64,000 bases of DNA. It comes from Synechococcus sp. A18-25c (GTDB lineage: Bacteria > Cyanobacteriota > Cyanobacteriia > PCC-6307 > Cyanobiaceae). A program made the position numbers and the translations under genes. Positions 1 to 64,000 of the stretch are shown here, one piece after another. The stretch is taken from positions 1,178,001-1,242,000 of the forward strand of contig NZ_CP047957.1 in assembly GCF_014280035.1 (NCBI RefSeq), written 5' to 3'. Below the pieces are notes generated by a model. The model was not told the DNA's origin and searched no databases. It was given only the letters and a program-made list of their open reading frames with translations. Position 1 is the first letter of the stretch. The number at the start of each line of letters is the position of its first letter.

Positions 1-680
1 GTGTTTAGTCGACTGTCAACAGCCTGGATCTCAATCCGCGCCCGCTCGAGGGGCACGTTCACCACTTCCCCCTTGCGGCGTAGACCGAGGATCACCTCGG
101 TGCCTTCCTGGCCCCGGATCAACTTCACCGCATCCTCGGTGGTCATCCCTCTGGTGGACTCACCATCGATCGTGACGATCACATCCTTGGGCTGAACGCC
201 AGCCCTCGACGCCGGCGTGCCTTCAATCGGCGACACCACCAGAATTTCCTTGGTGTCTTCGTCAAGGGAGATTTGTATGCCGACACCGCTGAGTTCTCCA
301 GAGGTGTCGATCTGCATCTCCTTGAACTCTTTCGGGTCGAGGAAACGGGTGTAAGGGTCATCGAGGCTGGCGAGCATGCCTCGGATCGCTTCATAGGATT
401 CATCTGGTCCGGCATAGCTCCTGGAGAGCAGGTCCTTGCGCAGACGGGTCCAGCTCTCGACGGAATACTTGCCGGTTGAATCGAGGTAATCGCGGTAAAC
501 GATCTGCCAAACCTGATCAATCACCTCCTTGGGACTGTTGGTGATCGACGAATTGGAGGTGCTGGGCAACCCAAGACCAGGGGCTGCCACGGCCACGGCT
601 GCCGTCAGTCCTCCCGCCCCAAGGATCATCAGCAGCCCCCGATGACGGGAACGTCCAGAGCGGGGGGTGACGGTGGGCAT
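1..680 (-). CDS. Carboxyl-terminal processing protease, S41 family (partial)
   Basis: The N-terminal 226 codons of a Ctp/Tsp-type serine protease; the rest lies beyond the window edge. The ATG at 680 is followed by a basic stretch and a hydrophobic segment (about residues 14-31), which fits export to the lumen or periplasm. A conserved helical region with DDPYTRFLDP follows, then a PDZ domain (about 95-190) with GELSGVGIQI and DGESTRGMT. The catalytic Ser/Lys part is outside the window. In cyanobacteria CtpA matures the photosystem II D1 C-terminus, but paralogues CtpB and CtpC exist and the visible part does not say which this is. It is followed upstream in the same direction by ispG. Confidence 0.9.
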   Translation of the reverse strand, partial: MPTVTPRSGRSRHRGLLMILGAGGLTAAVAVAAPGLGLPSTSNSSITNSPKEVIDQVWQIVYRDYLDSTGKYSVESWTRLRKDLLSRSYAGPDESYEAIRGMLASLDDPYTRFLDPKEFKEMQIDTSGELSGVGIQISLDEDTKEILVVSPIEGTPASRAGVQPKDVIVTIDGESTRGMTTEDAVKLIRGQEGTEVILGLRRKGEVVNVPLERARIEIQAVDSRLN

Positions 681-717
681 GGATGGCCTTCAGGACCGAT
701 GTCTCAGATTAACGAGA

Positions 718-1953
<1,236 letters not shown>

Positions 1954-1991
1954 GGATCGCTTGGAATCTCAGCCAAACCCTCGCATAGCCG

Positions 1992-2591
1992 TCACCGCAG
2001 TGACGGACGTTCGCGGCATAGACGACGCCTGGCTTCCTTGAGGTCCTGCAGGGTGAGGTCCTGGGGACTGCCGGGCTCGCGGGAGCGGAAACGCAGTAAA
2101 TAGGAGGGATGGAACACCGGCATGAAGGCCCGTTGGTCCTGGTCATGCCATTGCCCACGACGTTGACTGATGCCGCTGCGGATCCCCAGCAACGCCCGAA
2201 GAGCCGTGGCACCGGCCAGCAGCACCAGCGGCGGTTTGATCAATGTCATTTGCTGCTCAAGCCAAGGCCGGCACTGGTCGATTTCCTGCGCCGTCGGTTT
2301 GCGATTTCCCGGCGGCCGGCACTTGATCACATTGCAGATGTAGAGGTCCTGTTCTTCATCCAGTCCGGCTTCAGCGATGAGGCCGCTGAGCAGTTGCCCT
2401 GACCGTCCCACGAAGGGCAGGCCGCGGGCGTCCTCCTCAGCCCCCGGGGCTTCACCGATCAGCATCAGGCGTGCCTCGGGATTACCGCGACCCACCACCA
2501 CCTGTTGGCGTTTCTCCGCCAGCCCGCAGTGGCGGCACTCGGCGCAGCAAAGCTCCAAGGCCTGGAGTTCAGCGGAGATCGGTGATGTCAT
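1992..2591 (-). CDS. Uracil-DNA glycosylase, family 4 (iron-sulfur type)
   Basis: Removes uracil from DNA as the first step of base excision repair. The ATG at 2591 gives 199 residues, usual for family 4; an upstream in-frame extension only overlaps the neighbouring gene. Visible features are an N-terminal Cys cluster (CCAECRHC), motif GEAPGAEEDARGLPFVGRSG, the segment CNVIKCRPPGNRKP carrying further cluster cysteines, and the HPSYLLR motif near the C-terminus. Its start overlaps the stop of the VOC-family gene by 4 bp, so the two are translationally coupled. Confidence 0.93.
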   Translation of the reverse strand: MTSPISAELQALELCCAECRHCGLAEKRQQVVVGRGNPEARLMLIGEAPGAEEDARGLPFVGRSGQLLSGLIAEAGLDEEQDLYICNVIKCRPPGNRKPTAQEIDQCRPWLEQQMTLIKPPLVLLAGATALRALLGIRSGISQRRGQWHDQDQRAFMPVFHPSYLLRFRSREPGSPQDLTLQDLKEARRRLCRERPSLR

Positions 2592-3001
2592 GGCTTGTCG
2601 TGTGTGCCGGGTCGACTGGGAAGCACCAGCAGCAGAAACCGCTGCCCCTCGGGATCCTCCATCCAGCACTCGGCGCCAAACGGCTCCCGCCGCGGAGATT
2701 CCGTGCTTCGTCCTCCCAGCGCCATCACCTGCTCCTGCCAGCGGGTCAAGGCCGCCAGCGGATCGGCATCCACTTGTCGCTGCAAACATGGCGCCAGCAC
2801 GGAGCCTGACGTTGGCCAGGGGCGGCTGCGGGAAGGGGTATAGATCTGCAAAGTGCCGCTTGGCTTCAGCGGCACGATCCAGTGATGGTCGGCCAGTCCC
2901 GAGCGAACGCTGGTGTTCAGCAGCTCGGCATAAAACCCGGCCAGTTGGCGTGGCTGTCGGGACGCCAGGATCCAGCTCAGCGACGTCACCTCAGCAGCCA
3001 T
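2588..3001 (-). CDS. VOC-superfamily (glyoxalase/dioxygenase-like) protein
   Basis: A 137-residue protein resembling the vicinal-oxygen-chelate fold: LASRQPRQLAGFYAELLN near the start and the strand AECWMEDPEGQRFLLLVLP near the end, the usual beginning and end of the two-module fold. I start at MAAEV (3001); an ATG at 3025 is also possible. The substrate cannot be told; metal ligands are not obvious, so a non-enzymatic or divergent member is possible. The 4-bp overlap with the uracil-DNA glycosylase suggests one transcript. Confidence 0.7.
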   Translation of the reverse strand: MAAEVTSLSWILASRQPRQLAGFYAELLNTSVRSGLADHHWIVPLKPSGTLQIYTPSRSRPWPTSGSVLAPCLQRQVDADPLAALTRWQEQVMALGGRSTESPRREPFGAECWMEDPEGQRFLLLVLPSRPGTHDKP

Positions 3002-3131
3002 CACACTTCGTTCGTCGGGTTGCATTGTCTCGAAGCCCAAGGTCTCGCTGCGCTCTTGGTGGTCTGGGACACCACATCAGGCAGGATGTTGAAGCTCGTA
3101 TTTGCGCACCCACCGGAGGGTTGCCGCGCCG

Positions 3132-4310
3132 ATGTCCCGCCCGCCATCCCTGTCCAGCCGAGCAGAAGCCCTGCAGCCTTCGCTCACGCTGGCCATCAGT
3201 GCCCGGGCCAAGGCTCTGAAACTGGACGGTCGGGACATCTGCAGTCTGAGTGCCGGTGAGCCTGATTTCGGGACCCCTCACTTCATTGTTGAGGCTTCCA
3301 TTCAGGCCTTGCGCGACGGCCTCACCCGTTACGGACCCGCTGCCGGAGACCCTGAACTGCGGGAGGCCATTGCCCGCAAGCTCAGCGCTGAGAACGGCAT
3401 TCCCACCACGGCCGCCGAGGTGATGGTGACCAACGGTGGCAAGCAGGCCATCTACAACCTTTTCCAGATTCTCCTCAACCCCGGCGATGAGGTGATCATT
3501 CCTTCGCCCTACTGGCTGAGTTACCCCGAGATGGCACGGCTGGCGCAAGCCCGACCCGTGCCGGTGCCCTCTTCGGCTGAAAGCGGCTTCGCCTTGGATC
3601 TTGAAGCCCTTGAAGCGGCGATCACCCCGGCCAGCCGTCTTTTGGTGGTCAATTCACCGGGCAACCCCACCGGCAGGGTGCTCACCCTCGAGGAACTGAA
3701 AGCCCTCGCCGAGCTGGTGCGTCGTCATCCGCGCCTGCTGGTGATGGCCGATGAGATCTACGAATACCTCTTGGATGATCGTGTGACCCACCACAGTTTT
3801 GCTGCGGTGGCACCTGATCTGAAGGATCGCTGTTTTCTGGTCAATGGTTTTGCCAAGGGCTGGGCCATGACGGGCTGGCGGCTTGGTTACCTCAGCGGCC
3901 ATGCATCGGTGATCCAGGCGGCGTCGGCTCTGCAGAGTCAGAGCACCAGCAACGTGTGCAGCTTCGCCCAGCGCGGCGCCCTCGCGGCGATCGAGGGTTC
4001 ACGGACCTGTGTGCAGGAGATGGCGGCGAGTTACAACGCCCGCCGGCGTCTGCTCACTGAGGGCCTGCAGGCCATGCCCGGGATCACGCTGACTCCGCCC
4101 AGTGGGGCGTTTTATGCCTTCCCCCAGCTGCCCGAAGGCTGCCCGGATTCGATGACGTTCTGCCAAACCGCTTTGGAGCAGGAGGGTCTGGCCATTGTTC
4201 CGGGTGGAGCTTTCGGCGATGACCGCTGCGTTCGGCTGTCCTGTGCTGTCTCGCGTGAGACGATCACAGATGGATTGGCTCGACTCGCACGCCTATTACC
4301 TGCAGGCTGA
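3132..4310 (+). CDS. aspC: Class I aminotransferase (aspartate aminotransferase type)
   Basis: A 392-residue PLP-dependent transaminase of subgroup I-gamma, probably aspartate:2-oxoglutarate (possibly also prephenate) aminotransferase. Visible landmarks: SLSAGEPDF near the N-terminus, the cofactor segment NGGKQAIYN, NSPGNPTG, MADEIYEYL, and the Schiff-base lysine in NGFAKGWAMTGWRLGY. The ATG at 3132 (MSRPP) fits the family better than an upstream in-frame ATG at 3102. It is divergent from the VOC/UDG pair. Confidence 0.92.
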   Translation: MSRPPSLSSRAEALQPSLTLAISARAKALKLDGRDICSLSAGEPDFGTPHFIVEASIQALRDGLTRYGPAAGDPELREAIARKLSAENGIPTTAAEVMVTNGGKQAIYNLFQILLNPGDEVIIPSPYWLSYPEMARLAQARPVPVPSSAESGFALDLEALEAAITPASRLLVVNSPGNPTGRVLTLEELKALAELVRRHPRLLVMADEIYEYLLDDRVTHHSFAAVAPDLKDRCFLVNGFAKGWAMTGWRLGYLSGHASVIQAASALQSQSTSNVCSFAQRGALAAIEGSRTCVQEMAASYNARRRLLTEGLQAMPGITLTPPSGAFYAFPQLPEGCPDSMTFCQTALEQEGLAIVPGGAFGDDRCVRLSCAVSRETITDGLARLARLLPAG

Positions 4311-4349
4311 GCGGGCGATCCGTGTTCATTCCTCTTGATTTGCTAATCG

Positions 4350-5249
4350 ATGCCGACACGAGAACGTCGGGCCGTTGCCCTGCTGGCTGTTTTGCTTTGC
4401 CAAGGGGTAACGGTCCTTCCCGTGGTTGCTCAACCCACTCTCAAGGTGGGAGCCATCCCTGATCAAAACCCCGAGCGTCTGAATCGTCTGTATGGCCAGC
4501 TGGCCGATGAGCTGAGCGAACGCCTCGACGTCAAGGTGCGTTACGTGCCCGTCAGCAACTACCCGGCGGCCGTGAGTGCCTTCCGCAGCGGTGGTTTGGA
4601 CCTGGCCTGGTTCGGAGGCCTTACCGGCGTGCAGGCGCGTCTGCAGACACCCGGCGCTCAGGTGCTGGCCCAGCGCGACATCGACGCCCGTTTCCGAAGT
4701 GTTTTCATCGCCAACACCAATTCTGGTCTGCAGCCCATCACCTCCATCAATGGCCTGACCAGCCTGCGCGGCAAGCGTTTCTCTTTTGGTTCGGAGAGTT
4801 CCACCTCAGGCCGGCTGATGCCGCAACATTTTTTGGCCAAAGTGGGGGTGACCCCCAGTCAGTTCAGTGGTGGCCGGGCTGGATTCAGCGGCAGTCACGA
4901 CGCCACCATCGCCGTGGTGCAGAGCGGTGCCTATGAAGCTGGCGCCCTCAATGAGCAGGTGTGGACCTCGGCGGTGAACGACGGCCGGGTCAACACCGAG
5001 AAGGTGGAGGTGATCTGGCGCACCCCGGAATACGTCGATTACCACTGGGTGGTGCGTCCCAATCTGGACCAAAGTTTTGGGGCTGGCTTCACCGGTCGCC
5101 TGCGTCAGGCGATCCTGGCGATTCAACCCACCACGCCCCGCCAAACCACGATCTTGGAGCTCTTCGCCGCCAAGCGTTTCATCCCTGCGGAGGCCAGCCA
5201 GTACGAACCGATCGAACGGGTGGGCCGCGAACTGGGCAAGATCCGGTGA
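4350..5249 (+). CDS. PhnD-like substrate-binding protein of an oxyanion ABC importer (phosphonate/selenate type)
   Basis: A 299-residue periplasmic binding protein with a signal peptide (cleavage likely after VVA, about residue 27). The start KVGAIPDQNPERLNRLYG and the later FRSGGLDLAWFGG match the PhnD-like family, whose members bind phosphonate, phosphite or, in one branch, putatively selenate. The ligand cannot be decided by eye. The GTG of the ATPase gene overlaps its stop, and the permease follows, so this is the first gene of a three-gene importer operon. Confidence 0.85.
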   Translation: MPTRERRAVALLAVLLCQGVTVLPVVAQPTLKVGAIPDQNPERLNRLYGQLADELSERLDVKVRYVPVSNYPAAVSAFRSGGLDLAWFGGLTGVQARLQTPGAQVLAQRDIDARFRSVFIANTNSGLQPITSINGLTSLRGKRFSFGSESSTSGRLMPQHFLAKVGVTPSQFSGGRAGFSGSHDATIAVVQSGAYEAGALNEQVWTSAVNDGRVNTEKVEVIWRTPEYVDYHWVVRPNLDQSFGAGFTGRLRQAILAIQPTTPRQTTILELFAAKRFIPAEASQYEPIERVGRELGKIR

Positions 5250-6004
5250 CATCGCTTTTGGAGCTGGAGCAGGTTCAGCTCGCCGGACCCCACGGGGATC
5301 GGCTGAGGTCCCTGTCTCTCCAGCTCCAGGCTGGAGACCGGGTCGCCCTGCTCGGTCGCAGTGGTGCGGGCAAGAGTTCCCTGCTAGCCGTGATCAACGG
5401 CAGCCTGAGGCCTCAGACCGGTCAGGTGCGCTTCAGGGGAGTGCCGTTGCCAAGTCTGACCCGTCGCCAACGGGCTGAGATCGGCACGCTCTGGCAGGAC
5501 CTGCGTCTGATCGATGAACTCAGCATTGGTCAGAACGTCAACGCCGGTGCCTTGGCACGTCATCGCCTGGGCTGGGCTCTGGCCAATCTGCTGTTTCGAA
5601 TTGGCACCGATGCCAGCCGTCACTGCCTGCGGCAGGCCGGACTGGAGGAGGCTCTGCTGGGGGATCAGGCCCTGGATCGTCCTGTGCGGCAGCTCTCGGG
5701 TGGTCAACGTCAACGGGTGGCGTTGGCACGTCTGTTCCGCCAACAGCCGGCGTTGATGCTCGCGGATGAACCATTGGCCAGCCTGGATCCGGCCATTGCC
5801 GCTGAAGTGCTTGAACGGTTGCTGGCGTGCGACCTGGATGGAGGGCTGTGCAGCGGCGCTGAGGCCGTCGTGGTGTCGTTGCATCGCCCTGAGCTGATCG
5901 ACCGGTTTGATCGTGTGCTCGGACTCCGCGATGGAGCCCTTGTGATCGATGCATCGGCCGCGATGGTGTCGACCGAAGACCTCAAAGCCCTGTACGCCTC
6001 ATGA
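5246..6004 (+). CDS. ABC transporter ATP-binding protein (PhnC-like)
   Basis: The GTG start at 5246 overlaps the stop of the binding-protein gene (GTGA); longer in-frame starts upstream lie wholly inside that gene. The product has 252 residues with Walker A GRSGAGKSS, signature LSGGQRQR, Walker B LMLADEP and a D-loop ASLDP; the switch histidine is in VVSLHRPE. This is the energy-coupling subunit of the phosphonate/selenate-type importer, acting at the inner face of the plasma membrane. Its stop overlaps the permease ATG (ATGA). Confidence 0.92.
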   Translation: MTSLLELEQVQLAGPHGDRLRSLSLQLQAGDRVALLGRSGAGKSSLLAVINGSLRPQTGQVRFRGVPLPSLTRRQRAEIGTLWQDLRLIDELSIGQNVNAGALARHRLGWALANLLFRIGTDASRHCLRQAGLEEALLGDQALDRPVRQLSGGQRQRVALARLFRQQPALMLADEPLASLDPAIAAEVLERLLACDLDGGLCSGAEAVVVSLHRPELIDRFDRVLGLRDGALVIDASAAMVSTEDLKALYAS

Positions 6005-7530
6005 TCCGGGCGCTTCGGCCGACGGCCCCGGCCCTGGCCCTGTTGCCGGCTCTGGCACTGGTTCCGGTGCTGATCGTTGTGCTTCAGGCCGTTCATGGCG
6101 GCGGTGGCGAGATCTGGGCAGCCTTCTTGATCGGTGCCGTCCGGCCCTCCCTGGATCCAGTCCTGATTGGGTCCTTGCTTAGGGCACTGCAGGTGACCTT
6201 GGCCACGGCGCTCACAGGCTGGGGCTGCAGTCTGCTGATCGGCGTGGTTCTGGGGTGCTTGAGTTCAGAGCGTCTCTGGCTCACGTTCCGCTGGCCGGGC
6301 TTGCCAGCAGTGCTGTTAAGGCGGCTCCTGGCATTGCCGCGTTCGGTGCATGAACTGATCTGGGGGTTGCTGCTGCTGCAGGTGTTTGGACTGCATCCCT
6401 GGGTGGCCGTCGCAGCGATCACCATTCCCTATGCCGCCCTCGTGGCGCGCGTCTGGCGTGATCAGTTGCAGAGCCTGGATTCTTCCAAACTGGAGGCTCT
6501 GCTTCAGGCTGGTGCGTCGCCACTCTCGGCCTGTTTCACCGCCTTTGCTCCGGCCATGGGTGGCGTGTTGATGAGCTACGGCGGCTACCGGTTGGAGTGT
6601 GCCCTGCGCAGCGCCACGCTGCTGGGGGTGTTTGGTCTTGGTGGACTCGGAACCGATCTTGAGCTCAGTCTCAAATCACTGCGTTTTCACGAGCTCTGGA
6701 CGGGGCTCTGGCTGCTGGCCCTGGTGAGCATTGCCCTCGAGCAGGGATTGCGCCTGTGGCGACTGCACAGCGGTCAGGCGCGATTGGCGCAGCGGCAGGT
6801 GCTGGGTTTTGTTGCGCTGGTGTTGATGGCTGTGATGGTCGGTGGCCTCTGGTTGGCGCACCTGTTCCCTGAGGCCGGCCCTCTCCTCTGGATGCCGGTG
6901 ATCTGGCCGGATGGCCGCGCTCTGCTGGAGGCCGCGCAGGAGCTGCCTTGGATGCCGATGATCTGGGAAACGCTGTTGCTCACCGTGCTGGCGGCCGGTA
7001 TCGCCATCGGTTTGCCGCCGCTGGTGCTGCTGCTGTCGACCAGTCGGCTGTGGCGGTCTTGCCTGGGGGCGCTCTGGAGTCTTCTGCGCTTGATCCCACC
7101 GCCGCTCACTGTGCTGCTTCTGCTGCTGAGCAACCGCCCGACGCTGGCCATCGGTGCCCTGGCCCTGGGCCTGCACAACGCCGGGGTGATGGGGCGATTG
7201 CTGCAGGAGGGATTGGATCAGCAGGACGATGCCGCTCGCATCGCCATGCGCAGCAGCGGTGCATCAACACGGGTCAGTTGGCTGTATGGCGTGCTCAGCC
7301 CACGCAGTCCGTCCCACCTCGCCTACGGGGCCTATCGCAGTGATGTGATCCTGCGCGAAACCGTCGTGGTTGGTCTCATCGGTGGCAGTGGACTGGGATG
7401 GCAGCTGCTCGAGTCGCTCAGCTCCTTCCATTGGGCTGCCGTCTTACTGCTGCTGGTCAGTTACGCCCTGATCACCCTGTTCGGTGAAGTGCTCAGTGAT
7501 GGTTCCCGGCAGCACTGGCTGCAAAGCTGA
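6001..7530 (+). CDS. Fused two-domain ABC permease (PhnE-like)
   Basis: A 509-residue membrane protein with about 12 hydrophobic segments arranged as two similar halves (roughly 1-265 and 270-509). Each half has its own permease-like coupling region (LLQAGASPLSACF in the first; MRSSGASTRVSWLYG in the second). Canonical PhnE has about 260-280 residues and dimerises, so this looks like a duplication and fusion supplying both halves in one chain. It completes the importer with the two preceding genes. The substrate is unresolved. Confidence 0.85.
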   Translation: MIRALRPTAPALALLPALALVPVLIVVLQAVHGGGGEIWAAFLIGAVRPSLDPVLIGSLLRALQVTLATALTGWGCSLLIGVVLGCLSSERLWLTFRWPGLPAVLLRRLLALPRSVHELIWGLLLLQVFGLHPWVAVAAITIPYAALVARVWRDQLQSLDSSKLEALLQAGASPLSACFTAFAPAMGGVLMSYGGYRLECALRSATLLGVFGLGGLGTDLELSLKSLRFHELWTGLWLLALVSIALEQGLRLWRLHSGQARLAQRQVLGFVALVLMAVMVGGLWLAHLFPEAGPLLWMPVIWPDGRALLEAAQELPWMPMIWETLLLTVLAAGIAIGLPPLVLLLSTSRLWRSCLGALWSLLRLIPPPLTVLLLLLSNRPTLAIGALALGLHNAGVMGRLLQEGLDQQDDAARIAMRSSGASTRVSWLYGVLSPRSPSHLAYGAYRSDVILRETVVVGLIGGSGLGWQLLESLSSFHWAAVLLLLVSYALITLFGEVLSDGSRQHWLQS

Positions 7531-7559
7531 GCCCATCCCTTTAGAGCAGCGACACATCG

Positions 7560-8228
7560 ATGCGGGCTCCCCGGCAACTTGTAGTGATCGGCGACAGCGG
7601 GGTTGTCGGCTGGGGGGATCGCGAAGGCGGCGGTTGGTGCGAACGGCTGCGTCGGCACTGGATGGAGCTTCCTGATGCTCCGCTGATCTATGGCCTCGGC
7701 GTGCGCGGTGATGGCCTCGAGGCGGTGTCAGCACGCTGGGAGCGGGAATGGACGTGTCGTGGTGAACTGCGGCGTCAACAACCGGAAGCGATCCTGCTGG
7801 CGGTGGGTCTCAACGACACCGCGCGAGTCGGTCGTCCCGATGGCCGTCAACCTTTGGATGCTGAGGCGTTTCGCTTCGGGTTTGAACAGCTCCTACGGGC
7901 GATTCAGCCGCGGGCTTCGGTGTTTGTGCTGGGACTGACGCCAGTGGATGAACAGGCCATGCCCTTTGCGGGTTGCCTCTGGTACGGCAACCAGGACGTG
8001 GCGGTGCACGAAGCCCAGATTGAGGACGCCTGCCTGGAGGTGGACGTGCCTTTCCTGGCTCTGCATGGTGCGATGCGGGCGGATCCCGACTGTCTGCAGT
8101 GGATAGAACCCGATGGCATTCATCTCAATGGTTTCGGCCACGCCTGGATTGAACAGCGCGTGCGTGCCTGGGATGCATTGCAACGCTGGGCTGGATTGGA
8201 AACACGCACGCAACCCACACCCTGGTGA
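7560..8228 (+). CDS. GDSL/SGNH-family hydrolase
   Basis: A 222-residue esterase/lipase-like protein. Block I is VVIGDSGVVGWG with the nucleophile Ser, block III is VGLNDTAR, and block V EPDGIHLNGFGH carries the catalytic Asp-x-x-His. There is no obvious signal peptide, so it is probably cytoplasmic. It starts 29 bp after the permease gene and may be read from the same transcript, though a link to transport is not evident. The substrate is unknown. Confidence 0.85.
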   Translation: MRAPRQLVVIGDSGVVGWGDREGGGWCERLRRHWMELPDAPLIYGLGVRGDGLEAVSARWEREWTCRGELRRQQPEAILLAVGLNDTARVGRPDGRQPLDAEAFRFGFEQLLRAIQPRASVFVLGLTPVDEQAMPFAGCLWYGNQDVAVHEAQIEDACLEVDVPFLALHGAMRADPDCLQWIEPDGIHLNGFGHAWIEQRVRAWDALQRWAGLETRTQPTPW

Positions 8229-8262
8229 TGGTCGCCAGACTCTGGAGAACTGCTGCTGAACC

Positions 8263-8505
8263 ATGCACCATCCGCTTCGGCTTGTGTTGGCTGCCCTTTT
8301 GCTGGCCTGGCTGCAGCCTGCTCGGGCTGAGCAGGGTCTGGTGAATTGCGAAGCCTTCTCCAGTGGATTCACCACGCCGGATGGTTGCATCGATGGATCG
8401 CAGCCCAGTTCTGGTCCGATTCCCACGGATCAGCCTGTGGTGGAGGGCATCGCCGATGACTGGCCTGATGGCGAGATCGGTCCTGAGGCCGGCATTGAAT
8501 TCTGA
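8263..8505 (+). CDS. Small secreted protein of unknown function
   Basis: Eighty residues with a clear signal peptide (hydrophobic core at about 6-18, cleavage likely after ARA at residue 22). The mature part is short, acidic and rich in Pro, Gly and Ser, with two cysteines. I do not recognise the family. It follows the SGNH hydrolase on the same strand by 34 bp. Confidence 0.6.
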   Translation: MHHPLRLVLAALLLAWLQPARAEQGLVNCEAFSSGFTTPDGCIDGSQPSSGPIPTDQPVVEGIADDWPDGEIGPEAGIEF

Positions 8506-8545
8506 GCGAAAGGCTTTGTCCTGCCTGCGATCAGCTGGGATTCGC

Positions 8546-8992
8546 TTAGTTGGCTGATCCTTCCGGGTTGCTGCGTGAGTTGTTGAGGGTGCTGGTCAAC
8601 GTTCCTAAGGGCCAGCCCAGGTTGCGCAGGTGCCTCACCAGGCTGCGAGAGGCCTGATAGAAGCCCTCTCCGTAGTGATGGCCAAAGCCGATTTCTTTGA
8701 GGGTGAGCAGGAGCAGTCGATGCTCTCGCTTGGTGCCCTCGCGGGCTTCCATGAGCTGGAAACCACGCTCCCGAAGTTCCTTGCGGGCTTGGAGGGTGAG
8801 GTCGTCGTGGAAGCCCAGTTGCAGCACGTGGTCGACTTCCCTGTAAGCGGTGAAAACCCTGGCGCCGCGGTGGTTTTCCAGAAATTGATAGCGCTCGGTG
8901 ACGGCGATCATGGCATCCATGCAGGGCGCCAGCAAAGCTTGTTCGATGTTGGCGGGATCAAGCTGATCAAGCTGCGCGCTGTTGAGGGTCAT
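8546..8992 (-). CDS. Unknown protein downstream of and overlapping a ribbon-helix-helix gene
   Basis: A 148-residue soluble protein; the ATG at 8992 overlaps the stop of the preceding gene (ATGA). It is rich in charged helices (TLQARKELRERGFQLMEA) and has a conserved-looking segment KEIGFGHHYGEGFYQ. There are no membrane segments and no family I can name. The overlap with a small putative DNA-binding protein means the two are co-expressed and may act together, for example as a regulator and its partner; this is inference. Confidence 0.65.
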   Translation of the reverse strand: MTLNSAQLDQLDPANIEQALLAPCMDAMIAVTERYQFLENHRGARVFTAYREVDHVLQLGFHDDLTLQARKELRERGFQLMEAREGTKREHRLLLLTLKEIGFGHHYGEGFYQASRSLVRHLRNLGWPLGTLTSTLNNSRSNPEGSAN

Positions 8993-9225
8993 GGTGCAAC
9001 GTTGGCGGCGGCCAGGCGTTCTTCGCAGGCCCGTTCGTAACTGGTCACAGCGCTGGCAGGGATGGAACCGTTGCTCTTCAGCTGCCGGACGGACAGCTCC
9101 ACGCATTGGAGAACAACGCTGGTGAGTTCGCGCCCCTCACATTGAGCCCAGCTGCGCAGCAGCACGTGCAGGCTCGGGGGGACCGAAACCGTCAGCTTCA
9201 CCTGGTTTTCCCGCGCAGGGGCCAT
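8989..9225 (-). CDS. Small ribbon-helix-helix-like protein
   Basis: Seventy-eight residues. The beginning, VKLTVSVPPSLHVLLRSWAQCEGRELTSVVLQCVE, has the beta-strand/helix/helix pattern of CopG/Arc-type DNA-binding proteins (family judgement by pattern only). The C-terminal 30 residues form a short helical tail. It is co-transcribed with the following 148-residue gene through a 4-bp overlap. Antitoxins and plasmid regulators often look like this, but so do other cyanobacterial small regulators. Confidence 0.6.
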   Translation of the reverse strand: MAPARENQVKLTVSVPPSLHVLLRSWAQCEGRELTSVVLQCVELSVRQLKSNGSIPASAVTSYERACEERLAAANVAP

Positions 9226-9360
9226 TCGGAGCGTTTGCTGTCGGATCGAATCTAGCTTGAAGTGTCTTTAAAGTCACTGTGCAGTATCTGGTGGGTTACT
9301 GCGCGGTTGCTTCACGGTGATTGGGTTGGATTTGTGCTGCACTGTTCGCGGTGTCCGTCA

Positions 9361-9984
9361 TCAGCGCCTCCAGGTGATCATGCGGTTGTTGGCGGGGAGC
9401 AGGGCGATCTCGCACAGCGTCAGACCCACGGTCGTTGCGTGCTCGATCACGGTCGTTTGGTCCCGCACGCCCCAACGGGAGTCGCGTTGCTGCAACGACG
9501 AGTCGAAACTGCGGTTGCTCTCGCTGACGTGGGCGCCATCCACGCAGAAAGGTCCGTACACGCTGAGGGTGTTGCCTGGTTGCAGCAGCTCTGCGGCGTT
9601 CTTCAGCAGCGCAAGGGTGCACTCCCAGGGAGCGATGTGCAGCAGGTTGATGCACACGATGGCCTGGGGTGCAGCGCTCAGGTGCTGCCGCCAGTGGTCG
9701 TCACGCACGTCGAGGGCCAGTGCAGCTGGCATCGTGTCGTTGAGCCCCTCATGGCGGATCCAGCTGTTAATGCTGCGGCAGTGCTCTGGATCGGGGTCAC
9801 TGCATTGCCAGGTCAGCGCGGGAAAGCGCTGCTGAAAGGTCACGCCATGCTCCCCCGAGCCGCTGGCCAGTTCCAGCACTAACCCCTGGCTGGGCAAGTG
9901 GCGTTCCAGTGCGTCTCCGATGGGAATGCGGTTGCGCTGCGTGGCGGGAAACAGCAAGCGTTGGTCGGCGGCTCCGCCTTTCAT
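9361..9984 (-). CDS. DUF938 SAM-dependent methyltransferase
   Basis: A 207-residue protein of the DUF938 class: FPATQRNRIPIGDAL at the N-terminus, SAM-binding motif I VLELASGSGEHG, and CINLLHIAPWE, then VYGPFCVDG. It begins only 3 bp after the arsR stop, so it almost certainly shares the arsR transcript. Its acceptor substrate is unknown. It is not an ArsM-type arsenite methyltransferase: the typical ArsM cysteines are absent and the motifs differ. A role in arsenic metabolism is suggested only by position. Confidence 0.85.
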   Translation of the reverse strand: MKGGAADQRLLFPATQRNRIPIGDALERHLPSQGLVLELASGSGEHGVTFQQRFPALTWQCSDPDPEHCRSINSWIRHEGLNDTMPAALALDVRDDHWRQHLSAAPQAIVCINLLHIAPWECTLALLKNAAELLQPGNTLSVYGPFCVDGAHVSESNRSFDSSLQQRDSRWGVRDQTTVIEHATTVGLTLCEIALLPANNRMITWRR

Positions 9985-9987
9985 CGT

Positions 9988-10320
9988 TCAGTCGTCACAG
10001 CAGCTGCTGCGTCTTTGGCAGCTGTCGGTGAGTCCTTGCAGCCACTGCTGCAGCGCTTTCAGGGCTTCCGGACGGAGCCGGTAATAGACCCAGCGACCGC
10101 TTTGGCGATCACTGATCAGGCCAGCTTCTCTGAGCACCTTGAGGTGAAAGGAGAGTCGCGACTGGGACAGCTGCAGGTTGGTGGTGAGATCGCAGACGCA
10201 GCGCTCGCCAGCACCCAGCTGCTCAATCACGTTCAGCCGGATCGGGTCCGACAGCCCCTTGAGCATGCCTTGGGCCTGGTGGGCATCCAGTTGCGAAGCA
10301 GTTTCCACCGTCGTTGACAT
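9988..10320 (-). CDS. arsR: ArsR/SmtB-family arsenic-responsive repressor
   Basis: A 110-residue winged-helix repressor. The helix-turn-helix is LSQSRLSFHLKVLREAGLI (about 51-69), followed by the wing RQSGRWVYYRL. Cys41 and Cys43 (ERCVCDL) sit where As(III) is sensed in classical ArsR; three further cysteines (101, 107, 108) lie at the C-terminus. The gene is between mscS and the DUF938 gene on the same strand and opposite the gap-arsJ pair. Two boxes matching the cyanobacterial ArsR site lie in the divergent region upstream of mscS and gap. Confidence 0.93.
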   Translation of the reverse strand: MSTTVETASQLDAHQAQGMLKGLSDPIRLNVIEQLGAGERCVCDLTTNLQLSQSRLSFHLKVLREAGLISDRQSGRWVYYRLRPEALKALQQWLQGLTDSCQRRSSCCDD

Positions 10321-10378
10321 GGTCTGTGCTCTGTCAGGTTTCAGCCTAGAGGTGCTGTGCTGGGGCGATGCTCAATGC

Positions 10379-11404
10379 TCAGGAGGCTTGGTTTGCCCCT
10401 GAATCGCTCTCCAGGTAAACGGTCTGGCTTGGGAAGGCGAATTCGATTCCTTGCTGCGCGAACACTTCCATGATGGCCAGGTTGATCGCCTGCTGATTGT
10501 TCAAGGCGACGGTGTAATCACGCGTGTCGATGTAATAGGCCAGCTCGAAATTCAGGCTTGAGTCGGCGAATTCCGTGAAGTGACAACGGCCGAAGCTGCT
10601 GTGCTCCTGCCGGTCGATGATCTCCTGGATCATTGAGGGAATCGCTTTCATCTGCTCCACGGTGGTGTCGTAGGTGACGCCGATGGAATAGAGCATCCGC
10701 CGTTGGGTCATCTCGGCGAAGTTTTGAATTGTGTTTCCCGTGAGTGTGGTGTTGTTGACCACCACCAGCTCGCCGCGGGTGCTGCGCAGATGGGTGGAAC
10801 GCACGCCGATTTTCTCCACCGTGGCCGACGTTGACCCCGTGCTGATGAACTGCCCGACGGTGAAGGGTTTGTCGAGCAGGATCATCAGGTAGGCGAACAG
10901 CTCCTGCGCCGGTTCTTTGAGAGCCAAGCCAATGCCGATGCCGCCGGCGCTAAGCAGGCCCCAGACCACCGTCATTTTCACCCCCAGGCTCTGAAGAAGC
11001 ACCAGGATGCCCACACTCCACACCAGGGCTCTCAGCAGCGGCAGCAGGCTTTTCAGCAGTTGCTGAAGGTCTTCCCCGCCGGTGCGTCGCGCGGCGCTGG
11101 TCAGAAAGCGTGCACCCACCCGATTGGTGAAGCGCACCAGCACAATCGTGATCAGGGCGCGCAGGGCGATGGCATAGGCCGTCTTGATGTTGCTGGGAAG
11201 GTTGAGATCAATTTCTGTGAGCACCAGCACAGTGATCAGCCCGATCGGAATCACGGCATCCCCCAGGGCATTGATCAGGAAGTCATCAAAATCGCTGCTG
11301 GTTTTCTGCGTCAGCTTGGGAAGCACGCGCCGCAGTAGGTACGACAGCACCAGGGTGATTGCTGCGCCACCAAAGACCGTCCAGAGGAGATGACCCAGGT
11401 TCAT
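10379..11404 (-). CDS. MscS-family mechanosensitive ion channel
   Basis: A 341-residue small-conductance channel protein. There are about four to five hydrophobic segments in residues 5-175, the pore-lining helix being the Gly/Ala-rich LLSAGGIGIGLALKEPAQEL. A beta domain (DKPFTVGQFIS) and the cytoplasmic alpha/beta domain follow. It releases solutes when membrane tension rises (family knowledge). It is the first gene of the leftward unit mscS-arsR-DUF938 (59 bp and 3 bp gaps), and its upstream region carries the ArsR boxes, so it is probably arsenic-regulated here. Confidence 0.92.
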   Translation of the reverse strand: MNLGHLLWTVFGGAAITLVLSYLLRRVLPKLTQKTSSDFDDFLINALGDAVIPIGLITVLVLTEIDLNLPSNIKTAYAIALRALITIVLVRFTNRVGARFLTSAARRTGGEDLQQLLKSLLPLLRALVWSVGILVLLQSLGVKMTVVWGLLSAGGIGIGLALKEPAQELFAYLMILLDKPFTVGQFISTGSTSATVEKIGVRSTHLRSTRGELVVVNNTTLTGNTIQNFAEMTQRRMLYSIGVTYDTTVEQMKAIPSMIQEIIDRQEHSSFGRCHFTEFADSSLNFELAYYIDTRDYTVALNNQQAINLAIMEVFAQQGIEFAFPSQTVYLESDSGANQAS

Positions 11405-11467
11405 TGGCGATGCTGCCTATCTGAAAAAAGTCTGCAGCGCTGTGCCGACGCTTGCAAGAGAACTTGC

Positions 11468-11501
11468 ATCAAGTCTGGTTGATCAATCAAGATTGGTTGA
11501 T
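11468..11501. promoter_or_regulatory. Tandem ArsR operator (two ATCAA-N6-TTGAT boxes)
   Basis: Two perfect copies of the inverted repeat ATCAA-N6-TTGAT, at 11468-11483 and 11486-11501, in the divergent region between mscS (start 11404) and gap (start 11531). This pattern is described for ArsR/SmtB-type arsenic repressors in cyanobacteria. Box centres are 18 bp apart, close to two helical turns. The right-hand box ends 29 bp before the gap start codon, so bound repressor would block its transcription; the same sites could govern mscS-arsR. Confidence 0.8.
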
Positions 11502-11530
11502 CTATGGGGCCGTCGGCCCGACTGATCACC

Positions 11531-12553
11531 ATGCGTATCGGCATCAATGGCTTTGGCCGCATCGGCCGCCTGGTGCTTCGGGCCCTCTGGGGGCGGCCTG
11601 GAATCGAGCTGGTGCACGTCAATGATCCCGCTGGCGATGCAGTGACAGCGGCCCACCTGCTCGAGTTCGATTCCGTGCATGGGCGCTGGAATCGAGCCAT
11701 CACCAGCAGCGCTGATGGCTTCAACGTGGAGGGATCAGCGCTCACTTGGTCGAGCGAAAGCGATCCCACCGCTGTGCCCTGGATCGATCGTGGGGTGGAG
11801 ATGGTGCTCGAGGCCAGCGGCGTGATCAAAACGCCGCAGACCCTAAACCCCTATTTCGAGCAGGTGGGTTTGAAGCGTGTGGTGGTGGCCTGTCCCGTGA
11901 AGGGTGTGGTCGCCGGTGAGGACGCGCTCAACATTGTCTACGGCATCAACCAAAACCTTTATGAACCAGCGCGGCACAAGTTGGTGACCGCTGCCTCCTG
12001 CACCACCAACTGCCTGGCGCCGGTGGTGAAGGTGGTGCATGAGAGCTTCGGCATCGACCACGGCCTGATCACAACCATTCACGACATCACCAACACCCAG
12101 GTGCCGATCGATGCCTTCAAAAGCGATCTGCGTCGGGCCCGTTCTGGCCTCAGCTCGTTGATCCCCACCACCACCGGCTCGGCCAAGGCGATCGCGATGA
12201 TCTTCCCTGAGCTGAAGGGCAAGCTCAACGGTCATGCCGTGCGCGTTCCTCTGCTGAATGGATCGCTCACCGATGCGGTGTTCGAGCTCAAGCAGAGCGT
12301 CACGGCAGAGCAGGTGAACGCAGCGTTCAAGGCCGCGGCAGACGGTCCGCTCAAGGGAATCCTGGGCTATGAGGAGCGCCCGTTGGTGTCGTGTGACTAC
12401 ACCAACGACAACCGCAGCGCGGTCGTTGACGCCCTCTCGACAATGGTGGTGGACGGCACCCAGCTGAAGGTCTACGCCTGGTATGACAACGAGTGGGGCT
12501 ACAGCAGCCGCATGGCCGATCTGGTGGCCCATGTGGTGGGGCTGGAGTCATGA
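11531..12553 (+). CDS. gap: ArsJ-associated glyceraldehyde-3-phosphate dehydrogenase
   Basis: A 340-residue GAPDH: NAD-binding [15 protein letters not shown], catalytic Cys157 in ASCTTNC, and C-terminal [12 protein letters not shown]. The ATG at 11531 is chosen because the upstream in-frame start lies in the operator. Its stop overlaps arsJ (ATGA). In ars loci this enzyme uses arsenate in place of phosphate to make 1-arseno-3-phosphoglycerate, which ArsJ exports and which then falls apart to arsenate (known pathway). This is therefore probably a dedicated detoxification paralogue, not the Calvin-cycle or glycolytic enzyme. Confidence 0.93.
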
Positions 12554-13821
12554 AGCTCTCTCCCCTTCAGCAGTACGGCATCGTCACCGCCAACTACTGG
12601 GCCTTCACGCTGACCGATGGAGCGCTGCGAATGCTGGTGGTGTTCCATTTCCATCAACTCGGCTACTCCACCCTCGAGATTGCGTTTCTGTTCCTCTTCT
12701 ACGAATTGTTCGGGGTGATCACCAACCTCTACGGGGGATGGATTGGGGCCCGCTACGGGCTTCGGCTCACCCTCTGGGTGGGCACGCTGCTGCAGGTCCT
12801 GGCATTGCTGATGCTGATCCCTGTCGCCGCCAGTTGGCCGAAACTGATCAGCGTGCTCTATGTGATGACCGCTCAGGCCATCAGCGGAATCGCCAAAGAC
12901 CTCAACAAGATGAGTGCGAAGAGCGCCATCAAGACGGTGGTGCCGGAGACCCCGGACGATCAGCAGCAGGGGCAGAAGCAATTATTCAAGTGGGTGGCAA
13001 TCCTCACGGGATCCAAGAACGCTCTCAAGGGAGTGGGTTTCTTCCTCGGAGGGGTGCTGCTGACAGCCTTTGGCTTCAATGCTGCCGTGGGCTGGATGGC
13101 AGCAGGTCTCGCTCTCGCCTTCCTGCTGACGCTGGTGCTCACGGGAGAGATCGGAAAGATGAAGTCCAAGCCGGCCTTCTCCTCGCTGTTCTCGAAATCC
13201 CGGGGCATCAACGTGCTGTCTCTGGCGCGCTTCTTTCTGTTTGGTGCCCGGGATGTGTGGTTTGTGGTGGCCTTGCCGGTGTTTCTCGAGGCTTCCTTGG
13301 GCTGGAGCTTCGGGGAGATCGGTGGCTTTCTCGGCCTCTGGGTGATCGGCTACGGCATTGTTCAAGGATCAGCGCCTGGTCTCAGACGTCTGTGGGGGCA
13401 GACCACCTCTCCGGGAGTGTCTGCCTTGCAGTTCTGGAGCGTACTGCTCACCGCGATTCCCGCTTTGATCGCTGTGGCGCTGTGGCGTCAGGTGGATGTG
13501 TCGCTGGCCATCACGGCTGGCCTCGCCGCCTTCGGAGTGGTGTTCGCCATGAATTCGTCGATTCACTCCTACATGGTGTTGGCCTACACCGATACGGAGA
13601 ACGTCAGCCTCAATGTGGGCTTCTATTACATGGCCAATGCTGCCGGGCGCCTGGCGGGCACGTTGCTCTCGGGGGCGGTGTTCATGCTTGGTAGAACCGA
13701 AGTCGTGGGCATGCAGGCCTGTCTCTGGGCTTCATCCTTGCTGTTGTTGTTGTCGGCACTGACATGTCGGGAGTTGCCGAGGATTCACCCCATCGGCCTC
13801 AATTCGGCGTCAGCAACCTGA
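12550..13821 (+). CDS. arsJ: Organoarsenical efflux MFS transporter ArsJ
   Basis: A 423-residue major-facilitator protein with about 11-12 hydrophobic segments. The start [20 protein letters not shown] and the segment [18 protein letters not shown] are typical of ArsJ. The overlap with an arsenic-type gap gene supports the call strongly. It exports 1-arseno-3-phosphoglycerate across the plasma membrane. The ATG at 12550 overlaps the gap stop; another long reading frame in this stretch is only a GC-driven shadow. Expression should be released from ArsR when arsenic is present. Confidence 0.93.
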
Positions 13822-13931
13822 TGCCTGCTTGATTCTTGTTGTGGCACCGTCTCCAACTGGCTTTGGAAGCCTTGTGAGCTGCTCGGCCATGCGCCACTGT
13901 GAAATGGCTGGTTGGGTTTGAATCTTGAGTC

Positions 13932-14582
13932 ATGGTGGGCTCCGCAGCTGATGCTCTCAATTGGGTGATCAGTTTTGACGCGATGCGGGTTCGCCGTGAA
14001 GTGGACCAGTTGCGTGCTCGCTTTCCAGCCGCCAGCAGCCATGAACTGGCTGAGCAGGCGTTTAGTGACGCAAGACTTCAAGTGATTGCTGCCGGTGCCG
14101 TCATGGGGTTGGCGGCCAACCCCGTACTGAGCCTTGCGGGTGCCGTGGCCGATCTCTCTGTGACCACCCGCACGCAGGTGTTTGCAGCCGCCTGCGCTGC
14201 GGAGTTGATCCTTCCCGGCTTCCTGGACCGTGACTCGGCTCGGCTCGAGTTGCTGGTGCCTGTGTTTGGCACCAGTGTGCTCAGTCAGCTTGGTGTGGAA
14301 GTCGGATTGCGGATGGCTCAAAGTGCCACCCGTCAGGTGGTTCGACAGTTGATCGACCAGGGAGGTCTTCAGTTGATCAATGCAGTGGTGACCAGGGTGT
14401 TTGGTCGGCGGGTCACCCAGAGAGCGCTACTCACCAAAACGGTCCCGCTGGTGGGTTGCGTGATCGGCGGTACCTGGAATGCCATCGAAGTGCGGATGAT
14501 CCGCAACCGGACGCTTCGCTATCTCTCCGATCAGGCCATGGACAGCATTGAACTGGTGGACGTGCAGGTGGTTCAAGCTTGA
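13932..14582 (+). CDS. EcsC-like / DUF697-like membrane-associated protein
   Basis: A 216-residue protein with Ala/Gly-rich hydrophobic stretches (about 50-85 and 170-190). The C-terminal segment PLVGCVIGGTWNAIEVRMI resembles the glycine-rich signature seen in EcsC-type proteins, and the middle resembles DUF697. The assignment is tentative and no function can be given. Its 3' end overlaps the first possible start of the thermonuclease-like pseudogene. Confidence 0.6.
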   Translation: MVGSAADALNWVISFDAMRVRREVDQLRARFPAASSHELAEQAFSDARLQVIAAGAVMGLAANPVLSLAGAVADLSVTTRTQVFAAACAAELILPGFLDRDSARLELLVPVFGTSVLSQLGVEVGLRMAQSATRQVVRQLIDQGGLQLINAVVTRVFGRRVTQRALLTKTVPLVGCVIGGTWNAIEVRMIRNRTLRYLSDQAMDSIELVDVQVVQA

Positions 14583-15168
14583 TGCCACTGCCAAAGCCAA
14601 AGCCAAGGCCACGTTCTGTTTGGACGCTTTGACGTCACTCTCGATCCCCAGACTGCTGCTGAGCGGGGCCATCCTCAGCGCAACCCTTAGTGCAACTCTC
14701 AGTTCAGCAGCCTGGGCTGAGCCCCATCCGCGTCAAGCCGTCATGGTTCTGGCAATCAACAATGGTCAGGGGGTACTCGTCGACCTTGGTGATCAGGGGC
14801 GTGCGGTGCGTTTGGCGTGTGTTCAAGCGCCACTGGCTCAGCAGCAGCCGTGGTCTCGCTTGGCGATCCAGCAGTTGCAACGTCTGCTTCCTGTAGGCAG
14901 CGAGGTCGTCTTGGAATTGCGCGCCAGGGATGTGTACGGCCGTCTGGTGGCCCGTTTGCTCATGCAGGACAACGATGTTGCTCAGCCTTTGCTCCTTCAA
15001 GGAGTCGTCTTCGCCTAAGACGGCTATTTCGGCCGTTGTGATGACCTTCCCTATGTCGCTCTGGAAGCTCAGGCCCAGAACGCGTCCCCTGGAATCTGGG
15101 GAGTGTAGGGAGGTTTGGAACGTCCTTGGGATCTGATTGAAGCCGCGGGCGGCATGCTGACGCCCTGA
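14548..15168 (+). pseudogene. Thermonuclease (SNase)-like gene with two in-frame stops
   Basis: The frame encodes a signal peptide (about residues 30-56), then an SNase-like domain with VRLACVQAP and DVYGRLVARLL. It meets a TAA at 15016-15018, but the same frame continues with recognisable family sequence (DGYFGRCDDLPYVALEAQAQ, then SPGIWGV), meets TAG at 15106-15108, and continues again with GGLERPWD before TGA at 15166. Related proteins carry an aromatic residue at the first stop and end in a Gly-rich/PWD stretch. The nuclease Asp and Glu after the first Arg are also replaced (VQAPL instead of DAPE). The open part is 156 residues. The start is uncertain: an ATG at 14548 overlaps the previous gene, and a TTG at 14620 is possible. 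Confidence 0.75.
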
Positions 15169-15246
15169 TGGATCCTCACAATGGTTGTGATGGGCACAAC
15201 CAAGTGCATTGCGCTGCTTCTTAATTAGGTGAGAACGTTCAATGCG

Positions 15247-15435
15247 ATGAGCTACGAACCCGGAAGCCTTGAATGCCGTCTGCTGATTGATGCCAAGCAG
15301 TACGTCGAAATGGCATTGGGGTCTCTCAACACCCTTCCCCAGAGCGACCATATTCAGCGTCAGTTGAAGTCTGTGCATCAACAGCTTGAAGGCATGCACG
15401 ATCTCAAGCGCACGATGCCGATCACAACGCCTTGA
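15247..15435 (+). CDS. Small unknown protein
   Basis: Sixty-two residues from the ATG at 15247 (MSYEPG). It is mostly helical and polar (LLIDAKQYVEMALGSL, then HIQRQLKSVHQQLEGMH), with no signal peptide or membrane segment. I do not recognise the family. It stands alone between the thermonuclease remnant and a small membrane-protein gene. An imperfect hairpin with arms CCGTCA/TGACGG lies just downstream. Confidence 0.55.
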   Translation: MSYEPGSLECRLLIDAKQYVEMALGSLNTLPQSDHIQRQLKSVHQQLEGMHDLKRTMPITTP

Positions 15436-15515
15436 TGAGCGCCCGTCATGGTGCGTGACGGTTGTGTCGAAACACCTCTGGGGTCTCACACAATGAGCTT
15501 GGTCATCACAAGGCG

Positions 15516-15626
15516 ATGTTCGAAAACAAGAACCGACCTGCTTGGCTCAATTGGGTGTTTCTAGCCATCTTTCTTTGGTCAAGCTGGCAGCTTGCTGTGG
15601 GTTGGTACGCCAAGTTGAACGGCTGA
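15516..15626 (+). CDS. 36-residue single-span membrane protein
   Basis: A short frame from ATG 15516 to TGA 15624-15626. The product has a basic, polar start (MFENKNRPAW), one strongly hydrophobic segment (about residues 11-31, rich in Trp and Leu) and a short GWYAKLNG tail. This is the form of small membrane subunits or stress peptides in cyanobacteria. No family is recognised; coding is supported only by composition and by the tidy membrane-span layout. Confidence 0.5.
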   Translation: MFENKNRPAWLNWVFLAIFLWSSWQLAVGWYAKLNG

Positions 15627-15638
15627 TTCGCTTGAGCT

Positions 15639-15971
15639 TCAAACAACCACCGACTCCGACACATCCACTTGCGGTTGGGTCGTCGGTGGCGCAGCTGGAG
15701 AGGTGATTTCCGCTGCTGGTCGGGCCGCCGAGCGGTTGAGTTCCCGTTCCAGAGCTTCAATGCGACGTTCGCGCAGGCAGTGACGGCAGCCGCCCGTGGT
15801 TTGCAGATGCTTTTCAGGGGTAATGGTGATTTCCTGAACAGGATGCTTGCGGCACCGAATTTTCACAGGGCTTTTGTAGCTGCGCCACTGAATGCCTGAG
15901 TAGTCGAATTGGTCTCCGAAGCGCTGCTTGGCACGCTCCAAGAAAACCTGTTGTGTGATCCTTGCTCCCAT
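15639..15971 (-). CDS. DUF723-like zinc-ribbon/treble-clef protein
   Basis: A 110-residue protein. The pattern QRFGDQFDYSGIQWRSYKSP, then IRCRKHP and a GGCRHC knuckle, resembles the small domain often found in phage- and homing-endonuclease-associated proteins (DUF723 type), with Cys and His placed to bind one zinc ion. The C-terminal third is a Pro/Ala/Thr-rich low-complexity tail. DNA or RNA binding is the usual proposal for this fold. It converges with the 36-residue membrane-protein gene 12 bp away. Confidence 0.65.
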   Translation of the reverse strand: MGARITQQVFLERAKQRFGDQFDYSGIQWRSYKSPVKIRCRKHPVQEITITPEKHLQTTGGCRHCLRERRIEALERELNRSAARPAAEITSPAAPPTTQPQVDVSESVVV

Positions 15972-16081
15972 CTGTTCAATCTATGAGCTGAATTTGAGGG
16001 CAATCCAGGTCTGTTATCCGTCTTCACTCACGCTTCTGCCCGCCACGCGCGAGAGTGCCCGGCGCGACGGGAGTGGTCGGC

Positions 16082-16696
16082 ATGCTCAATGACGATGCTG
16101 CTGAGTCCATCAACTGGACGCATCAGCGCACCTGGCTGAATCCCGCCACCAGCCGTACGTGGATGGATCGTTGTGTGCAGCAAATCCCATGGGATCAGCC
16201 TCAAGTGCGTGTCTACGGGCGTTGGCACCGGGTGCCCCGGCTCACAGCGTTTCTGGCTGATCACAATGTGGCTTACCGTTACAGCGGAGCGCTGCATCGT
16301 GGTGAAGGCTGGCCGGCATGGTTCAAGCCCCTGCTTGAGCAAGTGAGTCAGCGCTGTTCAGCTCCCTTCAACGGCTGTCTGTTCAATCTCTACCGCAACG
16401 GTGAAGACCGCATGGGCTGGCATGCGGATGATGAGCCTGAAATTGATGATGACTTTCCGATTGCGTCCTTGTCGCTCGGCGCAACCCGTGATCTGCAATT
16501 TCGCCACCGCGTGACTGGCTGTCGCCACGATCTCCCCCTGGCGAATGGCGATCTGCTGCTGATGGATAGCTGCTGTCAGCAGCAGTGGATGCATGGATTA
16601 CCGATTCGCAAGCGGGTGTGCGAACCGCGTTTGAATCTCACATTCCGGGTGTTCCGCCAAGCGGACGAATCAGCAGGCTCCAGAGCGGCACGCTGA
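16082..16696 (+). CDS. alkB: AlkB-family 2-oxoglutarate-dependent DNA/RNA dealkylase
   Basis: About 204 residues from ATG 16082 (an upstream start at 16055 is also in frame). The iron and 2-oxoglutarate sites are visible: NLYRNGEDRMGWHADDEP (first His and Asp), second His in WMHGLP, and the co-substrate motif PRLNLTFR. Size and motifs match the ALKBH2/3-like branch, which repairs 1-methyladenine and 3-methylcytosine. Its 3' end overlaps the convergent AEC transporter gene by 59 bp. Confidence 0.92.
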   Translation: MLNDDAAESINWTHQRTWLNPATSRTWMDRCVQQIPWDQPQVRVYGRWHRVPRLTAFLADHNVAYRYSGALHRGEGWPAWFKPLLEQVSQRCSAPFNGCLFNLYRNGEDRMGWHADDEPEIDDDFPIASLSLGATRDLQFRHRVTGCRHDLPLANGDLLLMDSCCQQQWMHGLPIRKRVCEPRLNLTFRVFRQADESAGSRAAR

Positions 16697-17561
16697 TCAA
16701 CGCCAACACAGTGCTGCGCAGGATCAGTTGCGCCGGTGCTGCCACGTTCACGTGCTCCGACTCCGCCATCAGCAACACCGAAATCGCCGTGGGAGCGGCT
16801 GCCTGAAGCACAAGTGCCTGGCGTGCAACGCCGGGAAGTGGAAGCGCCAGGCTGATCAACAGCATGAGCGCTGGAAACAGCAGCAGTTTGCAAATCAGCG
16901 GCGTGGTGAGGCTCACGTCGAGGCTCGGGGTGTTCTTTGAGGCAATGCTTCCTAGACGCATGCCTACCACGGCCAAGGCCAGCACGATCACGGCTCGTGA
17001 GGGCAGCCACAGTGCATCGCTGATCGCAAGGTGCCAAGGGGTGACCATTACGATCAACGCGCCGATCAGCCCGCGAGTGGCTGGGCTGGCACTGAGGTGT
17101 CCGAGCAGGTTTCGCCACCTGCGGTCTGGGCCGCTGGACGCTGGCTTGCGGGTCAGCCAGAGAGGGCCGAGCCCCCAGGCCAGCAGCGTGGCGCCGAAGT
17201 CGTAGCCAATGCTGATGGGTAAGGCGTCAGACGGCAGCAGTGCCAGTGCGGCTGGGATGCCGAAGTACGCCGTGTTGCCAATGCAGCTGCCGAGCTGTAA
17301 CTCGGGATGGGTCAGGGCTACTGAGAAGGGTGTCGCCAACCGCATCAGGGTGAGCATCACCGCGATCACTGTGACGGCCACCATCGCCATGCCCAGCAGT
17401 GAGCCGTTCAGGCCGCCATGCAGCAACAGGCCCATCAGACTGACTGGGACGCCGAAGCGCACCAGTGGTGTGGCTAGAGGTGCAATCCACTGGGGTCGCC
17501 AGCGGCCGATGAAGGCGCCGCCGATGAGGCAGGGACCCATCTCCCAGAAGAGGTTCAGCAC
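16638..17561 (-). CDS. AEC (auxin efflux carrier) family transporter
   Basis: A 307-residue membrane protein with about ten hydrophobic segments and the NTAYFGIPAALALL motif typical of the AEC family, whose bacterial members carry organic acids or amino acids. There is a weakly conserved hydrophilic stretch in the middle (TRKPASSGPDRRWRN). The 3' end overlaps alkB on the other strand by 59 bp, so the C-terminal codons of both are constrained. The substrate is unknown. Confidence 0.85.
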   Translation of the reverse strand: MLNLFWEMGPCLIGGAFIGRWRPQWIAPLATPLVRFGVPVSLMGLLLHGGLNGSLLGMAMVAVTVIAVMLTLMRLATPFSVALTHPELQLGSCIGNTAYFGIPAALALLPSDALPISIGYDFGATLLAWGLGPLWLTRKPASSGPDRRWRNLLGHLSASPATRGLIGALIVMVTPWHLAISDALWLPSRAVIVLALAVVGMRLGSIASKNTPSLDVSLTTPLICKLLLFPALMLLISLALPLPGVARQALVLQAAAPTAISVLLMAESEHVNVAAPAQLILRSTVLALISVPLWSLLIRPLGGTPGM

Positions 17562-17642
17562 CGCAGACCTTCCAGGACATCCATTTTAAAAAAGCCTGGG
17601 TGATGTGCCAAAGTTGTAATCGTCCTTGTTGGAGGAGATGGT

Positions 17643-17843
17643 TTGGGTGTCGCCGCTCCTAGCTGTCTGATTCCGCAGCATCAACTTCAACTCAGCAACG
17701 CCCTTTCGGAGCGTTGCCAGTTGCTTCAGTTCGAGCTGGCCGATCAGGTGGCCACCCTGCCGCTCGGCAATGAACGCTGGTTGCAAACGGAACGGGAACT
17801 GGCGGCCGCTGAGCAGGCGTTGGCCCGTCTACGTGGCAATTAG
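17643..17843 (+). CDS. Small coiled-coil-like protein (TTG start)
   Basis: Sixty-six residues. A strong ribosome-binding site GGAGGAG at 17631-17637 precedes a TTG at 17643; an ATG at 17638 is in another frame. The chain is Leu/Gln/Glu-rich and helical (RCQLLQFELADQVATL, then RELAAAEQALARLRG), fitting a short coiled coil. The last 4 bp overlap the stop of the convergent gene. Function unknown. Confidence 0.5.
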   Translation: MGVAAPSCLIPQHQLQLSNALSERCQLLQFELADQVATLPLGNERWLQTERELAAAEQALARLRGN

Positions 17844-18346
17844 GTCGATTCGGCACCGTAATAGCTGAGCGGAACACCGAACGTCACAACAGCATGGGGA
17901 TCGCCGGGCAGCAGCGCAACAATGGCCAGCTCGCGGTCGTCATAAGCCTCCTTGGATTTCACCACGAATGAGGCTGCGTCCGTGGCGCTCCACAAGGGAG
18001 CCCCACCGCGGCGTTCGTCGCGATACATCTCAAAAACAGTCGCGAACTCCTCGCCGATGTCCGGATCCTTGCGCATGGTGTCCACGGCAGCGTCATCGCT
18101 GCTGGATTCCACCAATTTGAAGAGTTGCCGCATCAAGGGGTGATCAATGGTCGTGGAGACCCGCACCACATTGCCGACGCTGCCGACCCCAGTGACATGA
18201 AAGGATCGCCGCTCGGTGCGAGCATCGATTACGGCGACGGGCAGATTCAAGTCCCACTGTGGGCGATTGGCCACGTCGCAAGCGAGTTGCTGGAGCGCTT
18301 CAGCGTGGTCTTCGCAAAGCTGCTGGACCTGTTGTCTCTGGTCCAT
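17840..18346 (-). CDS. Conserved cyanobacterial protein of unknown function
   Basis: A 168-residue soluble, acidic protein with balanced alpha/beta character (VAVIDARTERRSFHVTGVG; LFKLVESSSDDAAVDTM). There is no signal peptide, membrane span or catalytic motif I can name. It lies 6 bp after the 60-residue gene on the same strand, so the two are probably co-transcribed. Confidence 0.65.
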   Translation of the reverse strand: MDQRQQVQQLCEDHAEALQQLACDVANRPQWDLNLPVAVIDARTERRSFHVTGVGSVGNVVRVSTTIDHPLMRQLFKLVESSSDDAAVDTMRKDPDIGEEFATVFEMYRDERRGGAPLWSATDAASFVVKSKEAYDDRELAIVALLPGDPHAVVTFGVPLSYYGAEST

Positions 18347-18352
18347 GGCCTG

Positions 18353-18535
18353 TCACTGATGCGGATGGGCAGCGAGCTCAATCGCTCGGCTTCCAGGGAA
18401 GCAGAACTCCAAATAAAGGCCTGCAGCGTCTCGCTTGCGACCTTCCTTAATCAGGAACGACACACGGTCTCTCCACCAGGTCGACACCACAGGATCGATT
18501 TCATTCGATAGCGGTCCATTCCATGACTTCTTCAT
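18353..18535 (-). CDS. Small unknown protein
   Basis: Sixty residues from ATG 18535. Trp- and Arg-rich start (MKKSWNGPL, then STWWRDRVSFLIKEGRKRDA) and a segment GLYLEFCFPG. It looks like a folded small domain and not a shadow: it is the first gene of a two-gene unit with the 168-residue protein. No family recognised. Confidence 0.5.
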   Translation of the reverse strand: MKKSWNGPLSNEIDPVVSTWWRDRVSFLIKEGRKRDAAGLYLEFCFPGSRAIELAAHPHQ

Positions 18536-18628
18536 GGGGGCGTTGCGTCTTTCGAACGTTAGGAGCAGTGGAAAGGAGCGTCACGGCATCGTCGCGATGG
18601 ATTGTTGAGGATTGAAGACGCGAGGCGC

Positions 18629-19372
18629 TCAATGGGCCATCTGATTGAGGAAGCGCCGGCTGCGTTCTTCCTTGGCTTGCGTGAAAAAGCTGTTGGCATC
18701 GCTGAGCTCGACTACACGGCCGGCATCCATGAACAACACCCGGTCGGCCACCTCACGGGCGAACCCCAATTCATGGGTCACGATCACCATCGTCATGCCA
18801 TCGGATGCCAGCTGGCGCATCGCATCCAGCACTTCTTTGACGCGTTCCGGGTCGAGGGCGCTGGTCGGCTCATCAAACAGCATCAGCTCAGGGTCCATCG
18901 CTAGGGCTCTAGCGATCGCCACCCGTTGTTGTTGGCCACCACTGAGTTGCGCAGGGTATTTGTACGCCTGATCTGCAATTCCCATCTGCGCCAGCAGGCC
19001 ATGAGCGCGCTCTTCGGCAGCGATTCGGGGCACCTGGTTCACCCGTCTTGGCGCGAGGGTGATGTTGTCGAGGATCGTCAGATGTGGGAAGAGATTGAAC
19101 TGCTGAAACACCATGCCAACGCGCCGCCGGATGCGCCGGATCTGGCGTTCATCGTGCTCCGCATCCAGGCTCAGCCCTACCACCTCCAACTGTCCACCAT
19201 CGATCGCCTCCAGACCGTTGAAGGTGCGGATCAAGGTGCTTTTGCCGGAACCCGATGGCCCCATCACCACCAGCACTTCGCCGTGCTCCACCTCAAGGGT
19301 CACGGCATCCAGGGCGCGTTGCCCGTGCTGGAAGCTCTTGGTGATGGAATCGGCGCGAACGGCGACAGTCAT
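18629..19372 (-). CDS. Polar amino-acid ABC transporter ATP-binding protein (GlnQ/AapP type)
   Basis: A 247-residue ATPase: Walker A GPSGSGKST, Q-loop QQFNLFPHLT, signature LSGGQQQR, Walker B LMLFDEPTSALD, switch His in THELGF. The start MTVAVR at 19372 overlaps the stop of the upstream permease (ATGA). It closes a leftward operon of binding protein, permease, HdeD-like gene, permease and ATPase. The general or polar amino-acid importer brings amino acids into the cell; marine Synechococcus are known to take them up. Confidence 0.95.
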   Translation of the reverse strand: MTVAVRADSITKSFQHGQRALDAVTLEVEHGEVLVVMGPSGSGKSTLIRTFNGLEAIDGGQLEVVGLSLDAEHDERQIRRIRRRVGMVFQQFNLFPHLTILDNITLAPRRVNQVPRIAAEERAHGLLAQMGIADQAYKYPAQLSGGQQQRVAIARALAMDPELMLFDEPTSALDPERVKEVLDAMRQLASDGMTMVIVTHELGFAREVADRVLFMDAGRVVELSDANSFFTQAKEERSRRFLNQMAH

Positions 19373-20409
19373 GAATGCTCGGCTGGGGTGGAGGGTGAGG
19401 CGGTCTTGACTTCCAGTTGTCTGGCCAGCAAGGCCATCACGCTGCAGATCAACCAATAGAGGCCGCCCAGCCAGACGTAAGTCTCCAAATACCGGCCGAT
19501 GTATTCAGGGTTGGCCATCAAGCTGCGGCTGATGCCCAGCAGCTCGACGAGGCCCAGAATCGCCATCAGGCTGGTGTTTTGCAGCAGGCCGATGGCCTGG
19601 TTGGTCAGGGCAGGCACAGCGATGCGCAAGGCCTGGGGTAGCACCACCAATCGCTGGGTTTGCCATGGACTTAGGCCTAAGGCCTGTGCGGCTTCGGTCT
19701 GGGTGTGAGGAATGGCCTGGAGACCACCGCGCACGTCTTCTGCCACGTAGGCAGCTGCGAACAGGGCAAAAGCGATCACGGCACGCAGCACCCGGTTGAT
19801 TTCGATCTCCACGGGTAAGAAGAGCGGCAACAGCAGCTGACCAAAGAACAGAACGGCAATCAATGGCACAGCCCGCAGGCCATCGATGTAAAGGCGGCTG
19901 AGTACACGGGGCAGTGCCAGATGACTGCGGCGTCCCAAGGCCAGAAGAATGCCCAGAGGAACTGCAACCAGACCGCTGGCACCGGTCAGCATCAGGGTGA
20001 GTGTGAGCCCTCCCCAGTCCCGAGAACTCACAGGCGGTAGGCCGAATCCACCTGAGAGCAGCAGCCAGCCGATCGGCAGCATCGCCAGCCATCCCAATGA
20101 CAAGGTTTGGCCGCTGAACTTCCAGGGGGAATGAGCAACTGGTTGCAGCAGCGTGGCAACGGTGATCGCCCCAAGCAGCAGAAGCCAGAGCATGGGGCGC
20201 CAGCGCTGCTCAGCTGGGTAGCTGCCCACCGCAAAAAGGGGCAGGTTCTCGCTCACCACTGACCAGTCAGCGGCAGTGAACAGCCAGGCTCCTGTGGACC
20301 AGACCACCCAGGCAATCAGAACCAGGATCACCAAGCTGAGGGCTGTTTCCAGCGGATGACTCCTGGGTTGCCACAGGCGCCGGCGTCTGGCGTTTCGGCG
20401 TTGCGCCAT
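19369..20409 (-). CDS. Polar amino-acid ABC permease (AapM type)
   Basis: A 346-residue membrane protein with a long N-terminal extension holding extra hydrophobic segments before the core permease (about 135-335). The coupling motif EAAQALGLSPWQTQRLVVLPQALR is clear when read across residues about 235-260. The length and extension match AapM and not the shorter GlnP. The start overlaps the stop of the HdeD-like gene (TGATG) and the stop overlaps the ATPase start, so translation is coupled along the operon. Confidence 0.92.
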   Translation of the reverse strand: MAQRRNARRRRLWQPRSHPLETALSLVILVLIAWVVWSTGAWLFTAADWSVVSENLPLFAVGSYPAEQRWRPMLWLLLLGAITVATLLQPVAHSPWKFSGQTLSLGWLAMLPIGWLLLSGGFGLPPVSSRDWGGLTLTLMLTGASGLVAVPLGILLALGRRSHLALPRVLSRLYIDGLRAVPLIAVLFFGQLLLPLFLPVEIEINRVLRAVIAFALFAAAYVAEDVRGGLQAIPHTQTEAAQALGLSPWQTQRLVVLPQALRIAVPALTNQAIGLLQNTSLMAILGLVELLGISRSLMANPEYIGRYLETYVWLGGLYWLICSVMALLARQLEVKTASPSTPAEHS

Positions 20410-20909
20410 CAGCTGCCGGATTGTTCAGCCGGAGCGCGGAACAAGTTCAGCGCAGATAGAAATAAGGCTGCACCAAAGAGGGTCCCGAGGGCCCACAGGC
20501 TGTCGGAAGGCCATTCCACGACCAGCAACACTCCGAACAGTGCCGTGAGGATTCCATCTACCACGATCAGTCCGGAAGCAGGGCCGGACGCCGTGGCTCC
20601 GGAGGCTAGTTCCATCACGCCTTCCACCAGCAGCAGCACCCCTGCGAACAGTGTGAGGCTGATTTCGCTATCGATCGGGTCGATCAGGATGAAGATCGAA
20701 CCACCGATGTACAGCAGCGCAGACAGCACGCGGAACAGCTTTTCTTGAGCACCGTTGACGTCGCCGAGCCTCAGCAGCTGGCCCATGCCTGCTGCGAAAG
20801 CGATGCCGCCGATTCCGATCGTCAGCAGCGTGGCTGAGGCAAAGGGCAGCAGCAGTGCGGCCACTGCGGCGACGAGCAGCAGCACCGCTGCGATGCGTCG
20901 AGAGTTCAT
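20409..20909 (-). CDS. HdeD-like (DUF308) membrane protein
   Basis: A 166-residue protein with six hydrophobic segments in three repeats of the DUF308 type (GIGGIAFAAGMGQLL; LFAGVLLLVEGVMELASG; LGTLFGAALFLSALNLF). HdeD of enterobacteria is linked with acid resistance, but most members are uncharacterised. Here it sits inside an amino-acid ABC operon between the two permease genes, 24 bp after one and overlapping the next (TGATG), so it is co-expressed with the transporter. An accessory role is inference. Confidence 0.85.
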   Translation of the reverse strand: MNSRRIAAVLLLVAAVAALLLPFASATLLTIGIGGIAFAAGMGQLLRLGDVNGAQEKLFRVLSALLYIGGSIFILIDPIDSEISLTLFAGVLLLVEGVMELASGATASGPASGLIVVDGILTALFGVLLVVEWPSDSLWALGTLFGAALFLSALNLFRAPAEQSGS

Positions 20910-20933
20910 GGAGAGCGGGAAGGTGCGCGGATG

Positions 20934-21833
20934 TTACGTCCGTTGGCCTGGAACCATCACGATTCGGTTGAGGATCTGCATGCCTGCGTTGATCAGCAGG
21001 TTCAGCATCAGAAAACTGAGCAGCAGGATCAAAAAACCTTCGATGGCTCTCCCCGTCTGGGTGATGGCGGTGTCGCTGACGGCATACAGATCGGCATATC
21101 CCACCGCGATGGCCAGGGTGCTGTTCTTGGCGAGATTCAGATACTGACTGCCCAGGGCCGGAAGGATGGCCGGTAAGGCCTGGGGCAGCACCACCTTGCG
21201 CATGCCCACGCTCTCGCTCAGGCCCAGGCAGCGGAAGGCTTCCCATTGACCCGTCGGAACCGCATCCAGACCACCACGCACGATTTCGGCGATGGCCGAC
21301 CCAGTGAATACGCTCAAACCAACGAGCACGGCGGCGAATTCCACGCTCAGGTTGAGCCCAAGGATGCCAATGCCCTGATTCGACAGACGGATCAGGGCTC
21401 CAAGGGGGGCCAGAGGTTCTGAGGGAAGGCCCAGGAAGGCCACGAAATACCAGAAGAGCAGCTGCAGCAACAGTGGGATCTGGCGGATCACACCCACATA
21501 GACCGCCGCGAGCCTGCGCAACAGTGGATGAAGGCTGCGCCGTGCTGCACCAGCGCTGACCCCTAGGACGGTGGCCAGCACCATGCTGCAGGCGATGACA
21601 CGCAGGCTGTTCAGCCAGCCCATCACCAGAGCCCAGGCGGTGCTGTCGCCGGGTTGATAGGGCAGTGGGTGTTCGCCCAAAGCGAACCCTGCCGGGCGCC
21701 AGAGCCAGCGAAAACTGAGGCCGAGCCCTGTCCTAATCAGATTCACCGACAGGTTGTTCACCAGGATTCCCACTACGGTGAGCACCGCGATTGTCAGCAG
21801 AATCTGGAACCAGGTGGAGCGACGCAGCTTCAT
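20934..21833 (-). CDS. Polar amino-acid ABC permease (AapQ type)
   Basis: A 299-residue permease. N-terminal membrane segment (about 10-30), then a core with the coupling loop EAFRCLGLSESVGMRKVVLP and inserted hydrophilic stretch RWLWRPAGFALGEHPLPYQP, as expected for the AapQ/BztB side of heterodimeric importers. The start overlaps the binding-protein stop (ATGA). It pairs with the AapM-type subunit encoded downstream of the HdeD-like gene. Confidence 0.92.
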   Translation of the reverse strand: MKLRRSTWFQILLTIAVLTVVGILVNNLSVNLIRTGLGLSFRWLWRPAGFALGEHPLPYQPGDSTAWALVMGWLNSLRVIACSMVLATVLGVSAGAARRSLHPLLRRLAAVYVGVIRQIPLLLQLLFWYFVAFLGLPSEPLAPLGALIRLSNQGIGILGLNLSVEFAAVLVGLSVFTGSAIAEIVRGGLDAVPTGQWEAFRCLGLSESVGMRKVVLPQALPAILPALGSQYLNLAKNSTLAIAVGYADLYAVSDTAITQTGRAIEGFLILLLSFLMLNLLINAGMQILNRIVMVPGQRT

Positions 21834-22894
21834 TGGAAGGGAGGGGCTGTCAACACACCGCCCTGGCTGGACAAATTGTTGAGACCGCGCGGAATCGGCA
21901 CCACACTGTCGGGGCCGAGATGTCGGTTGTAGATCTCCCCGTAATTCCCTGTGCTGCGGATCACTTCCACCATGAAGTCGTCGGGGAGGCCGAGCTTGCT
22001 GCCCAGATTCCCTTCCACCCCGAGGAAACGCCTGACTCGGGTGAGATCAGGATTGTTGGTGGCCTCCTCCCGCTTCGCGTCCACATTGGCCTGAGTAATT
22101 TCCATCTCCTCCGCCGTGATCAGGCCAAACACCACCCAGCGCATGGCATCGGCAAGGCGTTGATCGCCTCCGGATGAGCAAGGAGCCAGGGGCTCCTTGC
22201 TCAGCACGTCGGGAAGAATCACATGATCGTCGGGACGTTCGAAGCCGGAGCGGGCCGAAGCCAGCTGGGATCGATCCGAGGTGAACGCGCGGCATCGACC
22301 CTGCAGGTAGCCCGCCACGACCTGATTCAGGTCTTGATATTTGATCGGGGTGTAAGGCAGTCCCCGCGCTTGAAAGGCATCGTTGAGGTTCTGCTCAGTG
22401 GTGGTGCCGGAGCCCACACAAATGGTCTGTCCACCCAGATCCTCAAGGCTGCGGATGCCGCTGTCGCGACGAACCAGGAGCCCCTGGCCGTCATGGAACA
22501 CCACCGGAGCGAAGCTGACGCCATTGCCACCGGCCGCATCACGGCTGAGGTTGAAGGTGGTGTTGCGCGACAACAGATCGATTTCTCCGGTGCGCAGGGC
22601 GGTGAAGCGTTCCGGTGCCGTCAGCGGCCGGTACTGAACCTTGTCACCATCGCCGACGAACGCGGCAGCGAAGGCCTTGCACAGATCCACATCGAGCCCG
22701 GCGTAGCGTCCATCGCGTTGCAAAAAGCTGAATCCTGGGATCTTGCCGCTAATGCCGCAGCGCAGTTCTCCACGGTTGCGGATCTGGTCGAGACGTGAGG
22801 CGCCGCCTTCCCCAAGCGTCGCGCAACCACCGAGGGCGAGCACCGCGCTCAGCAGAGAGATCACCGGTCGTCGCGCTGTCATGACAGTGAACAT
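21830..22894 (-). CDS. Amino-acid-binding lipoprotein of an ABC importer (AapJ type)
   Basis: A 354-residue family-3 binding protein. After the hydrophobic start there is a lipobox, LGGC, so it is probably anchored at the outer face of the plasma membrane. Then come GELRCGISGKIPGFSF, AGLDVDLCKAFAAAF and ICVGSGTTTEQNL, typical of AapJ/BztA. The start could be ATG 22894 or ATG 22882 (MTARRP). It is the first gene of the importer operon; no clear NtcA site was seen just upstream. Confidence 0.93.
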   Translation of the reverse strand: MFTVMTARRPVISLLSAVLALGGCATLGEGGASRLDQIRNRGELRCGISGKIPGFSFLQRDGRYAGLDVDLCKAFAAAFVGDGDKVQYRPLTAPERFTALRTGEIDLLSRNTTFNLSRDAAGGNGVSFAPVVFHDGQGLLVRRDSGIRSLEDLGGQTICVGSGTTTEQNLNDAFQARGLPYTPIKYQDLNQVVAGYLQGRCRAFTSDRSQLASARSGFERPDDHVILPDVLSKEPLAPCSSGGDQRLADAMRWVVFGLITAEEMEITQANVDAKREEATNNPDLTRVRRFLGVEGNLGSKLGLPDDFMVEVIRSTGNYGEIYNRHLGPDSVVPIPRGLNNLSSQGGVLTAPPFQ

Positions 22895-22996
22895 CGAGCC
22901 GCAATCCTGTCAGAGCTTCGGACGGGTTGATGTCACTTTCTGCCGACGTTCTCGAAACTCTCTAAGTTCAGCTCATTGTTAATCAGTCGCACCGTA

Positions 22997-23320
22997 ATGT
23001 TCCATCGCCTGCTGGGATCCATCCCCGCATTGGTGATGGCGATGGTGAGCATCTCAGCGCCTGTGTCTGCTTGGCAGGTGAGTGATCGCGAGGCTTACAA
23101 CAACAAGATGGCGCTGCTCAGCGTGATCCTCGAAGGAGCCAAGCAACGAGCCGTTGAAACGGATGATCTGCAAACCCTGTGCCTGGTGATGAGCATCGGC
23201 AACGATGTCACCGAGCTGTATCTGCAGGAGCAGACGAGTGATCAGCAGATCCGCCAGCGCCTCAGTGGGATGCGTAACGATTTTTCCGCTTGTATCGGTT
23301 TGCTCGACAACAGCCGTTGA
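22997..23320 (+). CDS. Small exported protein of unknown function
   Basis: A 107-residue protein from ATG 22997 with a signal peptide (cleavage likely after VSA). The mature part is helical (REAYNNKMALLSVILEGAKQRA) and has two cysteines, so a disulfide is possible. Divergent from the amino-acid importer operon (about 100 bp apart), and convergent with the SulP gene 15 bp away. No family recognised. Confidence 0.65.
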   Translation: MFHRLLGSIPALVMAMVSISAPVSAWQVSDREAYNNKMALLSVILEGAKQRAVETDDLQTLCLVMSIGNDVTELYLQEQTSDQQIRQRLSGMRNDFSACIGLLDNSR

Positions 23321-23335
23321 AGCCTCTGGAGAGAC

Positions 23336-24928
23336 TTAGCCGTGAGCCCCCTCGGGCTGGCTGCCGATTCTTTCGAACAGATCCAGGCTCTCTTTGTTGA
23401 GACCAACTACCTCCACCTGCGATCCGCCCTGCTGAAGTTTGCGGATCAGTTGATTGAGGGCGCCGACGCCGCTTTGGTCCCAGATATGAGCACCGGACAT
23501 GTCAATCGTGATCTGACCGGGGTGGTCATGCACGTCGAATCCCTGCATGAAATAGATCTTGCTGACGAAGAACAGCTGACCGGTCACCACGTAACGGCGC
23601 AGGTTGGGTGTGACATCCACCGCTTCCACGCGGATCACCTTGGCCACCTTGCGGCTGAACAGGATCCCTGCCAGGGCCACACCGGCGATCACGCCAAGGG
23701 CCAGGTTGTGGGGGGTGGTCAGCATGGTGACCGCGAAGGTCATCAGCATCACAGCCGTGTCGCTCTTGGGGATCGATCGAATCCGCTTCAGACCAGCGAC
23801 ATCGGCCGTGCTGACAGCGATGCTGATCATCACAGCCACCAGGGCCGCCATGGGAATTTGCTTCAGCAAGGGTTCAAACAGCAGGATCATCGCCAGCAGG
23901 CTGATGCCTGAAAACAGGGTCGAGAGGCGTGTGCGTCCACCGTTGTCGATGTTCATCACCGACTGACCCACCAAGGCACAGCCGGCCATGCCACCGAACA
24001 GTGACGACACGATGTTGGCGATGCCTTGACCCCGTGCCTCCACGTTTTTATTGGAATTGCTGTCGGTGCGGTCATCCAAGATGTCTTGGGTGAGGAAAGT
24101 TTCCATCAGTCCCACCAGTGAAATGGCCAAGGCTGTGGGCAACACGATGCCGAGGGTTTCCAGATTGAAGGGCACCTTCAGGTCTTCAGGTGAACCGAAG
24201 GGCCAGCTCGGTATCGGCAGTCCCCTGGGCAGATCACCGAGGCCACTGACGGTTGGGATTCCGTAGGTTTCCGCCAAATTGAAGACCATGGAGATTGTCG
24301 TCAGCACGACAATCGCCACCAGCTGAGACGGCACCACCCGCGTTAAACGGGGCAGGCCATAAATGATGACCAGACCCAGCAGAACCAGTCCCCAGATGAT
24401 CGGGAGCTGCACTCCACTGAGGATCACCTCATGGGCATCACCAGCGGCTTTGGCTTCCCCGAAATGCAGATTGATCCCGAGTTCAGGCAATTGCGCTTGG
24501 AAAATCAGTAGGGCCAGCGCGTTCACGAATCCGCTCAACACACCCAGCGGCACAAAGCGCATCTGATAGGCCAGTCGCATCCAGCCCCAGAGGATCTGAA
24601 GGATGCCGGTCACGACGCCAGCCACCAGGAGATAGGTCAGTCCAAGGCCAGGACCGCGGGCCTCGCCGGTGGCCACCAGGCCCGTCATCAGAAGAGCCGT
24701 GGAGCCCGTGGCGGAGGTGATCATGGCCGACCGTCCACCCACAAAGGCGATGGTGATCGACAGCAGAAAGGCGCCGAACAGTCCAACCTCCGGTTCAACC
24801 CCGGCGATGCCAGAGAAGGCGATCGCCTCGGGAATCATGGCGAAGGCCACGACCAGGCCTGACAGCAGATCTTTGCTGGGATTGCCGAAACCGATGTTCA
24901 ACTGTCTTGGCACGGATCCTGGGGCCAT
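23336..24928 (-). CDS. SulP-family anion permease with STAS domain
   Basis: A 530-residue transporter with about 12-14 membrane segments (15-430): [20 protein letters not shown] at the start and [12 protein letters not shown] following. The C-terminal STAS domain is at about 435-520 ([20 protein letters not shown]). Members carry sulfate or, as BicA, bicarbonate with sodium. Which it is cannot be settled without comparison; many marine Synechococcus have more than one SulP. It stands as a single gene. Confidence 0.92.
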
Positions 24929-24958
24929 CAGGAATGCATTGATTGGTGGGACCGTACG

Positions 24959-26227
24959 TCAAAGCGGTGGCAGCTTCGCTTCGGGGTCCAGGTTCGATTT
25001 CAAATGACGCAGCTCCGGCAGCCAGCTGCCGAAGGCTTCGCTGAGCTCTTGTTGATGACCCCGTAGGTGGTCATGGAGCTGCGCGAGGTGCACTCCAGGA
25101 CAGCTTGCGCGCAGATCATCATTGACGCGCTCCATCCAGGCGAGGCTGCGCCAGCGACCCTCCACATCACCCGGCGTCCAGCTCGCTGTGATCCACGGCT
25201 TCCACTGGGCATCCCGATGCACGAAGGCAGTGCGGTCCGGATCGATGCGTGCGGTGGCTCCTCCGAGTTGCTGGGCACTGATCCGGCAAGCCGGGTGTGG
25301 GCGTTGGCGCATGTGCCGCTCCAGCTGTTCAATCAGGGCTTCGGCTTGATCCGTCAAGACAGGCCCAAGACGCCCCAGAACCTCGCTATGAGAACGGGTG
25401 GCCCCGGAGGGTGCCGCATTGGTTGTTGTCTGCATTCCGTACTGGCCGAAGGCAGGCAGGTCCAACTGATCGCGGACTTGCTGCACCCCGCCGCCCGAGC
25501 AAGCTTTCAAAAAGGGATCCAGCGCTTGCAAACTTGGGCTAGGTGTTGATGGTGGACCGCAGTCCACGGCGTAGATCTCCAGCATCTCGCCCCAGGTCCA
25601 TTGCAGGCTGCAGCTCTCGGGCCACTGTTCTGCCAAGGCGATGACGGCTGGCAATTCCGATGGGTTGATCCAACCCCTGCGCAGCCTCAGCTCGGAAACG
25701 GCATGGGTGCGCAGCCGCAGTTTGGTGACCACTGCGAGAAAGGGAGCTGCACCCAGTAGGCCCCGCCAAGCAGCTGCGTTTGAGGGTTCGAGCTGAGCTT
25801 GCTCGGCATTAAGCGTGAACGGCGCTCCTGATCCCCAAACCCCTTCCACCTTTGTGATGTGGTCGATCGCCAACCCTTGCGTTCGGCTGAGGGGACCCAT
25901 GCCGCCAGTCAGCACAAAGCCGCTGCCGGGCAGGCCGGAGAGACCGATCGGGATGGCGCGATCGAAAGCCTGCAGCTGCCTCAGTAGTGCGGCCATGGAG
26001 AGGCCCGTACCGAATTCCACCTCCTGCGTTGCGTGGATGTAGCGGAACTGCTGATGGCGCCGCAGATCCAGCGTCCAGTGCTGATCAGCCGCGCAACGGC
26101 TTGATGTGCCTCCCGATCGCACCATTAGTGGAGTCCCACCCAGCGGTTGACGCATCAGTGGTGGCAATAGCTCTGGCCCGGGGCTCAGGCATCCGAGGGA
26201 CTTGGCATCGCGGGCCTGCGGATTCAT
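24959..26227 (-). CDS. FAD-linked oxidoreductase (PCMH/berberine-bridge type)
   Basis: About 422 residues from ATG 26227. The N-terminal FAD-binding PCMH domain shows [12 protein letters not shown], then [16 protein letters not shown] and [23 protein letters not shown]. The C-terminal part ends in a berberine-bridge-like region. The canonical His/Cys for bicovalent flavin is not obvious. The substrate is unknown. It is divergent from the CbiX-type gene with 53 bp between start codons. Confidence 0.85.
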
Positions 26228-26280
26228 CGCTGCTGTTCCTTTCCAGCGCCGAATAAGTTCAAGGGAGAGGCATACCGGGT

Positions 26281-27402
26281 GTGGCGCTGCAGATCGATGG
26301 TCCTGATGCACCGAAGCATGGTGTTCTGATCTGTGGTCACGGCAGTCGCAATCGTCTGGCGGTCGAGGAGTTTGAGGGTCTGGCGGTTGGCCTCAAACAG
26401 CGGCTAACAGGGTTCCCGGTGGACTACGGATTCCTTGAATTCGCCCAGCCCATCCTGCGTGATGGTCTTGAGAATTTGCGAGCGCAGGGCGTGGAAAAAG
26501 TGCTGGCGATTCCCGCCATGCTTTTCGCGGCCGGGCATGCCAAGAACGACATTCCCTCGGTGCTCAACACCTACAGCGCTGAAACGGGTCTGAAGATTGA
26601 ATACGGGCGCGAGCTGGGTGTCGATCGCCTGATGATCGCGGCTGCAGGGGCTCGCATCCGTGAGGCCTTGGCTCAGGCCCCGGAGGTGCCGCTGTCCGAC
26701 ACCTTGCTGGTGGTGGTTGGTCGGGGCTCCTCAGATCCTGATGCCAACTCCAACGTGTCCAAGGTGACGCGGATGTTGGTGGAGGGGTTCGGATTCGGCT
26801 GGGGTGAAACGGTCTATTCCGGTGTCACTTTCCCACTGGTGGAACCTGGGCTTCGCCACGTGGTGAAGCTGGGATTCAAGCGAATCGTGGTGTTCCCTTA
26901 TTTCCTCTTTTCAGGGGTGCTCGTGAGCCGCATTCGTCAGCACACCGAACGGGTTGCTGACGATCATCCCGAGTTGGAATTCCTTCATGCGTCGTACTTG
27001 GGGGATCACGACCATGTCCTCGACACCTTTGTTGAACGGGTGCAAGAGGTGCTGGGCGGGGAAGCGGCGATGAACTGTTCTCTGTGCAAGTACCGAGCCC
27101 AGGTGCTGGGGTTTGAGCAGGAAGTTGGTCTGGAGCAGTCCAGTCACCATCACCACGTGGAGGGACTCACCGAGTCCTGTGATCTCTGCGAGCGGGAATG
27201 CACTGGGGCCTGTTCACCTGATGGGGTGCCAATTCCGCTCGGCGGCGGCCATCACCATCCCCATGACCACAGCCATGGGACGGATCACAGCCCTACCCAC
27301 GATCACAGCCACGGTCATCATCCATACCCGCACGCTGAGCACCCCCTTGGTCCAGCCACCCTGCGCAATGTTCAGTCACAAGACAACACAACTCAGCCTT
27401 AA
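26281..27402 (+). CDS. CbiX-type sirohydrochlorin chelatase with Cys motifs and His-rich tail
   Basis: A 373-residue protein starting at GTG 26281. It has two tandem CbiX-like halves (HGVLICGHGSRNRLAVEEF at the start; LLVVVGRGSSDPDANSNV in the second). These insert cobalt, or iron for siroheme, into sirohydrochlorin. After about residue 260 come MNCSLCKYR (Met264, Cys266, Cys269) and CDLCERECTGAC (Cys300-311), then a His-rich tail (about 321-355). Long CbiX proteins such as that of Bacillus megaterium have an M-x-C-x-x-C [Fe-S] motif and a His region, so this is probably the long cobaltochelatase form of the B12 pathway. Confidence 0.88.
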   Translation: MALQIDGPDAPKHGVLICGHGSRNRLAVEEFEGLAVGLKQRLTGFPVDYGFLEFAQPILRDGLENLRAQGVEKVLAIPAMLFAAGHAKNDIPSVLNTYSAETGLKIEYGRELGVDRLMIAAAGARIREALAQAPEVPLSDTLLVVVGRGSSDPDANSNVSKVTRMLVEGFGFGWGETVYSGVTFPLVEPGLRHVVKLGFKRIVVFPYFLFSGVLVSRIRQHTERVADDHPELEFLHASYLGDHDHVLDTFVERVQEVLGGEAAMNCSLCKYRAQVLGFEQEVGLEQSSHHHHVEGLTESCDLCERECTGACSPDGVPIPLGGGHHHPHDHSHGTDHSPTHDHSHGHHPYPHAEHPLGPATLRNVQSQDNTTQP

Positions 27403-27823
27403 ACCTGAAGCAATTGGGTGGTGTTGACGTGCTCAGGTGTCTCTATCTTGCGTGCGTCGCATGAGACTTTTTAAGATAAGCGTGACTAATCAAAAGTGCG
27501 TTTTGTGGAGAACCCAAGGCCTTTTCCACAGGTTTGCCAGGGTTTTCCACGGTTGATCGCCTGAATCCCTGTTCTCGCGTGTGCGCTTGTGGGTTTGCGA
27601 TCTGGTGATATTTGCGACTTGACAGTGGGACGGACGTTTTCAATTTCGAGGTCATCGACCCATGTCACCCCACAAGCTTCCTGCGCTGAAGCGAGTCTCA
27701 AATGAGATGTGCATTTGGTCGCATCTGGAGCCTGCCTTTGACGAGCGCCATGGTTTTGTGGCTCCCTGTTGATGAACACGAGGCCCAACGCACTGGATGG
27801 ATCGCAATCACCTCGAACGATGC
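27403..27823. other. 421-bp intergenic region with AT-rich patches and repeat-like boxes
   Basis: No convincing gene was found between the chelatase and DUF2811 genes. A short frame on the minus strand (27443-27655) has poor composition. The left part has an AT-rich stretch (TTTTTAAGATAAGC), and then comes a cluster of three TTTTCCACA-like boxes listed separately. The right half has no structure I can name, and probably includes the promoter of the DUF2811 gene. Confidence 0.5.
27504..27551. repeat. Three DnaA-box-like 9-mers in 48 bp
   Basis: TGTGGAGAA at 27504-27512 is the reverse-strand form of TTCTCCACA; TTTTCCACA is at 27522-27530; TTTTCCACG at 27543-27551. The first two are an inverted pair separated by 9 bp, and the first and second differ from the consensus TTATCCACA by one base each. 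They could be a DnaA binding cluster or a hairpin. The neighbouring genes are not the usual origin neighbours (dnaA, dnaN), so an origin is unlikely. Confidence 0.35.
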
Positions 27824-28051
27824 ATGGACTCCCAAGCGGTGCCTTCTACGGAGGTTGATGCGCCCTTTGTCAGCCTTGAAGCTGAAATTCCTGAGGTGCT
27901 GTATCGGGGCCTAAAAGACTTCATTGGGTCCAACCCCAACTGGGATCAATACCAGGTGATGAGCTCTGCGTTGGCGCAGTTCCTCTTCCAGAACGGCTGC
28001 TCGGACCGCTTTGTGACCGAGCGTTATCTCGACGACCTGTTCAGCCGCTAG
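27824..28051 (+). CDS. DUF2811 family protein
   Basis: Seventy-five residues from ATG 27824 (an upstream in-frame ATG at 27797 is less likely). The family pattern is clear: SLEAEIPEVLYRGLKDFIGS, then NPNWDQYQVMSSALAQFL and YLDDLF. This is a small soluble protein found in cyanobacteria and their phages' hosts; its function is unknown. Its 3' end overlaps the convergent GMC oxidoreductase gene by 11 bp. Confidence 0.85.
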   Translation: MDSQAVPSTEVDAPFVSLEAEIPEVLYRGLKDFIGSNPNWDQYQVMSSALAQFLFQNGCSDRFVTERYLDDLFSR

Positions 28052-29699
28052 CAGGCCTGACGGCGTCCTGACAGGCCCTTCGTGTGATCGCCATCATGGT
28101 CAGTGTCGGGCTCTGCCAGCCTGAGCTGGGCCAGCAGGCCCCATCCACCACCAGGACATTGGGACAGCGCCAGAGGCGATTCCAGCGGTCCACCACACTG
28201 GTGTCTTCGTGATTCCCCATCGCAGCTCCACCCACTTCGTGGATGTAGTACCCAGGGGGAGGCGCATCCTTCTGAACGGCCGCAGCACTCCGCACGATCG
28301 GCTCGACCAGGGGGAGATGCACCAGGTCGGCTAGCGACGCAGCTGTGCCCCCTGCCACAGCAATGCAGTCTTGGATCGTGCGCTGCATGTCGCGCACCAT
28401 GGCGTGCTCGTTCTTGCCCCATCGGCAGCGAATCAAGGGCATGGGGATTCCGAGGGGATCGCATTGCTCTGAAAGGCGCACGTTGTTGCGCGCATCTGCC
28501 AAAACTTCCCCATGGCCGATGAGGAAACCCAGTCGGCGATCCGGATGGCGTTTGAGCCACCAGGGTGGGTCGAAGCGGTTGATCGCGCCCCACAGCCCGT
28601 AGCCCCGCAGAAAGGATGCGTTGGCGCGTCGTTCGGGTGCGTTCCCGAAGGGCAGGAAGAAACTGCCTGCCCCCGACAGGGTGGTGGTGGGGTCGCGCTG
28701 TTGCATCGCCTGCCGCCCCGTCTGACTGGCGATTGAGAAGAAGCGGCAGCAGGACACGTGGTCCATCAGCCCCTTGCCCAGCTGTCCGGAGGGATCGATG
28801 AATCCCCCTGGCCCGTTGTTCTGTTCTTCCGACTGCAGCAGCAGGCGAAGGCTGGCGATGGTGGAAGCGCAGACCACCACCAGCTCGCAGTCCAGACGTT
28901 GTCGCTCATGCGTTGCACGGTTCACCACCACGACCGACCGTGCTCGCTGCCGGCCTGGATGCAGTTCCAGCCTTTCGGCCACACAATTGCTGAGGATTTC
29001 GACATTCCCTGTGTCCAGCGCGCGACGCAGGCTGGAGCCATTGCTGCTCGATCGCGGCCAGGGTGTTGTGATTGAAGGCTGATGGGCTTCAAAGCCCCGG
29101 GAGTGGATCAAGGTCAGACCGCGTTCCCGATGCAAGGCGTCGCGGAACTGCGACTCCTCTGGCATCAAGGGCAGCGCAGGCTCCAGTTGTCCATCGGGAA
29201 GATGACTGAGGCCGTCGCGGTTTCCACGCACTTTCAGAAGCCGTTCGAGGGCGGTGTAGTGAGGATCCAGATCGTTGTGGTTGATCGGCCAGTTCTGGCC
29301 ATATCCATCGTCATCGGCTGCCTTGAATTCGTAGTCCGATAGCCGAAGCGTGATGCCTCCCCAGGTGAGGCTGCGTCCTCCAACCTGTCGGCCCTGGGTC
29401 CACAGGAAGGGTTGATCCTCCGGCGTCTCATAAGGAAAAGCACGCTCATCGGCGTAGAGCGCAGGATTCTGTTTCCAATACCCCGGATGTTGGGCCTGGA
29501 CGCGATGGCGTCCGCTGAGTAACCCCTCCGCACGGCGAAGGCTGTTGGCGGGTTCACCTCCCAAGGCCTCCATCGCAGACATGTCTGGTCCTGCCTCCAC
29601 CACCAGCACCCTCACGCCGGCTTCGGCCAAGGTCATCGCGGCAACACCACCGGTTGCTCCCGAGCCGATCACGATCGCTTCAAAGGGATGCAGAGGCAC
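28041..29699 (-). CDS. GMC-family FAD oxidoreductase
   Basis: I start at GTG 29699 (reading MPLHPFEAIVIGSGATGG), giving 552 residues; the frame stays open to an ATG at 29768 but with no family sequence. The dinucleotide fold is GSGATGGVAAMTLAEAG, the GMC signature region VGGRSLTWGGITLR, and the C-terminal end VGGAAMGNHEDTSVVD and NVLVVDGACWPSSGWQSPTL, which carry the active-site His/Asn region. These enzymes oxidise alcohols, sugars or sterols. No export signal is seen, so the alcohol substrate is unknown. Confidence 0.88.
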   Translation of the reverse strand: MPLHPFEAIVIGSGATGGVAAMTLAEAGVRVLVVEAGPDMSAMEALGGEPANSLRRAEGLLSGRHRVQAQHPGYWKQNPALYADERAFPYETPEDQPFLWTQGRQVGGRSLTWGGITLRLSDYEFKAADDDGYGQNWPINHNDLDPHYTALERLLKVRGNRDGLSHLPDGQLEPALPLMPEESQFRDALHRERGLTLIHSRGFEAHQPSITTPWPRSSSNGSSLRRALDTGNVEILSNCVAERLELHPGRQRARSVVVVNRATHERQRLDCELVVVCASTIASLRLLLQSEEQNNGPGGFIDPSGQLGKGLMDHVSCCRFFSIASQTGRQAMQQRDPTTTLSGAGSFFLPFGNAPERRANASFLRGYGLWGAINRFDPPWWLKRHPDRRLGFLIGHGEVLADARNNVRLSEQCDPLGIPMPLIRCRWGKNEHAMVRDMQRTIQDCIAVAGGTAASLADLVHLPLVEPIVRSAAAVQKDAPPPGYYIHEVGGAAMGNHEDTSVVDRWNRLWRCPNVLVVDGACWPSSGWQSPTLTMMAITRRACQDAVRPASG

Positions 29700-30041
29700 G
29701 GCAGCAGCAACAACCACCCGATAGTTTCCGATGTGACCGGAAGCACGTCCTTGGCGTGTCTGGATCAAAGGTCCGACAATGTTGCCGAGGGCCGTGAATG
29801 TCCTCCGAGTCGTGCAATCAATCCTCAGATCCTGTTGCCATCGCTTGACACGAAGATTTCAACAACCGTTAATCGCAGATGGTGGGTGATTGAGTGTGAT
29901 TTAAGGACTCACGATTGCCGTTTGATCCAATAGTGTCAGCGCAGATGCACCGAGCGATTTGATAAGAACCTGTCGTCAACGTTGCTGCACTGACAGCGAA
30001 CTCTCGGTCTTGTTCTTGATCGCGATTGAGAAATTTGGCAA
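29700..30041. other. 342-bp region between GMC gene and tRNA terminator without a gene
   Basis: I see no coding frame with convincing composition here. The left part probably contains the GMC gene promoter (transcribed leftwards). AT-rich patches such as TTTAAGGACTCACG and TTGATAAGAACC occur, but no recognised operator, RNA or repeat was found. Confidence 0.4.
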
Positions 30042-30042
30042 C

Positions 30043-30067
30043 AAAAAAGCTCCACCAAAGTGGAGCC
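30043..30067 (-). terminator. Rho-independent terminator for tRNA-fMet
   Basis: On the minus strand, 10 nt after the tRNA end, arms GCTCCACC and GGTGGAGC (8 bp, loop of three) are followed by a run of six T (A6 at 30043-30048 on the plus strand). It is an ideal intrinsic terminator for the tRNA, which is transcribed leftwards. Confidence 0.85.
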
Positions 30068-30076
30068 TTTTGATTT

Positions 30077-30153
<77 letters not shown>

Positions 30154-30203
30154 CGGCTCTTAAATCATACAACTCTGCGGTCCGTCAGGCCACCAGCTCT
30201 GGG

Positions 30204-31175
30204 TCAAGAGCGCAGCTCACCCTCCACGTTGAGTTGGACGCCCGGATTGAGCATCAGCAACTCTTCTTCCAACTCCTCCAACCCGCCAGGGGTCATCCAA
30301 TCGAGCTGGCGAAGCAGGTGCAAGGCCACGGCTTGCTTCGCGCGGCGCGCACCGTCTTCCACTTTGATGGCCACGCCCAGCCCTTCGCCCGTACGGCTTA
30401 GGCACTGAATGCCTTCTGCGCCGCCCTTGCTGATCACCTGTCGATGCGAACGACGCATCAACTCTGTGTCGAAGCGACCATCACCAGCCACCAGTTCGGG
30501 GTGGGTCAGCATCGCTCGACTGATTTGTTCCAGCTCGGCATGGGCTGATGATCCGAGATGAGCAAAGAGCAGCGCCATCTGAGCAAGTTCAAGACGCAGG
30601 GTTGGAGCGCCGCAGTCATCACGCTCTGCCACCAGTTCCTCCTGAGGGAGCCCCAAAAGCTCTGCCACACGACGGTTCACTTCCTGCTGAACGGGATGAT
30701 CGCCCTGCAGGTAGCTGTCAAGAGGCCAGCCCATTTTGCGGGCGGTCACTAAAAAGCCGGCATGCTTCCCAGAGCAATTGTGTTCCAGCGGACTGGTGCG
30801 ACCGGCTGGCACCGGACAGCGCAGCATTTCAGTTTCAAGCTCTGCATTCCAGAGCATCCGAAACGCTTCGCGGGCGTGGGTGGGGGTGCCCGCATGAGAG
30901 GCGCAGCTAATGGCGATTCCACGCTCTCCGCAACTAAAGGCTTCAGAGGCTCCACTGCTGATCAGTGGCAGTGCCTGGAACGGTTTCAGCGCGGATCGAA
31001 TGAAGGTTTCAAAGTCGGGCTGCCCGGCTCGCATCAACACGCGGCCGCGGCTGTCGCACACCACGGCGTGCACACGGTGGGTCGATTCGATCGACGAACC
31101 ACGCCTGAGATGCACCTCGAGAGGTGGTGAACTCACAGCCCGGGCCGAACCGCGGTAACCGGATGGGATCGACAT
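30204..31175 (-). CDS. Asparaginase, bacterial type II-like (Rhizobium family)
   Basis: About 323 residues from ATG 31175 (MSIPSG). Conserved stretches are the segment around ASHAGTPTHAREAFRML, PLEHNCSGKHAGFLV and DDCGAPTLRLELAQMALLFA. These belong to the thermolabile asparaginase family (PF06089 type), which hydrolyses asparagine to aspartate and ammonia. No signal peptide. Last gene of a leftward unit starting at the DUF3318 gene (19 bp behind CGLD27). Confidence 0.9.
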   Translation of the reverse strand: MSIPSGYRGSARAVSSPPLEVHLRRGSSIESTHRVHAVVCDSRGRVLMRAGQPDFETFIRSALKPFQALPLISSGASEAFSCGERGIAISCASHAGTPTHAREAFRMLWNAELETEMLRCPVPAGRTSPLEHNCSGKHAGFLVTARKMGWPLDSYLQGDHPVQQEVNRRVAELLGLPQEELVAERDDCGAPTLRLELAQMALLFAHLGSSAHAELEQISRAMLTHPELVAGDGRFDTELMRRSHRQVISKGGAEGIQCLSRTGEGLGVAIKVEDGARRAKQAVALHLLRQLDWMTPGGLEELEEELLMLNPGVQLNVEGELRS

Positions 31176-31194
31176 GCCCGCTTGCTGTTCAGGT

Positions 31195-31689
31195 TCACAG
31201 AGCCTGACAGATGCTCGCCCCACCCAGCATGAGCCCCGTCACCAGCGCCATGGCACGGCCAAGACGCCCAAGAATGGGCCGAACCTCATGCTGGGCCAGC
31301 AACAGATCTCGTTCTCGCCACGCCAGGGGTTTTTCCCAAATTTGACCGTCGTACCAACCTGATTCTTCGTACTCCACTTGTTCGGAGAGAAGGCGCTTGT
31401 GCACATACGTCCATCCAAGCCACTGCCTGGTGAGCAGCAACATGGGCAACACAAGTGCGGCAACGCCGCCGGCAATTAGGAGGCGAACCGGGTCATGACG
31501 CAAGGTCCAGCTGCCGCTGGCGACGAGCACGGTGAGCGGTGAGATCAGCAGCCAACTGATCAGTAGAGCGCGGTCGAGGGACACCTGTGCTGTGCACGGC
31601 CAGGCGAAAAACCAGGAACTGCAGAGCTGGGCGTATTCCTCTTGGGGTCGCTGCTCAGGTGGCACCGGGCAGGCGATGCTCGCTTCCAT
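31195..31689 (-). CDS. CGLD27/Ycf36-family membrane protein (DUF1230)
   Basis: About 164 residues from ATG 31689 (a GTG four codons earlier is possible). PPEQRPQEEYAQLCSSWFF, two membrane segments (about 45-65 and 75-95), and EYEESGWYDGQIWEKP are typical of the conserved plant/alga/cyanobacterium family CGLD27. Plant members are linked to iron homeostasis and plastid function, but the molecular activity is not established. It lies between rsfS and the asparaginase gene. Confidence 0.9.
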   Translation of the reverse strand: MEASIACPVPPEQRPQEEYAQLCSSWFFAWPCTAQVSLDRALLISWLLISPLTVLVASGSWTLRHDPVRLLIAGGVAALVLPMLLLTRQWLGWTYVHKRLLSEQVEYEESGWYDGQIWEKPLAWRERDLLLAQHEVRPILGRLGRAMALVTGLMLGGASICQAL

Positions 31690-31703
31690 GCCGGGGTTCA
31701 CGC

Positions 31704-32069
31704 TTAAGCATCGGCTGTGCTTGAGGCTAAGTAGGGACGGCGTTCGCCGTGACTCCAGAAGGCTTCCAAGTCGTAAAAGCGGCGTTCTTCGGGCATCAGC
31801 ACGTGAACAATCAGCTCGCCGTAATCGAGGAGTGCCCAGCGCCCTTCGTTGAGGCCTTCCTTGCGGAGAGGAAGGCGTTGCATCTCCTGCTCAATCCGAT
31901 CTTCGACCGATCGGGCGATGGCCTTCACTTGCACATCACTCTGTCCGCCGGCGATCACCATCCAGTCAGCCAGGCTCGACACTTCATCCACGCGGATGAG
32001 TTGAATGTCGACGGCTTTGCGGTCATCGCAGGCATCAGCTGCGAGCTCCGCAAGCTGCTCACTATCCAT
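31704..32069 (-). CDS. rsfS: Ribosome silencing factor
   Basis: A 121-residue protein from ATG 32069 (MDSEQLAELA), overlapping the preceding stop by 8 bp; a longer frame upstream lies inside that gene. Family marks: LADWMVIAGGQSDVQVKAIARSVED, GRWALLDYGELIVHVL, and RRFYDLEAFW. It binds ribosomal protein uL14 and stops subunit joining under starvation. Confidence 0.93.
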   Translation of the reverse strand: MDSEQLAELAADACDDRKAVDIQLIRVDEVSSLADWMVIAGGQSDVQVKAIARSVEDRIEQEMQRLPLRKEGLNEGRWALLDYGELIVHVLMPEERRFYDLEAFWSHGERRPYLASSTADA

Positions 32070-32697
32070 AAACGTTTTCGCTGGTGACGGACTGTCGGGA
32101 ACCCTGCTGCTGAGCCATTTCAGCTCGGGCCTTCCCAGCACTCTTGCGCAACGCCTCGAGTCGATCTTCGTAGTAACCACGTTTTTTCTTTTTACGCGTT
32201 TTCTCCACGAGGTCTTTGAGGGCGCCTCCGAGGCTCTTGTAAGCATTGGGGACGCTGTATCCGAATCGGCAGGCCAGGTCGATGGCGCGTTCGTCTGCTG
32301 CGATGGCATCGCGAAGACGCTTTTCCGAATTGTTTTTCAGGTAAAGCCGGTAGCCAGCGAAGCCCGAAAGCCCCAGAGCCATCATCAACAGCAGTCCGTC
32401 TTGAACCCACAGTTCACCGATCGCTCCGCCAAGGCCGATGGCCAGAGCAGCCATCTCCCAGCCATCCCGAGGAATGGTGTCGTTCTGGATTCGACCGACC
32501 TCGTGCCAGAAGAGAAGGTTGCGATGGTCCAGCGCAAGGCTGTCCCAAGAATCGAGATCCACCTGGATCTCCACTTCATCCCGCCCGATCTCCTCCAGTG
32601 TGATCAAAGAAGGATCCACAGCTGCGGCCGCCTCGACGAACACCCAGCTCTGCATTTCGGGGGGCAGCAACCCTTTCAGGCGCTGGAGTTCGCTCAT
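32062..32697 (-). CDS. DUF3318 family protein
   Basis: About 211 residues from MSELQRLKGLLPPEMQSW at 32697; an ATG at 32706 is also in frame. The beginning matches cyanobacterial DUF3318 proteins. There is a hydrophobic pair at about 95-125, and a basic C-terminal region (EKTRKKKKRGYYEDRLEALR). Function unknown. It is the first gene of the four-gene leftward unit with rsfS, CGLD27 and the asparaginase, and is divergent from carB with 122 bp between start codons. Confidence 0.88.
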   Translation of the reverse strand: MSELQRLKGLLPPEMQSWVFVEAAAAVDPSLITLEEIGRDEVEIQVDLDSWDSLALDHRNLLFWHEVGRIQNDTIPRDGWEMAALAIGLGGAIGELWVQDGLLLMMALGLSGFAGYRLYLKNNSEKRLRDAIAADERAIDLACRFGYSVPNAYKSLGGALKDLVEKTRKKKKRGYYEDRLEALRKSAGKARAEMAQQQGSRQSVTSENVYG

Positions 32698-32819
32698 GGC
32701 TGTCATCACGCTCCTCACCCTTAACGCTAGCGACTGACCGGCACTTGCTGTGCAAATAACGCTGTCTCTTACGGAGGCTGCGTGGGAGACTGAAATTGTT
32801 TGGCCGCAAAGAGAAGCCC

Positions 32820-35800
32820 ATGCCACGGCGGAACGATCTTCGTCGCATCCTTCTGCTGGGTTCGGGGCCGATCGTGATCGGACAGGCCTGCGAGTTCGAT
32901 TACTCGGGCACCCAGGCCTGTAAAGCACTTCGCGCCGAGGGCTACGAAGTGATCCTGGTGAATTCCAATCCGGCGTCGATCATGACCGATCCGGACATGG
33001 CGGATCGCACCTACGTGGAACCGCTCACGCCTGAAGTGGTGGCTCGGGTGATCGAGACGGAACGTCCGGATGCGCTGCTGCCCACCATGGGTGGTCAGAC
33101 GGCACTGAATTTGGCGGTTGCCCTGGCTGAAAACGGCACCCTGGAGCGCTTTGGGGTTGAGCTGATCGGTGCGGATCTTCAGGCCATCCGCAAAGCCGAG
33201 GATCGACTGCTGTTCAAGCAGGCCATGGAGCGCATCGGCGTGAAAGTCTGCCCCTCAGGCATCGCTTCGTCCTTGGAGGAAGCCGAAGCGGTGGGCGCTG
33301 CCATTGCGTCCTTTCCGCGCATCATCCGACCGGCGTTCACGCTGGGCGGCAGCGGCGGTGGCATCGCGTACAACCCTGAGGAGTACGCCGCGATTTGCAA
33401 AAGCGGTCTTGATGCCAGTCCCGTCTCTCAGATTCTGATTGAAAAGTCTCTGCTGGGCTGGAAGGAATTTGAGCTGGAGGTGATGCGTGATCTGGCGGAC
33501 AACGTTGTGATTGTCTGCAGCATCGAAAACCTGGACCCCATGGGGGTTCACACCGGGGATTCGATCACGGTGGCTCCGGCCCAGACCCTTACCGACCGTG
33601 AATATCAGCGCCTGAGGGATCAGTCGATCGCCATCATCCGCGAGATCGGTGTGGCCACCGGCGGCAGCAACATTCAGTTCGCCATCAACCCCGCCGATGG
33701 TGAGGTGGTGGTGATCGAGATGAATCCCCGGGTGAGTCGCTCGTCGGCCCTGGCCAGCAAAGCGACAGGCTTCCCCATTGCCAAGATCGCCGCCCGTTTG
33801 GCTGTCGGTTACACGCTCGACGAAATTCTCAACGACATCACCGGTAAGACCCCGGCCTGCTTCGAGCCCACGATCGACTACGTCGTCACCAAGATCCCCC
33901 GATTCGCCTTTGAGAAATTCCGTGGATCTCCCGCGGTGCTCACAACGGCGATGAAATCGGTGGGTGAAGCGATGGCCATTGGTCGCTGTTTCGAGGAGTC
34001 GTTTCAGAAAGCGCTTCGTTCTCTGGAAACGGGTCTTTCCGGTTGGGGCGGCGATCGCGATGAACCCGTTTTCACAGATGCTGAACTGGAGCGTTCGTTG
34101 CGGACGCCCTCTCCGGATCGGATCCTTTCCGTGCGCGCAGCGATGTTGGCCGGCCGTAGTGATCAGCAGATCCATGCCCTCAGCCGAATTGATCCCTGGT
34201 TCCTGGCGAAGTTACGGCTGTTAATCGATGCAGAAACTGAGCTGCTGAAGGGGCGTGTACTAGCTGACCTCAGCAGCGATGACTTCCTCCGTCTCAAGCA
34301 GCTGGGCTACTCCGATCGTCAGATCGCCTGGTTTACGGAGGCTGATGAGCTCGCGGTGCGCTCGGCACGCCAATCTTTGGACGTCCGCCCAGTGTTCAAA
34401 ACCGTCGACACCTGTGCGGCTGAATTCGCATCAACAACGCCTTATCACTACTCCACTTACGAGCGGCCGGCAGCACGCCTGGATGCATCCGGTGCGCTGG
34501 TGTCCCTGCCCACGGCCACTGAGGTCTCGCTGGAATTAAAGCGCAAGCTGATGATCCTTGGTGGTGGTCCGAATCGGATTGGACAGGGCATTGAGTTCGA
34601 CTACTGCTGCTGTCATGCGTCGTTCTCTGCGCAGGATCTTGGTTTTGCCACCGTGATGGTCAACAGCAACCCTGAGACCGTTTCCACCGATTACGACAGC
34701 AGCGACAGGCTGTATTTCGAGCCCCTCACGTTTGAGGATGTTCTGAATGTGATTGAGGCGGAACGCCCGGATGGCGTGATCGTGCAGTTCGGTGGCCAGA
34801 CCCCGCTCAAGCTGGCCATGCCGCTGCTGCGTTGGCTGCAATCTGCGGAGGGGCAGGCCACAGGAACCCGCATTTGGGGAACATCACCGGAATCGATCGA
34901 TCGCGCAGAAGACCGGGAACAGTTCGAAGCGATCCTGCGCGAGCTTGAGATCCGTCAGCCCCGCAATGGCCTGGCCCGCAGTGAGGCAGAAGCCTTGGCG
35001 GTGGCTGAATCCGTTGGGTATCCCGTTGTGGTGCGGCCGTCTTACGTGCTGGGTGGTCGCGCCATGGAAGTGGTCTACGACGAAGCGGAACTCAATCGCT
35101 ACATGCGTGAAGCCGTGCAGGTGGAACCCGACCATCCTGTGCTGATTGATCAGTACCTGCAGAACGCCATTGAGGTGGATGTGGATGCACTTTGCGATCG
35201 CGATGGAGTGGTGGTCATTGGCGGCTTGATGGAGCACATCGAACCAGCGGGAATTCATTCCGGGGACTCCGCATGCTGTCTGCCGTCGATCTCCCTGGGC
35301 GATGAGGCTCTGGCCACCATCCGGTCCTGGGCGCGGGACTTGGCTCTGCGTCTGAAGGTTCAGGGCTTGATCAATCTTCAGTTCGCGGTTCAGCGCACCG
35401 AATCTGGTGAAGAACGCGTCTTCATCATCGAAGCAAATCCCCGTGCTTCTCGCACTGTTCCTTTCGTGGCCAAGGCCACCGGTGTGCCGCTGGCGCGGGT
35501 TGCCACCCGTCTGATGGCTGGTGAAACGCTGGCTGATGTGGGCGTCACGGAAGAGCCAAGGCCACCGCTGCAGGCTGTCAAAGAAGCTGTGCTTCCCTTC
35601 CGCCGTTTCCCGGGTGCTGATTCATTGCTGGGACCTGAAATGCGTTCCACTGGTGAGGTGATGGGATGGGCTCCTCAGTTCGGCATGGCTTACGCCAAGG
35701 CCGAGCAGGCTGCTGGTGATGCGCTCCCAACCCAGGGAACGGTGTTCTTGTCCACTCACAACCGTGATAAGCCCGCTCTGGTTCCTGTGGCGAAGCGACT

Positions 35801-36143
35801 GCTCGATCTGGGTTTTTCGCTGACAGCCACGTCAGGGACCGCTTCCACGTTGCATGAAGCCGGTCTGGCCGTCGAGCCTGTGTTGAAGGTGCATGAGGGG
35901 CGTCCAAACATTGAGGATCAGATCCGTTCAGGCGACGTGCAGCTGGTGATCAACACGCCCATAGGACGCCAGGCTGCCCACGACGACCGTTATCTGCGTC
36001 GCGCAGCGCTGGATTACTCCGTGCCCACCCTCACCACGCTGGCGGGAGCGCGTTCAGCGGTGCAGGCCATCGAGGCCCTTCAGTCCCAGACGTTTGGAAT
36101 CCATGCTTTGCAAGATGTTCATGATCAGGTGCAGGCCCGGTAA
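32820..36143 (+). CDS. carB: Carbamoyl-phosphate synthase large subunit
   Basis: About 1,107 residues from ATG 32820 (MPRRNDL). It is the usual two-copy synthetase: two ATP-grasp halves ([13 protein letters not shown] in the first, [16 protein letters not shown] in the second) and the C-terminal allosteric MGS-like domain (about 955-1090). It makes carbamoyl phosphate from glutamine ammonia, bicarbonate and ATP, for arginine and pyrimidines. It stands alone at its start and is followed 26 bp on by the DUF3386 gene. Confidence 0.97.
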
Positions 36144-36169
36144 GGTCGCGGAAGCTTGCGCGTCTTCCC

Positions 36170-36838
36170 GTGACCGTCTCCAGCCCTTCAACCATTGCCG
36201 CAGGCAGCGACTGCCGCGATGCCTTTCGTGCCGCCTATGAAAACCGCTACACCTGGGATCCCGGGTTTGGTGGCTACAAGGGTCGCTGCATCTGGCAGCA
36301 GGGCGAGCGGACTGTGGAAGGTCGATTCCAGGTTGGTGCTGATCTGAAGGCCAGTGTCGAGGGCATTGAAGATGCCGAGGTTGAAAAGGCCGTGGCCTCA
36401 CAGCTTTGGGAAGTGGCCATCCACCGTGTGCGTCGTCCCTTTGAGCAAGTGCATGGCGAGAACACTTTCACGGCTGGCAACAGCACTGCCGAAGGCCTGG
36501 AAGTGTTGATCGGCGGCAAGGGGGAAGGCGACCGCTATCGCATCAAGGATGACGTGGTGACCATGGTTCACCGTCATATCCACGGCACGGTAGTGACGAT
36601 TCACACCGGCAGCACCACGGATACCGGCGCTGGTTATTTGAGCCGCGACTACACCAGTCAGTATTCGGATCCCGCAACAGGTGAGGCCAAGGGACCTGCC
36701 AATTCCTTTGAAGACACCTTTGTTGCTCTGGGTGATCAGGGCCGCTGGGTGTTGGAGCGTCGTGCCATCCAGACCAAGGATGCCGATGGCAACGACAGTG
36801 TTCAGGTGTTCCAGTTCATCGATCTGGAGGCGTTGTGA
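36170..36838 (+). CDS. DUF3386 family protein
   Basis: A 222-residue protein typical of cyanobacteria: FRAAYENRYTWDPGFGGYKG near the start and MVHRHIHGTVVTIHTGSTTDTG in the second half. Soluble, with no catalytic motif recognised. The stop overlaps the alanine symporter start (ATGA-like overlap at 36835-36838), so the two are translationally coupled. Function unknown. Confidence 0.88.
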   Translation: MTVSSPSTIAAGSDCRDAFRAAYENRYTWDPGFGGYKGRCIWQQGERTVEGRFQVGADLKASVEGIEDAEVEKAVASQLWEVAIHRVRRPFEQVHGENTFTAGNSTAEGLEVLIGGKGEGDRYRIKDDVVTMVHRHIHGTVVTIHTGSTTDTGAGYLSRDYTSQYSDPATGEAKGPANSFEDTFVALGDQGRWVLERRAIQTKDADGNDSVQVFQFIDLEAL

Positions 36839-38208
36839 TGATTGTTTTTGCTCAATCCCCTTCGGGCCTGGATCGTCTGGTCACGTCCATCAATGGTCCC
36901 ATCAACGCCTTCGCATGGGGTTGGCCCACGATCGGGTTGATTTCCTTTACCGGCGTTCTGCTGATGGTCGGTCTGGGATTCATGCCGATTCTGCGTCTGC
37001 CGTATGGCGTGCGCATGATGTTCTCCAGTCCTGAAAAGGCCGATGAGGGCGATATCACCCCCTTCCAGGCCCTTATGACGTCTTTGGCGGCAACCGTGGG
37101 CACCGGCAATATCGCCGGGGTGGCCTCAGCAATCGCCATCGGTGGACCCGGTGCTGTGTTCTGGATGTGGTTGATCGCATTCTTTGGCATCGCAACCAAG
37201 TACGCCGAGGCGGTGCTCGCCGTCCACTACCGCGAGGTGGATGAATTGGGCAACCACGTCGGCGGACCGATGTATTACATCCGCAATGGTCTTGGCCCTC
37301 GCTGGATGTGGCTCGCTGGCCTGTTTGCCCTTTTCGGCATGCTCGCCGGGTTCGGGATCGGCAATGGCGTCCAGTGTTTTGAAGTGTCGAGTGCTCTGCT
37401 GACCTTCGGCATTCCCCGTGCCTACACGGCTGTTGTTCTCGGCGTTCTGGTGTTTGCCGTGATCGTCGGTGGTGTGCGTCGAATTTCCGAGGTCGCCTCG
37501 GCAGTCGTGCCATTCATGGCCATTGCCTATGTTCTGGCTTGTCTGATCATCCTGTTGACCAATATCAGCGCTTTGCCCGAAGCCTTCGGCAGCATCTTCA
37601 CCAATGCCTTCACGGGGAAAGCGGCAGCGACTGGCACCCTGACCCAAGTGATCCTGATGGGCTTTAAACGGGGAATTTTCTCCAATGAAGCTGGTCTAGG
37701 CAGTGCTCCCATCGCCCACGCTGCGGCCAGAACCAACGACCCTGTCCGTCAAGGCACGGTGGCCATGCTGGGCACGTTCATCGACACCTTGATCATTTGC
37801 ACTCTCACCGCTTTGGTGATTTTGGTGAGCGGAGCCATGGATGGCGTTCTCTCCGGCTCTGACTTATCGATCGCCGCCTTCAACCAGGCCTTGAACGGAT
37901 CCGGTTTGGTGGTGACGTTGGGACTGCTGATCTTTGCATTCACCACAGTGCTGGGCTGGAGTTTCTACGGCGAGCGCTGCACCGAATATCTGTTCGGTGT
38001 TCGCGCCATCCTTCCGTTCCGCATGGTTTGGGTGGTCGTGGTCGTGGTCGGTTGTCTTGTGGGCGACCGTGGTGTCGTCTGGGGTGTTGCTGACACACTT
38101 AACGGATTGATGGCGATTCCCAACTTGATTGCCTTATTGCTGCTGTCTGGAACGGTGTTCCAACTCAGCCGCAGTTATTTCAGCCGCTCGGTTGAAACCG
38201 CTGACTGA
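36835..38208 (+). CDS. Alanine/glycine:cation symporter (AGCS family)
   Basis: A 457-residue membrane protein. The signature MTSLAATVGTGNIAGVASAIAIGGPGAVFWMW is clear over residues about 79-110, and the C-terminal half has GFKRGIFSNEAGLGSAPIAHAAA. About ten to eleven segments. It uses sodium (or protons) to take up alanine or glycine. It is coupled to the preceding DUF3386 gene and is followed by a terminator. Confidence 0.93.
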   Translation: MMIVFAQSPSGLDRLVTSINGPINAFAWGWPTIGLISFTGVLLMVGLGFMPILRLPYGVRMMFSSPEKADEGDITPFQALMTSLAATVGTGNIAGVASAIAIGGPGAVFWMWLIAFFGIATKYAEAVLAVHYREVDELGNHVGGPMYYIRNGLGPRWMWLAGLFALFGMLAGFGIGNGVQCFEVSSALLTFGIPRAYTAVVLGVLVFAVIVGGVRRISEVASAVVPFMAIAYVLACLIILLTNISALPEAFGSIFTNAFTGKAAATGTLTQVILMGFKRGIFSNEAGLGSAPIAHAAARTNDPVRQGTVAMLGTFIDTLIICTLTALVILVSGAMDGVLSGSDLSIAAFNQALNGSGLVVTLGLLIFAFTTVLGWSFYGERCTEYLFGVRAILPFRMVWVVVVVVGCLVGDRGVVWGVADTLNGLMAIPNLIALLLLSGTVFQLSRSYFSRSVETAD

Positions 38209-38267
38209 GACACACCGGATTGAGAAACCTCAGGCTGTGTGTTGGGGACTGCTCAACTCTCAACCAC

Positions 38268-38300
38268 GAAAAAGCCCCCGCGTCAGCGGAGGCTTTTTTT
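38268..38300. terminator. Bidirectional rho-independent terminator
   Basis: Arms AAAGCC-C-CCGC and GCGG-A-GGCTTT with a four-base loop (GTCA), followed by a run of seven T on the plus strand and preceded by five A, giving T on the minus strand. It lies between the convergent AGCS symporter and DUF6447 genes and ends both transcripts. Confidence 0.85.
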
Positions 38301-38333
38301 GCGACACGCCTGTGCCGTTGAAGCGGATGACGA

Positions 38334-38564
38334 TCAGCCGTTGTCGGGCAGGGGGGTGACGTTCTTGAGCCGTTCGTTTAGCTGCATGGCCAGTGATTGA
38401 CGTCCTACGGCCAACACTTTGAGGGTGTCTTCGTGCATTCTCAATTGAGCGTCGGCAACCTGCATGCCACGAACCAGCTCTTTCAGTTCGTCAGGCAGGG
38501 CATTGAGGTCGTAGCGCTTGCCTTCGAAGGTGAGCACAGGGTTTTCCGTAGGAGTGGCAGTCAT
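38334..38564 (-). CDS. DUF6447-like small protein
   Basis: A 76-residue protein. LTFEGKRYDLNALPDELKELVRGMQVADAQL is the small N-terminal beta/helix unit of this family, followed by a helix (LKVLAVGRQSLAMQLNERL). Usual in marine cyanobacteria; function unknown. It lies 35 bp after the ABC exporter start-side neighbour's stop, converging on the terminator. Confidence 0.75.
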   Translation of the reverse strand: MTATPTENPVLTFEGKRYDLNALPDELKELVRGMQVADAQLRMHEDTLKVLAVGRQSLAMQLNERLKNVTPLPDNG

Positions 38565-38599
38565 GAAAAGCGGCTGAAATTGCCTGATTCCAACGCAAC

Positions 38600-40342
38600 T
38601 TAGCCGCGTCCATCGCGAATCATCTGACGTTCACACAGATCGCGATAGCGACCATTGCTCGCCATCAGCTGATCATGGGTTCCCTCTTCACTGATGCGGC
38701 CCTGATCCAAAACAACAATCTGGTCAGCCTCCTGAACCGTCGCCAGGCGATGAGCGATCACCAACACCGTGCGTCCATGCATGGCCTGGCGTAGCCCCAG
38801 CTGAACGGCCGCCTCAGCTTCGGCATCGAGGGCACTAGTGGCTTCATCAAGCAGCAGAACAGCAGGGTTGCCGAGCACAGCCCGTGCAATGGCAATCCGT
38901 TGCAGCTGGCCGCCGGACACGTTCGTGCCTCGCTCCTCAAGTTGGGTGTCATACCCCTTGGGCAACGCCATGATGAAGTCGTGGGCATTGGCCAGACGGG
39001 CGGCTTCGGTCAGCTGTTGGTGGCTGGCTTCGCGGCCAAAGAGGATTGCGTCGGCGATGCTGCCTGAAAACACGGTGGTGCGCTGAGGCACAAGCGCCAC
39101 CTGCTTGCGCAATTCGCGTGCTTTCACTTGCGACAGGTTGGCACCATCCAGTTCAATCTCACCCGACTGTGCCGTGTTGAAGCGCAGCAGCAGCGAGAAC
39201 AGGGTGCTCTTGCCGGCTCCCGAGGGGCCGACCAGGGCCACCACTTGCCCTGCGTGAATGCTGAGGTTGATGTCGTTCAGCACCGGCTCACCGTCGCCAT
39301 AGGCAAAGTTGACCTCCCGCAGGTTCAGGTGACCTGCCGGGCGTCCGATCGGAATGGCAGGGTTTGGGTCGGCTGCTTCCTGGGGTTGGCGTTCGATCTG
39401 GCGGAGACGCCGTAACGACGCTTGGCCCTGCTGAAACTCGTTGAAGTTATTGGTGACGTGAGCGATGGGATCAATCAGCACCACCAACCCGGTGAGATAG
39501 CTGCTTAATCCGGCAATGCTTAGGTCATTGCTCTGAATCCTCCAGGCGGCTAGTCCCAGGACGGAGAAGAGGCCGACTACCTCGATCATTCCCACAACAG
39601 GGTGCTGCAGGGCGACCAGGCTGTACGTGCGGTGTCGCGCTTTCCTGTGCTGATCGATCTCCTCTTCGAAGCGGCCTTGCAGCCATGGCTCGGCAGCGAA
39701 GGCGCGCACCAGGGGGAGTCCTTCAATGGCTTCGCCCAGAAGGCCGGCCAGTTCACTCACCTTCTTCTGACTGCGTTCGGTGGCGGTCATCACCCGTGCG
39801 CCGAACATGCTGATCAGCCAGATGATCAGAGGGGCGAGCAACAGAATCGACGCCGTGAGTTTCCAGTCGAGCCAGAGCATGTAGCCCAGCACGGCGAACA
39901 GCTGCAGCACGCTGGGCAACGTGTCGTGCACCGACTTGTAGAGCACTTCACTCACCCGATCCGCATCCTCGGTCAGGCGGTAGGTGAGATCGCCTGCAGA
40001 GAGTTTCTCCAAAGCCCCCAGTTCCACGGTCTGGAGCTTGCTGAACAGGTCACTGCGCAGGGTTTTGCTCACTTGCAGTGCAGGTCCGGCCAGCAGTGAG
40101 TCCTGGCCGAACTGAGCCAGTTTCTGCACAGCAAAGATCAGCACCCCCTGTCCGATCAGGCTGAGCACGCGTCCGAGATCCCGGGAACCGAGGGCTGGGA
40201 ACAGGTCACCGGCGAGGTTGAGCAGCAGCAGGAAGCTGCTGACGTACACGAGCATGCAGATCAGCCCGACCACCAGTTGACGCAGGTGTGGACGGAGCAG
40301 GGGCAGAAGCCTGCGGAATCCTGCTTCGGACGGTTTCAGCAT
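38600..40342 (-). CDS. ABC exporter, fused membrane and ATPase domains (MsbA-like)
   Basis: A 580-residue type-IV half-transporter. Membrane domain (about 15-310, six segments), then ATPase: Walker A GPSGAGKSTLFS, signature NVSGGQLQRIAIARAV, Walker B VLLLDEATSALD, switch His in IAHRLATV. It should work as a homodimer, and may export lipids or peptides. The exact substrate is not decided; cyanobacteria have several related genes. Confidence 0.92.
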   Translation of the reverse strand: MLKPSEAGFRRLLPLLRPHLRQLVVGLICMLVYVSSFLLLLNLAGDLFPALGSRDLGRVLSLIGQGVLIFAVQKLAQFGQDSLLAGPALQVSKTLRSDLFSKLQTVELGALEKLSAGDLTYRLTEDADRVSEVLYKSVHDTLPSVLQLFAVLGYMLWLDWKLTASILLLAPLIIWLISMFGARVMTATERSQKKVSELAGLLGEAIEGLPLVRAFAAEPWLQGRFEEEIDQHRKARHRTYSLVALQHPVVGMIEVVGLFSVLGLAAWRIQSNDLSIAGLSSYLTGLVVLIDPIAHVTNNFNEFQQGQASLRRLRQIERQPQEAADPNPAIPIGRPAGHLNLREVNFAYGDGEPVLNDINLSIHAGQVVALVGPSGAGKSTLFSLLLRFNTAQSGEIELDGANLSQVKARELRKQVALVPQRTTVFSGSIADAILFGREASHQQLTEAARLANAHDFIMALPKGYDTQLEERGTNVSGGQLQRIAIARAVLGNPAVLLLDEATSALDAEAEAAVQLGLRQAMHGRTVLVIAHRLATVQEADQIVVLDQGRISEEGTHDQLMASNGRYRDLCERQMIRDGRG

Positions 40343-40381
40343 CGCGTCACACTATCAATGGTCTTCCTCGCTGTTCCCTCG

Positions 40382-40564
40382 ATGCGTCTTGATCAGTTCC
40401 TGAAATGGAAAGGCTGGGTCGGGACAGGCGGTGAGGCCAAGATGCGCATCCAAGCAGGTGAAGTGGTGGTGAATGATTGCGTCATCACCCAGCGTGGTCG
40501 TCAGCTTCATGTGGGTGATCATGTGTCGATGGGCACCGATCAGGCCATCGTCACCGACATCTGA
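40382..40564 (+). CDS. S4-domain RNA-binding protein (YaaA/RlbA type)
   Basis: A 60-residue protein from ATG 40382 (MRLDQFLKWKG), the usual length of the single S4 domain: GEAKMRIQAGEVVVNDCVITQRGRQL, then LHVGDHVS. Such small S4 proteins bind structured RNA or ribosomes. A further in-frame start lies upstream but overlaps the divergent exporter gene's promoter. Confidence 0.85.
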   Translation: MRLDQFLKWKGWVGTGGEAKMRIQAGEVVVNDCVITQRGRQLHVGDHVSMGTDQAIVTDI

Positions 40565-40623
40565 ATCAGATTTCCCGCGCTGGAACGTAAGTTGGCTGCT
40601 GCTGAACTGCAGAGGACGCAAGA

Positions 40624-41355
40624 GTGCGCAAACCGGTGATCGCTGGAAACTGGAAGATGCACATGACTTGTGCCCAGACCCGAGATTGGTTGAGCACCTT
40701 TCTTCCACTGATCGCCAACACCTCTGACGATCGCCATGTGGTGGTGGCACCCCCGTTCACGGCGATAAGCACCATGGCGGAAGCGAGTTCAGGGTCGCGG
40801 GTCGAGATTGCTAGTCAGAACGTGCATTGGGAGGGCCAGGGGGCCTACACCGCTGAGATTTCACCATCGATGCTCGAAGAGCACGGGGTGCGTTACGCGA
40901 TCGTCGGTCATAGCGAACCACGCAAGTACTTCAGCGAAAGCGACGAACAGATCAATCACCGGGCGCGTTCGGCTCAGGCCAACGGGCTGATCCCAATCGT
41001 TTGCGTCGGTGAAAGTGATGAACAGCGCAGCCGCGGCGAAGCCGAACGTGTGATCCGTCGTCAGGTGGAGCAGGGACTGGAAGGTCTTGATCCCAGCCAT
41101 CTGGTCGTGGCCTACGAACCCATCTGGGCCATCGGAACAGGCAAGACCTGTGAATCCGCCGAGGCCAATCGCATCTGTGGCCTGATCCGCAGCTGGGTGG
41201 GGGCTCCTGACCTCGTCATCCAGTACGGCGGCTCCGTGAAGCCAGCCAACATCGATGAGCTCATGGGGATGAGCGACATCGATGGTGTGCTGGTGGGCGG
41301 CGCTTCGCTAGATCCAGAAAGCTTCGCTCGCATCGCGAACTACCAAGCCGCCTGA
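40624..41355 (+). CDS. tpiA: Triosephosphate isomerase
   Basis: A 243-residue TIM barrel with GTG start (40624). Landmarks: AGNWKMHMT (active-site Asn and Lys), [12 protein letters not shown] (catalytic His), [13 protein letters not shown] (catalytic Glu) and phosphate-binding GVLVGGASL. It interconverts dihydroxyacetone phosphate and glyceraldehyde-3-phosphate in the Calvin cycle and glycolysis. Only 6 bp separate it from folP. Confidence 0.97.
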
Positions 41356-41361
41356 TCCGGG

Positions 41362-42195
41362 ATGCGACGTCCGGTTTGCTGGGACGAACGTTCGGCCGTG
41401 ATGGGGGTGATCAATCTCACTCCGGATTCCTTTAGTGACGGCGGTCGTTTCAACCGGCTTGATCTCGCCCTCAGAGAGGCCTCAAAGCAGGTGTCCGCTG
41501 GGGCGGATGTGCTGGATCTCGGGGCTCAGAGCACCCGACCTGGAGCTGAGGAGGTGGGTGCTGAAGAAGAGCTCCGACGCCTGCTCCCTTCTCTGGGTGC
41601 GATTCGATCAGCCCATCCCGAGCTGATCATTTCCGTTGATACCTTTCTGGCTCCGGTGGCGGAGGCTGCTTTGGCAGCCGGTGCTGACTGGATCAATGAT
41701 GTCAGTGGTGGCCGGCGGGACCCCGCGATGGTTGCACTGGTGGCGGACGCTGGATGCCCCTACGTGCTGATGCACAGCAGGGGAGACAGCAGCACGATGG
41801 ATGCATGCACGGATTACGGCGATCGCGGAGTGGTGGCCGGTGTGCTCAGTGAGCTCCGCCGCAGCACGGATCGTGCTTTGGCTGCCGGTTTACGGCGGGA
41901 GCAACTGATCTGGGATCCAGGCCTTGGCTTCGCCAAGTCCAACGACCAGAATCTGGAGCTCCTTTGCCGGTTGGAAGAGCTGCAACAGGATGGCATTCCT
42001 CTTTTGCTCGGTCCTTCCCGAAAGCGATTCATCGGAGCTGTGCTTGATGAGCCTCGAGCTCGGGCCAGGATCTGGGGAACTGCGGCCGTCTGTGCCAGGG
42101 CTGTCGAGGCAGGTGTGCAGGTGTTGCGCGTGCACGATGTTGGGCCGATGAGCCAGGTGGTCAGGATGGCCGCAGCAGTCAAGCGGACCGCATGA
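41362..42195 (+). CDS. folP: Dihydropteroate synthase
   Basis: A 277-residue protein: VMGVINLTPDSFSDGGRF (signature 1), DLGAQSTRPGAEEV (signature 2), DWINDVSGGRRD and LLGPSRKRF. It joins p-aminobenzoate to dihydropterin pyrophosphate in folate synthesis. It starts 6 bp after tpiA, and the order tpiA-folP is read as one transcript. Confidence 0.96.
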   Translation: MRRPVCWDERSAVMGVINLTPDSFSDGGRFNRLDLALREASKQVSAGADVLDLGAQSTRPGAEEVGAEEELRRLLPSLGAIRSAHPELIISVDTFLAPVAEAALAAGADWINDVSGGRRDPAMVALVADAGCPYVLMHSRGDSSTMDACTDYGDRGVVAGVLSELRRSTDRALAAGLRREQLIWDPGLGFAKSNDQNLELLCRLEELQQDGIPLLLGPSRKRFIGAVLDEPRARARIWGTAAVCARAVEAGVQVLRVHDVGPMSQVVRMAAAVKRTA

Positions 42196-42235
42196 GCGAA
42201 CTGGCTAGAACTGACTCCGTTGCTGACCCTGCTGC

Positions 42236-42640
42236 ATGAGCACGAGCCCGGAGCTCACTCTCCTCTACGACGGAGGTTGCCCTCTCTGCGTCCGTGAAGT
42301 GACGTTCTTGAGTCGCCGTGACCGTCAGGGAACCATCCATTTCGTGGATGTTGATGCACAGGATTACCGGCCTGAGGACTGGTCAGGCATTACGTATCGA
42401 CAGGCTATGGCCAAGATCCATGCCATTCAGGCCGATGGCACTGTGCTCACCGATGTGGCGGTGTTTCGTGAGGCTTATCGCTTGATCGGCCTTGGCTGGA
42501 TCTATGCACCAACGACTTGGCCCGTGCTGGGCGCGGTCGTGAACGCGGCCTATGCCGTCTGGGCGCGTTTCCGACTCAGGGTGACAGGGCGTCAGCCTCT
42601 GGATCAGCTCTGTGAACAGCGCTGTGAGCGTTCACTCTGA
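42236..42640 (+). CDS. DCC-family (DUF393) thiol-disulfide oxidoreductase-like protein
   Basis: A 134-residue protein with the family signature LLYDGGCPLCVREV (DxxCxxC). Members are predicted thiol-disulfide or redox proteins but are little studied. No membrane signal at the start; a weak hydrophobic stretch at about 95-115. It is 40 bp after folP and may belong to that transcript. Confidence 0.88.
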   Translation: MSTSPELTLLYDGGCPLCVREVTFLSRRDRQGTIHFVDVDAQDYRPEDWSGITYRQAMAKIHAIQADGTVLTDVAVFREAYRLIGLGWIYAPTTWPVLGAVVNAAYAVWARFRLRVTGRQPLDQLCEQRCERSL

Positions 42641-42670
42641 GTTGGACCAAGCCTTGATCGAAGCCGTACC

Positions 42671-42699
42671 GAAAAGGCCGGTGAGCCATCACCGGCCTT
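42671..42699. terminator. Strong hairpin between DUF393 and chlH
   Basis: Arms AAGGCCGGTGA and TCACCGGCCTT at 42674-42684 and 42689-42699 form a perfect 11-bp stem with loop GCCA. On the minus strand it is followed by TTTTC, which suits termination of chlH. On the plus strand there is no T run, so it may end the tpiA-folP transcript less well. Confidence 0.8.
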
Positions 42700-42727
42700 G
42701 AGATGGCGAACCGACGGTCGCTGTGAT

Positions 42728-45700
42728 TCAGGCTGTGGTCACTCCCTCAATGCGATCTTCAACCTCTTGATAGAGCTCTTGGAGTTGCTCGATGTTCTCG
42801 TCGGAGGTCTCCCAGTAGCCACGACCATGGACCTCGAGAAGCGTGCCAACGATCTGACGGAAGCTGTTGGGGTTCAGTTCCAGCAGACGCTTGCGCATCT
42901 CAGGGTCATTGATGAAGGTCTCGTTGGCTTCCTCATAAACAAAGTTGTCGACGGCGCCGCTGGTGGCACTCCAACCGAGGGTGAAGTTGAGGCGCTTGGC
43001 CACTTCACGGACACCTTCGTAGCCGGAGTCGAGCATGCCTTCGTACCACTTGGGATTGAGCAGCTTGGTGCGTGAATCCAGGCGGATTGTTTCACTGAGC
43101 GACCGCACTTGGGCATTGGCGGTGGTGGTGTCCGCGATGTAGCTGGTGGGAGCTTTGCCGTCGTCACGCAGACCAGCAATCAGTTTGGTGGGGTCGGAGT
43201 CGAAGTAGTGGCTCACGTCCGTGAGGGAGATCTCTGCGGAGTCCAGATTTTGGAAGGTCACATCAGCGGTCTTCATCACGTTCTCAAAGACTTCGCGCTT
43301 CTGATTCATTTCACCGGGGTTGTCGGCGTTGAACGCGAAGGTCTTGCGCGAGAGATACATCTCTTGCAGTTCGCCCTCTTCTTCCCAGGTGCTGTTCTCC
43401 ACCGCGAGATTCACGTTGGAGCTGTAGCTGCCGCTGGCATTGGAGAAGACTCGGCAGGCCGCATCGCGCAGTGAAGTTCCTTCCTTTTCAGCCTGTTCGA
43501 GCGCGTGCTTGCGAACGAAGTTCTGATCGAGTGGTTCGTCGGCTTCTGCGGCCATCTTCACGGCCTGATCGATCAGGGCCATTTGATTGATGAACAGATC
43601 GCGGAACACACCAGAACAATTCACCACCACGTCGATGCGGGGGCGCCCGAGTTCCTCCAGGGGGATCAGCTCAAGCTTGTTGACGCGACCCACGGAATCG
43701 GGCATCGGTTTGACACCCACAAACCAGAGAATCTGGGCGAGCGACTCGCCGTAGGTCTTGATGTTGTCGGTACCCCAGAGCACGCAGGCAATGGTTTCAG
43801 GCCAGGTGCCTTGCTCTTCGCGCTGACGTTCAATCAGCTTGTCGACGACGCCTTTGGCTGCAGCCACCGCAGCACGGGTAGGAATGGCCTGGGGATCGAG
43901 CGCGTGGATGTTCTTGCCACTGGGCAGCACACCGGGATTGCGGATCGGATCACCACCGGGTCCGGGCAGGATGTATTCGCCGTCGAGAGCCTTGAGCAAA
44001 CTCTCCATTTCCATATCAGCGCACACCTGCTCAAGGCAGAAGCGCAAATAGGCGAAGAGCTTGTCAAGTTCGGTGGAATCGATCTGAACGAAGCCCGCAC
44101 TGCAACAGGCCCTCAGCCAGGGGGAAGGGAGTTTGAAGCCGAATTTGGACAGTAAATCGTAGAACCAGCCGAAGCTGTTGCGAAGACTCACCCGTCCGTC
44201 GCGGCCGGTGAGGCTGCGGACCATGGCTCCAATGGCTGCCCTGGAGGTCTCGGTGATAGTGCGATTGAGCTCTACATCCGCAAGGACGCCTTCATCGTTG
44301 CCTTTGTAGATGTCTTCGATCGTGCGACCCATGGCCTCAGCAAGCAGGCCAGGCAGGGAACGCAAGTCGTCTTCCTCGCGTTCAAGGGCAGCGATGTTCA
44401 CCAGCGTTGCGATGGCTTCCTCCGCGGTTGGAGGCTTGCCGATGGTGTGAAGACCGCAGGGAAGCAGCCGGCTTTCGATCTCCATTAATTGGCGATACAC
44501 CGCACCGACAAGGGCGTCGCGCCCCTCGAGTTCGAGCGCCGAGGAATCGTCATCGGGCAGGTCGACGTCTTTGTCGAGATTGCACTGACGTGCCGTTTCG
44601 ATGATGGTGTTGACAATTTGCACACCACGACCGCCTTCACGCAATTGCTGGTAGGAGCCCACCAGCTCTCCGAGTTCTTTTAGGCCCTTGTAAAGACCAG
44701 CATTTTCTGCTGGAGGAGTGAGGTAGCTAATCGTGGAGGCGTAGCCCCGACGCTTGGCAATCGTGGCCTCTGAAGGGTTGTTGGCTGCGTAGTAGTAGAG
44801 GTTCGGCAGCGCACCAATCAACGAGTCGGGGTAGCAGGTTTCGCTCATGCCCATCTGTTTGCCGGGCATGAACTCCAGAGAGCCGTGGGTGCCGAAGTGC
44901 AGCACCGCATCGGCTTTCCAGATTTTTTGGAGATAGGTGTAGTAAGCCGCGAAGCCATGGTGGGGGCTCGCACTCCGGGAGTAGAGCAAGCGCATGGGAT
45001 CACCCTCGTAGCCGAAGGTGGGCTGCACGCCAACGAAGACGTTGCCGAAATGGCGACCGAAGACAAGCAGGTTCTGGCCGTCACTGTTGAGATTGCCAGG
45101 TGGCTTGCCCCAGTTCTCTTCCAGACGCTCGGAATAGGGCGTCAGGCGCTCATATTCCTCCACACTCATCCGGTGGGCGATCGACAGCTCCGGTGATCCC
45201 TCCATGGCATCGGCGTCATTGATCACCGCTTCCAGCAGGGCACGGGGGTTTGGAGGCAGATCCTGCACGTCGTAGCCCTGAGCCTTCATTTCCTCCATCA
45301 CGCGATGGATGGAGCCGAACACATCGAGGTAGGCCGCTGTTCCGACATTGCCCTTGTCGGGAGGGAAGCTGAAGACTGTGATGGCCAGCTTTTTCTCCGT
45401 GCGCGGCTTGATCCGCAGCGATGACCAGCGGATGGCGCGTTCCGCAATGGCATCAACTCGATCTTGCAGCGTGTGCGCTTTGCCGGTGGCGTCATCGCGA
45501 CCGGAGAGGACGATCGGCTCAATGGCACCGTCGAGTTCCGGGATCGCGATCTGCAGGGCGACCTGCACCGGGTGGAGGCCTAGGTCACTGTCTTCCCATT
45601 CCTGAGTGGTCTGGAACACCAGCGGAAGAGCCACCATGTAGGGCCGATTCAACTTCTTGAGCGACTCGATGGCCTTGGGGTGATCCTGACGAGCGGGACC

Positions 45701-46738
45701 ACCCACCAGTGCAAAACCGGTCAGCGAGACTGTGCCGTCAACCAGCGGTTGCTCTGGGTTCAGCGGGTCGTAAAAGAAGGCGTTAACTGGCTTGGAGAAG
45801 TCCAGGCCACCGCAAAAGATCGGGATCACGCGGGCACCGCGGAATTCCAGCTCCTGGATGGTGGCGACATAGTGAGCATCGTCACCGGTCACGATGTGGC
45901 TGCGCTGCAGCACCAGTCCGATCACGGGCCCTTTGCGGGCTTCTTCAGAGAGATCGGTGCGGCTCGCGGTCCAGTTGAGATATTCCTTGAGGTCCTCGAA
46001 CATGGATGGTGCGAGGGGGTGCCAGATGCCCAAGTCGGGGAAGACTTCGGGTTCAGCCACCTGCATCTCGGGACGTTCCTCGCCCTCGGCAGCGGGGAAC
46101 ACGTATTTATCCGCAAGCATCAACAGAAAGTTGCGAAGATTGTCTGGCGTTCCGCCAAGCCAGTACTGGAAGCTGAGCATGAAGCTTCTAGCGTCCTGGG
46201 CCTTCTCAACCGGCAGATACTTCAGAACGGTCGGAAGCGTGTTCAGCAGCTTGAGCATCGCGTCCTGGAACCCGGCTCCACCGGCTTCCTTTCGCTTTTT
46301 CATGAAGCCGGCAATGGCGCTCTTGCTCTGACCGAGCTGCGCCATCGAGAAGCTACCCAATTTGTTCAGACGCATCACCTCCGGCATGGAGGGGAAGACC
46401 ACCGCAGCCTTGAGACGGTCGCGGTGGGGAGCAACGGCATCCACCACCTTCTGAGCCAGATCCTCAATGAAAATCAAGGAAGCGACGAAGACATCTGCTT
46501 CGGACACGTCGCGCTTGAAATTTTCGTAGTTGGTCTCATCGCGCAGCTCCTCGATCAGGTAGCCGCAAAGATCGATGCCGAGATCACCATTGGCAGCGTT
46601 CAGAGCTGTTGCCGCCTGGGTGAGTGCATTTTGATACTGGGGCTCAAGAACCACGTACACCGCCTTCATGACGGATTTGTGGTTTTGACCCTCCACAGGA
46701 GCAACGCGGCGATCGGCGGAGCGGACCTGTGTGAACAT
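42728..46738 (-). CDS. chlH: Magnesium chelatase subunit H
   Basis: A 1,336-residue protein, the usual length for ChlH/BchH. It binds protoporphyrin IX and, with ChlI and ChlD, inserts magnesium in the first committed step of chlorophyll synthesis. The N-terminal region shows [38 protein letters not shown] and [11 protein letters not shown] are typical motifs. Start ATG 46738; the upstream region to dapB (118 bp) holds both divergent promoters. A single gene, closed by the hairpin downstream. Confidence 0.98.
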
Positions 46739-46856
46739 CAGCGCACTTTTAGCTATATGAAGAACGATACGGCCGACAGGCCACCACTGCGTTATTCCAC
46801 AACCTTGGTGTTACAACCCGGCTGCCCCATAGGCTCATTCGAGACCGATTTCCCGC

Positions 46857-47708
46857 ATGAGCGCTTCTGCGAGTCCTTCAATCCCTGTGCTGGTGACCGG
46901 AGCGCTGGGGCGCATGGGAGCCGAAGTGATCCGCGCCGTGCAGGCATCGCCTGACTGCCATCTGGTGGGGGCAATCGACACGACACCTGGCAAAGAGGGT
47001 GCCGATGTCGGTGAGCTGCTGGGACTGGGGGAACTTGAGGTAGCGCTTACAGCCGACCTCGAAGGCTGTCTTTGCGCCAGCAGCCAGGCGGTGCGTGATT
47101 CGGGCCCGGGGAAGGGTGCAGTGATGGTGGATTTCACCCACCCATCAGTTGTTTACAACAACACAAGGGCTGCGATCGCTTACGGCGTGCATCCCGTGAT
47201 TGGCACCACCGGCTTGTCACCTGAGCAGCTGCGGGATTTGCAGACGTTTTCTGAAAAGGCCTCGGTGGGAGGGGCTGTGATCCCCAATTTCTCGGTTGGC
47301 ATGGTGCTGCTTCAGCAGGCAGCGGCCGCAGCGGCGCGCTTTTATGACCACGCTGAGCTAACGGAATTGCATCACAACCGCAAGGCGGATGCTCCCAGTG
47401 GCACTTGCATCAAGACTGCAGAGCTGATGGAAGAACTGGGAAAAACCTTCAACGCCGCGGAAGTGGATGAGCATGAGTCCCTCGAGGGCAGTCGCGGCGG
47501 TCAGCGCCCCAGCGGCCTTCGGCTCCACTCCCTTCGTCTTCCCGGGCTTGTGGCGCACCAGGAGGTGATGTTTGGGGCTCCCGGTGAGACCTATACCCTT
47601 CGCCACGACACGATCGACCGATCCGCTTATATGCCGGGGGTTCTCCTCTGTGTTCGGAAGGTTCGTCAGCTTTCGGGTCTTGTTTACGGCCTCGAACGCC
47701 TCCTTTGA
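46857..47708 (+). CDS. dapB: 4-hydroxy-tetrahydrodipicolinate reductase
   Basis: A 283-residue protein: nucleotide fold [27 protein letters not shown], and substrate motifs [14 protein letters not shown] and the C-terminal [13 protein letters not shown]. It reduces the intermediate of lysine and peptidoglycan diaminopimelate synthesis with NADPH. It is divergent from chlH and begins a rightward group that runs through an unknown membrane protein, hli and a monooxygenase. Confidence 0.97.
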
Positions 47709-47714
47709 GTCGTC

Positions 47715-48368
47715 ATGCTCATTCCTCTAAGGCCCGGTGAATTGCAGCGGCTGATACCGGCGGTGGCCACGGGAACTCAGTTCCAGGCCATGGTCGGTGA
47801 TCCCCGCAAAATCCTGCAGAGGCTGTTGATTTCAGGCATTGGTGGCGTGATCACGCTGTTGATCAGTCAGAGCTTGTCGTTCAACCGTTGGGGATCGGTG
47901 TGGCTCGTGGCGGGTGTAGTGCTTCTGCTCTACATCCTCTGGGGACCGATCCTTGAGGCGGGCCGCCGCAATGCCACCTTGCGGCGCTATCCCGCGGCTG
48001 CACTGTTCGAGGGAGAGGTGGTGGATGCCTACACCCGAGAGCGGGTTGAAAATCAGCGTGAGCAGGCGGACGCCAACGGCCGGTTGGAGCTCGTCGAGAA
48101 TCGGCGAACCTGGATGATTCTCGAGCTGGCGGATGAAGACGGCTACCTGGGTCGCGTCAGTTTTCCAATGGCCAAAACCCATTCCGCCATTCGAGCCGGG
48201 GTGCTGATTCGTTGTCTGGTGCTGAGCGAACGCAAGGACTTTTCCCGCATCGGTGCTCTGAGTGATGCCTGGTTACCCGAGCTGAGACTTTGGGTCGGCG
48301 AGTATCCGTTTCTTTTGCGTCCGGCCTTTGAAGATTTATGCAGGCTGCGGTTGCGTAAAAGTTCTTAA
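47715..48368 (+). CDS. Conserved cyanobacterial membrane protein of unknown function
   Basis: A 217-residue protein starting 6 bp after dapB. Two membrane segments (about 37-55 and 58-78) are followed by a soluble domain with YPAAALFEGEVVDAYTRERV and RTWMILELADEDGYLGRVSF. Proteins of this type are often labelled phosphate transporter permease in automatic annotation, which the sequence does not support. Function unknown. Confidence 0.75.
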   Translation: MLIPLRPGELQRLIPAVATGTQFQAMVGDPRKILQRLLISGIGGVITLLISQSLSFNRWGSVWLVAGVVLLLYILWGPILEAGRRNATLRRYPAAALFEGEVVDAYTRERVENQREQADANGRLELVENRRTWMILELADEDGYLGRVSFPMAKTHSAIRAGVLIRCLVLSERKDFSRIGALSDAWLPELRLWVGEYPFLLRPAFEDLCRLRLRKSS

Positions 48369-48405
48369 TAAGTAGGTTAAGCTGTGTAAAGAAGACAGGT
48401 TGAAC

Positions 48406-48657
48406 ATGTCCCAGGCTCCCTCCAATGCTCCCACCATCCGTGGTGCCAGCGTCACCACTGAAGATGGTGGCCGCCTTAATGCCTTCGCCACTGAGCCCCG
48501 CATGGAAGTCGTCGACACCGAAAGTGGCTGGGGATTCCACGACCGGGCCGAAAAGCTGAACGGTCGCATGGCCATGCTGGGCTTTATTGCGCTTCTCGCC
48601 ACAGAGTTTGCCCTCGGAGGCGAAGCTTTCACGCGTGGTCTTCTTGGTATCGGCTGA
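48406..48657 (+). CDS. hli: High-light-inducible protein (Hli/Scp family)
   Basis: An 83-residue protein from ATG 48406, with one membrane span in the chlorophyll-binding motif [20 protein letters not shown]. Hli proteins bind chlorophyll and carotenoids, quench energy and help photosystem II assembly under light stress. The N-terminal 40 residues are poorly conserved. Upstream, the minus-strand TTTACA-N4-TTAACC (48375-48390) weakly resembles an HLR1/RpaB light-response repeat, with at least two mismatches. Confidence 0.93.
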
Positions 48658-48662
48658 ACGAG

Positions 48663-49883
48663 TTGACTTCTGTGGTGACGATTGCTTCTCCAACGCGGGA
48701 TTCAGTGGCCACCACAGATCTTCGTCGCTTTCGAATTGTCGGAGCTGGTCCTACGGGAGCACTACTGGCTCTTGGACTAGCGCGCCAAGGTCACTCAGTT
48801 GATTTGATCGACGCACTACCCCGGCAGGCATTGCTCGATCGCAGTCGTGCATACGCCATGACGCACTCGTCTCGGCGGTTGCTTCAACGCCTCGAGCTCT
48901 GGTCCGATTTGTCCCCTGAGCTCACACCCTTCACAGCGCTACGTCTTGATGATCGAGCCACCCATCAGACCGCTTGGTTCACACTGAATGATCTGAACGA
49001 TGCCAACCGCAAGGCCGAAGCCATTGGTTGGATCCTTGATCATCGACCGTTGATGCGCCTGTTGCTGGACCATCTTGAGCAATCACCGCGGGTAGCGTTG
49101 CGCTTTGGCGTTGCCGACAACGCCCCCTTTGCATCCCCTGCCTCCGTCTCGGGGGAGTGGATGATTGCGGCTGATGGCCCCCGCTCCTCGCTGCGCGAAC
49201 GCTCGGGGGTTCTGTATTGGTCTCATCGTTATCAGCAGGGATGTCTGACTGCCAAGGTTCGTCTGCGGGGTGCTGAACCTTTCACGGCCTACGAGTTGTT
49301 CCGGCCTGAAGGTCCGATGGCCGTTCTTCCCCTCGGAGAGGATCGCTATCAGGTCGTCTGGAGTGCGCCGATCAGTCTGTGTCGCGATCGTGCCGGGTCC
49401 AACAGCATGGAACTCCTGTCGGCTCTCACGGCCATTCTCCCGGAAGAGCTCTCGGTCACAGAACTGTTGGACCGCCCAGGGGCTTTCCCTTTGGAGTTGA
49501 GCTTCGCGCCGCGACTCGATCGTCATCGTTTGCTGCTGGTGGGTGAATCGGGGCATCGTTGCCATCCGGTCGGAGGTCAGGGGTTGAACCTCTGCTGGCG
49601 TGACGTCAGTGATCTGTTGGATTTAACCCAGCAACTGCGCAATGGAGTCTTGACATCACGCGCTCTGCCCCGCCGTTACACGCGCAGGCGGAGACTGGAC
49701 CTGTTGGGTGTCCTGCTGGCAACCGATCTATTGATTCGGTTCTTCTCCAATCGTCACCTGCTGCTCTTGCCGCTCCGACGCTTGGCACTCGTCGCGCTTG
49801 CCCAGCTGGGTTGGCTCCGTCGTCTCAGTCTTTCCGCAATGACCGATGGTCCGGGCACACTGCTGAGATCACTGCCAGAGTGA
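48663..49883 (+). CDS. UbiH/Coq6-type FAD-dependent monooxygenase
   Basis: About 400 residues. FAD fold FRIVGAGPTGALLALGLARQG at about 22-42 is preceded by a variable N-terminus; start at TTG 48663, or GTG codons at 48672 or 48675. DG motif AADGPRSSLRERSG; GD motif LLVGESGHRCHPVGGQGLN, with a conserved-looking end. In cyanobacteria related proteins hydroxylate quinone rings or other aromatics, but the substrate is not certain. Follows hli by 5 bp. Confidence 0.85.
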   Translation: MTSVVTIASPTRDSVATTDLRRFRIVGAGPTGALLALGLARQGHSVDLIDALPRQALLDRSRAYAMTHSSRRLLQRLELWSDLSPELTPFTALRLDDRATHQTAWFTLNDLNDANRKAEAIGWILDHRPLMRLLLDHLEQSPRVALRFGVADNAPFASPASVSGEWMIAADGPRSSLRERSGVLYWSHRYQQGCLTAKVRLRGAEPFTAYELFRPEGPMAVLPLGEDRYQVVWSAPISLCRDRAGSNSMELLSALTAILPEELSVTELLDRPGAFPLELSFAPRLDRHRLLLVGESGHRCHPVGGQGLNLCWRDVSDLLDLTQQLRNGVLTSRALPRRYTRRRRLDLLGVLLATDLLIRFFSNRHLLLLPLRRLALVALAQLGWLRRLSLSAMTDGPGTLLRSLPE

Positions 49884-49902
49884 GCCCAATACACTCTTCG
49901 TC

Positions 49903-50118
49903 ATGGTCATCAGCAGTGATCCTCAACCGGCAGTGTCCAGGGCGCTGATTGACTTTCTCCACCAAAAACTCGGGTTGAGTGACAACGCCATCAATCTGGG
50001 ACTCCGTCAGGCTGAGCTCGAACAGGCGCCGTTGCCTGTGGTGCTTTGGAGTTTCGGTTTGCTGAACCTGACGCAATATCAAGACGTTCTCGACTGGCAG
50101 CTGCAACAACAGTCCTGA
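49903..50118 (+). CDS. DUF2949 family protein
   Basis: A 71-residue protein with LIDFLHQKLGLSDNAINLGLRQ and PLPVVLWSFGLLNLTQYQDVLDW, the hallmark of DUF2949, a small helical cyanobacterial family of unknown function. It starts 19 bp after the monooxygenase and is convergent with apt. Confidence 0.88.
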   Translation: MVISSDPQPAVSRALIDFLHQKLGLSDNAINLGLRQAELEQAPLPVVLWSFGLLNLTQYQDVLDWQLQQQS

Positions 50119-50145
50119 AGGTCTCTGTGCGCTCTCCAGCGTGGA

Positions 50146-50700
50146 TCAGCCATAGGTGATCAAGGAGTCGATCGCCACGCCTTCAGGCAGACGCTGACGA
50201 CCCTCAAGATCAGCCAGTTCCACCACGAACGCGCAGCCGAGCAGTTGTCCTCCAGCACGTTCAATCAGCTGAACGCTGGCTGCCGCCGTGCCTCCGGTGG
50301 CGAGAAGGTCGTCCACCAACAAAACGCTGGAACCGTCGGCAAGAGCGTCGGCATGAATTTCCAGCCGATCGGTGCCGTATTCAAGTGAATAGTCGATGCC
50401 AACTACCTCACCTGGCAGCTTTCCGGGCTTCCGAATGGGGACGAAGCCGAGGTTTCGTCGGGTCGCAATCGCAGTCCCCACGATGAATCCTCGCGATTCA
50501 ATGCCCACGATCAAATCCGGTTGGAGGCGCTCACAGATGTCGTCAAACTGACGCATGACCTCAGCCCAGCCTTCAGGAGCGCGCAGCAGAGGCGTGATGT
50601 CGCGAAACAGGATTCCTGGCTTCGGAAAGTCGGGGACATCACGAATGAACTGACGAAGATCCACAGGGTGGTGACGCGAAGGCCTCAACCCTGCCATCAT
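50146..50700 (-). CDS. apt: Adenine phosphoribosyltransferase
   Basis: The core [22 protein letters not shown] and the PRPP motif [16 protein letters not shown] are clear. It salvages adenine to AMP. Family length is about 170-180; starting at GTG 50664 gives 172 residues, while ATG 50697 or 50700 adds a short extension. I list 50700. It is divergent from the DUF3038 gene with only 7 bp between the outermost starts. Confidence 0.93.
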
Positions 50701-50707
50701 CGCAGCC

Positions 50708-51265
50708 ATGACTGAAGTCACTGCTCAGGCGGCTCCTGATCCGTCCTTGCCAGATGCCGTCCTTGGCCGTCGTGCGCTCGAGCGCCTAGATCTGCTGTTG
50801 CTCACCGTTGAGTCTCTCGATCTCAATGGTGGTGAGGCCATGCTGTGGGCCACGCGCCAACTGGGCTTCGAGTCGATCTTTCCCAATCGCGTCGAGCTCT
50901 GGAAACGTCGCTGCCACAATCCCCTGCGACGTTCCACCCGTCGGGGGCAGCTCAGTGCTGTGGAAACCGAGGCTTTGATCAGAATTCTCTGCGTCATGGC
51001 TGACAGGCTCTATCCGATGCTTCATCAGCTCTTGTCGAGTCGTGAACCGGAACACCTCACCCGCGAACGCTGGGCGCTGGTTGATCAGCGTCTTCGCGAT
51101 TTGATCGAAGAACGCATGAACCCACGCCGCGGGGCGATTCAACGGTTGCTGGGCGTTGAACCTGGAGCTGCCCTCCAGCGCCAACTGGTTCTCACTCTGG
51201 CTCTGGCGTCTGGTCCCGGAGGCGTCGATCGTCTACGCGCCAGCCTTCTTGACCCCACCCCCTGA
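50708..51265 (+). CDS. DUF3038 family protein
   Basis: A 185-residue protein. [26 protein letters not shown] and the Arg-rich [16 protein letters not shown] match DUF3038. It is soluble and helical; function unknown. It lies 13 bp before the DUF4335 gene. The two occur together in many cyanobacteria, so a shared complex or pathway is a fair guess. Confidence 0.88.
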
Positions 51266-51278
51266 ACGTTGAACGGCG

Positions 51279-51914
51279 ATGTTGAAACAGTCTTACCGCT
51301 ATGACCAAACCTCAACCCGTTTGGAGGTGGAGGGACTCCCTGACCTCTCAGCCGGTCACGGTGATCAGGCCATCGGCATCCTGTCGTCCTGGCGGTTGAT
51401 GATTGTCGGCGGCACAGAAGTCGAAGGCCGACGTGAACATCTGGAATCGCTCATGCGCGTGGTGATTCCCTACGTGCGATTGCGGCTCTCCAACGTGGTC
51501 CGTTCCGTGGGAGAGGAGGGGGATCCCGTCAGAATCGTGGCAGAGGGGGTTCAGCATCGACTGGATCTGACGAGCGGTCAGGCCGATGTTCCACCTTTAT
51601 CGATTCGCCTAGACGACGCGGAGCTTGCTGATCTTGTGCGCTGTCTGGATGCCCTGCGGATGGACACCCGTGTTCGCCTCGACTGGCCGTCCATCCAGCA
51701 TGAACCGCTGCATCGTCGCGATCTTGTCGAACGCATCCCCCTGACGAAACGGCTGGCAACTCCTTTGCTGGGAGGAGCGACGTTTGCTGTTCTTGGTCTT
51801 GTCGCCATGCTGCTTCCAGTGCCGCAGCTTGAACCTGGTCCTCAGGAGATCACTGAACCCTTGAGCACGGAGGCTCCGATCAGCGATCCTTCACAAGAGG
51901 ACGAGAAGCGTTGA
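51279..51914 (+). CDS. DUF4335 family protein
   Basis: A 211-residue protein with the family start KQSYRYDQTSTRLEVEGLPD and LSSWRLMIVGGTEVEGRREH, then one membrane segment (about 165-182) and an acidic tail. It therefore probably faces the cytoplasm with a C-terminal anchor. Follows DUF3038; function unknown. Confidence 0.88.
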   Translation: MLKQSYRYDQTSTRLEVEGLPDLSAGHGDQAIGILSSWRLMIVGGTEVEGRREHLESLMRVVIPYVRLRLSNVVRSVGEEGDPVRIVAEGVQHRLDLTSGQADVPPLSIRLDDAELADLVRCLDALRMDTRVRLDWPSIQHEPLHRRDLVERIPLTKRLATPLLGGATFAVLGLVAMLLPVPQLEPGPQEITEPLSTEAPISDPSQEDEKR

Positions 51915-52035
51915 CCTGACGAAGGGCCTCACCAGAATGTGACGATGCGTTCAGGCCACTGATGCGTCCTCGCGGTGATTGTCGAACTGAGGCATCCAGT
52001 CAACCGTGGTTGCCGGTTGCTGTTCGGCAATGTCC

Positions 52036-52446
52036 ATGAGGTCTCCGAACCTTCGTCCTCTGCGACCAATGTCGAAGACCCGTCGTGTGTTCACGGACCG
52101 TCAGCCTCGCCGTCAGCCATCGATTGGCAGGCAGTTTGTCGAGGGTGTGTTGTTGTTGGCCCTCGGCTCCGCAGCTCTGGCATTCCTGAGCTGGTTGCCG
52201 CAAAAGGATGAAGGCTTGCTGGTGGTCAGCGAAGCCATCGCTGACCTCATCGGCGGCATCAGTCAGCTCCTTGAAGGGCTGCTGGGACTGGCGGCAGTGA
52301 TTGTTGTCGCGCTCTTGTTGGTTGGCGCTCTGTTGGCGTTGATTTCAGGCCTCATTCGCTTGTTTCGCTCGCTCAAGCGCACCTTCAGCCCGCGAGCTCC
52401 CAAGTCGGTTGCTTCCATGCCTCGCCGTCGTCGCAATCGTCGCTAA
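52036..52446 (+). CDS. Small membrane protein of unknown function
   Basis: About 136 residues from ATG 52036 (start uncertain: ATG 52030 and 52069 are also in frame). Basic N-terminus, two hydrophobic segments (about 35-55 and 85-108) and a very basic C-terminal tail (PRRRRNRR). The last 4 bp overlap the stop of the convergent EF-hand gene. No family recognised. Confidence 0.6.
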   Translation: MRSPNLRPLRPMSKTRRVFTDRQPRRQPSIGRQFVEGVLLLALGSAALAFLSWLPQKDEGLLVVSEAIADLIGGISQLLEGLLGLAAVIVVALLLVGALLALISGLIRLFRSLKRTFSPRAPKSVASMPRRRRNRR

Positions 52447-52913
52447 GGCGTCATGCGTGGCGCCAGAGAACGCTGGACAGTCCAGAGCTCTGTCAGCGTG
52501 AGTCCCCCATCGCCATCGAGATCGAAGCTTGTGAAATTCCTGCTCAGCCAGGGCAGAGCCTGACATTCATAGCGATCGATGCGTCCATCACCATTGCGGT
52601 CAGCCTGGTGAAAACGTTGTTGCAAGCGTGCACCGCTCGGATGGGTGCTTCTGGCTTTGAGGTCGTCCAGCAGAAGAAATCCGCGTGAATCGCGACGCTG
52701 CAGCCGTCGTTCGAGGTACGGCTGGCCCTGAACCTCATCGGACTCCAGTCGTCCATCCCCGTTGACGTCGAGCCGTACGAACATCGCTTCCATCCGTTGC
52801 CCGTAGATCTCCACCGGCCGAGGATCTGCCAAAACAGCCACAGATGACATCAGGCCCCCGATTCCGATCAGCCCAATGGCGCTCCAGCAAGATCGGTTCA
52901 AGGGCTTCAGCAT
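52443..52913 (-). CDS. Exported EF-hand calcium-binding protein
   Basis: A 156-residue protein with a signal peptide (cleavage likely after VLA). Three EF-hand loops are seen: DVNGDGRLESDE, DRNGDGRIDRYE and DLDGDGGLTLTE, which all have the usual Asp/Asn/Gly and terminal Glu ligands. It probably binds calcium in the periplasm. Its partner is unknown. Confidence 0.85.
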   Translation of the reverse strand: MLKPLNRSCWSAIGLIGIGGLMSSVAVLADPRPVEIYGQRMEAMFVRLDVNGDGRLESDEVQGQPYLERRLQRRDSRGFLLLDDLKARSTHPSGARLQQRFHQADRNGDGRIDRYECQALPWLSRNFTSFDLDGDGGLTLTELWTVQRSLAPRMTP

Positions 52914-52922
52914 CCCTTGAGC

Positions 52923-53102
52923 TTATGGACGCTGGGCGTGAAGGACATGTCTGAGTCGTGACAGTCCTCCGATCAGCTGTGACAGGGTCCTTTCCTGCGA
53001 GACATCGAGTGGCGAGATCCATACCATCGAATCAGCATCAAGATGGATCGAAAGCCATGGCTGTGAACCCGACGAACTGGGTGCTCGAATGATGACCTCC
53101 AC
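52923..53102 (-). CDS. Small unknown protein overlapping the ompR start
   Basis: A GTG at 53102 gives 59 residues: VEVIIRAPSSSGSQPWLSIH, then DADSMVWISPLDVSQE and a helical end. A longer frame exists but runs far into the ompR gene. It would overlap the first 14 bp of the divergent ompR and is separated by 9 bp from the EF-hand gene on the same strand. Composition looks coding, but no family is recognised. Confidence 0.45.
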   Translation of the reverse strand: MEVIIRAPSSSGSQPWLSIHLDADSMVWISPLDVSQERTLSQLIGGLSRLRHVLHAQRP

Positions 53103-53856
53103 CGCCAATTCTTCAGCTAAGCCCGCGGCGAAGAAACCCTCGATGATCTGGGTCGTGGACGATGATCCCGATCTGCGCCAGATGGTTGGCACGTACTTAA
53201 TCGATCAGGGTTATGACGTTCGCAGTCTCAGTGATGTGAAGCAGCTTGAGGCACGCCTTGAATTTCAGCGTCCAGATCTGATTGTGCTCGACCTGATGAT
53301 GCCCGGAGATGACGGTCTCACCGCGCTGCGTCGTCTGCGGGATGCTGGCGATGATCTTCCTGTCGTGATGCTCACGGCGCGTGGTGATGGAGTGGATCGC
53401 ATCATTGGACTGGAACAGGGCGCAGATGACTACCTGGCCAAGCCGTTCCTACCCCGTGAGCTGTCGGCCCGCATCGAGGCGGTGCTGAGGCGTCGCAGTG
53501 CGCTTCCCGCCGGGACGCCGTTGGCTGAGGGTGGTGATGTGGTGTTCGGTGAAAATGTGCTGGACCTTGCCGCACGGACGCTGATGCGCGAAGGACAGCC
53601 TGTGGTGATCACCAGTGGTGAATTCAGCTTGTTGGCCGCTTTTGTTCAGCATCCCCATCGTCCGCTGTCTCGCGAACGGCTGATTGAGCTAGCTAGGGGT
53701 CCCGGTTGCGACACCGATAGCCGCAGCATGGACGTGCAGGTCTCCAGGGTGCGCAAGTTGGTGGAACCTGACCCGACCAGGCCGCGCTATCTGCAGACCG
53801 TCTGGGGATACGGTTATGTGTTTGTTCCGGATGGCGAGCCTCGTACGAGGCATTGA
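53089..53856 (+). CDS. OmpR-like response regulator
   Basis: A 255-residue regulator. The receiver has VVDDDPDLRQ and VLDLMMPGDDGL (phosphorylated Asp) and the KPFLPREL lysine; the winged helix ends YLQTVWGYGYVFVPD. The similarity is to E. coli OmpR (SRSMDVQVSRVRKLVEPD) rather than to RpaB or RpaA. An EnvZ-like kinase is encoded downstream, but the two are separated by an MFS gene on the other strand. Signal and targets unknown. Confidence 0.9.
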   Translation: MMTSTANSSAKPAAKKPSMIWVVDDDPDLRQMVGTYLIDQGYDVRSLSDVKQLEARLEFQRPDLIVLDLMMPGDDGLTALRRLRDAGDDLPVVMLTARGDGVDRIIGLEQGADDYLAKPFLPRELSARIEAVLRRRSALPAGTPLAEGGDVVFGENVLDLAARTLMREGQPVVITSGEFSLLAAFVQHPHRPLSRERLIELARGPGCDTDSRSMDVQVSRVRKLVEPDPTRPRYLQTVWGYGYVFVPDGEPRTRH

Positions 53857-53967
53857 TCCACCAGGTTCAATCAGCGTGACGCGTCAGCATCATTGCGTTG
53901 CTTTGATCGTTGTCCGTGAATTGCGAACACAAAAAACGATTTCGATGATATCAACATCCAGGTTTGT

Positions 53968-54005
53968 CAACACATCAAGCGCAATGAGTTGCGCTTGATG
54001 TGTTG
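53968..54005. repeat. Perfect 17-bp inverted repeat with four-base loop
   Basis: Arms at 53968-53984 and 53989-54005 are exact reverse complements (the inner bases are AAGCGCAA and TTGCGCTT), with loop TGAG. It lies between the convergent ompR and MFS genes. It has no T run on either side, so it is not a classic terminator, though so strong a hairpin would stop or protect transcripts. It also fits a REP-like, MITE-end or integration-site relic. Confidence 0.85.
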
Positions 54006-54033
54006 CCTTGAGATCCCTCCCGATGATCATCAC

Positions 54034-55110
54034 TTAGGTCTGATTAGAGGGCACTGGACGTTGCCACCGCCAGGACGCTAAACCCAAGCCTGCAAAGGCA
54101 ATAGCAAGGAGGCCCAACGCTTCTCGAATGCCAAACAATTCACCTGTCACTCCCATCGCTAAGCCTCCAAAAACACCGGCGATCGTGTTTGAGCGACCGA
54201 TGATGTCGAAGCGTCGTGCAGGATTTCCGTAGGGCTGAAGATGATCAACAAGTTCAAGCTGAATTCTCGCAATCGAAGCACCTAACGGCATGAAGAGAAC
54301 AACGTCAAGCCATATCGGAGTGTTTGGATGTGCCGCCAGAAAAATCAAGATCGCGCACAAACCGTAGTAAGAGTCAGTCTTCATTTTTAGAAGAAGACGC
54401 TTCTGAAATACGCGACCGAGCATGAACGAACCGATGATCCAGGAGAGATCAACTGAATCTCCTCCTTTAATTTGGAGGACCCACAAGGGCAGCAGAGAAA
54501 AGAGAGCGCCGTCCGCCCAACCGTTCAATAGGCTCCATCGTTCCAACGGTGGAACGCCCTTTTTGATCTCTGTTTGATTGGGTGATGCTTGTGACTGCTT
54601 TTTGTTCTCTCGATCGGCAAGCCAGGCAACGGGAAGCATCAGCAACAGTGTCGGTGGTAAGAGTTTGAAAGCTGGGTAAATAATCCCTCCCAGGAATGTT
54701 CCAGTAACCCCTCCTATATCCTTGCCTTGAAGAACTTGTTGATTTGTGATTCCTTCGCTTGTTTGTGTAAATCCTATGATTACTGCGTCACTCTTGGTGA
54801 TTCCTAGTGATGCGAGCTGAGCACTGAAAAAGGTCAAGAAAATCAAGGCTGCTTTATTGCCGAAGTCGAAATACATACCAATGACAACAACTTCAAATAG
54901 GATTGCTGCTATTGTAAAAAAGAACAGGCCTCGGCGGCTTCGCTGAAGCGGTAATATTGCAGAAATACTCCGAGGTAAGATTAACAGGCTATTGATCATT
55001 GGGGAGGGGCTGAGTTCTGCTAGAACCCATGCCGTACTCAAATTAAAAATACTCATCGATGCCCTCCAGCTGCTAAGACAGAGCATTGTCTGAAGGACCT
55101 TCGCTGTCAT
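54034..55110 (-). CDS. MFS-like transporter in an AT-rich insertion
   Basis: A 358-residue membrane protein with about ten to eleven hydrophobic segments and a charged central loop (WLADRENKKQSQASPNQTEIKK), as in the major facilitator family. It is shorter than the usual 400 residues, perhaps through loss of an N-terminal segment or a wrong start. Codons and bases are clearly more AT-rich than in the flanking genes. It splits the ompR and kinase genes on the opposite strand, so it was probably acquired. The substrate is unknown. Confidence 0.7.
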   Translation of the reverse strand: MTAKVLQTMLCLSSWRASMSIFNLSTAWVLAELSPSPMINSLLILPRSISAILPLQRSRRGLFFFTIAAILFEVVVIGMYFDFGNKAALIFLTFFSAQLASLGITKSDAVIIGFTQTSEGITNQQVLQGKDIGGVTGTFLGGIIYPAFKLLPPTLLLMLPVAWLADRENKKQSQASPNQTEIKKGVPPLERWSLLNGWADGALFSLLPLWVLQIKGGDSVDLSWIIGSFMLGRVFQKRLLLKMKTDSYYGLCAILIFLAAHPNTPIWLDVVLFMPLGASIARIQLELVDHLQPYGNPARRFDIIGRSNTIAGVFGGLAMGVTGELFGIREALGLLAIAFAGLGLASWRWQRPVPSNQT

Positions 55111-55437
55111 GAGTTAATTGCTAGGTATGGATGAATTCAATTCTCTGCAGATTCAAGGAGATGAATTTGGCTATCATTGTAGTGGCACGATCCATCGTTG
55201 TCTCAGAGTCGGATTGCCCGTTGAAGTTGAGATGTTAAGGATGTCGTGGATCTTGTGCCTCAAATTGAGGGTTCTCCTCTCAGATGGTCGTTGACTTCAA
55301 CCCGCCTAACAGTGATCACTTTCCGAACAATTTCGCTGGTTTCCCACACCGTGCACAAAGCGGGACTACAGATCGAGAGTGTTGTCGTTTTTGATCGGTC
55401 AATCCGATCGCTCTGATTCCCGCAGGACTGTCACCCG
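55111..55437. other. 327-bp AT-rich spacer between MFS gene and kinase
   Basis: No secure gene. A 55-codon frame on the plus strand (from ATG 55127, MDEFNSLQIQGDEFGY) and an overlapping one from 55131 may be gene scraps; neither has a recognised family. Near the right end GATCGG-N5-CCGATC (55393-55409) is a short inverted repeat 28 bp before the kinase start, a possible regulator site. The left part probably holds the MFS promoter. Confidence 0.4.
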
Positions 55438-56778
55438 ATGCCCTCACGTCCATGGCAGAAACGTCTGAGAGCACTGGTTGTTTGGGGTGGCCTGGCGGTT
55501 GGTAGTTCAGCGTTCTGTTTGGTGATGCTGCAGGCCCTGTTTGGCCGGCAACTGGAGCAATTGCAGACCATTCAGCTCGGCCGAGAACTGGCGTTGAACG
55601 TGCGCCTCACTGAATTGGCCTTGGAGCGCTACCCACCCCATTTGGTGGCGGAGCTCACCGGTCTTGATCTCAAGGTGGCGGTTCGACCGAAACCCCCTGC
55701 AGTCCCTCCATCGGCAGGCTTCAAACGTCAAGCTGACGCCTTGCAACAGCAGTTGTGTCGGCGGTTATCCCACTGCCCGATGGTGTTGCCCGACCGAGCT
55801 GCTCGGGGCGAAAGGCGCGTGTGGATCGAACTGATTTCCCCACTGGAACCGATCTGGTTGCGGGTGGATGTGCCGTCGATGATGCGCTGGCCGCCTGAGC
55901 CGACGCTGCTCGGCCTGTCTTTGGTCGTCGCTGGGGTGATCTGCGGTGGTCTGTTCTTGCTCATCGAGGTGGAGGCGCCCCTGCGTGGTCTGGAGAAGGC
56001 ACTGTCCAGAGTCGGTGAGGGCGAGGATCCGGATGCCGTTCCCTCCCGCGGAGCTCCCGAGGTGCAGCGCCTCACCCGGCGGTTCAATGCGATGGTGCAG
56101 AGGCTGGCTCAGAACCGCCGCGAGCGAGCCACCATGCTTGCTGGGATTGCTCACGATCTCCGCGCGCCAATCACCCGGCTGCAGTTCCGCCTGTCCATGC
56201 CACAGCTTTCAGCGGATGAACGCGAACGCTGCGCTGGTGACCTGCAATCTTTAGAGAGAATTACTGGTCAGTTCCTGCTGTTTGCCGGGGGAGGTGACAG
56301 CGAAACCTCCGTTGAGGTTCCCCTCGATCAGTTGTTGGCTGAAGTGGCCAGCAGTCATCCGGCCGATCAGTTGCAGTTGCAGTTGGCCTCGATCAGTCTC
56401 TTGGTGAAACCCGTCGCCCTCGGCCGTGCAGTCGCCAACTTGATCGACAACGCCTTTTCCTACGGCGCAGCTCCGGTGATTCTCAAGTTGCATGCGCTCG
56501 ATGATCGCTGCTGCATCGAGGTTTGGGATCAGGGCGAAGGTATGCCCGCTCAGCAATGGGACGAGGCCCTCCAACCGTTCCATCGTCTGGATTCGTCCCG
56601 AGGTCAGCAAGGCCATTGCGGTCTTGGCCTGGCCATTGTTGCCCACGTCGCCCGTTTGCATGGCGGGCAACTGGAGTGTCTGTCCGCGCAAGCTGGTCAG
56701 AATCCTGGCACTTTTGCCATTCGCCTCAGTTTGCCCCTGCCGATGAGCCAGTCCGAGATCGGGCCGGTGGAAATCTGA
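55438..56778 (+). CDS. EnvZ-like sensor histidine kinase
   Basis: A 446-residue kinase. Two membrane segments (about 13-33 and 158-180) enclose a periplasmic domain with two cysteines. HAMP follows, then the His-phosphotransfer site AGIAHDLRAPITRL (about 240) and ATPase boxes NLIDNAFSYG, DQGEGM and GHCGLGLAI. The phospho-acceptor helix resembles EnvZ. Its natural partner is very likely the OmpR-like regulator at 53089, now about 1.6 kb upstream. Confidence 0.9.
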   Translation: MPSRPWQKRLRALVVWGGLAVGSSAFCLVMLQALFGRQLEQLQTIQLGRELALNVRLTELALERYPPHLVAELTGLDLKVAVRPKPPAVPPSAGFKRQADALQQQLCRRLSHCPMVLPDRAARGERRVWIELISPLEPIWLRVDVPSMMRWPPEPTLLGLSLVVAGVICGGLFLLIEVEAPLRGLEKALSRVGEGEDPDAVPSRGAPEVQRLTRRFNAMVQRLAQNRRERATMLAGIAHDLRAPITRLQFRLSMPQLSADERERCAGDLQSLERITGQFLLFAGGGDSETSVEVPLDQLLAEVASSHPADQLQLQLASISLLVKPVALGRAVANLIDNAFSYGAAPVILKLHALDDRCCIEVWDQGEGMPAQQWDEALQPFHRLDSSRGQQGHCGLGLAIVAHVARLHGGQLECLSAQAGQNPGTFAIRLSLPLPMSQSEIGPVEI

Positions 56779-56847
56779 GAAAAACCGGCGCACTCGGACG
56801 CTTCACGCGTCCAGGCCCTCCAATGGGGATAGGAATGATCTGCGGCC

Positions 56848-57816
56848 ATGGGTCAGAAGCGCAAAGACAAAGCCAAAGCCAAGGACAAGAAACACAGCGA
56901 ACCCAGCAAGGACAAGGCTGCGGCCAAGATTTCTCACCATGGTCTGGACAGCCTGGGTGGCAGTGAGCGCGAGATTGACCACCCAGCTGAGCTGTTGGAT
57001 GACTTGCTGGAAGGTGGTCAACAAAAACGGCAGCGCTTGAATAAGAAGCTCTACGAGTCGGAACTGGTCCGCCTCCAGACGGAACTGGTGAAAATGCAGT
57101 ACTGGATCCGAGACACCGGTTATCGGATGATTGTGTTGTTTGAGGGGCGTGATGCTGCCGGAAAAGGGGGCACGATCAAACGGCTGACGGAACCACTCAA
57201 TCCACGTGGTTGCAGAGTTGTTGCTCTCGGAACGCCAACAGAACGCCAGAAAAGTCAGTGGTATTTCCAGCGTTATGTGGAACATTTCCCTGCAGCAGGA
57301 GAGATCGTTGTCTTTGATCGCAGTTGGTATAACCGGGCCGGTGTGGAACGGGTGATGGGGTTCTGTACGCCAGAACAAGTCGAGCAATTCCTGGAAGATG
57401 CGCCCAAGTTTGAACGCATGCTTGTGAGAAGCGGAATTCTGCTGTTGAAGTATTGGTTTTCGGTGAGTGACACCGAGCAGGAAATTCGCTTTCAATCCCG
57501 GATTGATGATCCCACCCGTCGATGGAAGCTGAGCCCCATGGACCTTGAAGCGCGCAATCGCTGGGTCGACTTTTCAAGGGCGAAAGACGAGATGTTCAAC
57601 CGCACCAACATTCCTGAGGCCCCCTGGTTCACTGTGGAAGCAGACGACAAACGACGGGCACGCCTCAACTGTCTCCGTCATGTGCTCGGCAAAGTGCCTT
57701 GGGAAGACATGACCCCGCCAGCGATTGAATTGCCTCCACGACCGAAACAAGGTGATTACACCAGGCCACCCATCAATGAACAATTCTTCGTGCCGAATAC
57801 GTATCCCTATTCATAA
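56848..57816 (+). CDS. ppk2: Polyphosphate kinase 2 (class I type)
   Basis: A 322-residue protein with a Lys-rich N-terminal extension (GQKRKDKAKAKDKKHSEPSK), then Walker A FEGRDAAGKGGTIKRL, VVFDRSWYNRAGVERVMGF and the lid region. PPK2 uses polyphosphate to phosphorylate nucleoside diphosphates or monophosphates. It begins 69 bp after the kinase gene. Which nucleotide it prefers cannot be seen. Confidence 0.95.
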   Translation: MGQKRKDKAKAKDKKHSEPSKDKAAAKISHHGLDSLGGSEREIDHPAELLDDLLEGGQQKRQRLNKKLYESELVRLQTELVKMQYWIRDTGYRMIVLFEGRDAAGKGGTIKRLTEPLNPRGCRVVALGTPTERQKSQWYFQRYVEHFPAAGEIVVFDRSWYNRAGVERVMGFCTPEQVEQFLEDAPKFERMLVRSGILLLKYWFSVSDTEQEIRFQSRIDDPTRRWKLSPMDLEARNRWVDFSRAKDEMFNRTNIPEAPWFTVEADDKRRARLNCLRHVLGKVPWEDMTPPAIELPPRPKQGDYTRPPINEQFFVPNTYPYS

Positions 57817-57964
57817 ATAACTCCATGGATGACATGGTCGTCTGAATGATTGATTAAACGCAAACGCCTGCTGCTGGTGCGAAAACATCAACGCTTTTGA
57901 AGGTTGTGGTGCCAAGCCCGTATGCATGGTTTGAGACTTGGTGAATGCACAGCAATGTTTGGAT

Positions 57965-58210
57965 TCAGTCCCGCATGCGTCGTGCATCAATGATGCGTGC
58001 CAACTCGAGCATGTAACCGGCCGTGCACCAGCGCCCATGATTGCGCGCACGGTTTTCCAGATCGGATCGGATCTCAGCTGTTTCAGCCATCAGCAGGTCC
58101 AGTTCGGACAGGCTGAGGTCGTAGAGCTCCTGCAGTTCCACTTCCCGCCCGAGCAGATGGCTGCGAAACCACTTTCTCGGTTCCTCCTGACCTGGAACAT
58201 CGCGTCTCAT
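57965..58210 (-). CDS. Small unknown protein
   Basis: An 81-residue protein from ATG 58210 (MRRDVPGQ), with longer in-frame starts possible. Arg- and Leu-rich helices (VELQELYDLSLSELDLLMAE; IRSDLENRARNHGRWCTAGY) suggest a soluble helical protein. It is divergent from the 74-residue gene. No family recognised. Confidence 0.55.
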   Translation of the reverse strand: MRRDVPGQEEPRKWFRSHLLGREVELQELYDLSLSELDLLMAETAEIRSDLENRARNHGRWCTAGYMLELARIIDARRMRD

Positions 58211-58358
58211 GGTGGTGATGCTGCTCCTGTCGTCACTCCAGTAGAGCGCAGCATCACTCGAAGAATCGCGTGACTGGCCCGCCATGTTGATGCATTTGAT
58301 TGCTGGCTTTGCATCAACCGCAGCCGCACGTCCACACGCTTTCTTGCAAACTGCGCGC

Positions 58359-58583
58359 ATGAATCACTTCACGATGCAGCAACTTCTGGGTCTACGCCTA
58401 GAGGCTTTGGCTCGCGACCACCACGACGTGGCGGCGATGAGGGCCAGCATCCAGCGGACACCCGACTCACTGGTCAAGGAGCTGATGGACACTCACGGTT
58501 GGGCGGCCCATGAGGCGTTGTCAGCAGTAGAACAGCTTCAGGCCAAGGCGTTGCAATCCACCTCCGAACAGGCCGCTACTTAG
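58359..58583 (+). CDS. Small unknown protein
   Basis: A 74-residue protein from ATG 58359 (MNHFTMQQL); a frame open further upstream is less likely to be used. Helical and polar (ALARDHHDVAAMRASIQRTP, then KELMDTHGWAAHEALSAVEQL). Its 3' end is 7 bp from the convergent membrane-protein gene. No family recognised. Confidence 0.55.
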   Translation: MNHFTMQQLLGLRLEALARDHHDVAAMRASIQRTPDSLVKELMDTHGWAAHEALSAVEQLQAKALQSTSEQAAT

Positions 58584-58590
58584 AGCACCT

Positions 58591-59058
58591 TTAATTGCTT
58601 GGAAGCGAAGTGGTTGGTAGCGATTCGGAATCCCTCCAGACGGCAGAATCTGGATCCCACACCGATTTCGCGTAGGTGCCGCGCAGTTGTCGTTGCGGCC
58701 TCTGAATGTTCAGTTGTTGATGGCAAGCTTTCGCGACCTGGATGGAGACGCGGTGAAACGTTGTCCAGGCAACGAGCTGATGGCCATCCCAGACGGGCGG
58801 CAGGCCAGTTGTTTCAAACATTTCGTTGAACTGATCGAAATGCCTCTGCAGGTCTTCAGGCTGGAGTTGATGCTCTGGTTGTGCGGTTTTCAGTGACTGT
58901 TTGAACGGTGCTTGATCCATGCACTGTTCAAAACGGGCGGTCAACTGGGTTTGGCGACTCCAGGCTTGCTGCCCTGCGGCACTAGCCAAGAGCAGCACGA
59001 TCAAGGCCACGCCAGCAGCAAGGACGAGGGGGGTTCGCTGACGGGAGGTGTTTGACAT
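58591..59058 (-). CDS. Single-span membrane-anchored protein of unknown function
   Basis: A 155-residue protein from ATG 59058 (MSNTSRQ). One hydrophobic N-terminal segment (about 10-30) and a soluble outside domain with two cysteines (RFEQCMDQA; AKACHQQ) spaced for a disulfide. Gln- and Pro-rich. No family recognised; it looks like a periplasmic protein held by an uncleaved anchor. Confidence 0.6.
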   Translation of the reverse strand: MSNTSRQRTPLVLAAGVALIVLLLASAAGQQAWSRQTQLTARFEQCMDQAPFKQSLKTAQPEHQLQPEDLQRHFDQFNEMFETTGLPPVWDGHQLVAWTTFHRVSIQVAKACHQQLNIQRPQRQLRGTYAKSVWDPDSAVWRDSESLPTTSLPSN

Positions 59059-59137
59059 ATCCCGTGCTTGGCTGCTCGACACAGTCAGTGTGACGCTCAT
59101 CCGCGTTGCGTTTCGTTGTCCTTGATGCCTGTTTCTG

Positions 59138-59452
59138 ATGAGTGAAAACGCCGAACAGACCCATCCTTTGTATGCATCGGATCGCGATCTTGTGGATGCT
59201 CTGCTGGGGCATCAGGGCGATCCAGGACCTGAGCAACTCACCGTTGCCGCTCGCTTGGTGATGCGTTACGGCGACTTCCCCGGGGCTGATGACATCAAAG
59301 CCGACATCCAGAAGGTGGTGTCCTCTTGGGGGTTCGATGCCCAGACCCTCAATCTTCGCTGCCGTGAGATCTGGGCCAGCGGCTGGAAGCCTGGTCAACA
59401 GCTCGATGGTGATCTCGGGTCTGGCGCCGATGTGTCTGATCAGGATGGTTAA
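59138..59452 (+). CDS. DUF3288 family protein
   Basis: A 104-residue protein with the family pattern HPLYASDRDLVDALL, then ARLVMRYGDFPGADDIKADI and CREIWASGWKP. Small, soluble and common in cyanobacteria; function unknown. The terminator at 59477 follows. Confidence 0.88.
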   Translation: MSENAEQTHPLYASDRDLVDALLGHQGDPGPEQLTVAARLVMRYGDFPGADDIKADIQKVVSSWGFDAQTLNLRCREIWASGWKPGQQLDGDLGSGADVSDQDG

Positions 59453-59476
59453 CGAACGCGGGCTCTCCAGGTCATC

Positions 59477-59504
59477 AAAAAAGGCTCTTCCCAGGAAGAG
59501 CCTT
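59477..59504. terminator. Bidirectional hairpin terminator
   Basis: Arms AAGGCTCTTCC and GGAAGAGCCTT meet almost without a loop (CA between). On the minus strand, six T follow (A6 at 59477-59482), so this ends rpe. On the plus side it may also end the DUF3288 transcript. Confidence 0.8.
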
Positions 59505-59531
59505 GCAGGGTTGTGATCAGTAGCCGAAGGC

Positions 59532-60215
59532 TCAGACCAGCGCAGGCTCGGGGCACTTGCTGTCGCGAATGCCTTGGATCGCGGCTGCGTAGTCGGATTG
59601 ATTGAACACTCCGGAACCGCTCACAATCGCGTTGGCGCCAGCTTCGATCACCTTCCAGGCATTGGCGCCTTTGATGCCACCATCCACTTCGATCCAGGGA
59701 TCGAGACCGCGCTCATCGCACATGCGGCGCAGATCACGGATTTTCTGCACTTGGTTCTCAATGAAGCTTTGACCGCCGAAGCCGGGGTTGACGCTCATGA
59801 TCAGCACCAGATCGCACAGCTCGAGGCAGTACTCGAGAGTGTCGAGAGGGGTGCCGGGGTTCAACACCGCGCCGGCCATTTTGCCGAGATCCTTGATCTG
59901 GGCCAGGTTGCGGTGCAGGTGAGGGCACGCTTCGACCTGCACCGAAATGATGTCCGCACCCGCTTTGGCGAAATCGGGGACGTACTTTTCGGGCTCCACG
60001 ATCATCAGGTGCACATCCAGAGGCTTGGTCGTCACCGGACGGAGGGCCTCAACGATCAGGGGGCCGATGGTGATGTTGGGCACGAAGCGACCATCCATCA
60101 CGTCGACATGAATCCAGTCGGCACCGGCCTGATCCACTGCCTTCACTTCCTCACCCAAGCGGGCGAAATCCGCTGAAAGAATGGATGGAGAGACCACCAG
60201 TGACTTGGTGCTCAT
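59532..60215 (-). CDS. rpe: Ribulose-phosphate 3-epimerase
   Basis: A 227-residue TIM barrel from ATG 60215 ([20 protein letters not shown]). Signature [22 protein letters not shown] and [10 protein letters not shown]. It interconverts ribulose-5-phosphate and xylulose-5-phosphate in the Calvin and pentose phosphate cycles. It is divergent from glpX; 143 bp separate the two start codons. Confidence 0.97.
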
Positions 60216-60358
60216 GGCGAGTTCAGGCTGTGGAACGGGACGATTGTAAAGAGCGTTGTAGACGCTGATACAGTGAGCCGCGCTGACGAGTGAAAAGCCC
60301 TGTGGCACCAAGCCCTGTGAGCTGATCCTCACCGCATCAAGTTCCCCGCCGCACACCA

Positions 60359-61363
60359 GTGGATCGCACTCTCATCCAGGAAATTCTCGAGGTCGTTGAG
60401 CAGGCAGCTATCGCCTCCGCCCGCCTCACAGGTCTCGGTCAGAAGGATGAGGCAGATGCCGCTGCCGTGGAAGCCATGCGTCAGCGCATGGGCCAGATCC
60501 AGATGCAAGGCCGCATCGTGATTGGTGAAGGCGAGCGTGACGAAGCTCCCATGCTTTACATCGGCGAGGAAGTTGGAAGCGGCACGGGGCCTGGTGTTGA
60601 TTTCGCAGTTGACCCCTGTGAGGGCACCAACCTCTGTGCGAACAACCAGCGTGGCTCCATGGCTGTTCTCGCTGCTTCCGACCGCGGCGGTCTCTTCAAT
60701 GCCCCCGACTTTTACATGAAGAAGCTGGCTGCTCCTCCGGCCGCCAAAGGCAAGGTGGACATCCGCAAGTCGGCCACCGAGAACATCAAGATTCTCAGCG
60801 AATGCCTCGGACTGGCCGTTGAAGAGCTCACCATCGTGGTGATGGACCGTGCGCGTCACAAGGACTTGATTGCTGAGATTCGTGCCACCGGAGCCCGTGT
60901 TCAGCCCATCTCCGACGGTGATGTGCAAGCGGCGATTGCCTGCGGTTTCGCCGGCACCGGAACCCACTGCCTGATGGGCATCGGTGCGGCTCCTGAAGGC
61001 GTGATCTCCGCGGCTGCCATGCGCGCCCTCGGTGGTCACTTCCAGGGACAGCTGGTGTACGACCCGGCTGTGGCTCAAACTAAGGAATGGGCCGATCTCA
61101 CCAAAGAGGGCAATCTTGCTCGCCTGGCCGAGATGGGCATTTCTGATCCCGACAAGATCTACGAAGCTGACGAGTTGGCTTCCGGTGAGCACGTGGTTTT
61201 CGCTGGCAGCGGCATTACCGATGGACTGCTGTTCCACGGCGTGAAATTCGAGCGGGATTGCACCCGTACCAGCAGCTTGGTGATCAGCAATCTCGACGAC
61301 ACCTGCCGTTTCACCAACACGGTTCACATCAAGGATGGCGCCCAGAGCATTGCTCTGAGCTGA
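60359..61363 (+). CDS. glpX: Fructose-1,6/sedoheptulose-1,7-bisphosphatase class II
   Basis: A 334-residue protein, GTG start 60359 (reading MDRTLIQEI). Landmarks: [28 protein letters not shown] and the C-terminal RTSSLVISN region. In cyanobacteria this bifunctional GlpX enzyme performs both phosphatase steps of the Calvin cycle. It is next to rpe, hemA and glgC, in a conserved carbon-metabolism neighbourhood of marine picocyanobacteria. Confidence 0.96.
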
Positions 61364-61393
61364 CCGTTCCTTTCAACTACCAGGGATTCCCCC

Positions 61394-62707
61394 ATGCACA
61401 TTGCCGTTGTCGGCCTCAGTCATCGAACGGCACCGGTTGAAGTGCGTGAGAAGCTCAGCATCCCTGAGCAGACCATGGAGGAATCCCTGCAGAATCTGCG
61501 GGGACATGACCAGGTGCTGGAGGCCTCGATCCTCAGCACCTGCAACCGCCTTGAGATTTACACCCTTGTTCGCAACCCCGAACTCGGCATTTCAGCTGTT
61601 AGGGAGTTCTTGAGTGGTCACTCCGGTCTGGAGACCGGAGATCTCAAACCTCATCTGTTCACTTACCACCATGAAGATGCGGTGGCGCACCTGCTCAGGG
61701 TGGCTGCCGGTCTTGACAGCCTTGTTCTTGGAGAAGGGCAGATCCTCTCCCAGGTCAAGAAGATGATGCGCTTGGGGCAGGAGCACAAGTCGCTCGGGCC
61801 CATCCTCAACCGACTGCTCACGCAGGCTGTCAGCACGGGCAAGCGCGTGCGCAGTGAGACCAATCTGGGCACCGGTGCGGTGTCGATCAGTTCGGCGGCC
61901 GTTGAACTGGCCCAGCTGAAGCTCGGCCAGAGCCGTGGTGTTGATGATCTCGTCTCCCTGGACGGCGAGCAGGTGGCTGTTGTCGGAGCAGGCCGGATGA
62001 GTCGCTTGCTTCTGCAACACCTCAAGGCGAAAGGCGCGTCCGGTGTGGTGGTGCTGAACCGCACCATGTCTCGGGCTGAAGCCCTTGCAGCTGATTTTTC
62101 AGATCTCCCAGTGCAATGTCGGCCTTTGGATGATCTGGATCACTGTTTGAGCACCTGCTCTCTCGTGTTCACCAGCACAGCAGCTGATGATCCGATCATC
62201 GATGCCACGCGCTTACAACGCTTGAATCGTCGCAGTTCCCTGCGTTTGATCGATATCGGCGTTCCCCGCAACATCGCTGCGGATGTGGAGGGACTCTCCG
62301 GTGTCGAGGCCTTCGACGTTGACGATCTCAAAGAGGTTGTTGAGCGCAACCAGGAAGCCCGTCAACAGGTCGCTCGAGAAGCTCAAGGACTTCTGGATCA
62401 GGAGAGTCGATTGTTCCTCGAATGGTGGGACAGCCTGGAAGCCGTACCCACCATCAACAGGCTTCGCTCTTCACTCGAGTCGATCCGTGCCGAAGAGTTG
62501 CAGAAGGCGTTGAGTCGCATGGGCCCCGATTTCTCGGCCCGTGAGCGCAAAGTTGTTGAAGCCCTCAGCAAAGGAATCATCAATAAGGTTCTGCACACCC
62601 CAGTGACCGCGCTTCGTGCTCCTCAACAACGCAGTGAACGGCAGAATTCACTTTTGGTTGTGGAGCGACTTTTTGATCTCGCACAGGATGAAGATCAAGA
62701 TCGCTAA
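61394..62707 (+). CDS. hemA: Glutamyl-tRNA reductase
   Basis: A 437-residue protein: start HIAVVGLSHRTAPVEVREKL; catalytic Cys in ILSTCNRLEIY; NADPH fold VAVVGAGRMSRLLL; and the C-terminal dimer helix. It makes glutamate-1-semialdehyde, the first committed step of tetrapyrroles, so it feeds heme, chlorophyll (chlH) and bilins. It lies 30 bp after glpX. Confidence 0.97.
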   Translation: MHIAVVGLSHRTAPVEVREKLSIPEQTMEESLQNLRGHDQVLEASILSTCNRLEIYTLVRNPELGISAVREFLSGHSGLETGDLKPHLFTYHHEDAVAHLLRVAAGLDSLVLGEGQILSQVKKMMRLGQEHKSLGPILNRLLTQAVSTGKRVRSETNLGTGAVSISSAAVELAQLKLGQSRGVDDLVSLDGEQVAVVGAGRMSRLLLQHLKAKGASGVVVLNRTMSRAEALAADFSDLPVQCRPLDDLDHCLSTCSLVFTSTAADDPIIDATRLQRLNRRSSLRLIDIGVPRNIAADVEGLSGVEAFDVDDLKEVVERNQEARQQVAREAQGLLDQESRLFLEWWDSLEAVPTINRLRSSLESIRAEELQKALSRMGPDFSARERKVVEALSKGIINKVLHTPVTALRAPQQRSERQNSLLVVERLFDLAQDEDQDR

Positions 62708-62811
62708 CGCTCAGCAAGGTCTCTCTGTTGCTTGTCTAAATCTGATTCCCAGCAGTCTTGGTTGATCTGGTCCAAAGGTGTGCTGAGATCAGGAAAAGTC
62801 CGGTAGGTTTA

Positions 62812-62836
62812 CCCCCGCAAAGCCGATCTTCGGGGG
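62812..62836 (+). promoter_or_regulatory. Hairpin just upstream of the glgC start codon
   Basis: Arms CCCCCG (62812-62817) and CGGGGG (62831-62836), with an inner AAG/CTT pairing, end 4 bases before the glgC ATG. No good ribosome-binding site is seen apart from GGGGGCGG within the right arm, so the fold could hide it and lower translation. No known riboswitch class fits. Confidence 0.4.
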
Positions 62837-62840
62837 CGGC

Positions 62841-64000
62841 ATGAAGCGCGTTCTGGCCATCATTCTCGGGGGAGGTGCGGGGACGCGTCTCTACCCACTC
62901 ACCAAGATGCGGGCCAAGCCAGCTGTGCCGCTGGCAGGCAAATATCGTCTGATTGATATCCCGATCAGCAACTGCATCAATTCGGACATCAACAAGATGT
63001 ACGTGATGACGCAGTTCAACAGTGCGTCACTCAATCGGCACCTCAGCCAAACCTTCAACCTCAGCAATTCTTTCGGCGGTGGTTTTGTCGAAGTCCTCGC
63101 TGCTCAACAGACACCCGACAGTCCCTCTTGGTTTGAGGGCACGGCTGATGCGGTCCGCAAGTACCAGTGGTTGTTCCAGGAATGGGATGTCGATGAATAC
63201 CTGATCCTTTCCGGTGATCAGCTGTATCGCATGGACTACAGCCTTTTCATTGAGCACCACCGCAGGACCGGCGCAGATCTCACCGTTGCGGCCTTGCCGG
63301 TTGACCCCGCTCAAGCCGAGGCTTTCGGGCTGATGCGAACGGATGGAGATGGCAACATCCTTGAATTCCGTGAAAAGCCGAAGGGTGACTCGTTGCGGGA
63401 GATGGCCGTTGACACCTCCCGGTTTGGCTTGAGTTCCGAGTCCGCCAAAGAGCGCCCTTATCTGGCGTCGATGGGGATTTATGTCTTCAGTCGCAAGACG
63501 CTGTTCGACCTGCTGGATACGAACACCGACCACAAGGATTTCGGCAAAGAAGTTATTCCTGCATCACTGGCACGCGGTGACAAGCTCCAGAGCTATGTCT
63601 TCGACGACTACTGGGAGGACATCGGCACGATTGGTGCGTTCTATGAAGCCAACCTTGCTCTGACGCTGCAGCCAAAGCCTCCTTTCAGCTTCTACGACGA
63701 GAAGTTCCCCATCTACACCCGTCCCCGTTACCTGCCGCCTAGCAAGTTGGTGGATGCACAGATCACCAACTCGATTGTGGGTGAGGGTTCGATTCTCAAA
63801 TCTTGCAGTGTTCATCACTGCGTGCTTGGTGTGCGCAGTCGCCTCGAATCCGATGTGGTGCTCCAGGACACGCTGGTGATGGGTGCCGATTTCTTTGAAT
63901 CCAGCGAAGAACGTGCTGTTCTTAGTGAGCGTGGGGGGATTCCTCTCGGTGTGGGGCAAGGCACCACCGTGAAGCGAGCCATCCTTGACAAAAATGCCCG
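62841..64000 (+). CDS. glgC: Glucose-1-phosphate adenylyltransferase (partial)
   Basis: The first 386 codons, cut by the window end. N-terminal [33 protein letters not shown] holds the nucleotide and activator sites over residues about 7-40; then [13 protein letters not shown] (catalytic Asp) and [19 protein letters not shown]. The first beta-helix repeats are seen. It makes ADP-glucose for glycogen and is activated by 3-phosphoglycerate in cyanobacteria. Confidence 0.97.

Follow-up and report, generated by a model that had tools for sequence, protein, structure and literature searches.

We wondered why, in Synechococcus sp. A18-25c, a mechanosensitive channel gene and a gene of the DUF938 family stand in one unit with an arsenic regulator. 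In the window, by which we mean the whole stretch analysed (64,000 nt of NZ_CP047957.1, positions 1,178,001-1,242,000, forward strand), the known part is an ArsR-controlled gap3/arsJ export pair, and the unusual part is an MscS channel and DUF938 in the regulator unit. The reading we consider probable is that an ordinary ArsR/gap3/arsJ cassette lies beside a resident DUF938 gene, with a lineage-variable MscS channel in the arsR unit; the arsenic functions considered below for mscS and DUF938 are hypotheses. The locus has the following features, in window coordinates.

9361-9984, minus strand: DUF938 (PF06080), 207 aa, resembling class I SAM-dependent methyltransferases (PF06080 209.9 bits, cut-off 27, 4.5e-62)
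9988-10320, minus strand: arsR, ArsR/SmtB repressor with a CVC motif (Cys41, Cys43) and a C-terminal Cys (NF033788 96.7 bits, cut-off 55)
10379-11404, minus strand: mscS, 341 aa, small mechanosensitive channel of the MscS/YnaI type (PF00924 52.6 bits, cut-off 20.2; PF21082 49 bits, cut-off 21)
11468-11483, no strand: predicted ArsR box 1, ATCAAGTCTGGTTGAT, exact ATCAA-N6-TTGAT
11486-11501, no strand: predicted ArsR box 2, ATCAAGATTGGTTGAT, exact ATCAA-N6-TTGAT, with TATGG just downstream on the gap3 side
11531-12553, plus strand: gap3, ArsJ-associated glyceraldehyde-3-phosphate dehydrogenase (NF033735 547.3 bits, cut-off 450)
12550-13821, plus strand: arsJ, MFS-family exporter for the arsenate/1-arseno-3-phosphoglycerate route (NF033734 568.7 bits, cut-off 400)
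14548-15018, plus strand: SNase-like protein, often next to the DUF938 site in relatives with and without ars genes

The original prediction described a leftward DUF938/arsR/mscS unit and a rightward gap3/arsJ unit, and gene order and strands bear this out, as does the 3-bp spacing it gave between arsR and DUF938; the mscS-arsR gap, put at 59 bp, measures 58 bp and is compatible with a promoter that arsR may have of its own. Its assignment of gap3 and arsJ to the known arsenate route also held: the two genes are adjacent with a 4-bp overlap, and both pass the curated ArsJ-route models. This arsJ is the sole ArsJ match in the genome by profile search; Acr3 had no match anywhere in this genome, and no arsC, acr3, arsH or varH was recognised between DUF938 and arsJ. 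We placed the gap3 start at 11531 by the family N-terminus; the ATG at 11504 in the ORF list sits 2 bp past box 2. The ArsR protein has both the winged-helix ArsR model and the CVC Cys ligand motif of the ArsR/SmtB family, with Cys41, Cys43 and Cys108 present in 40/40 aligned ArsR and Cys101 in 36/40. The mscS product shares the beta and C-terminal domains of E. coli MscS and YnaI (PF00924 and PF21082 above cut-off), YnaI being its best solved relative (E 2.2e-23), but scores well under the NCBIfam cut-offs for E. coli/Helicobacter-type MscS (83.8 against 400 bits, and 82.7 against 321).

A single control region with two ArsR boxes had been proposed for both units, a claim strengthened by the tandem arrangement of the predicted boxes and the recurrence of their pattern upstream of gap3 elsewhere. 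ATCAA-N6-TTGAT, a pattern picked after sequence inspection, has two exact copies in the 64 kb, both here (mean expected 0.02; two copies in 0/100 shuffles), and genome-wide the window pair is the sole tandem among 10 places. The pattern also lies upstream of gap3 in 30/30 loci from other Cyanobiaceae genera (L002-L031). A scan upstream of gap3 covering 31 of the 32 arsR-DUF938 loci described below (L093 left out) gave at least one exact box in 28; the remaining three (L121-L123) have a one-mismatch box, read by eye. Judged from sequence only, these predicted inverted-repeat boxes precede the controlled genes, as ArsR/SmtB operators do, and by eye the TATGG beside box 2 looks -10-like. Between 9200 and 14000 we found four terminator-like sites, all on the plus strand (4.0 expected), and none on the minus strand between the leftward genes; sigma-70 consensus promoters numbered 0 against 0.9 expected in the same interval, a weak test. 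It is likely that ArsR controls all five genes.

We infer from this layout that mscS and DUF938 are co-transcribed with arsR under ArsR control, and likewise the inducer and export steps. ArsR would occupy the tandem pair of boxes from which the two units diverge, most likely repressing both units, and would be released when a trivalent arsenical engages its CVC cysteines; Gap3 would yield 1-arseno-3-phosphoglycerate, and ArsJ would export either this compound or free arsenate, a choice described as disputed in the excerpted part of PMC9601151. DUF938 would be the resident gene of its chromosomal site and, because the cassette lies directly upstream with a gap of only 3 bp, would depend on the arsR transcript. 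The mscS gene would be a lineage-variable member of the arsR unit, kin to the mscS found behind DUF938 in a neighbouring genus, and its product a small-solute or anion relief channel.

Conservation was compared in two marine Synechococcus genera, the window's own (g1) and g5 (31 and 34 genomes, 65 together). DUF938 directly follows arsR in 32 loci, 12 in g1 and 20 in g5, and mscS belongs to the same unit in 24 of them; spacings here use the nearest start codon, and slightly negative values (to -106) reflect the choice of start. Close relatives keep both genes as neighbours of the arsR unit. The expectation that these neighbours would be conserved at other arsJ loci was borne out within the two genera but not more widely. 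Of 121 Cyanobiaceae genomes, 8 have DUF938 no more than 5 kb from an ArsJ match, and 4 have an mscS match that close, among the matches listed; distances were read by eye from place lists, adjacency is visible only on a shared contig, and in G096 the ArsJ fragment next to DUF938 has only 83 residues. None of 27 other Cyanobacteriota genomes having both arsJ and DUF938 carries them within 10 kb on one contig, and no annotated mscS or DUF938 was seen near plasmid arsJ at the 11 loci examined, of 66 records with incomplete gene tables. General linkage of arsJ to either gene was rejected on these counts.

Whether mscS or DUF938 helps under arsenate is the question that divides functional recruitment from pure hitchhiking. 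The latter, in which an ars cassette landed by DUF938, marine Synechococcus recombination brought mscS, and neither gene matters for arsenic, has in our estimate a little under an even chance. DUF938 holds the same chromosomal site, near the SNase-like gene, c5 and GSIII, both with and without ars genes, and where arsR is missing no box lies within 260 bp upstream of DUF938 (13/13 loci, 12 of g1/g5 and one of g19). The DUF938-mscS pair is found in 29/29 g5 genomes having this mscS whether or not arsR is there, and the five genes are of mixed ancestry. Hitchhiking fits less well with the retention of mscS inside the arsR unit when gene order was altered, or with DUF938 standing directly after arsR in all 32 loci despite the exchange of gap3/arsJ alleles. 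The cassette may have been inserted at the DUF938 site, or it may be ancestral there and lost elsewhere; two arsR-gap3-arsJ loci of g1/g5 occur at other places, where DUF938 is absent from the stretch seen (G169 L124; the second copy of G279, L135).

The trees place the window's DUF938 with g1, that is, as native, and a tree uniting the DUF938 of g5 with that of the four g1 rows that bear mscS was rejected (p-AU 2e-6). The mscS genes of those four g1 genomes group together (100) within a larger clade of g5 and the four (98), separate from the mscS native to g1; by its sequence the window's mscS is akin to that of g5. A clade of g5 mscS alone had p-AU 0.067, so nesting of the four within g5 is not firm, and g1 type-A arsJ as one clade (p-AU 0.094) is likewise not firm. 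Movement of the five genes together as one cassette was rejected on this mixed, partly not firm, kinship. All trees were made by a quick method, with length limits of 200 for gap3, 85 for arsR and 250 for arsJ in one set, 120 aa in another, 150 for mscS, and 150 (arsJ 350) in the DUF938/arsJ set. Before AU tests we removed G314 (mscS and DUF938/arsJ sets), G319 (DUF938), the arsJ rows G186, G169, G279b, G285b and G317b, and the outlying genera G118, G059, G111, G096, G086, G018 and G099.

Functional recruitment, which we regard as unlikely, would have the channel release an anion or solute arising from arsenolysis, by analogy with AqpS for arsenite in Sinorhizobium, and DUF938 methylate or repair an arsenate-damaged glycolytic intermediate. 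It accords with the two slots that mscS occupies in the arsR unit, arsR-DUF938-mscS in g5 and mscS-arsR-DUF938 in four g1 genomes, and with the finding that g5-like mscS in g1 is seen only within ars units (4/4). Channels of the MIP family are known in some ars operons (PMC4435449, in part), and a MIP gene adjoins gap-arsJ on a Calothrix plasmid. In two of three genomes of a third genus (G059 and G111; not G087), DUF938 lies 39-66 bp behind arsJ on the same strand, a second kind of placement in an ArsR-box operon, which suggests more than passive neighbourhood and is a point against our preferred reading. Against a dedicated arsenic role, the DUF938 site is kept without ars genes, nine of the 29 g5 loci hold DUF938-mscS with neither arsR nor an ArsR box, mscS is absent from 8/12 g1 arsR-DUF938 loci, and DUF938 is near ArsJ in only 4/59 Cyanobiaceae genera drawn, with the 0/27 above. 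A more specific version, in which the MscS/YnaI-type channel is an ArsR-controlled gap3/ArsJ accessory releasing an anion or solute that accumulates with arsenate-run GAPDH and DUF938 acts by methylation on a C3 intermediate that is damaged or arsenylated, is less likely still.

For As(III) binding, ArsM requires several conserved cysteines. The original prediction had DUF938 possibly modifying an arsenical; an arsenic methyltransferase role of the ArsM kind, which its SAM-binding fold and position beside arsR would favour, is highly improbable and was rejected, given one near-invariant Cys column (Cys122, 45/49 rows; Cys111 31/49, one further column 15/49) and no match to arsenic-methyltransferase models. 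The predicted fold resembles small-molecule methyltransferases, but general ones, many of them tied in the fold search, so we claim no substrate. METTL26 is presumably its human relative; no PDB sequences were found for DUF938. Its loci on five plasmids had no common neighbour, and viral contigs held two distant loci for DUF938 and two for ArsJ, with no close mscS relatives found.

The preferred reading, an ordinary cassette beside a resident DUF938 with a variable channel, leaves mscS and DUF938 as two more candidate ArsJ partners, over 24 and 32 loci. If the channel were an ArsR-controlled gap3/ArsJ accessory, it would add another type of ArsJ partner to the VarH phosphatase (PMC9601151, excerpt) and the algal PGK-like protein discovered via gene neighbourhood (PMC7826186, excerpt). 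The natural mscS plus and minus states make the partner question testable, and an arsenic-responsive transcript would offer a first condition for seeking a function of DUF938, a name under which we found no paper. Our search found no literature joining arsJ and a mechanosensitive channel in cyanobacteria, and the available portions of PMC10119275 and PMC5111396 hold nothing about this locus.

As far as excerpts of the published accounts go, the locus resembles the gapdh-arsJ pairs of Pseudomonas aeruginosa DK2 (Chen 2016) and the Vibrio cholerae var operon (PMC9601151) in its arsR-controlled gap/arsJ, but differs in carrying mscS and DUF938 in the regulator unit and no recognised arsC, acr3, arsH or varH between DUF938 and arsJ. 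The Prochlorococcus phosphate cluster arsR/gap1/mfs (PMC10504305, in part) has the same kinds of gene, arsR, GAPDH and MFS, in related picocyanobacteria; there they lie amid P-acquisition genes, whereas here they lie amid DUF938 and mscS. Francisella philomiragia ATCC 25017 likewise has a gene for a mechanosensitive channel among ars genes, near a truncated arsB-arsC, although arsR, gap and arsJ are absent from the gene list and regulation is not reported in the portion of PMC3479022 available. In Sinorhizobium meliloti an arsenic operon also includes a passive channel, AqpS; AqpS, however, is an aquaglyceroporin that replaces a pump, whereas the window's MscS stands beside one (PMC6205960 and PMC4435449, excerpts).

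The five genes lie at the positions that the original prediction gave, as two divergent units on either side of a pair of putative operators:

9361-9984, minus strand, DUF938 protein gene
9988-10320, minus strand, arsR
10379-11404, minus strand, mscS
11468-11483, ArsR box (ATCAA-N6-TTGAT)
11486-11501, ArsR box (ATCAA-N6-TTGAT)
11531-12553, plus strand, gap3 (GAPDH)
12550-13821, plus strand, arsJ (MFS exporter)

That gap3 and arsJ form the known arsenate route was borne out: both products score above curated NCBI cut-offs, for the ArsJ-associated GAPDH model and the ArsJ model, respectively, and profile searches of the 2.51-Mb genome found a single ArsJ and no match to Acr3. ArsR matches an NCBI model for ArsR/SmtB metalloregulators, with its CVC cysteines present in 40/40 aligned rows. 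Both MscS domains are present in the mscS product, whose nearest PDB relative is E. coli YnaI. The DUF938 gene encodes a short class I methyltransferase-like protein that matches PF06080 strongly and general methyltransferase models below their cut-offs; a fold search with its AlphaFold2 model (11 sequences; mean pLDDT 78.3, residues 1-19 poor) retrieved many small-molecule methyltransferases with tied scores.

The two boxes claimed for the shared control region are exact, 18 bp apart from start to start, against 0.02 expected by chance in the window; they form the sole tandem pair among 10 such places genome-wide. A box lies upstream of gap3 in 30/30 of the best ArsJ places of a 121-genome Cyanobiaceae draw (L002-L031), none of which comes from the window's genus (g1) or a second marine Synechococcus genus (g5), and one or two boxes occupy this position in 28 of 31 scanned arsR-DUF938 loci. 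None of 13 DUF938 loci without arsR had a box in the 260 bp upstream of DUF938.

ArsR most likely acts as the repressor of both divergent units via the tandem boxes; arsenic would release it, and gap3 and ArsJ would then clear arsenate by the known route, with the exported species proposed to be an organoarsenical (Chen 2016, as cited in passages of PMC7826186 and PMC6205960) or free arsenate (in a passage of PMC9601151). On the leftward side, mscS would come first after the operators, with arsR and DUF938 behind it in one unit; DUF938, 3 bp behind arsR, would have little space for its own promoter, and the leftward strand behind mscS had no further ArsR box or terminator-like site. Judged by this arrangement, all five genes should rise together.

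A proposed check was whether mscS or DUF938 adjoins arsJ elsewhere, and within g1 and g5 it was positive, with 32 arsR-DUF938 loci, 24 of them with mscS in the unit. mscS of the window's kind (at least 53% identity) occurs in 35/400 Cyanobiaceae genomes, six of g1 and 29 of g5 (31 and 34 genomes, respectively, all 65 within the 400). In all 29 mscS-bearing g5 genomes DUF938 is followed directly by mscS (gap 37-89 bp); arsR stands directly before DUF938 in 20 and is absent there in nine, and this persistence of DUF938-mscS without arsR counts against a function of the pair in the arsenic response. So does g1, where arsR then DUF938 is found in 12 genomes: mscS is missing from eight of these loci and precedes arsR in four (G000, G204, G222 and G317). 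This second slot for mscS within the arsR unit speaks for such a function. Two further g1 genomes, G034 and G295, carry a different mscS, unlinked to arsJ in the former; G295 has no ArsJ match. DUF938 was not seen in the stretch viewed at arsR-gap3-arsJ loci L124 and L135 (g1/g5).

In G186 (L104) arsR-DUF938-mscS is kept, but gap3 and arsJ are split over different frames and look broken; G285 (L093) also keeps the three genes, with only a 67-aa gap3 piece left at the DUF938 site. Other Cyanobiaceae (G013 C38, G026 C8, G057 C26) hold DUF938 pieces or remnants about 5 kb from an mscS relative, so the DUF938-mscS neighbourhood may predate the ars link.

Broader draws failed to reveal wider linkage to arsJ, a further point against function. 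ArsJ and DUF938 exceed their cut-offs in 94 and 99 of 121 Cyanobiaceae genomes, but only eight (G000, G004, G061, G112, G059, G111, G118, G096; 4/59 genera) have DUF938 no more than 5 kb from an ArsJ match, and at least four among the matches listed (G000, G004, G061, G112) have mscS that close. ArsJ and DUF938 were within 10 kb on one contig in 0/27 genomes that lie outside the family and have both (ArsJ above cut-off) in a 319-genome phylum draw, and annotated mscS or DUF938 lay within 4-5 kb of arsJ in 0/11 plasmids (of 66 ArsJ-bearing plasmid records). DUF938 stands behind arsJ in G059 and G111 of a third genus, which favours function. We give hitchhiking of mscS and DUF938 into the ArsR regulon about twice the weight of a role against arsenic.

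Neighbouring genes mark the DUF938 site whether or not ars genes are present: c5, an SNase-like gene, in many g1 genomes a GSIII glutamine synthetase gene, and in g5 purS/purQ-like genes (names we assume from their sequences). In the trees, the window's DUF938 sides with g1: the AU test rejects a clade that unites g5 with the four mscS-bearing rows (p-AU 2e-6) and does not reject one of all g1 (p 0.45). arsR of the window also groups with g1 rows (support 84). The four g1 mscS form one clade (100) within a g5-plus-four clade (98), apart from those of G034 and G295. The nesting of the four within g5 has an SH-aLRT of 97, but the AU test leaves a g5-alone clade standing (p 0.067). arsJ and gap3 of G000 and G204 fall among g5 rows and those of G222 and G317 among g1 rows (support weak for gap3), and type A arsJ of g1 as one clade stands in the AU test (p 0.094). 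From these mixed placements we infer that the locus is probably a mosaic in which DUF938 and arsR are native, mscS is g5-like and, for the window, gap3-arsJ is g5-like too. A long stem branch (0.54-0.61) unites mscS of L035, L102 and L106, three g5 loci that lack ars genes there, and may reflect a constraint shift after cassette loss.

A second kind of gap3-arsJ locus lacks the ArsR box; its six examples, L036 (g5) and L039, L040, L042, L128 and L131 (g1), lie near a porin gene and genes resembling pstS, Crp and response regulators. Five of the six hold a CTTTAACC-type stretch, presumably Pho-box-like; box-bearing L030 also matches this pattern. At L101, L109 and L133, too, both arsR and the box are missing upstream of gap3. 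Related Synechococcus show two gap3-arsJ layouts, one with ArsR box and arsR, the other lacking both and lying next to pstS- and Crp/PtrA-like genes; G291 and G285 have a gap3-arsJ pair closely akin to the window's, sited with pstS- and Crp-like genes. On a Calothrix plasmid (L115, 6488-7120) a MIP (aquaporin family) channel gene adjoins gap-arsJ, which has a phosphate-binding-protein gene as its other neighbour, and in Leptolyngbya a PstS gene lies ahead of gap-arsJ. In Prochlorococcus, arsR, gap1 and mfs are grouped with P-acquisition genes, according to part of PMC10504305.

Roughly 1.8 kb separates DUF938 from the end of a PhnDCE-like ABC transporter (4350-7530). The transporter's binding protein exceeds the cut-off of the NCBI putative selenate SBP model TIGR04553, its ATPase and permease are nearest PhnC and PhnE, below their cut-offs, and the permease gene holds its place in G204, G222, G317, G193, G239 and G246. 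The transporter is a possible oxyanion entry route next to the arsenate exit route.

Literature searches, with coverage mostly without subscription papers (among them a Prochlorococcus arsenic survey), found no paper combining arsJ, mechanosensitive and cyanobacteria, and none with DUF938. Passages and Table 1 of a survey covering some 2,500 strains do not name MscS among ars-operon transporters, though the survey counts eight hypothetical membrane transporters (PMC4435449). A Francisella locus, described in part of PMC3479022, resembles ours in having mscS near arsB-arsC. These findings make the layout a new variation of a known system, not a new system.
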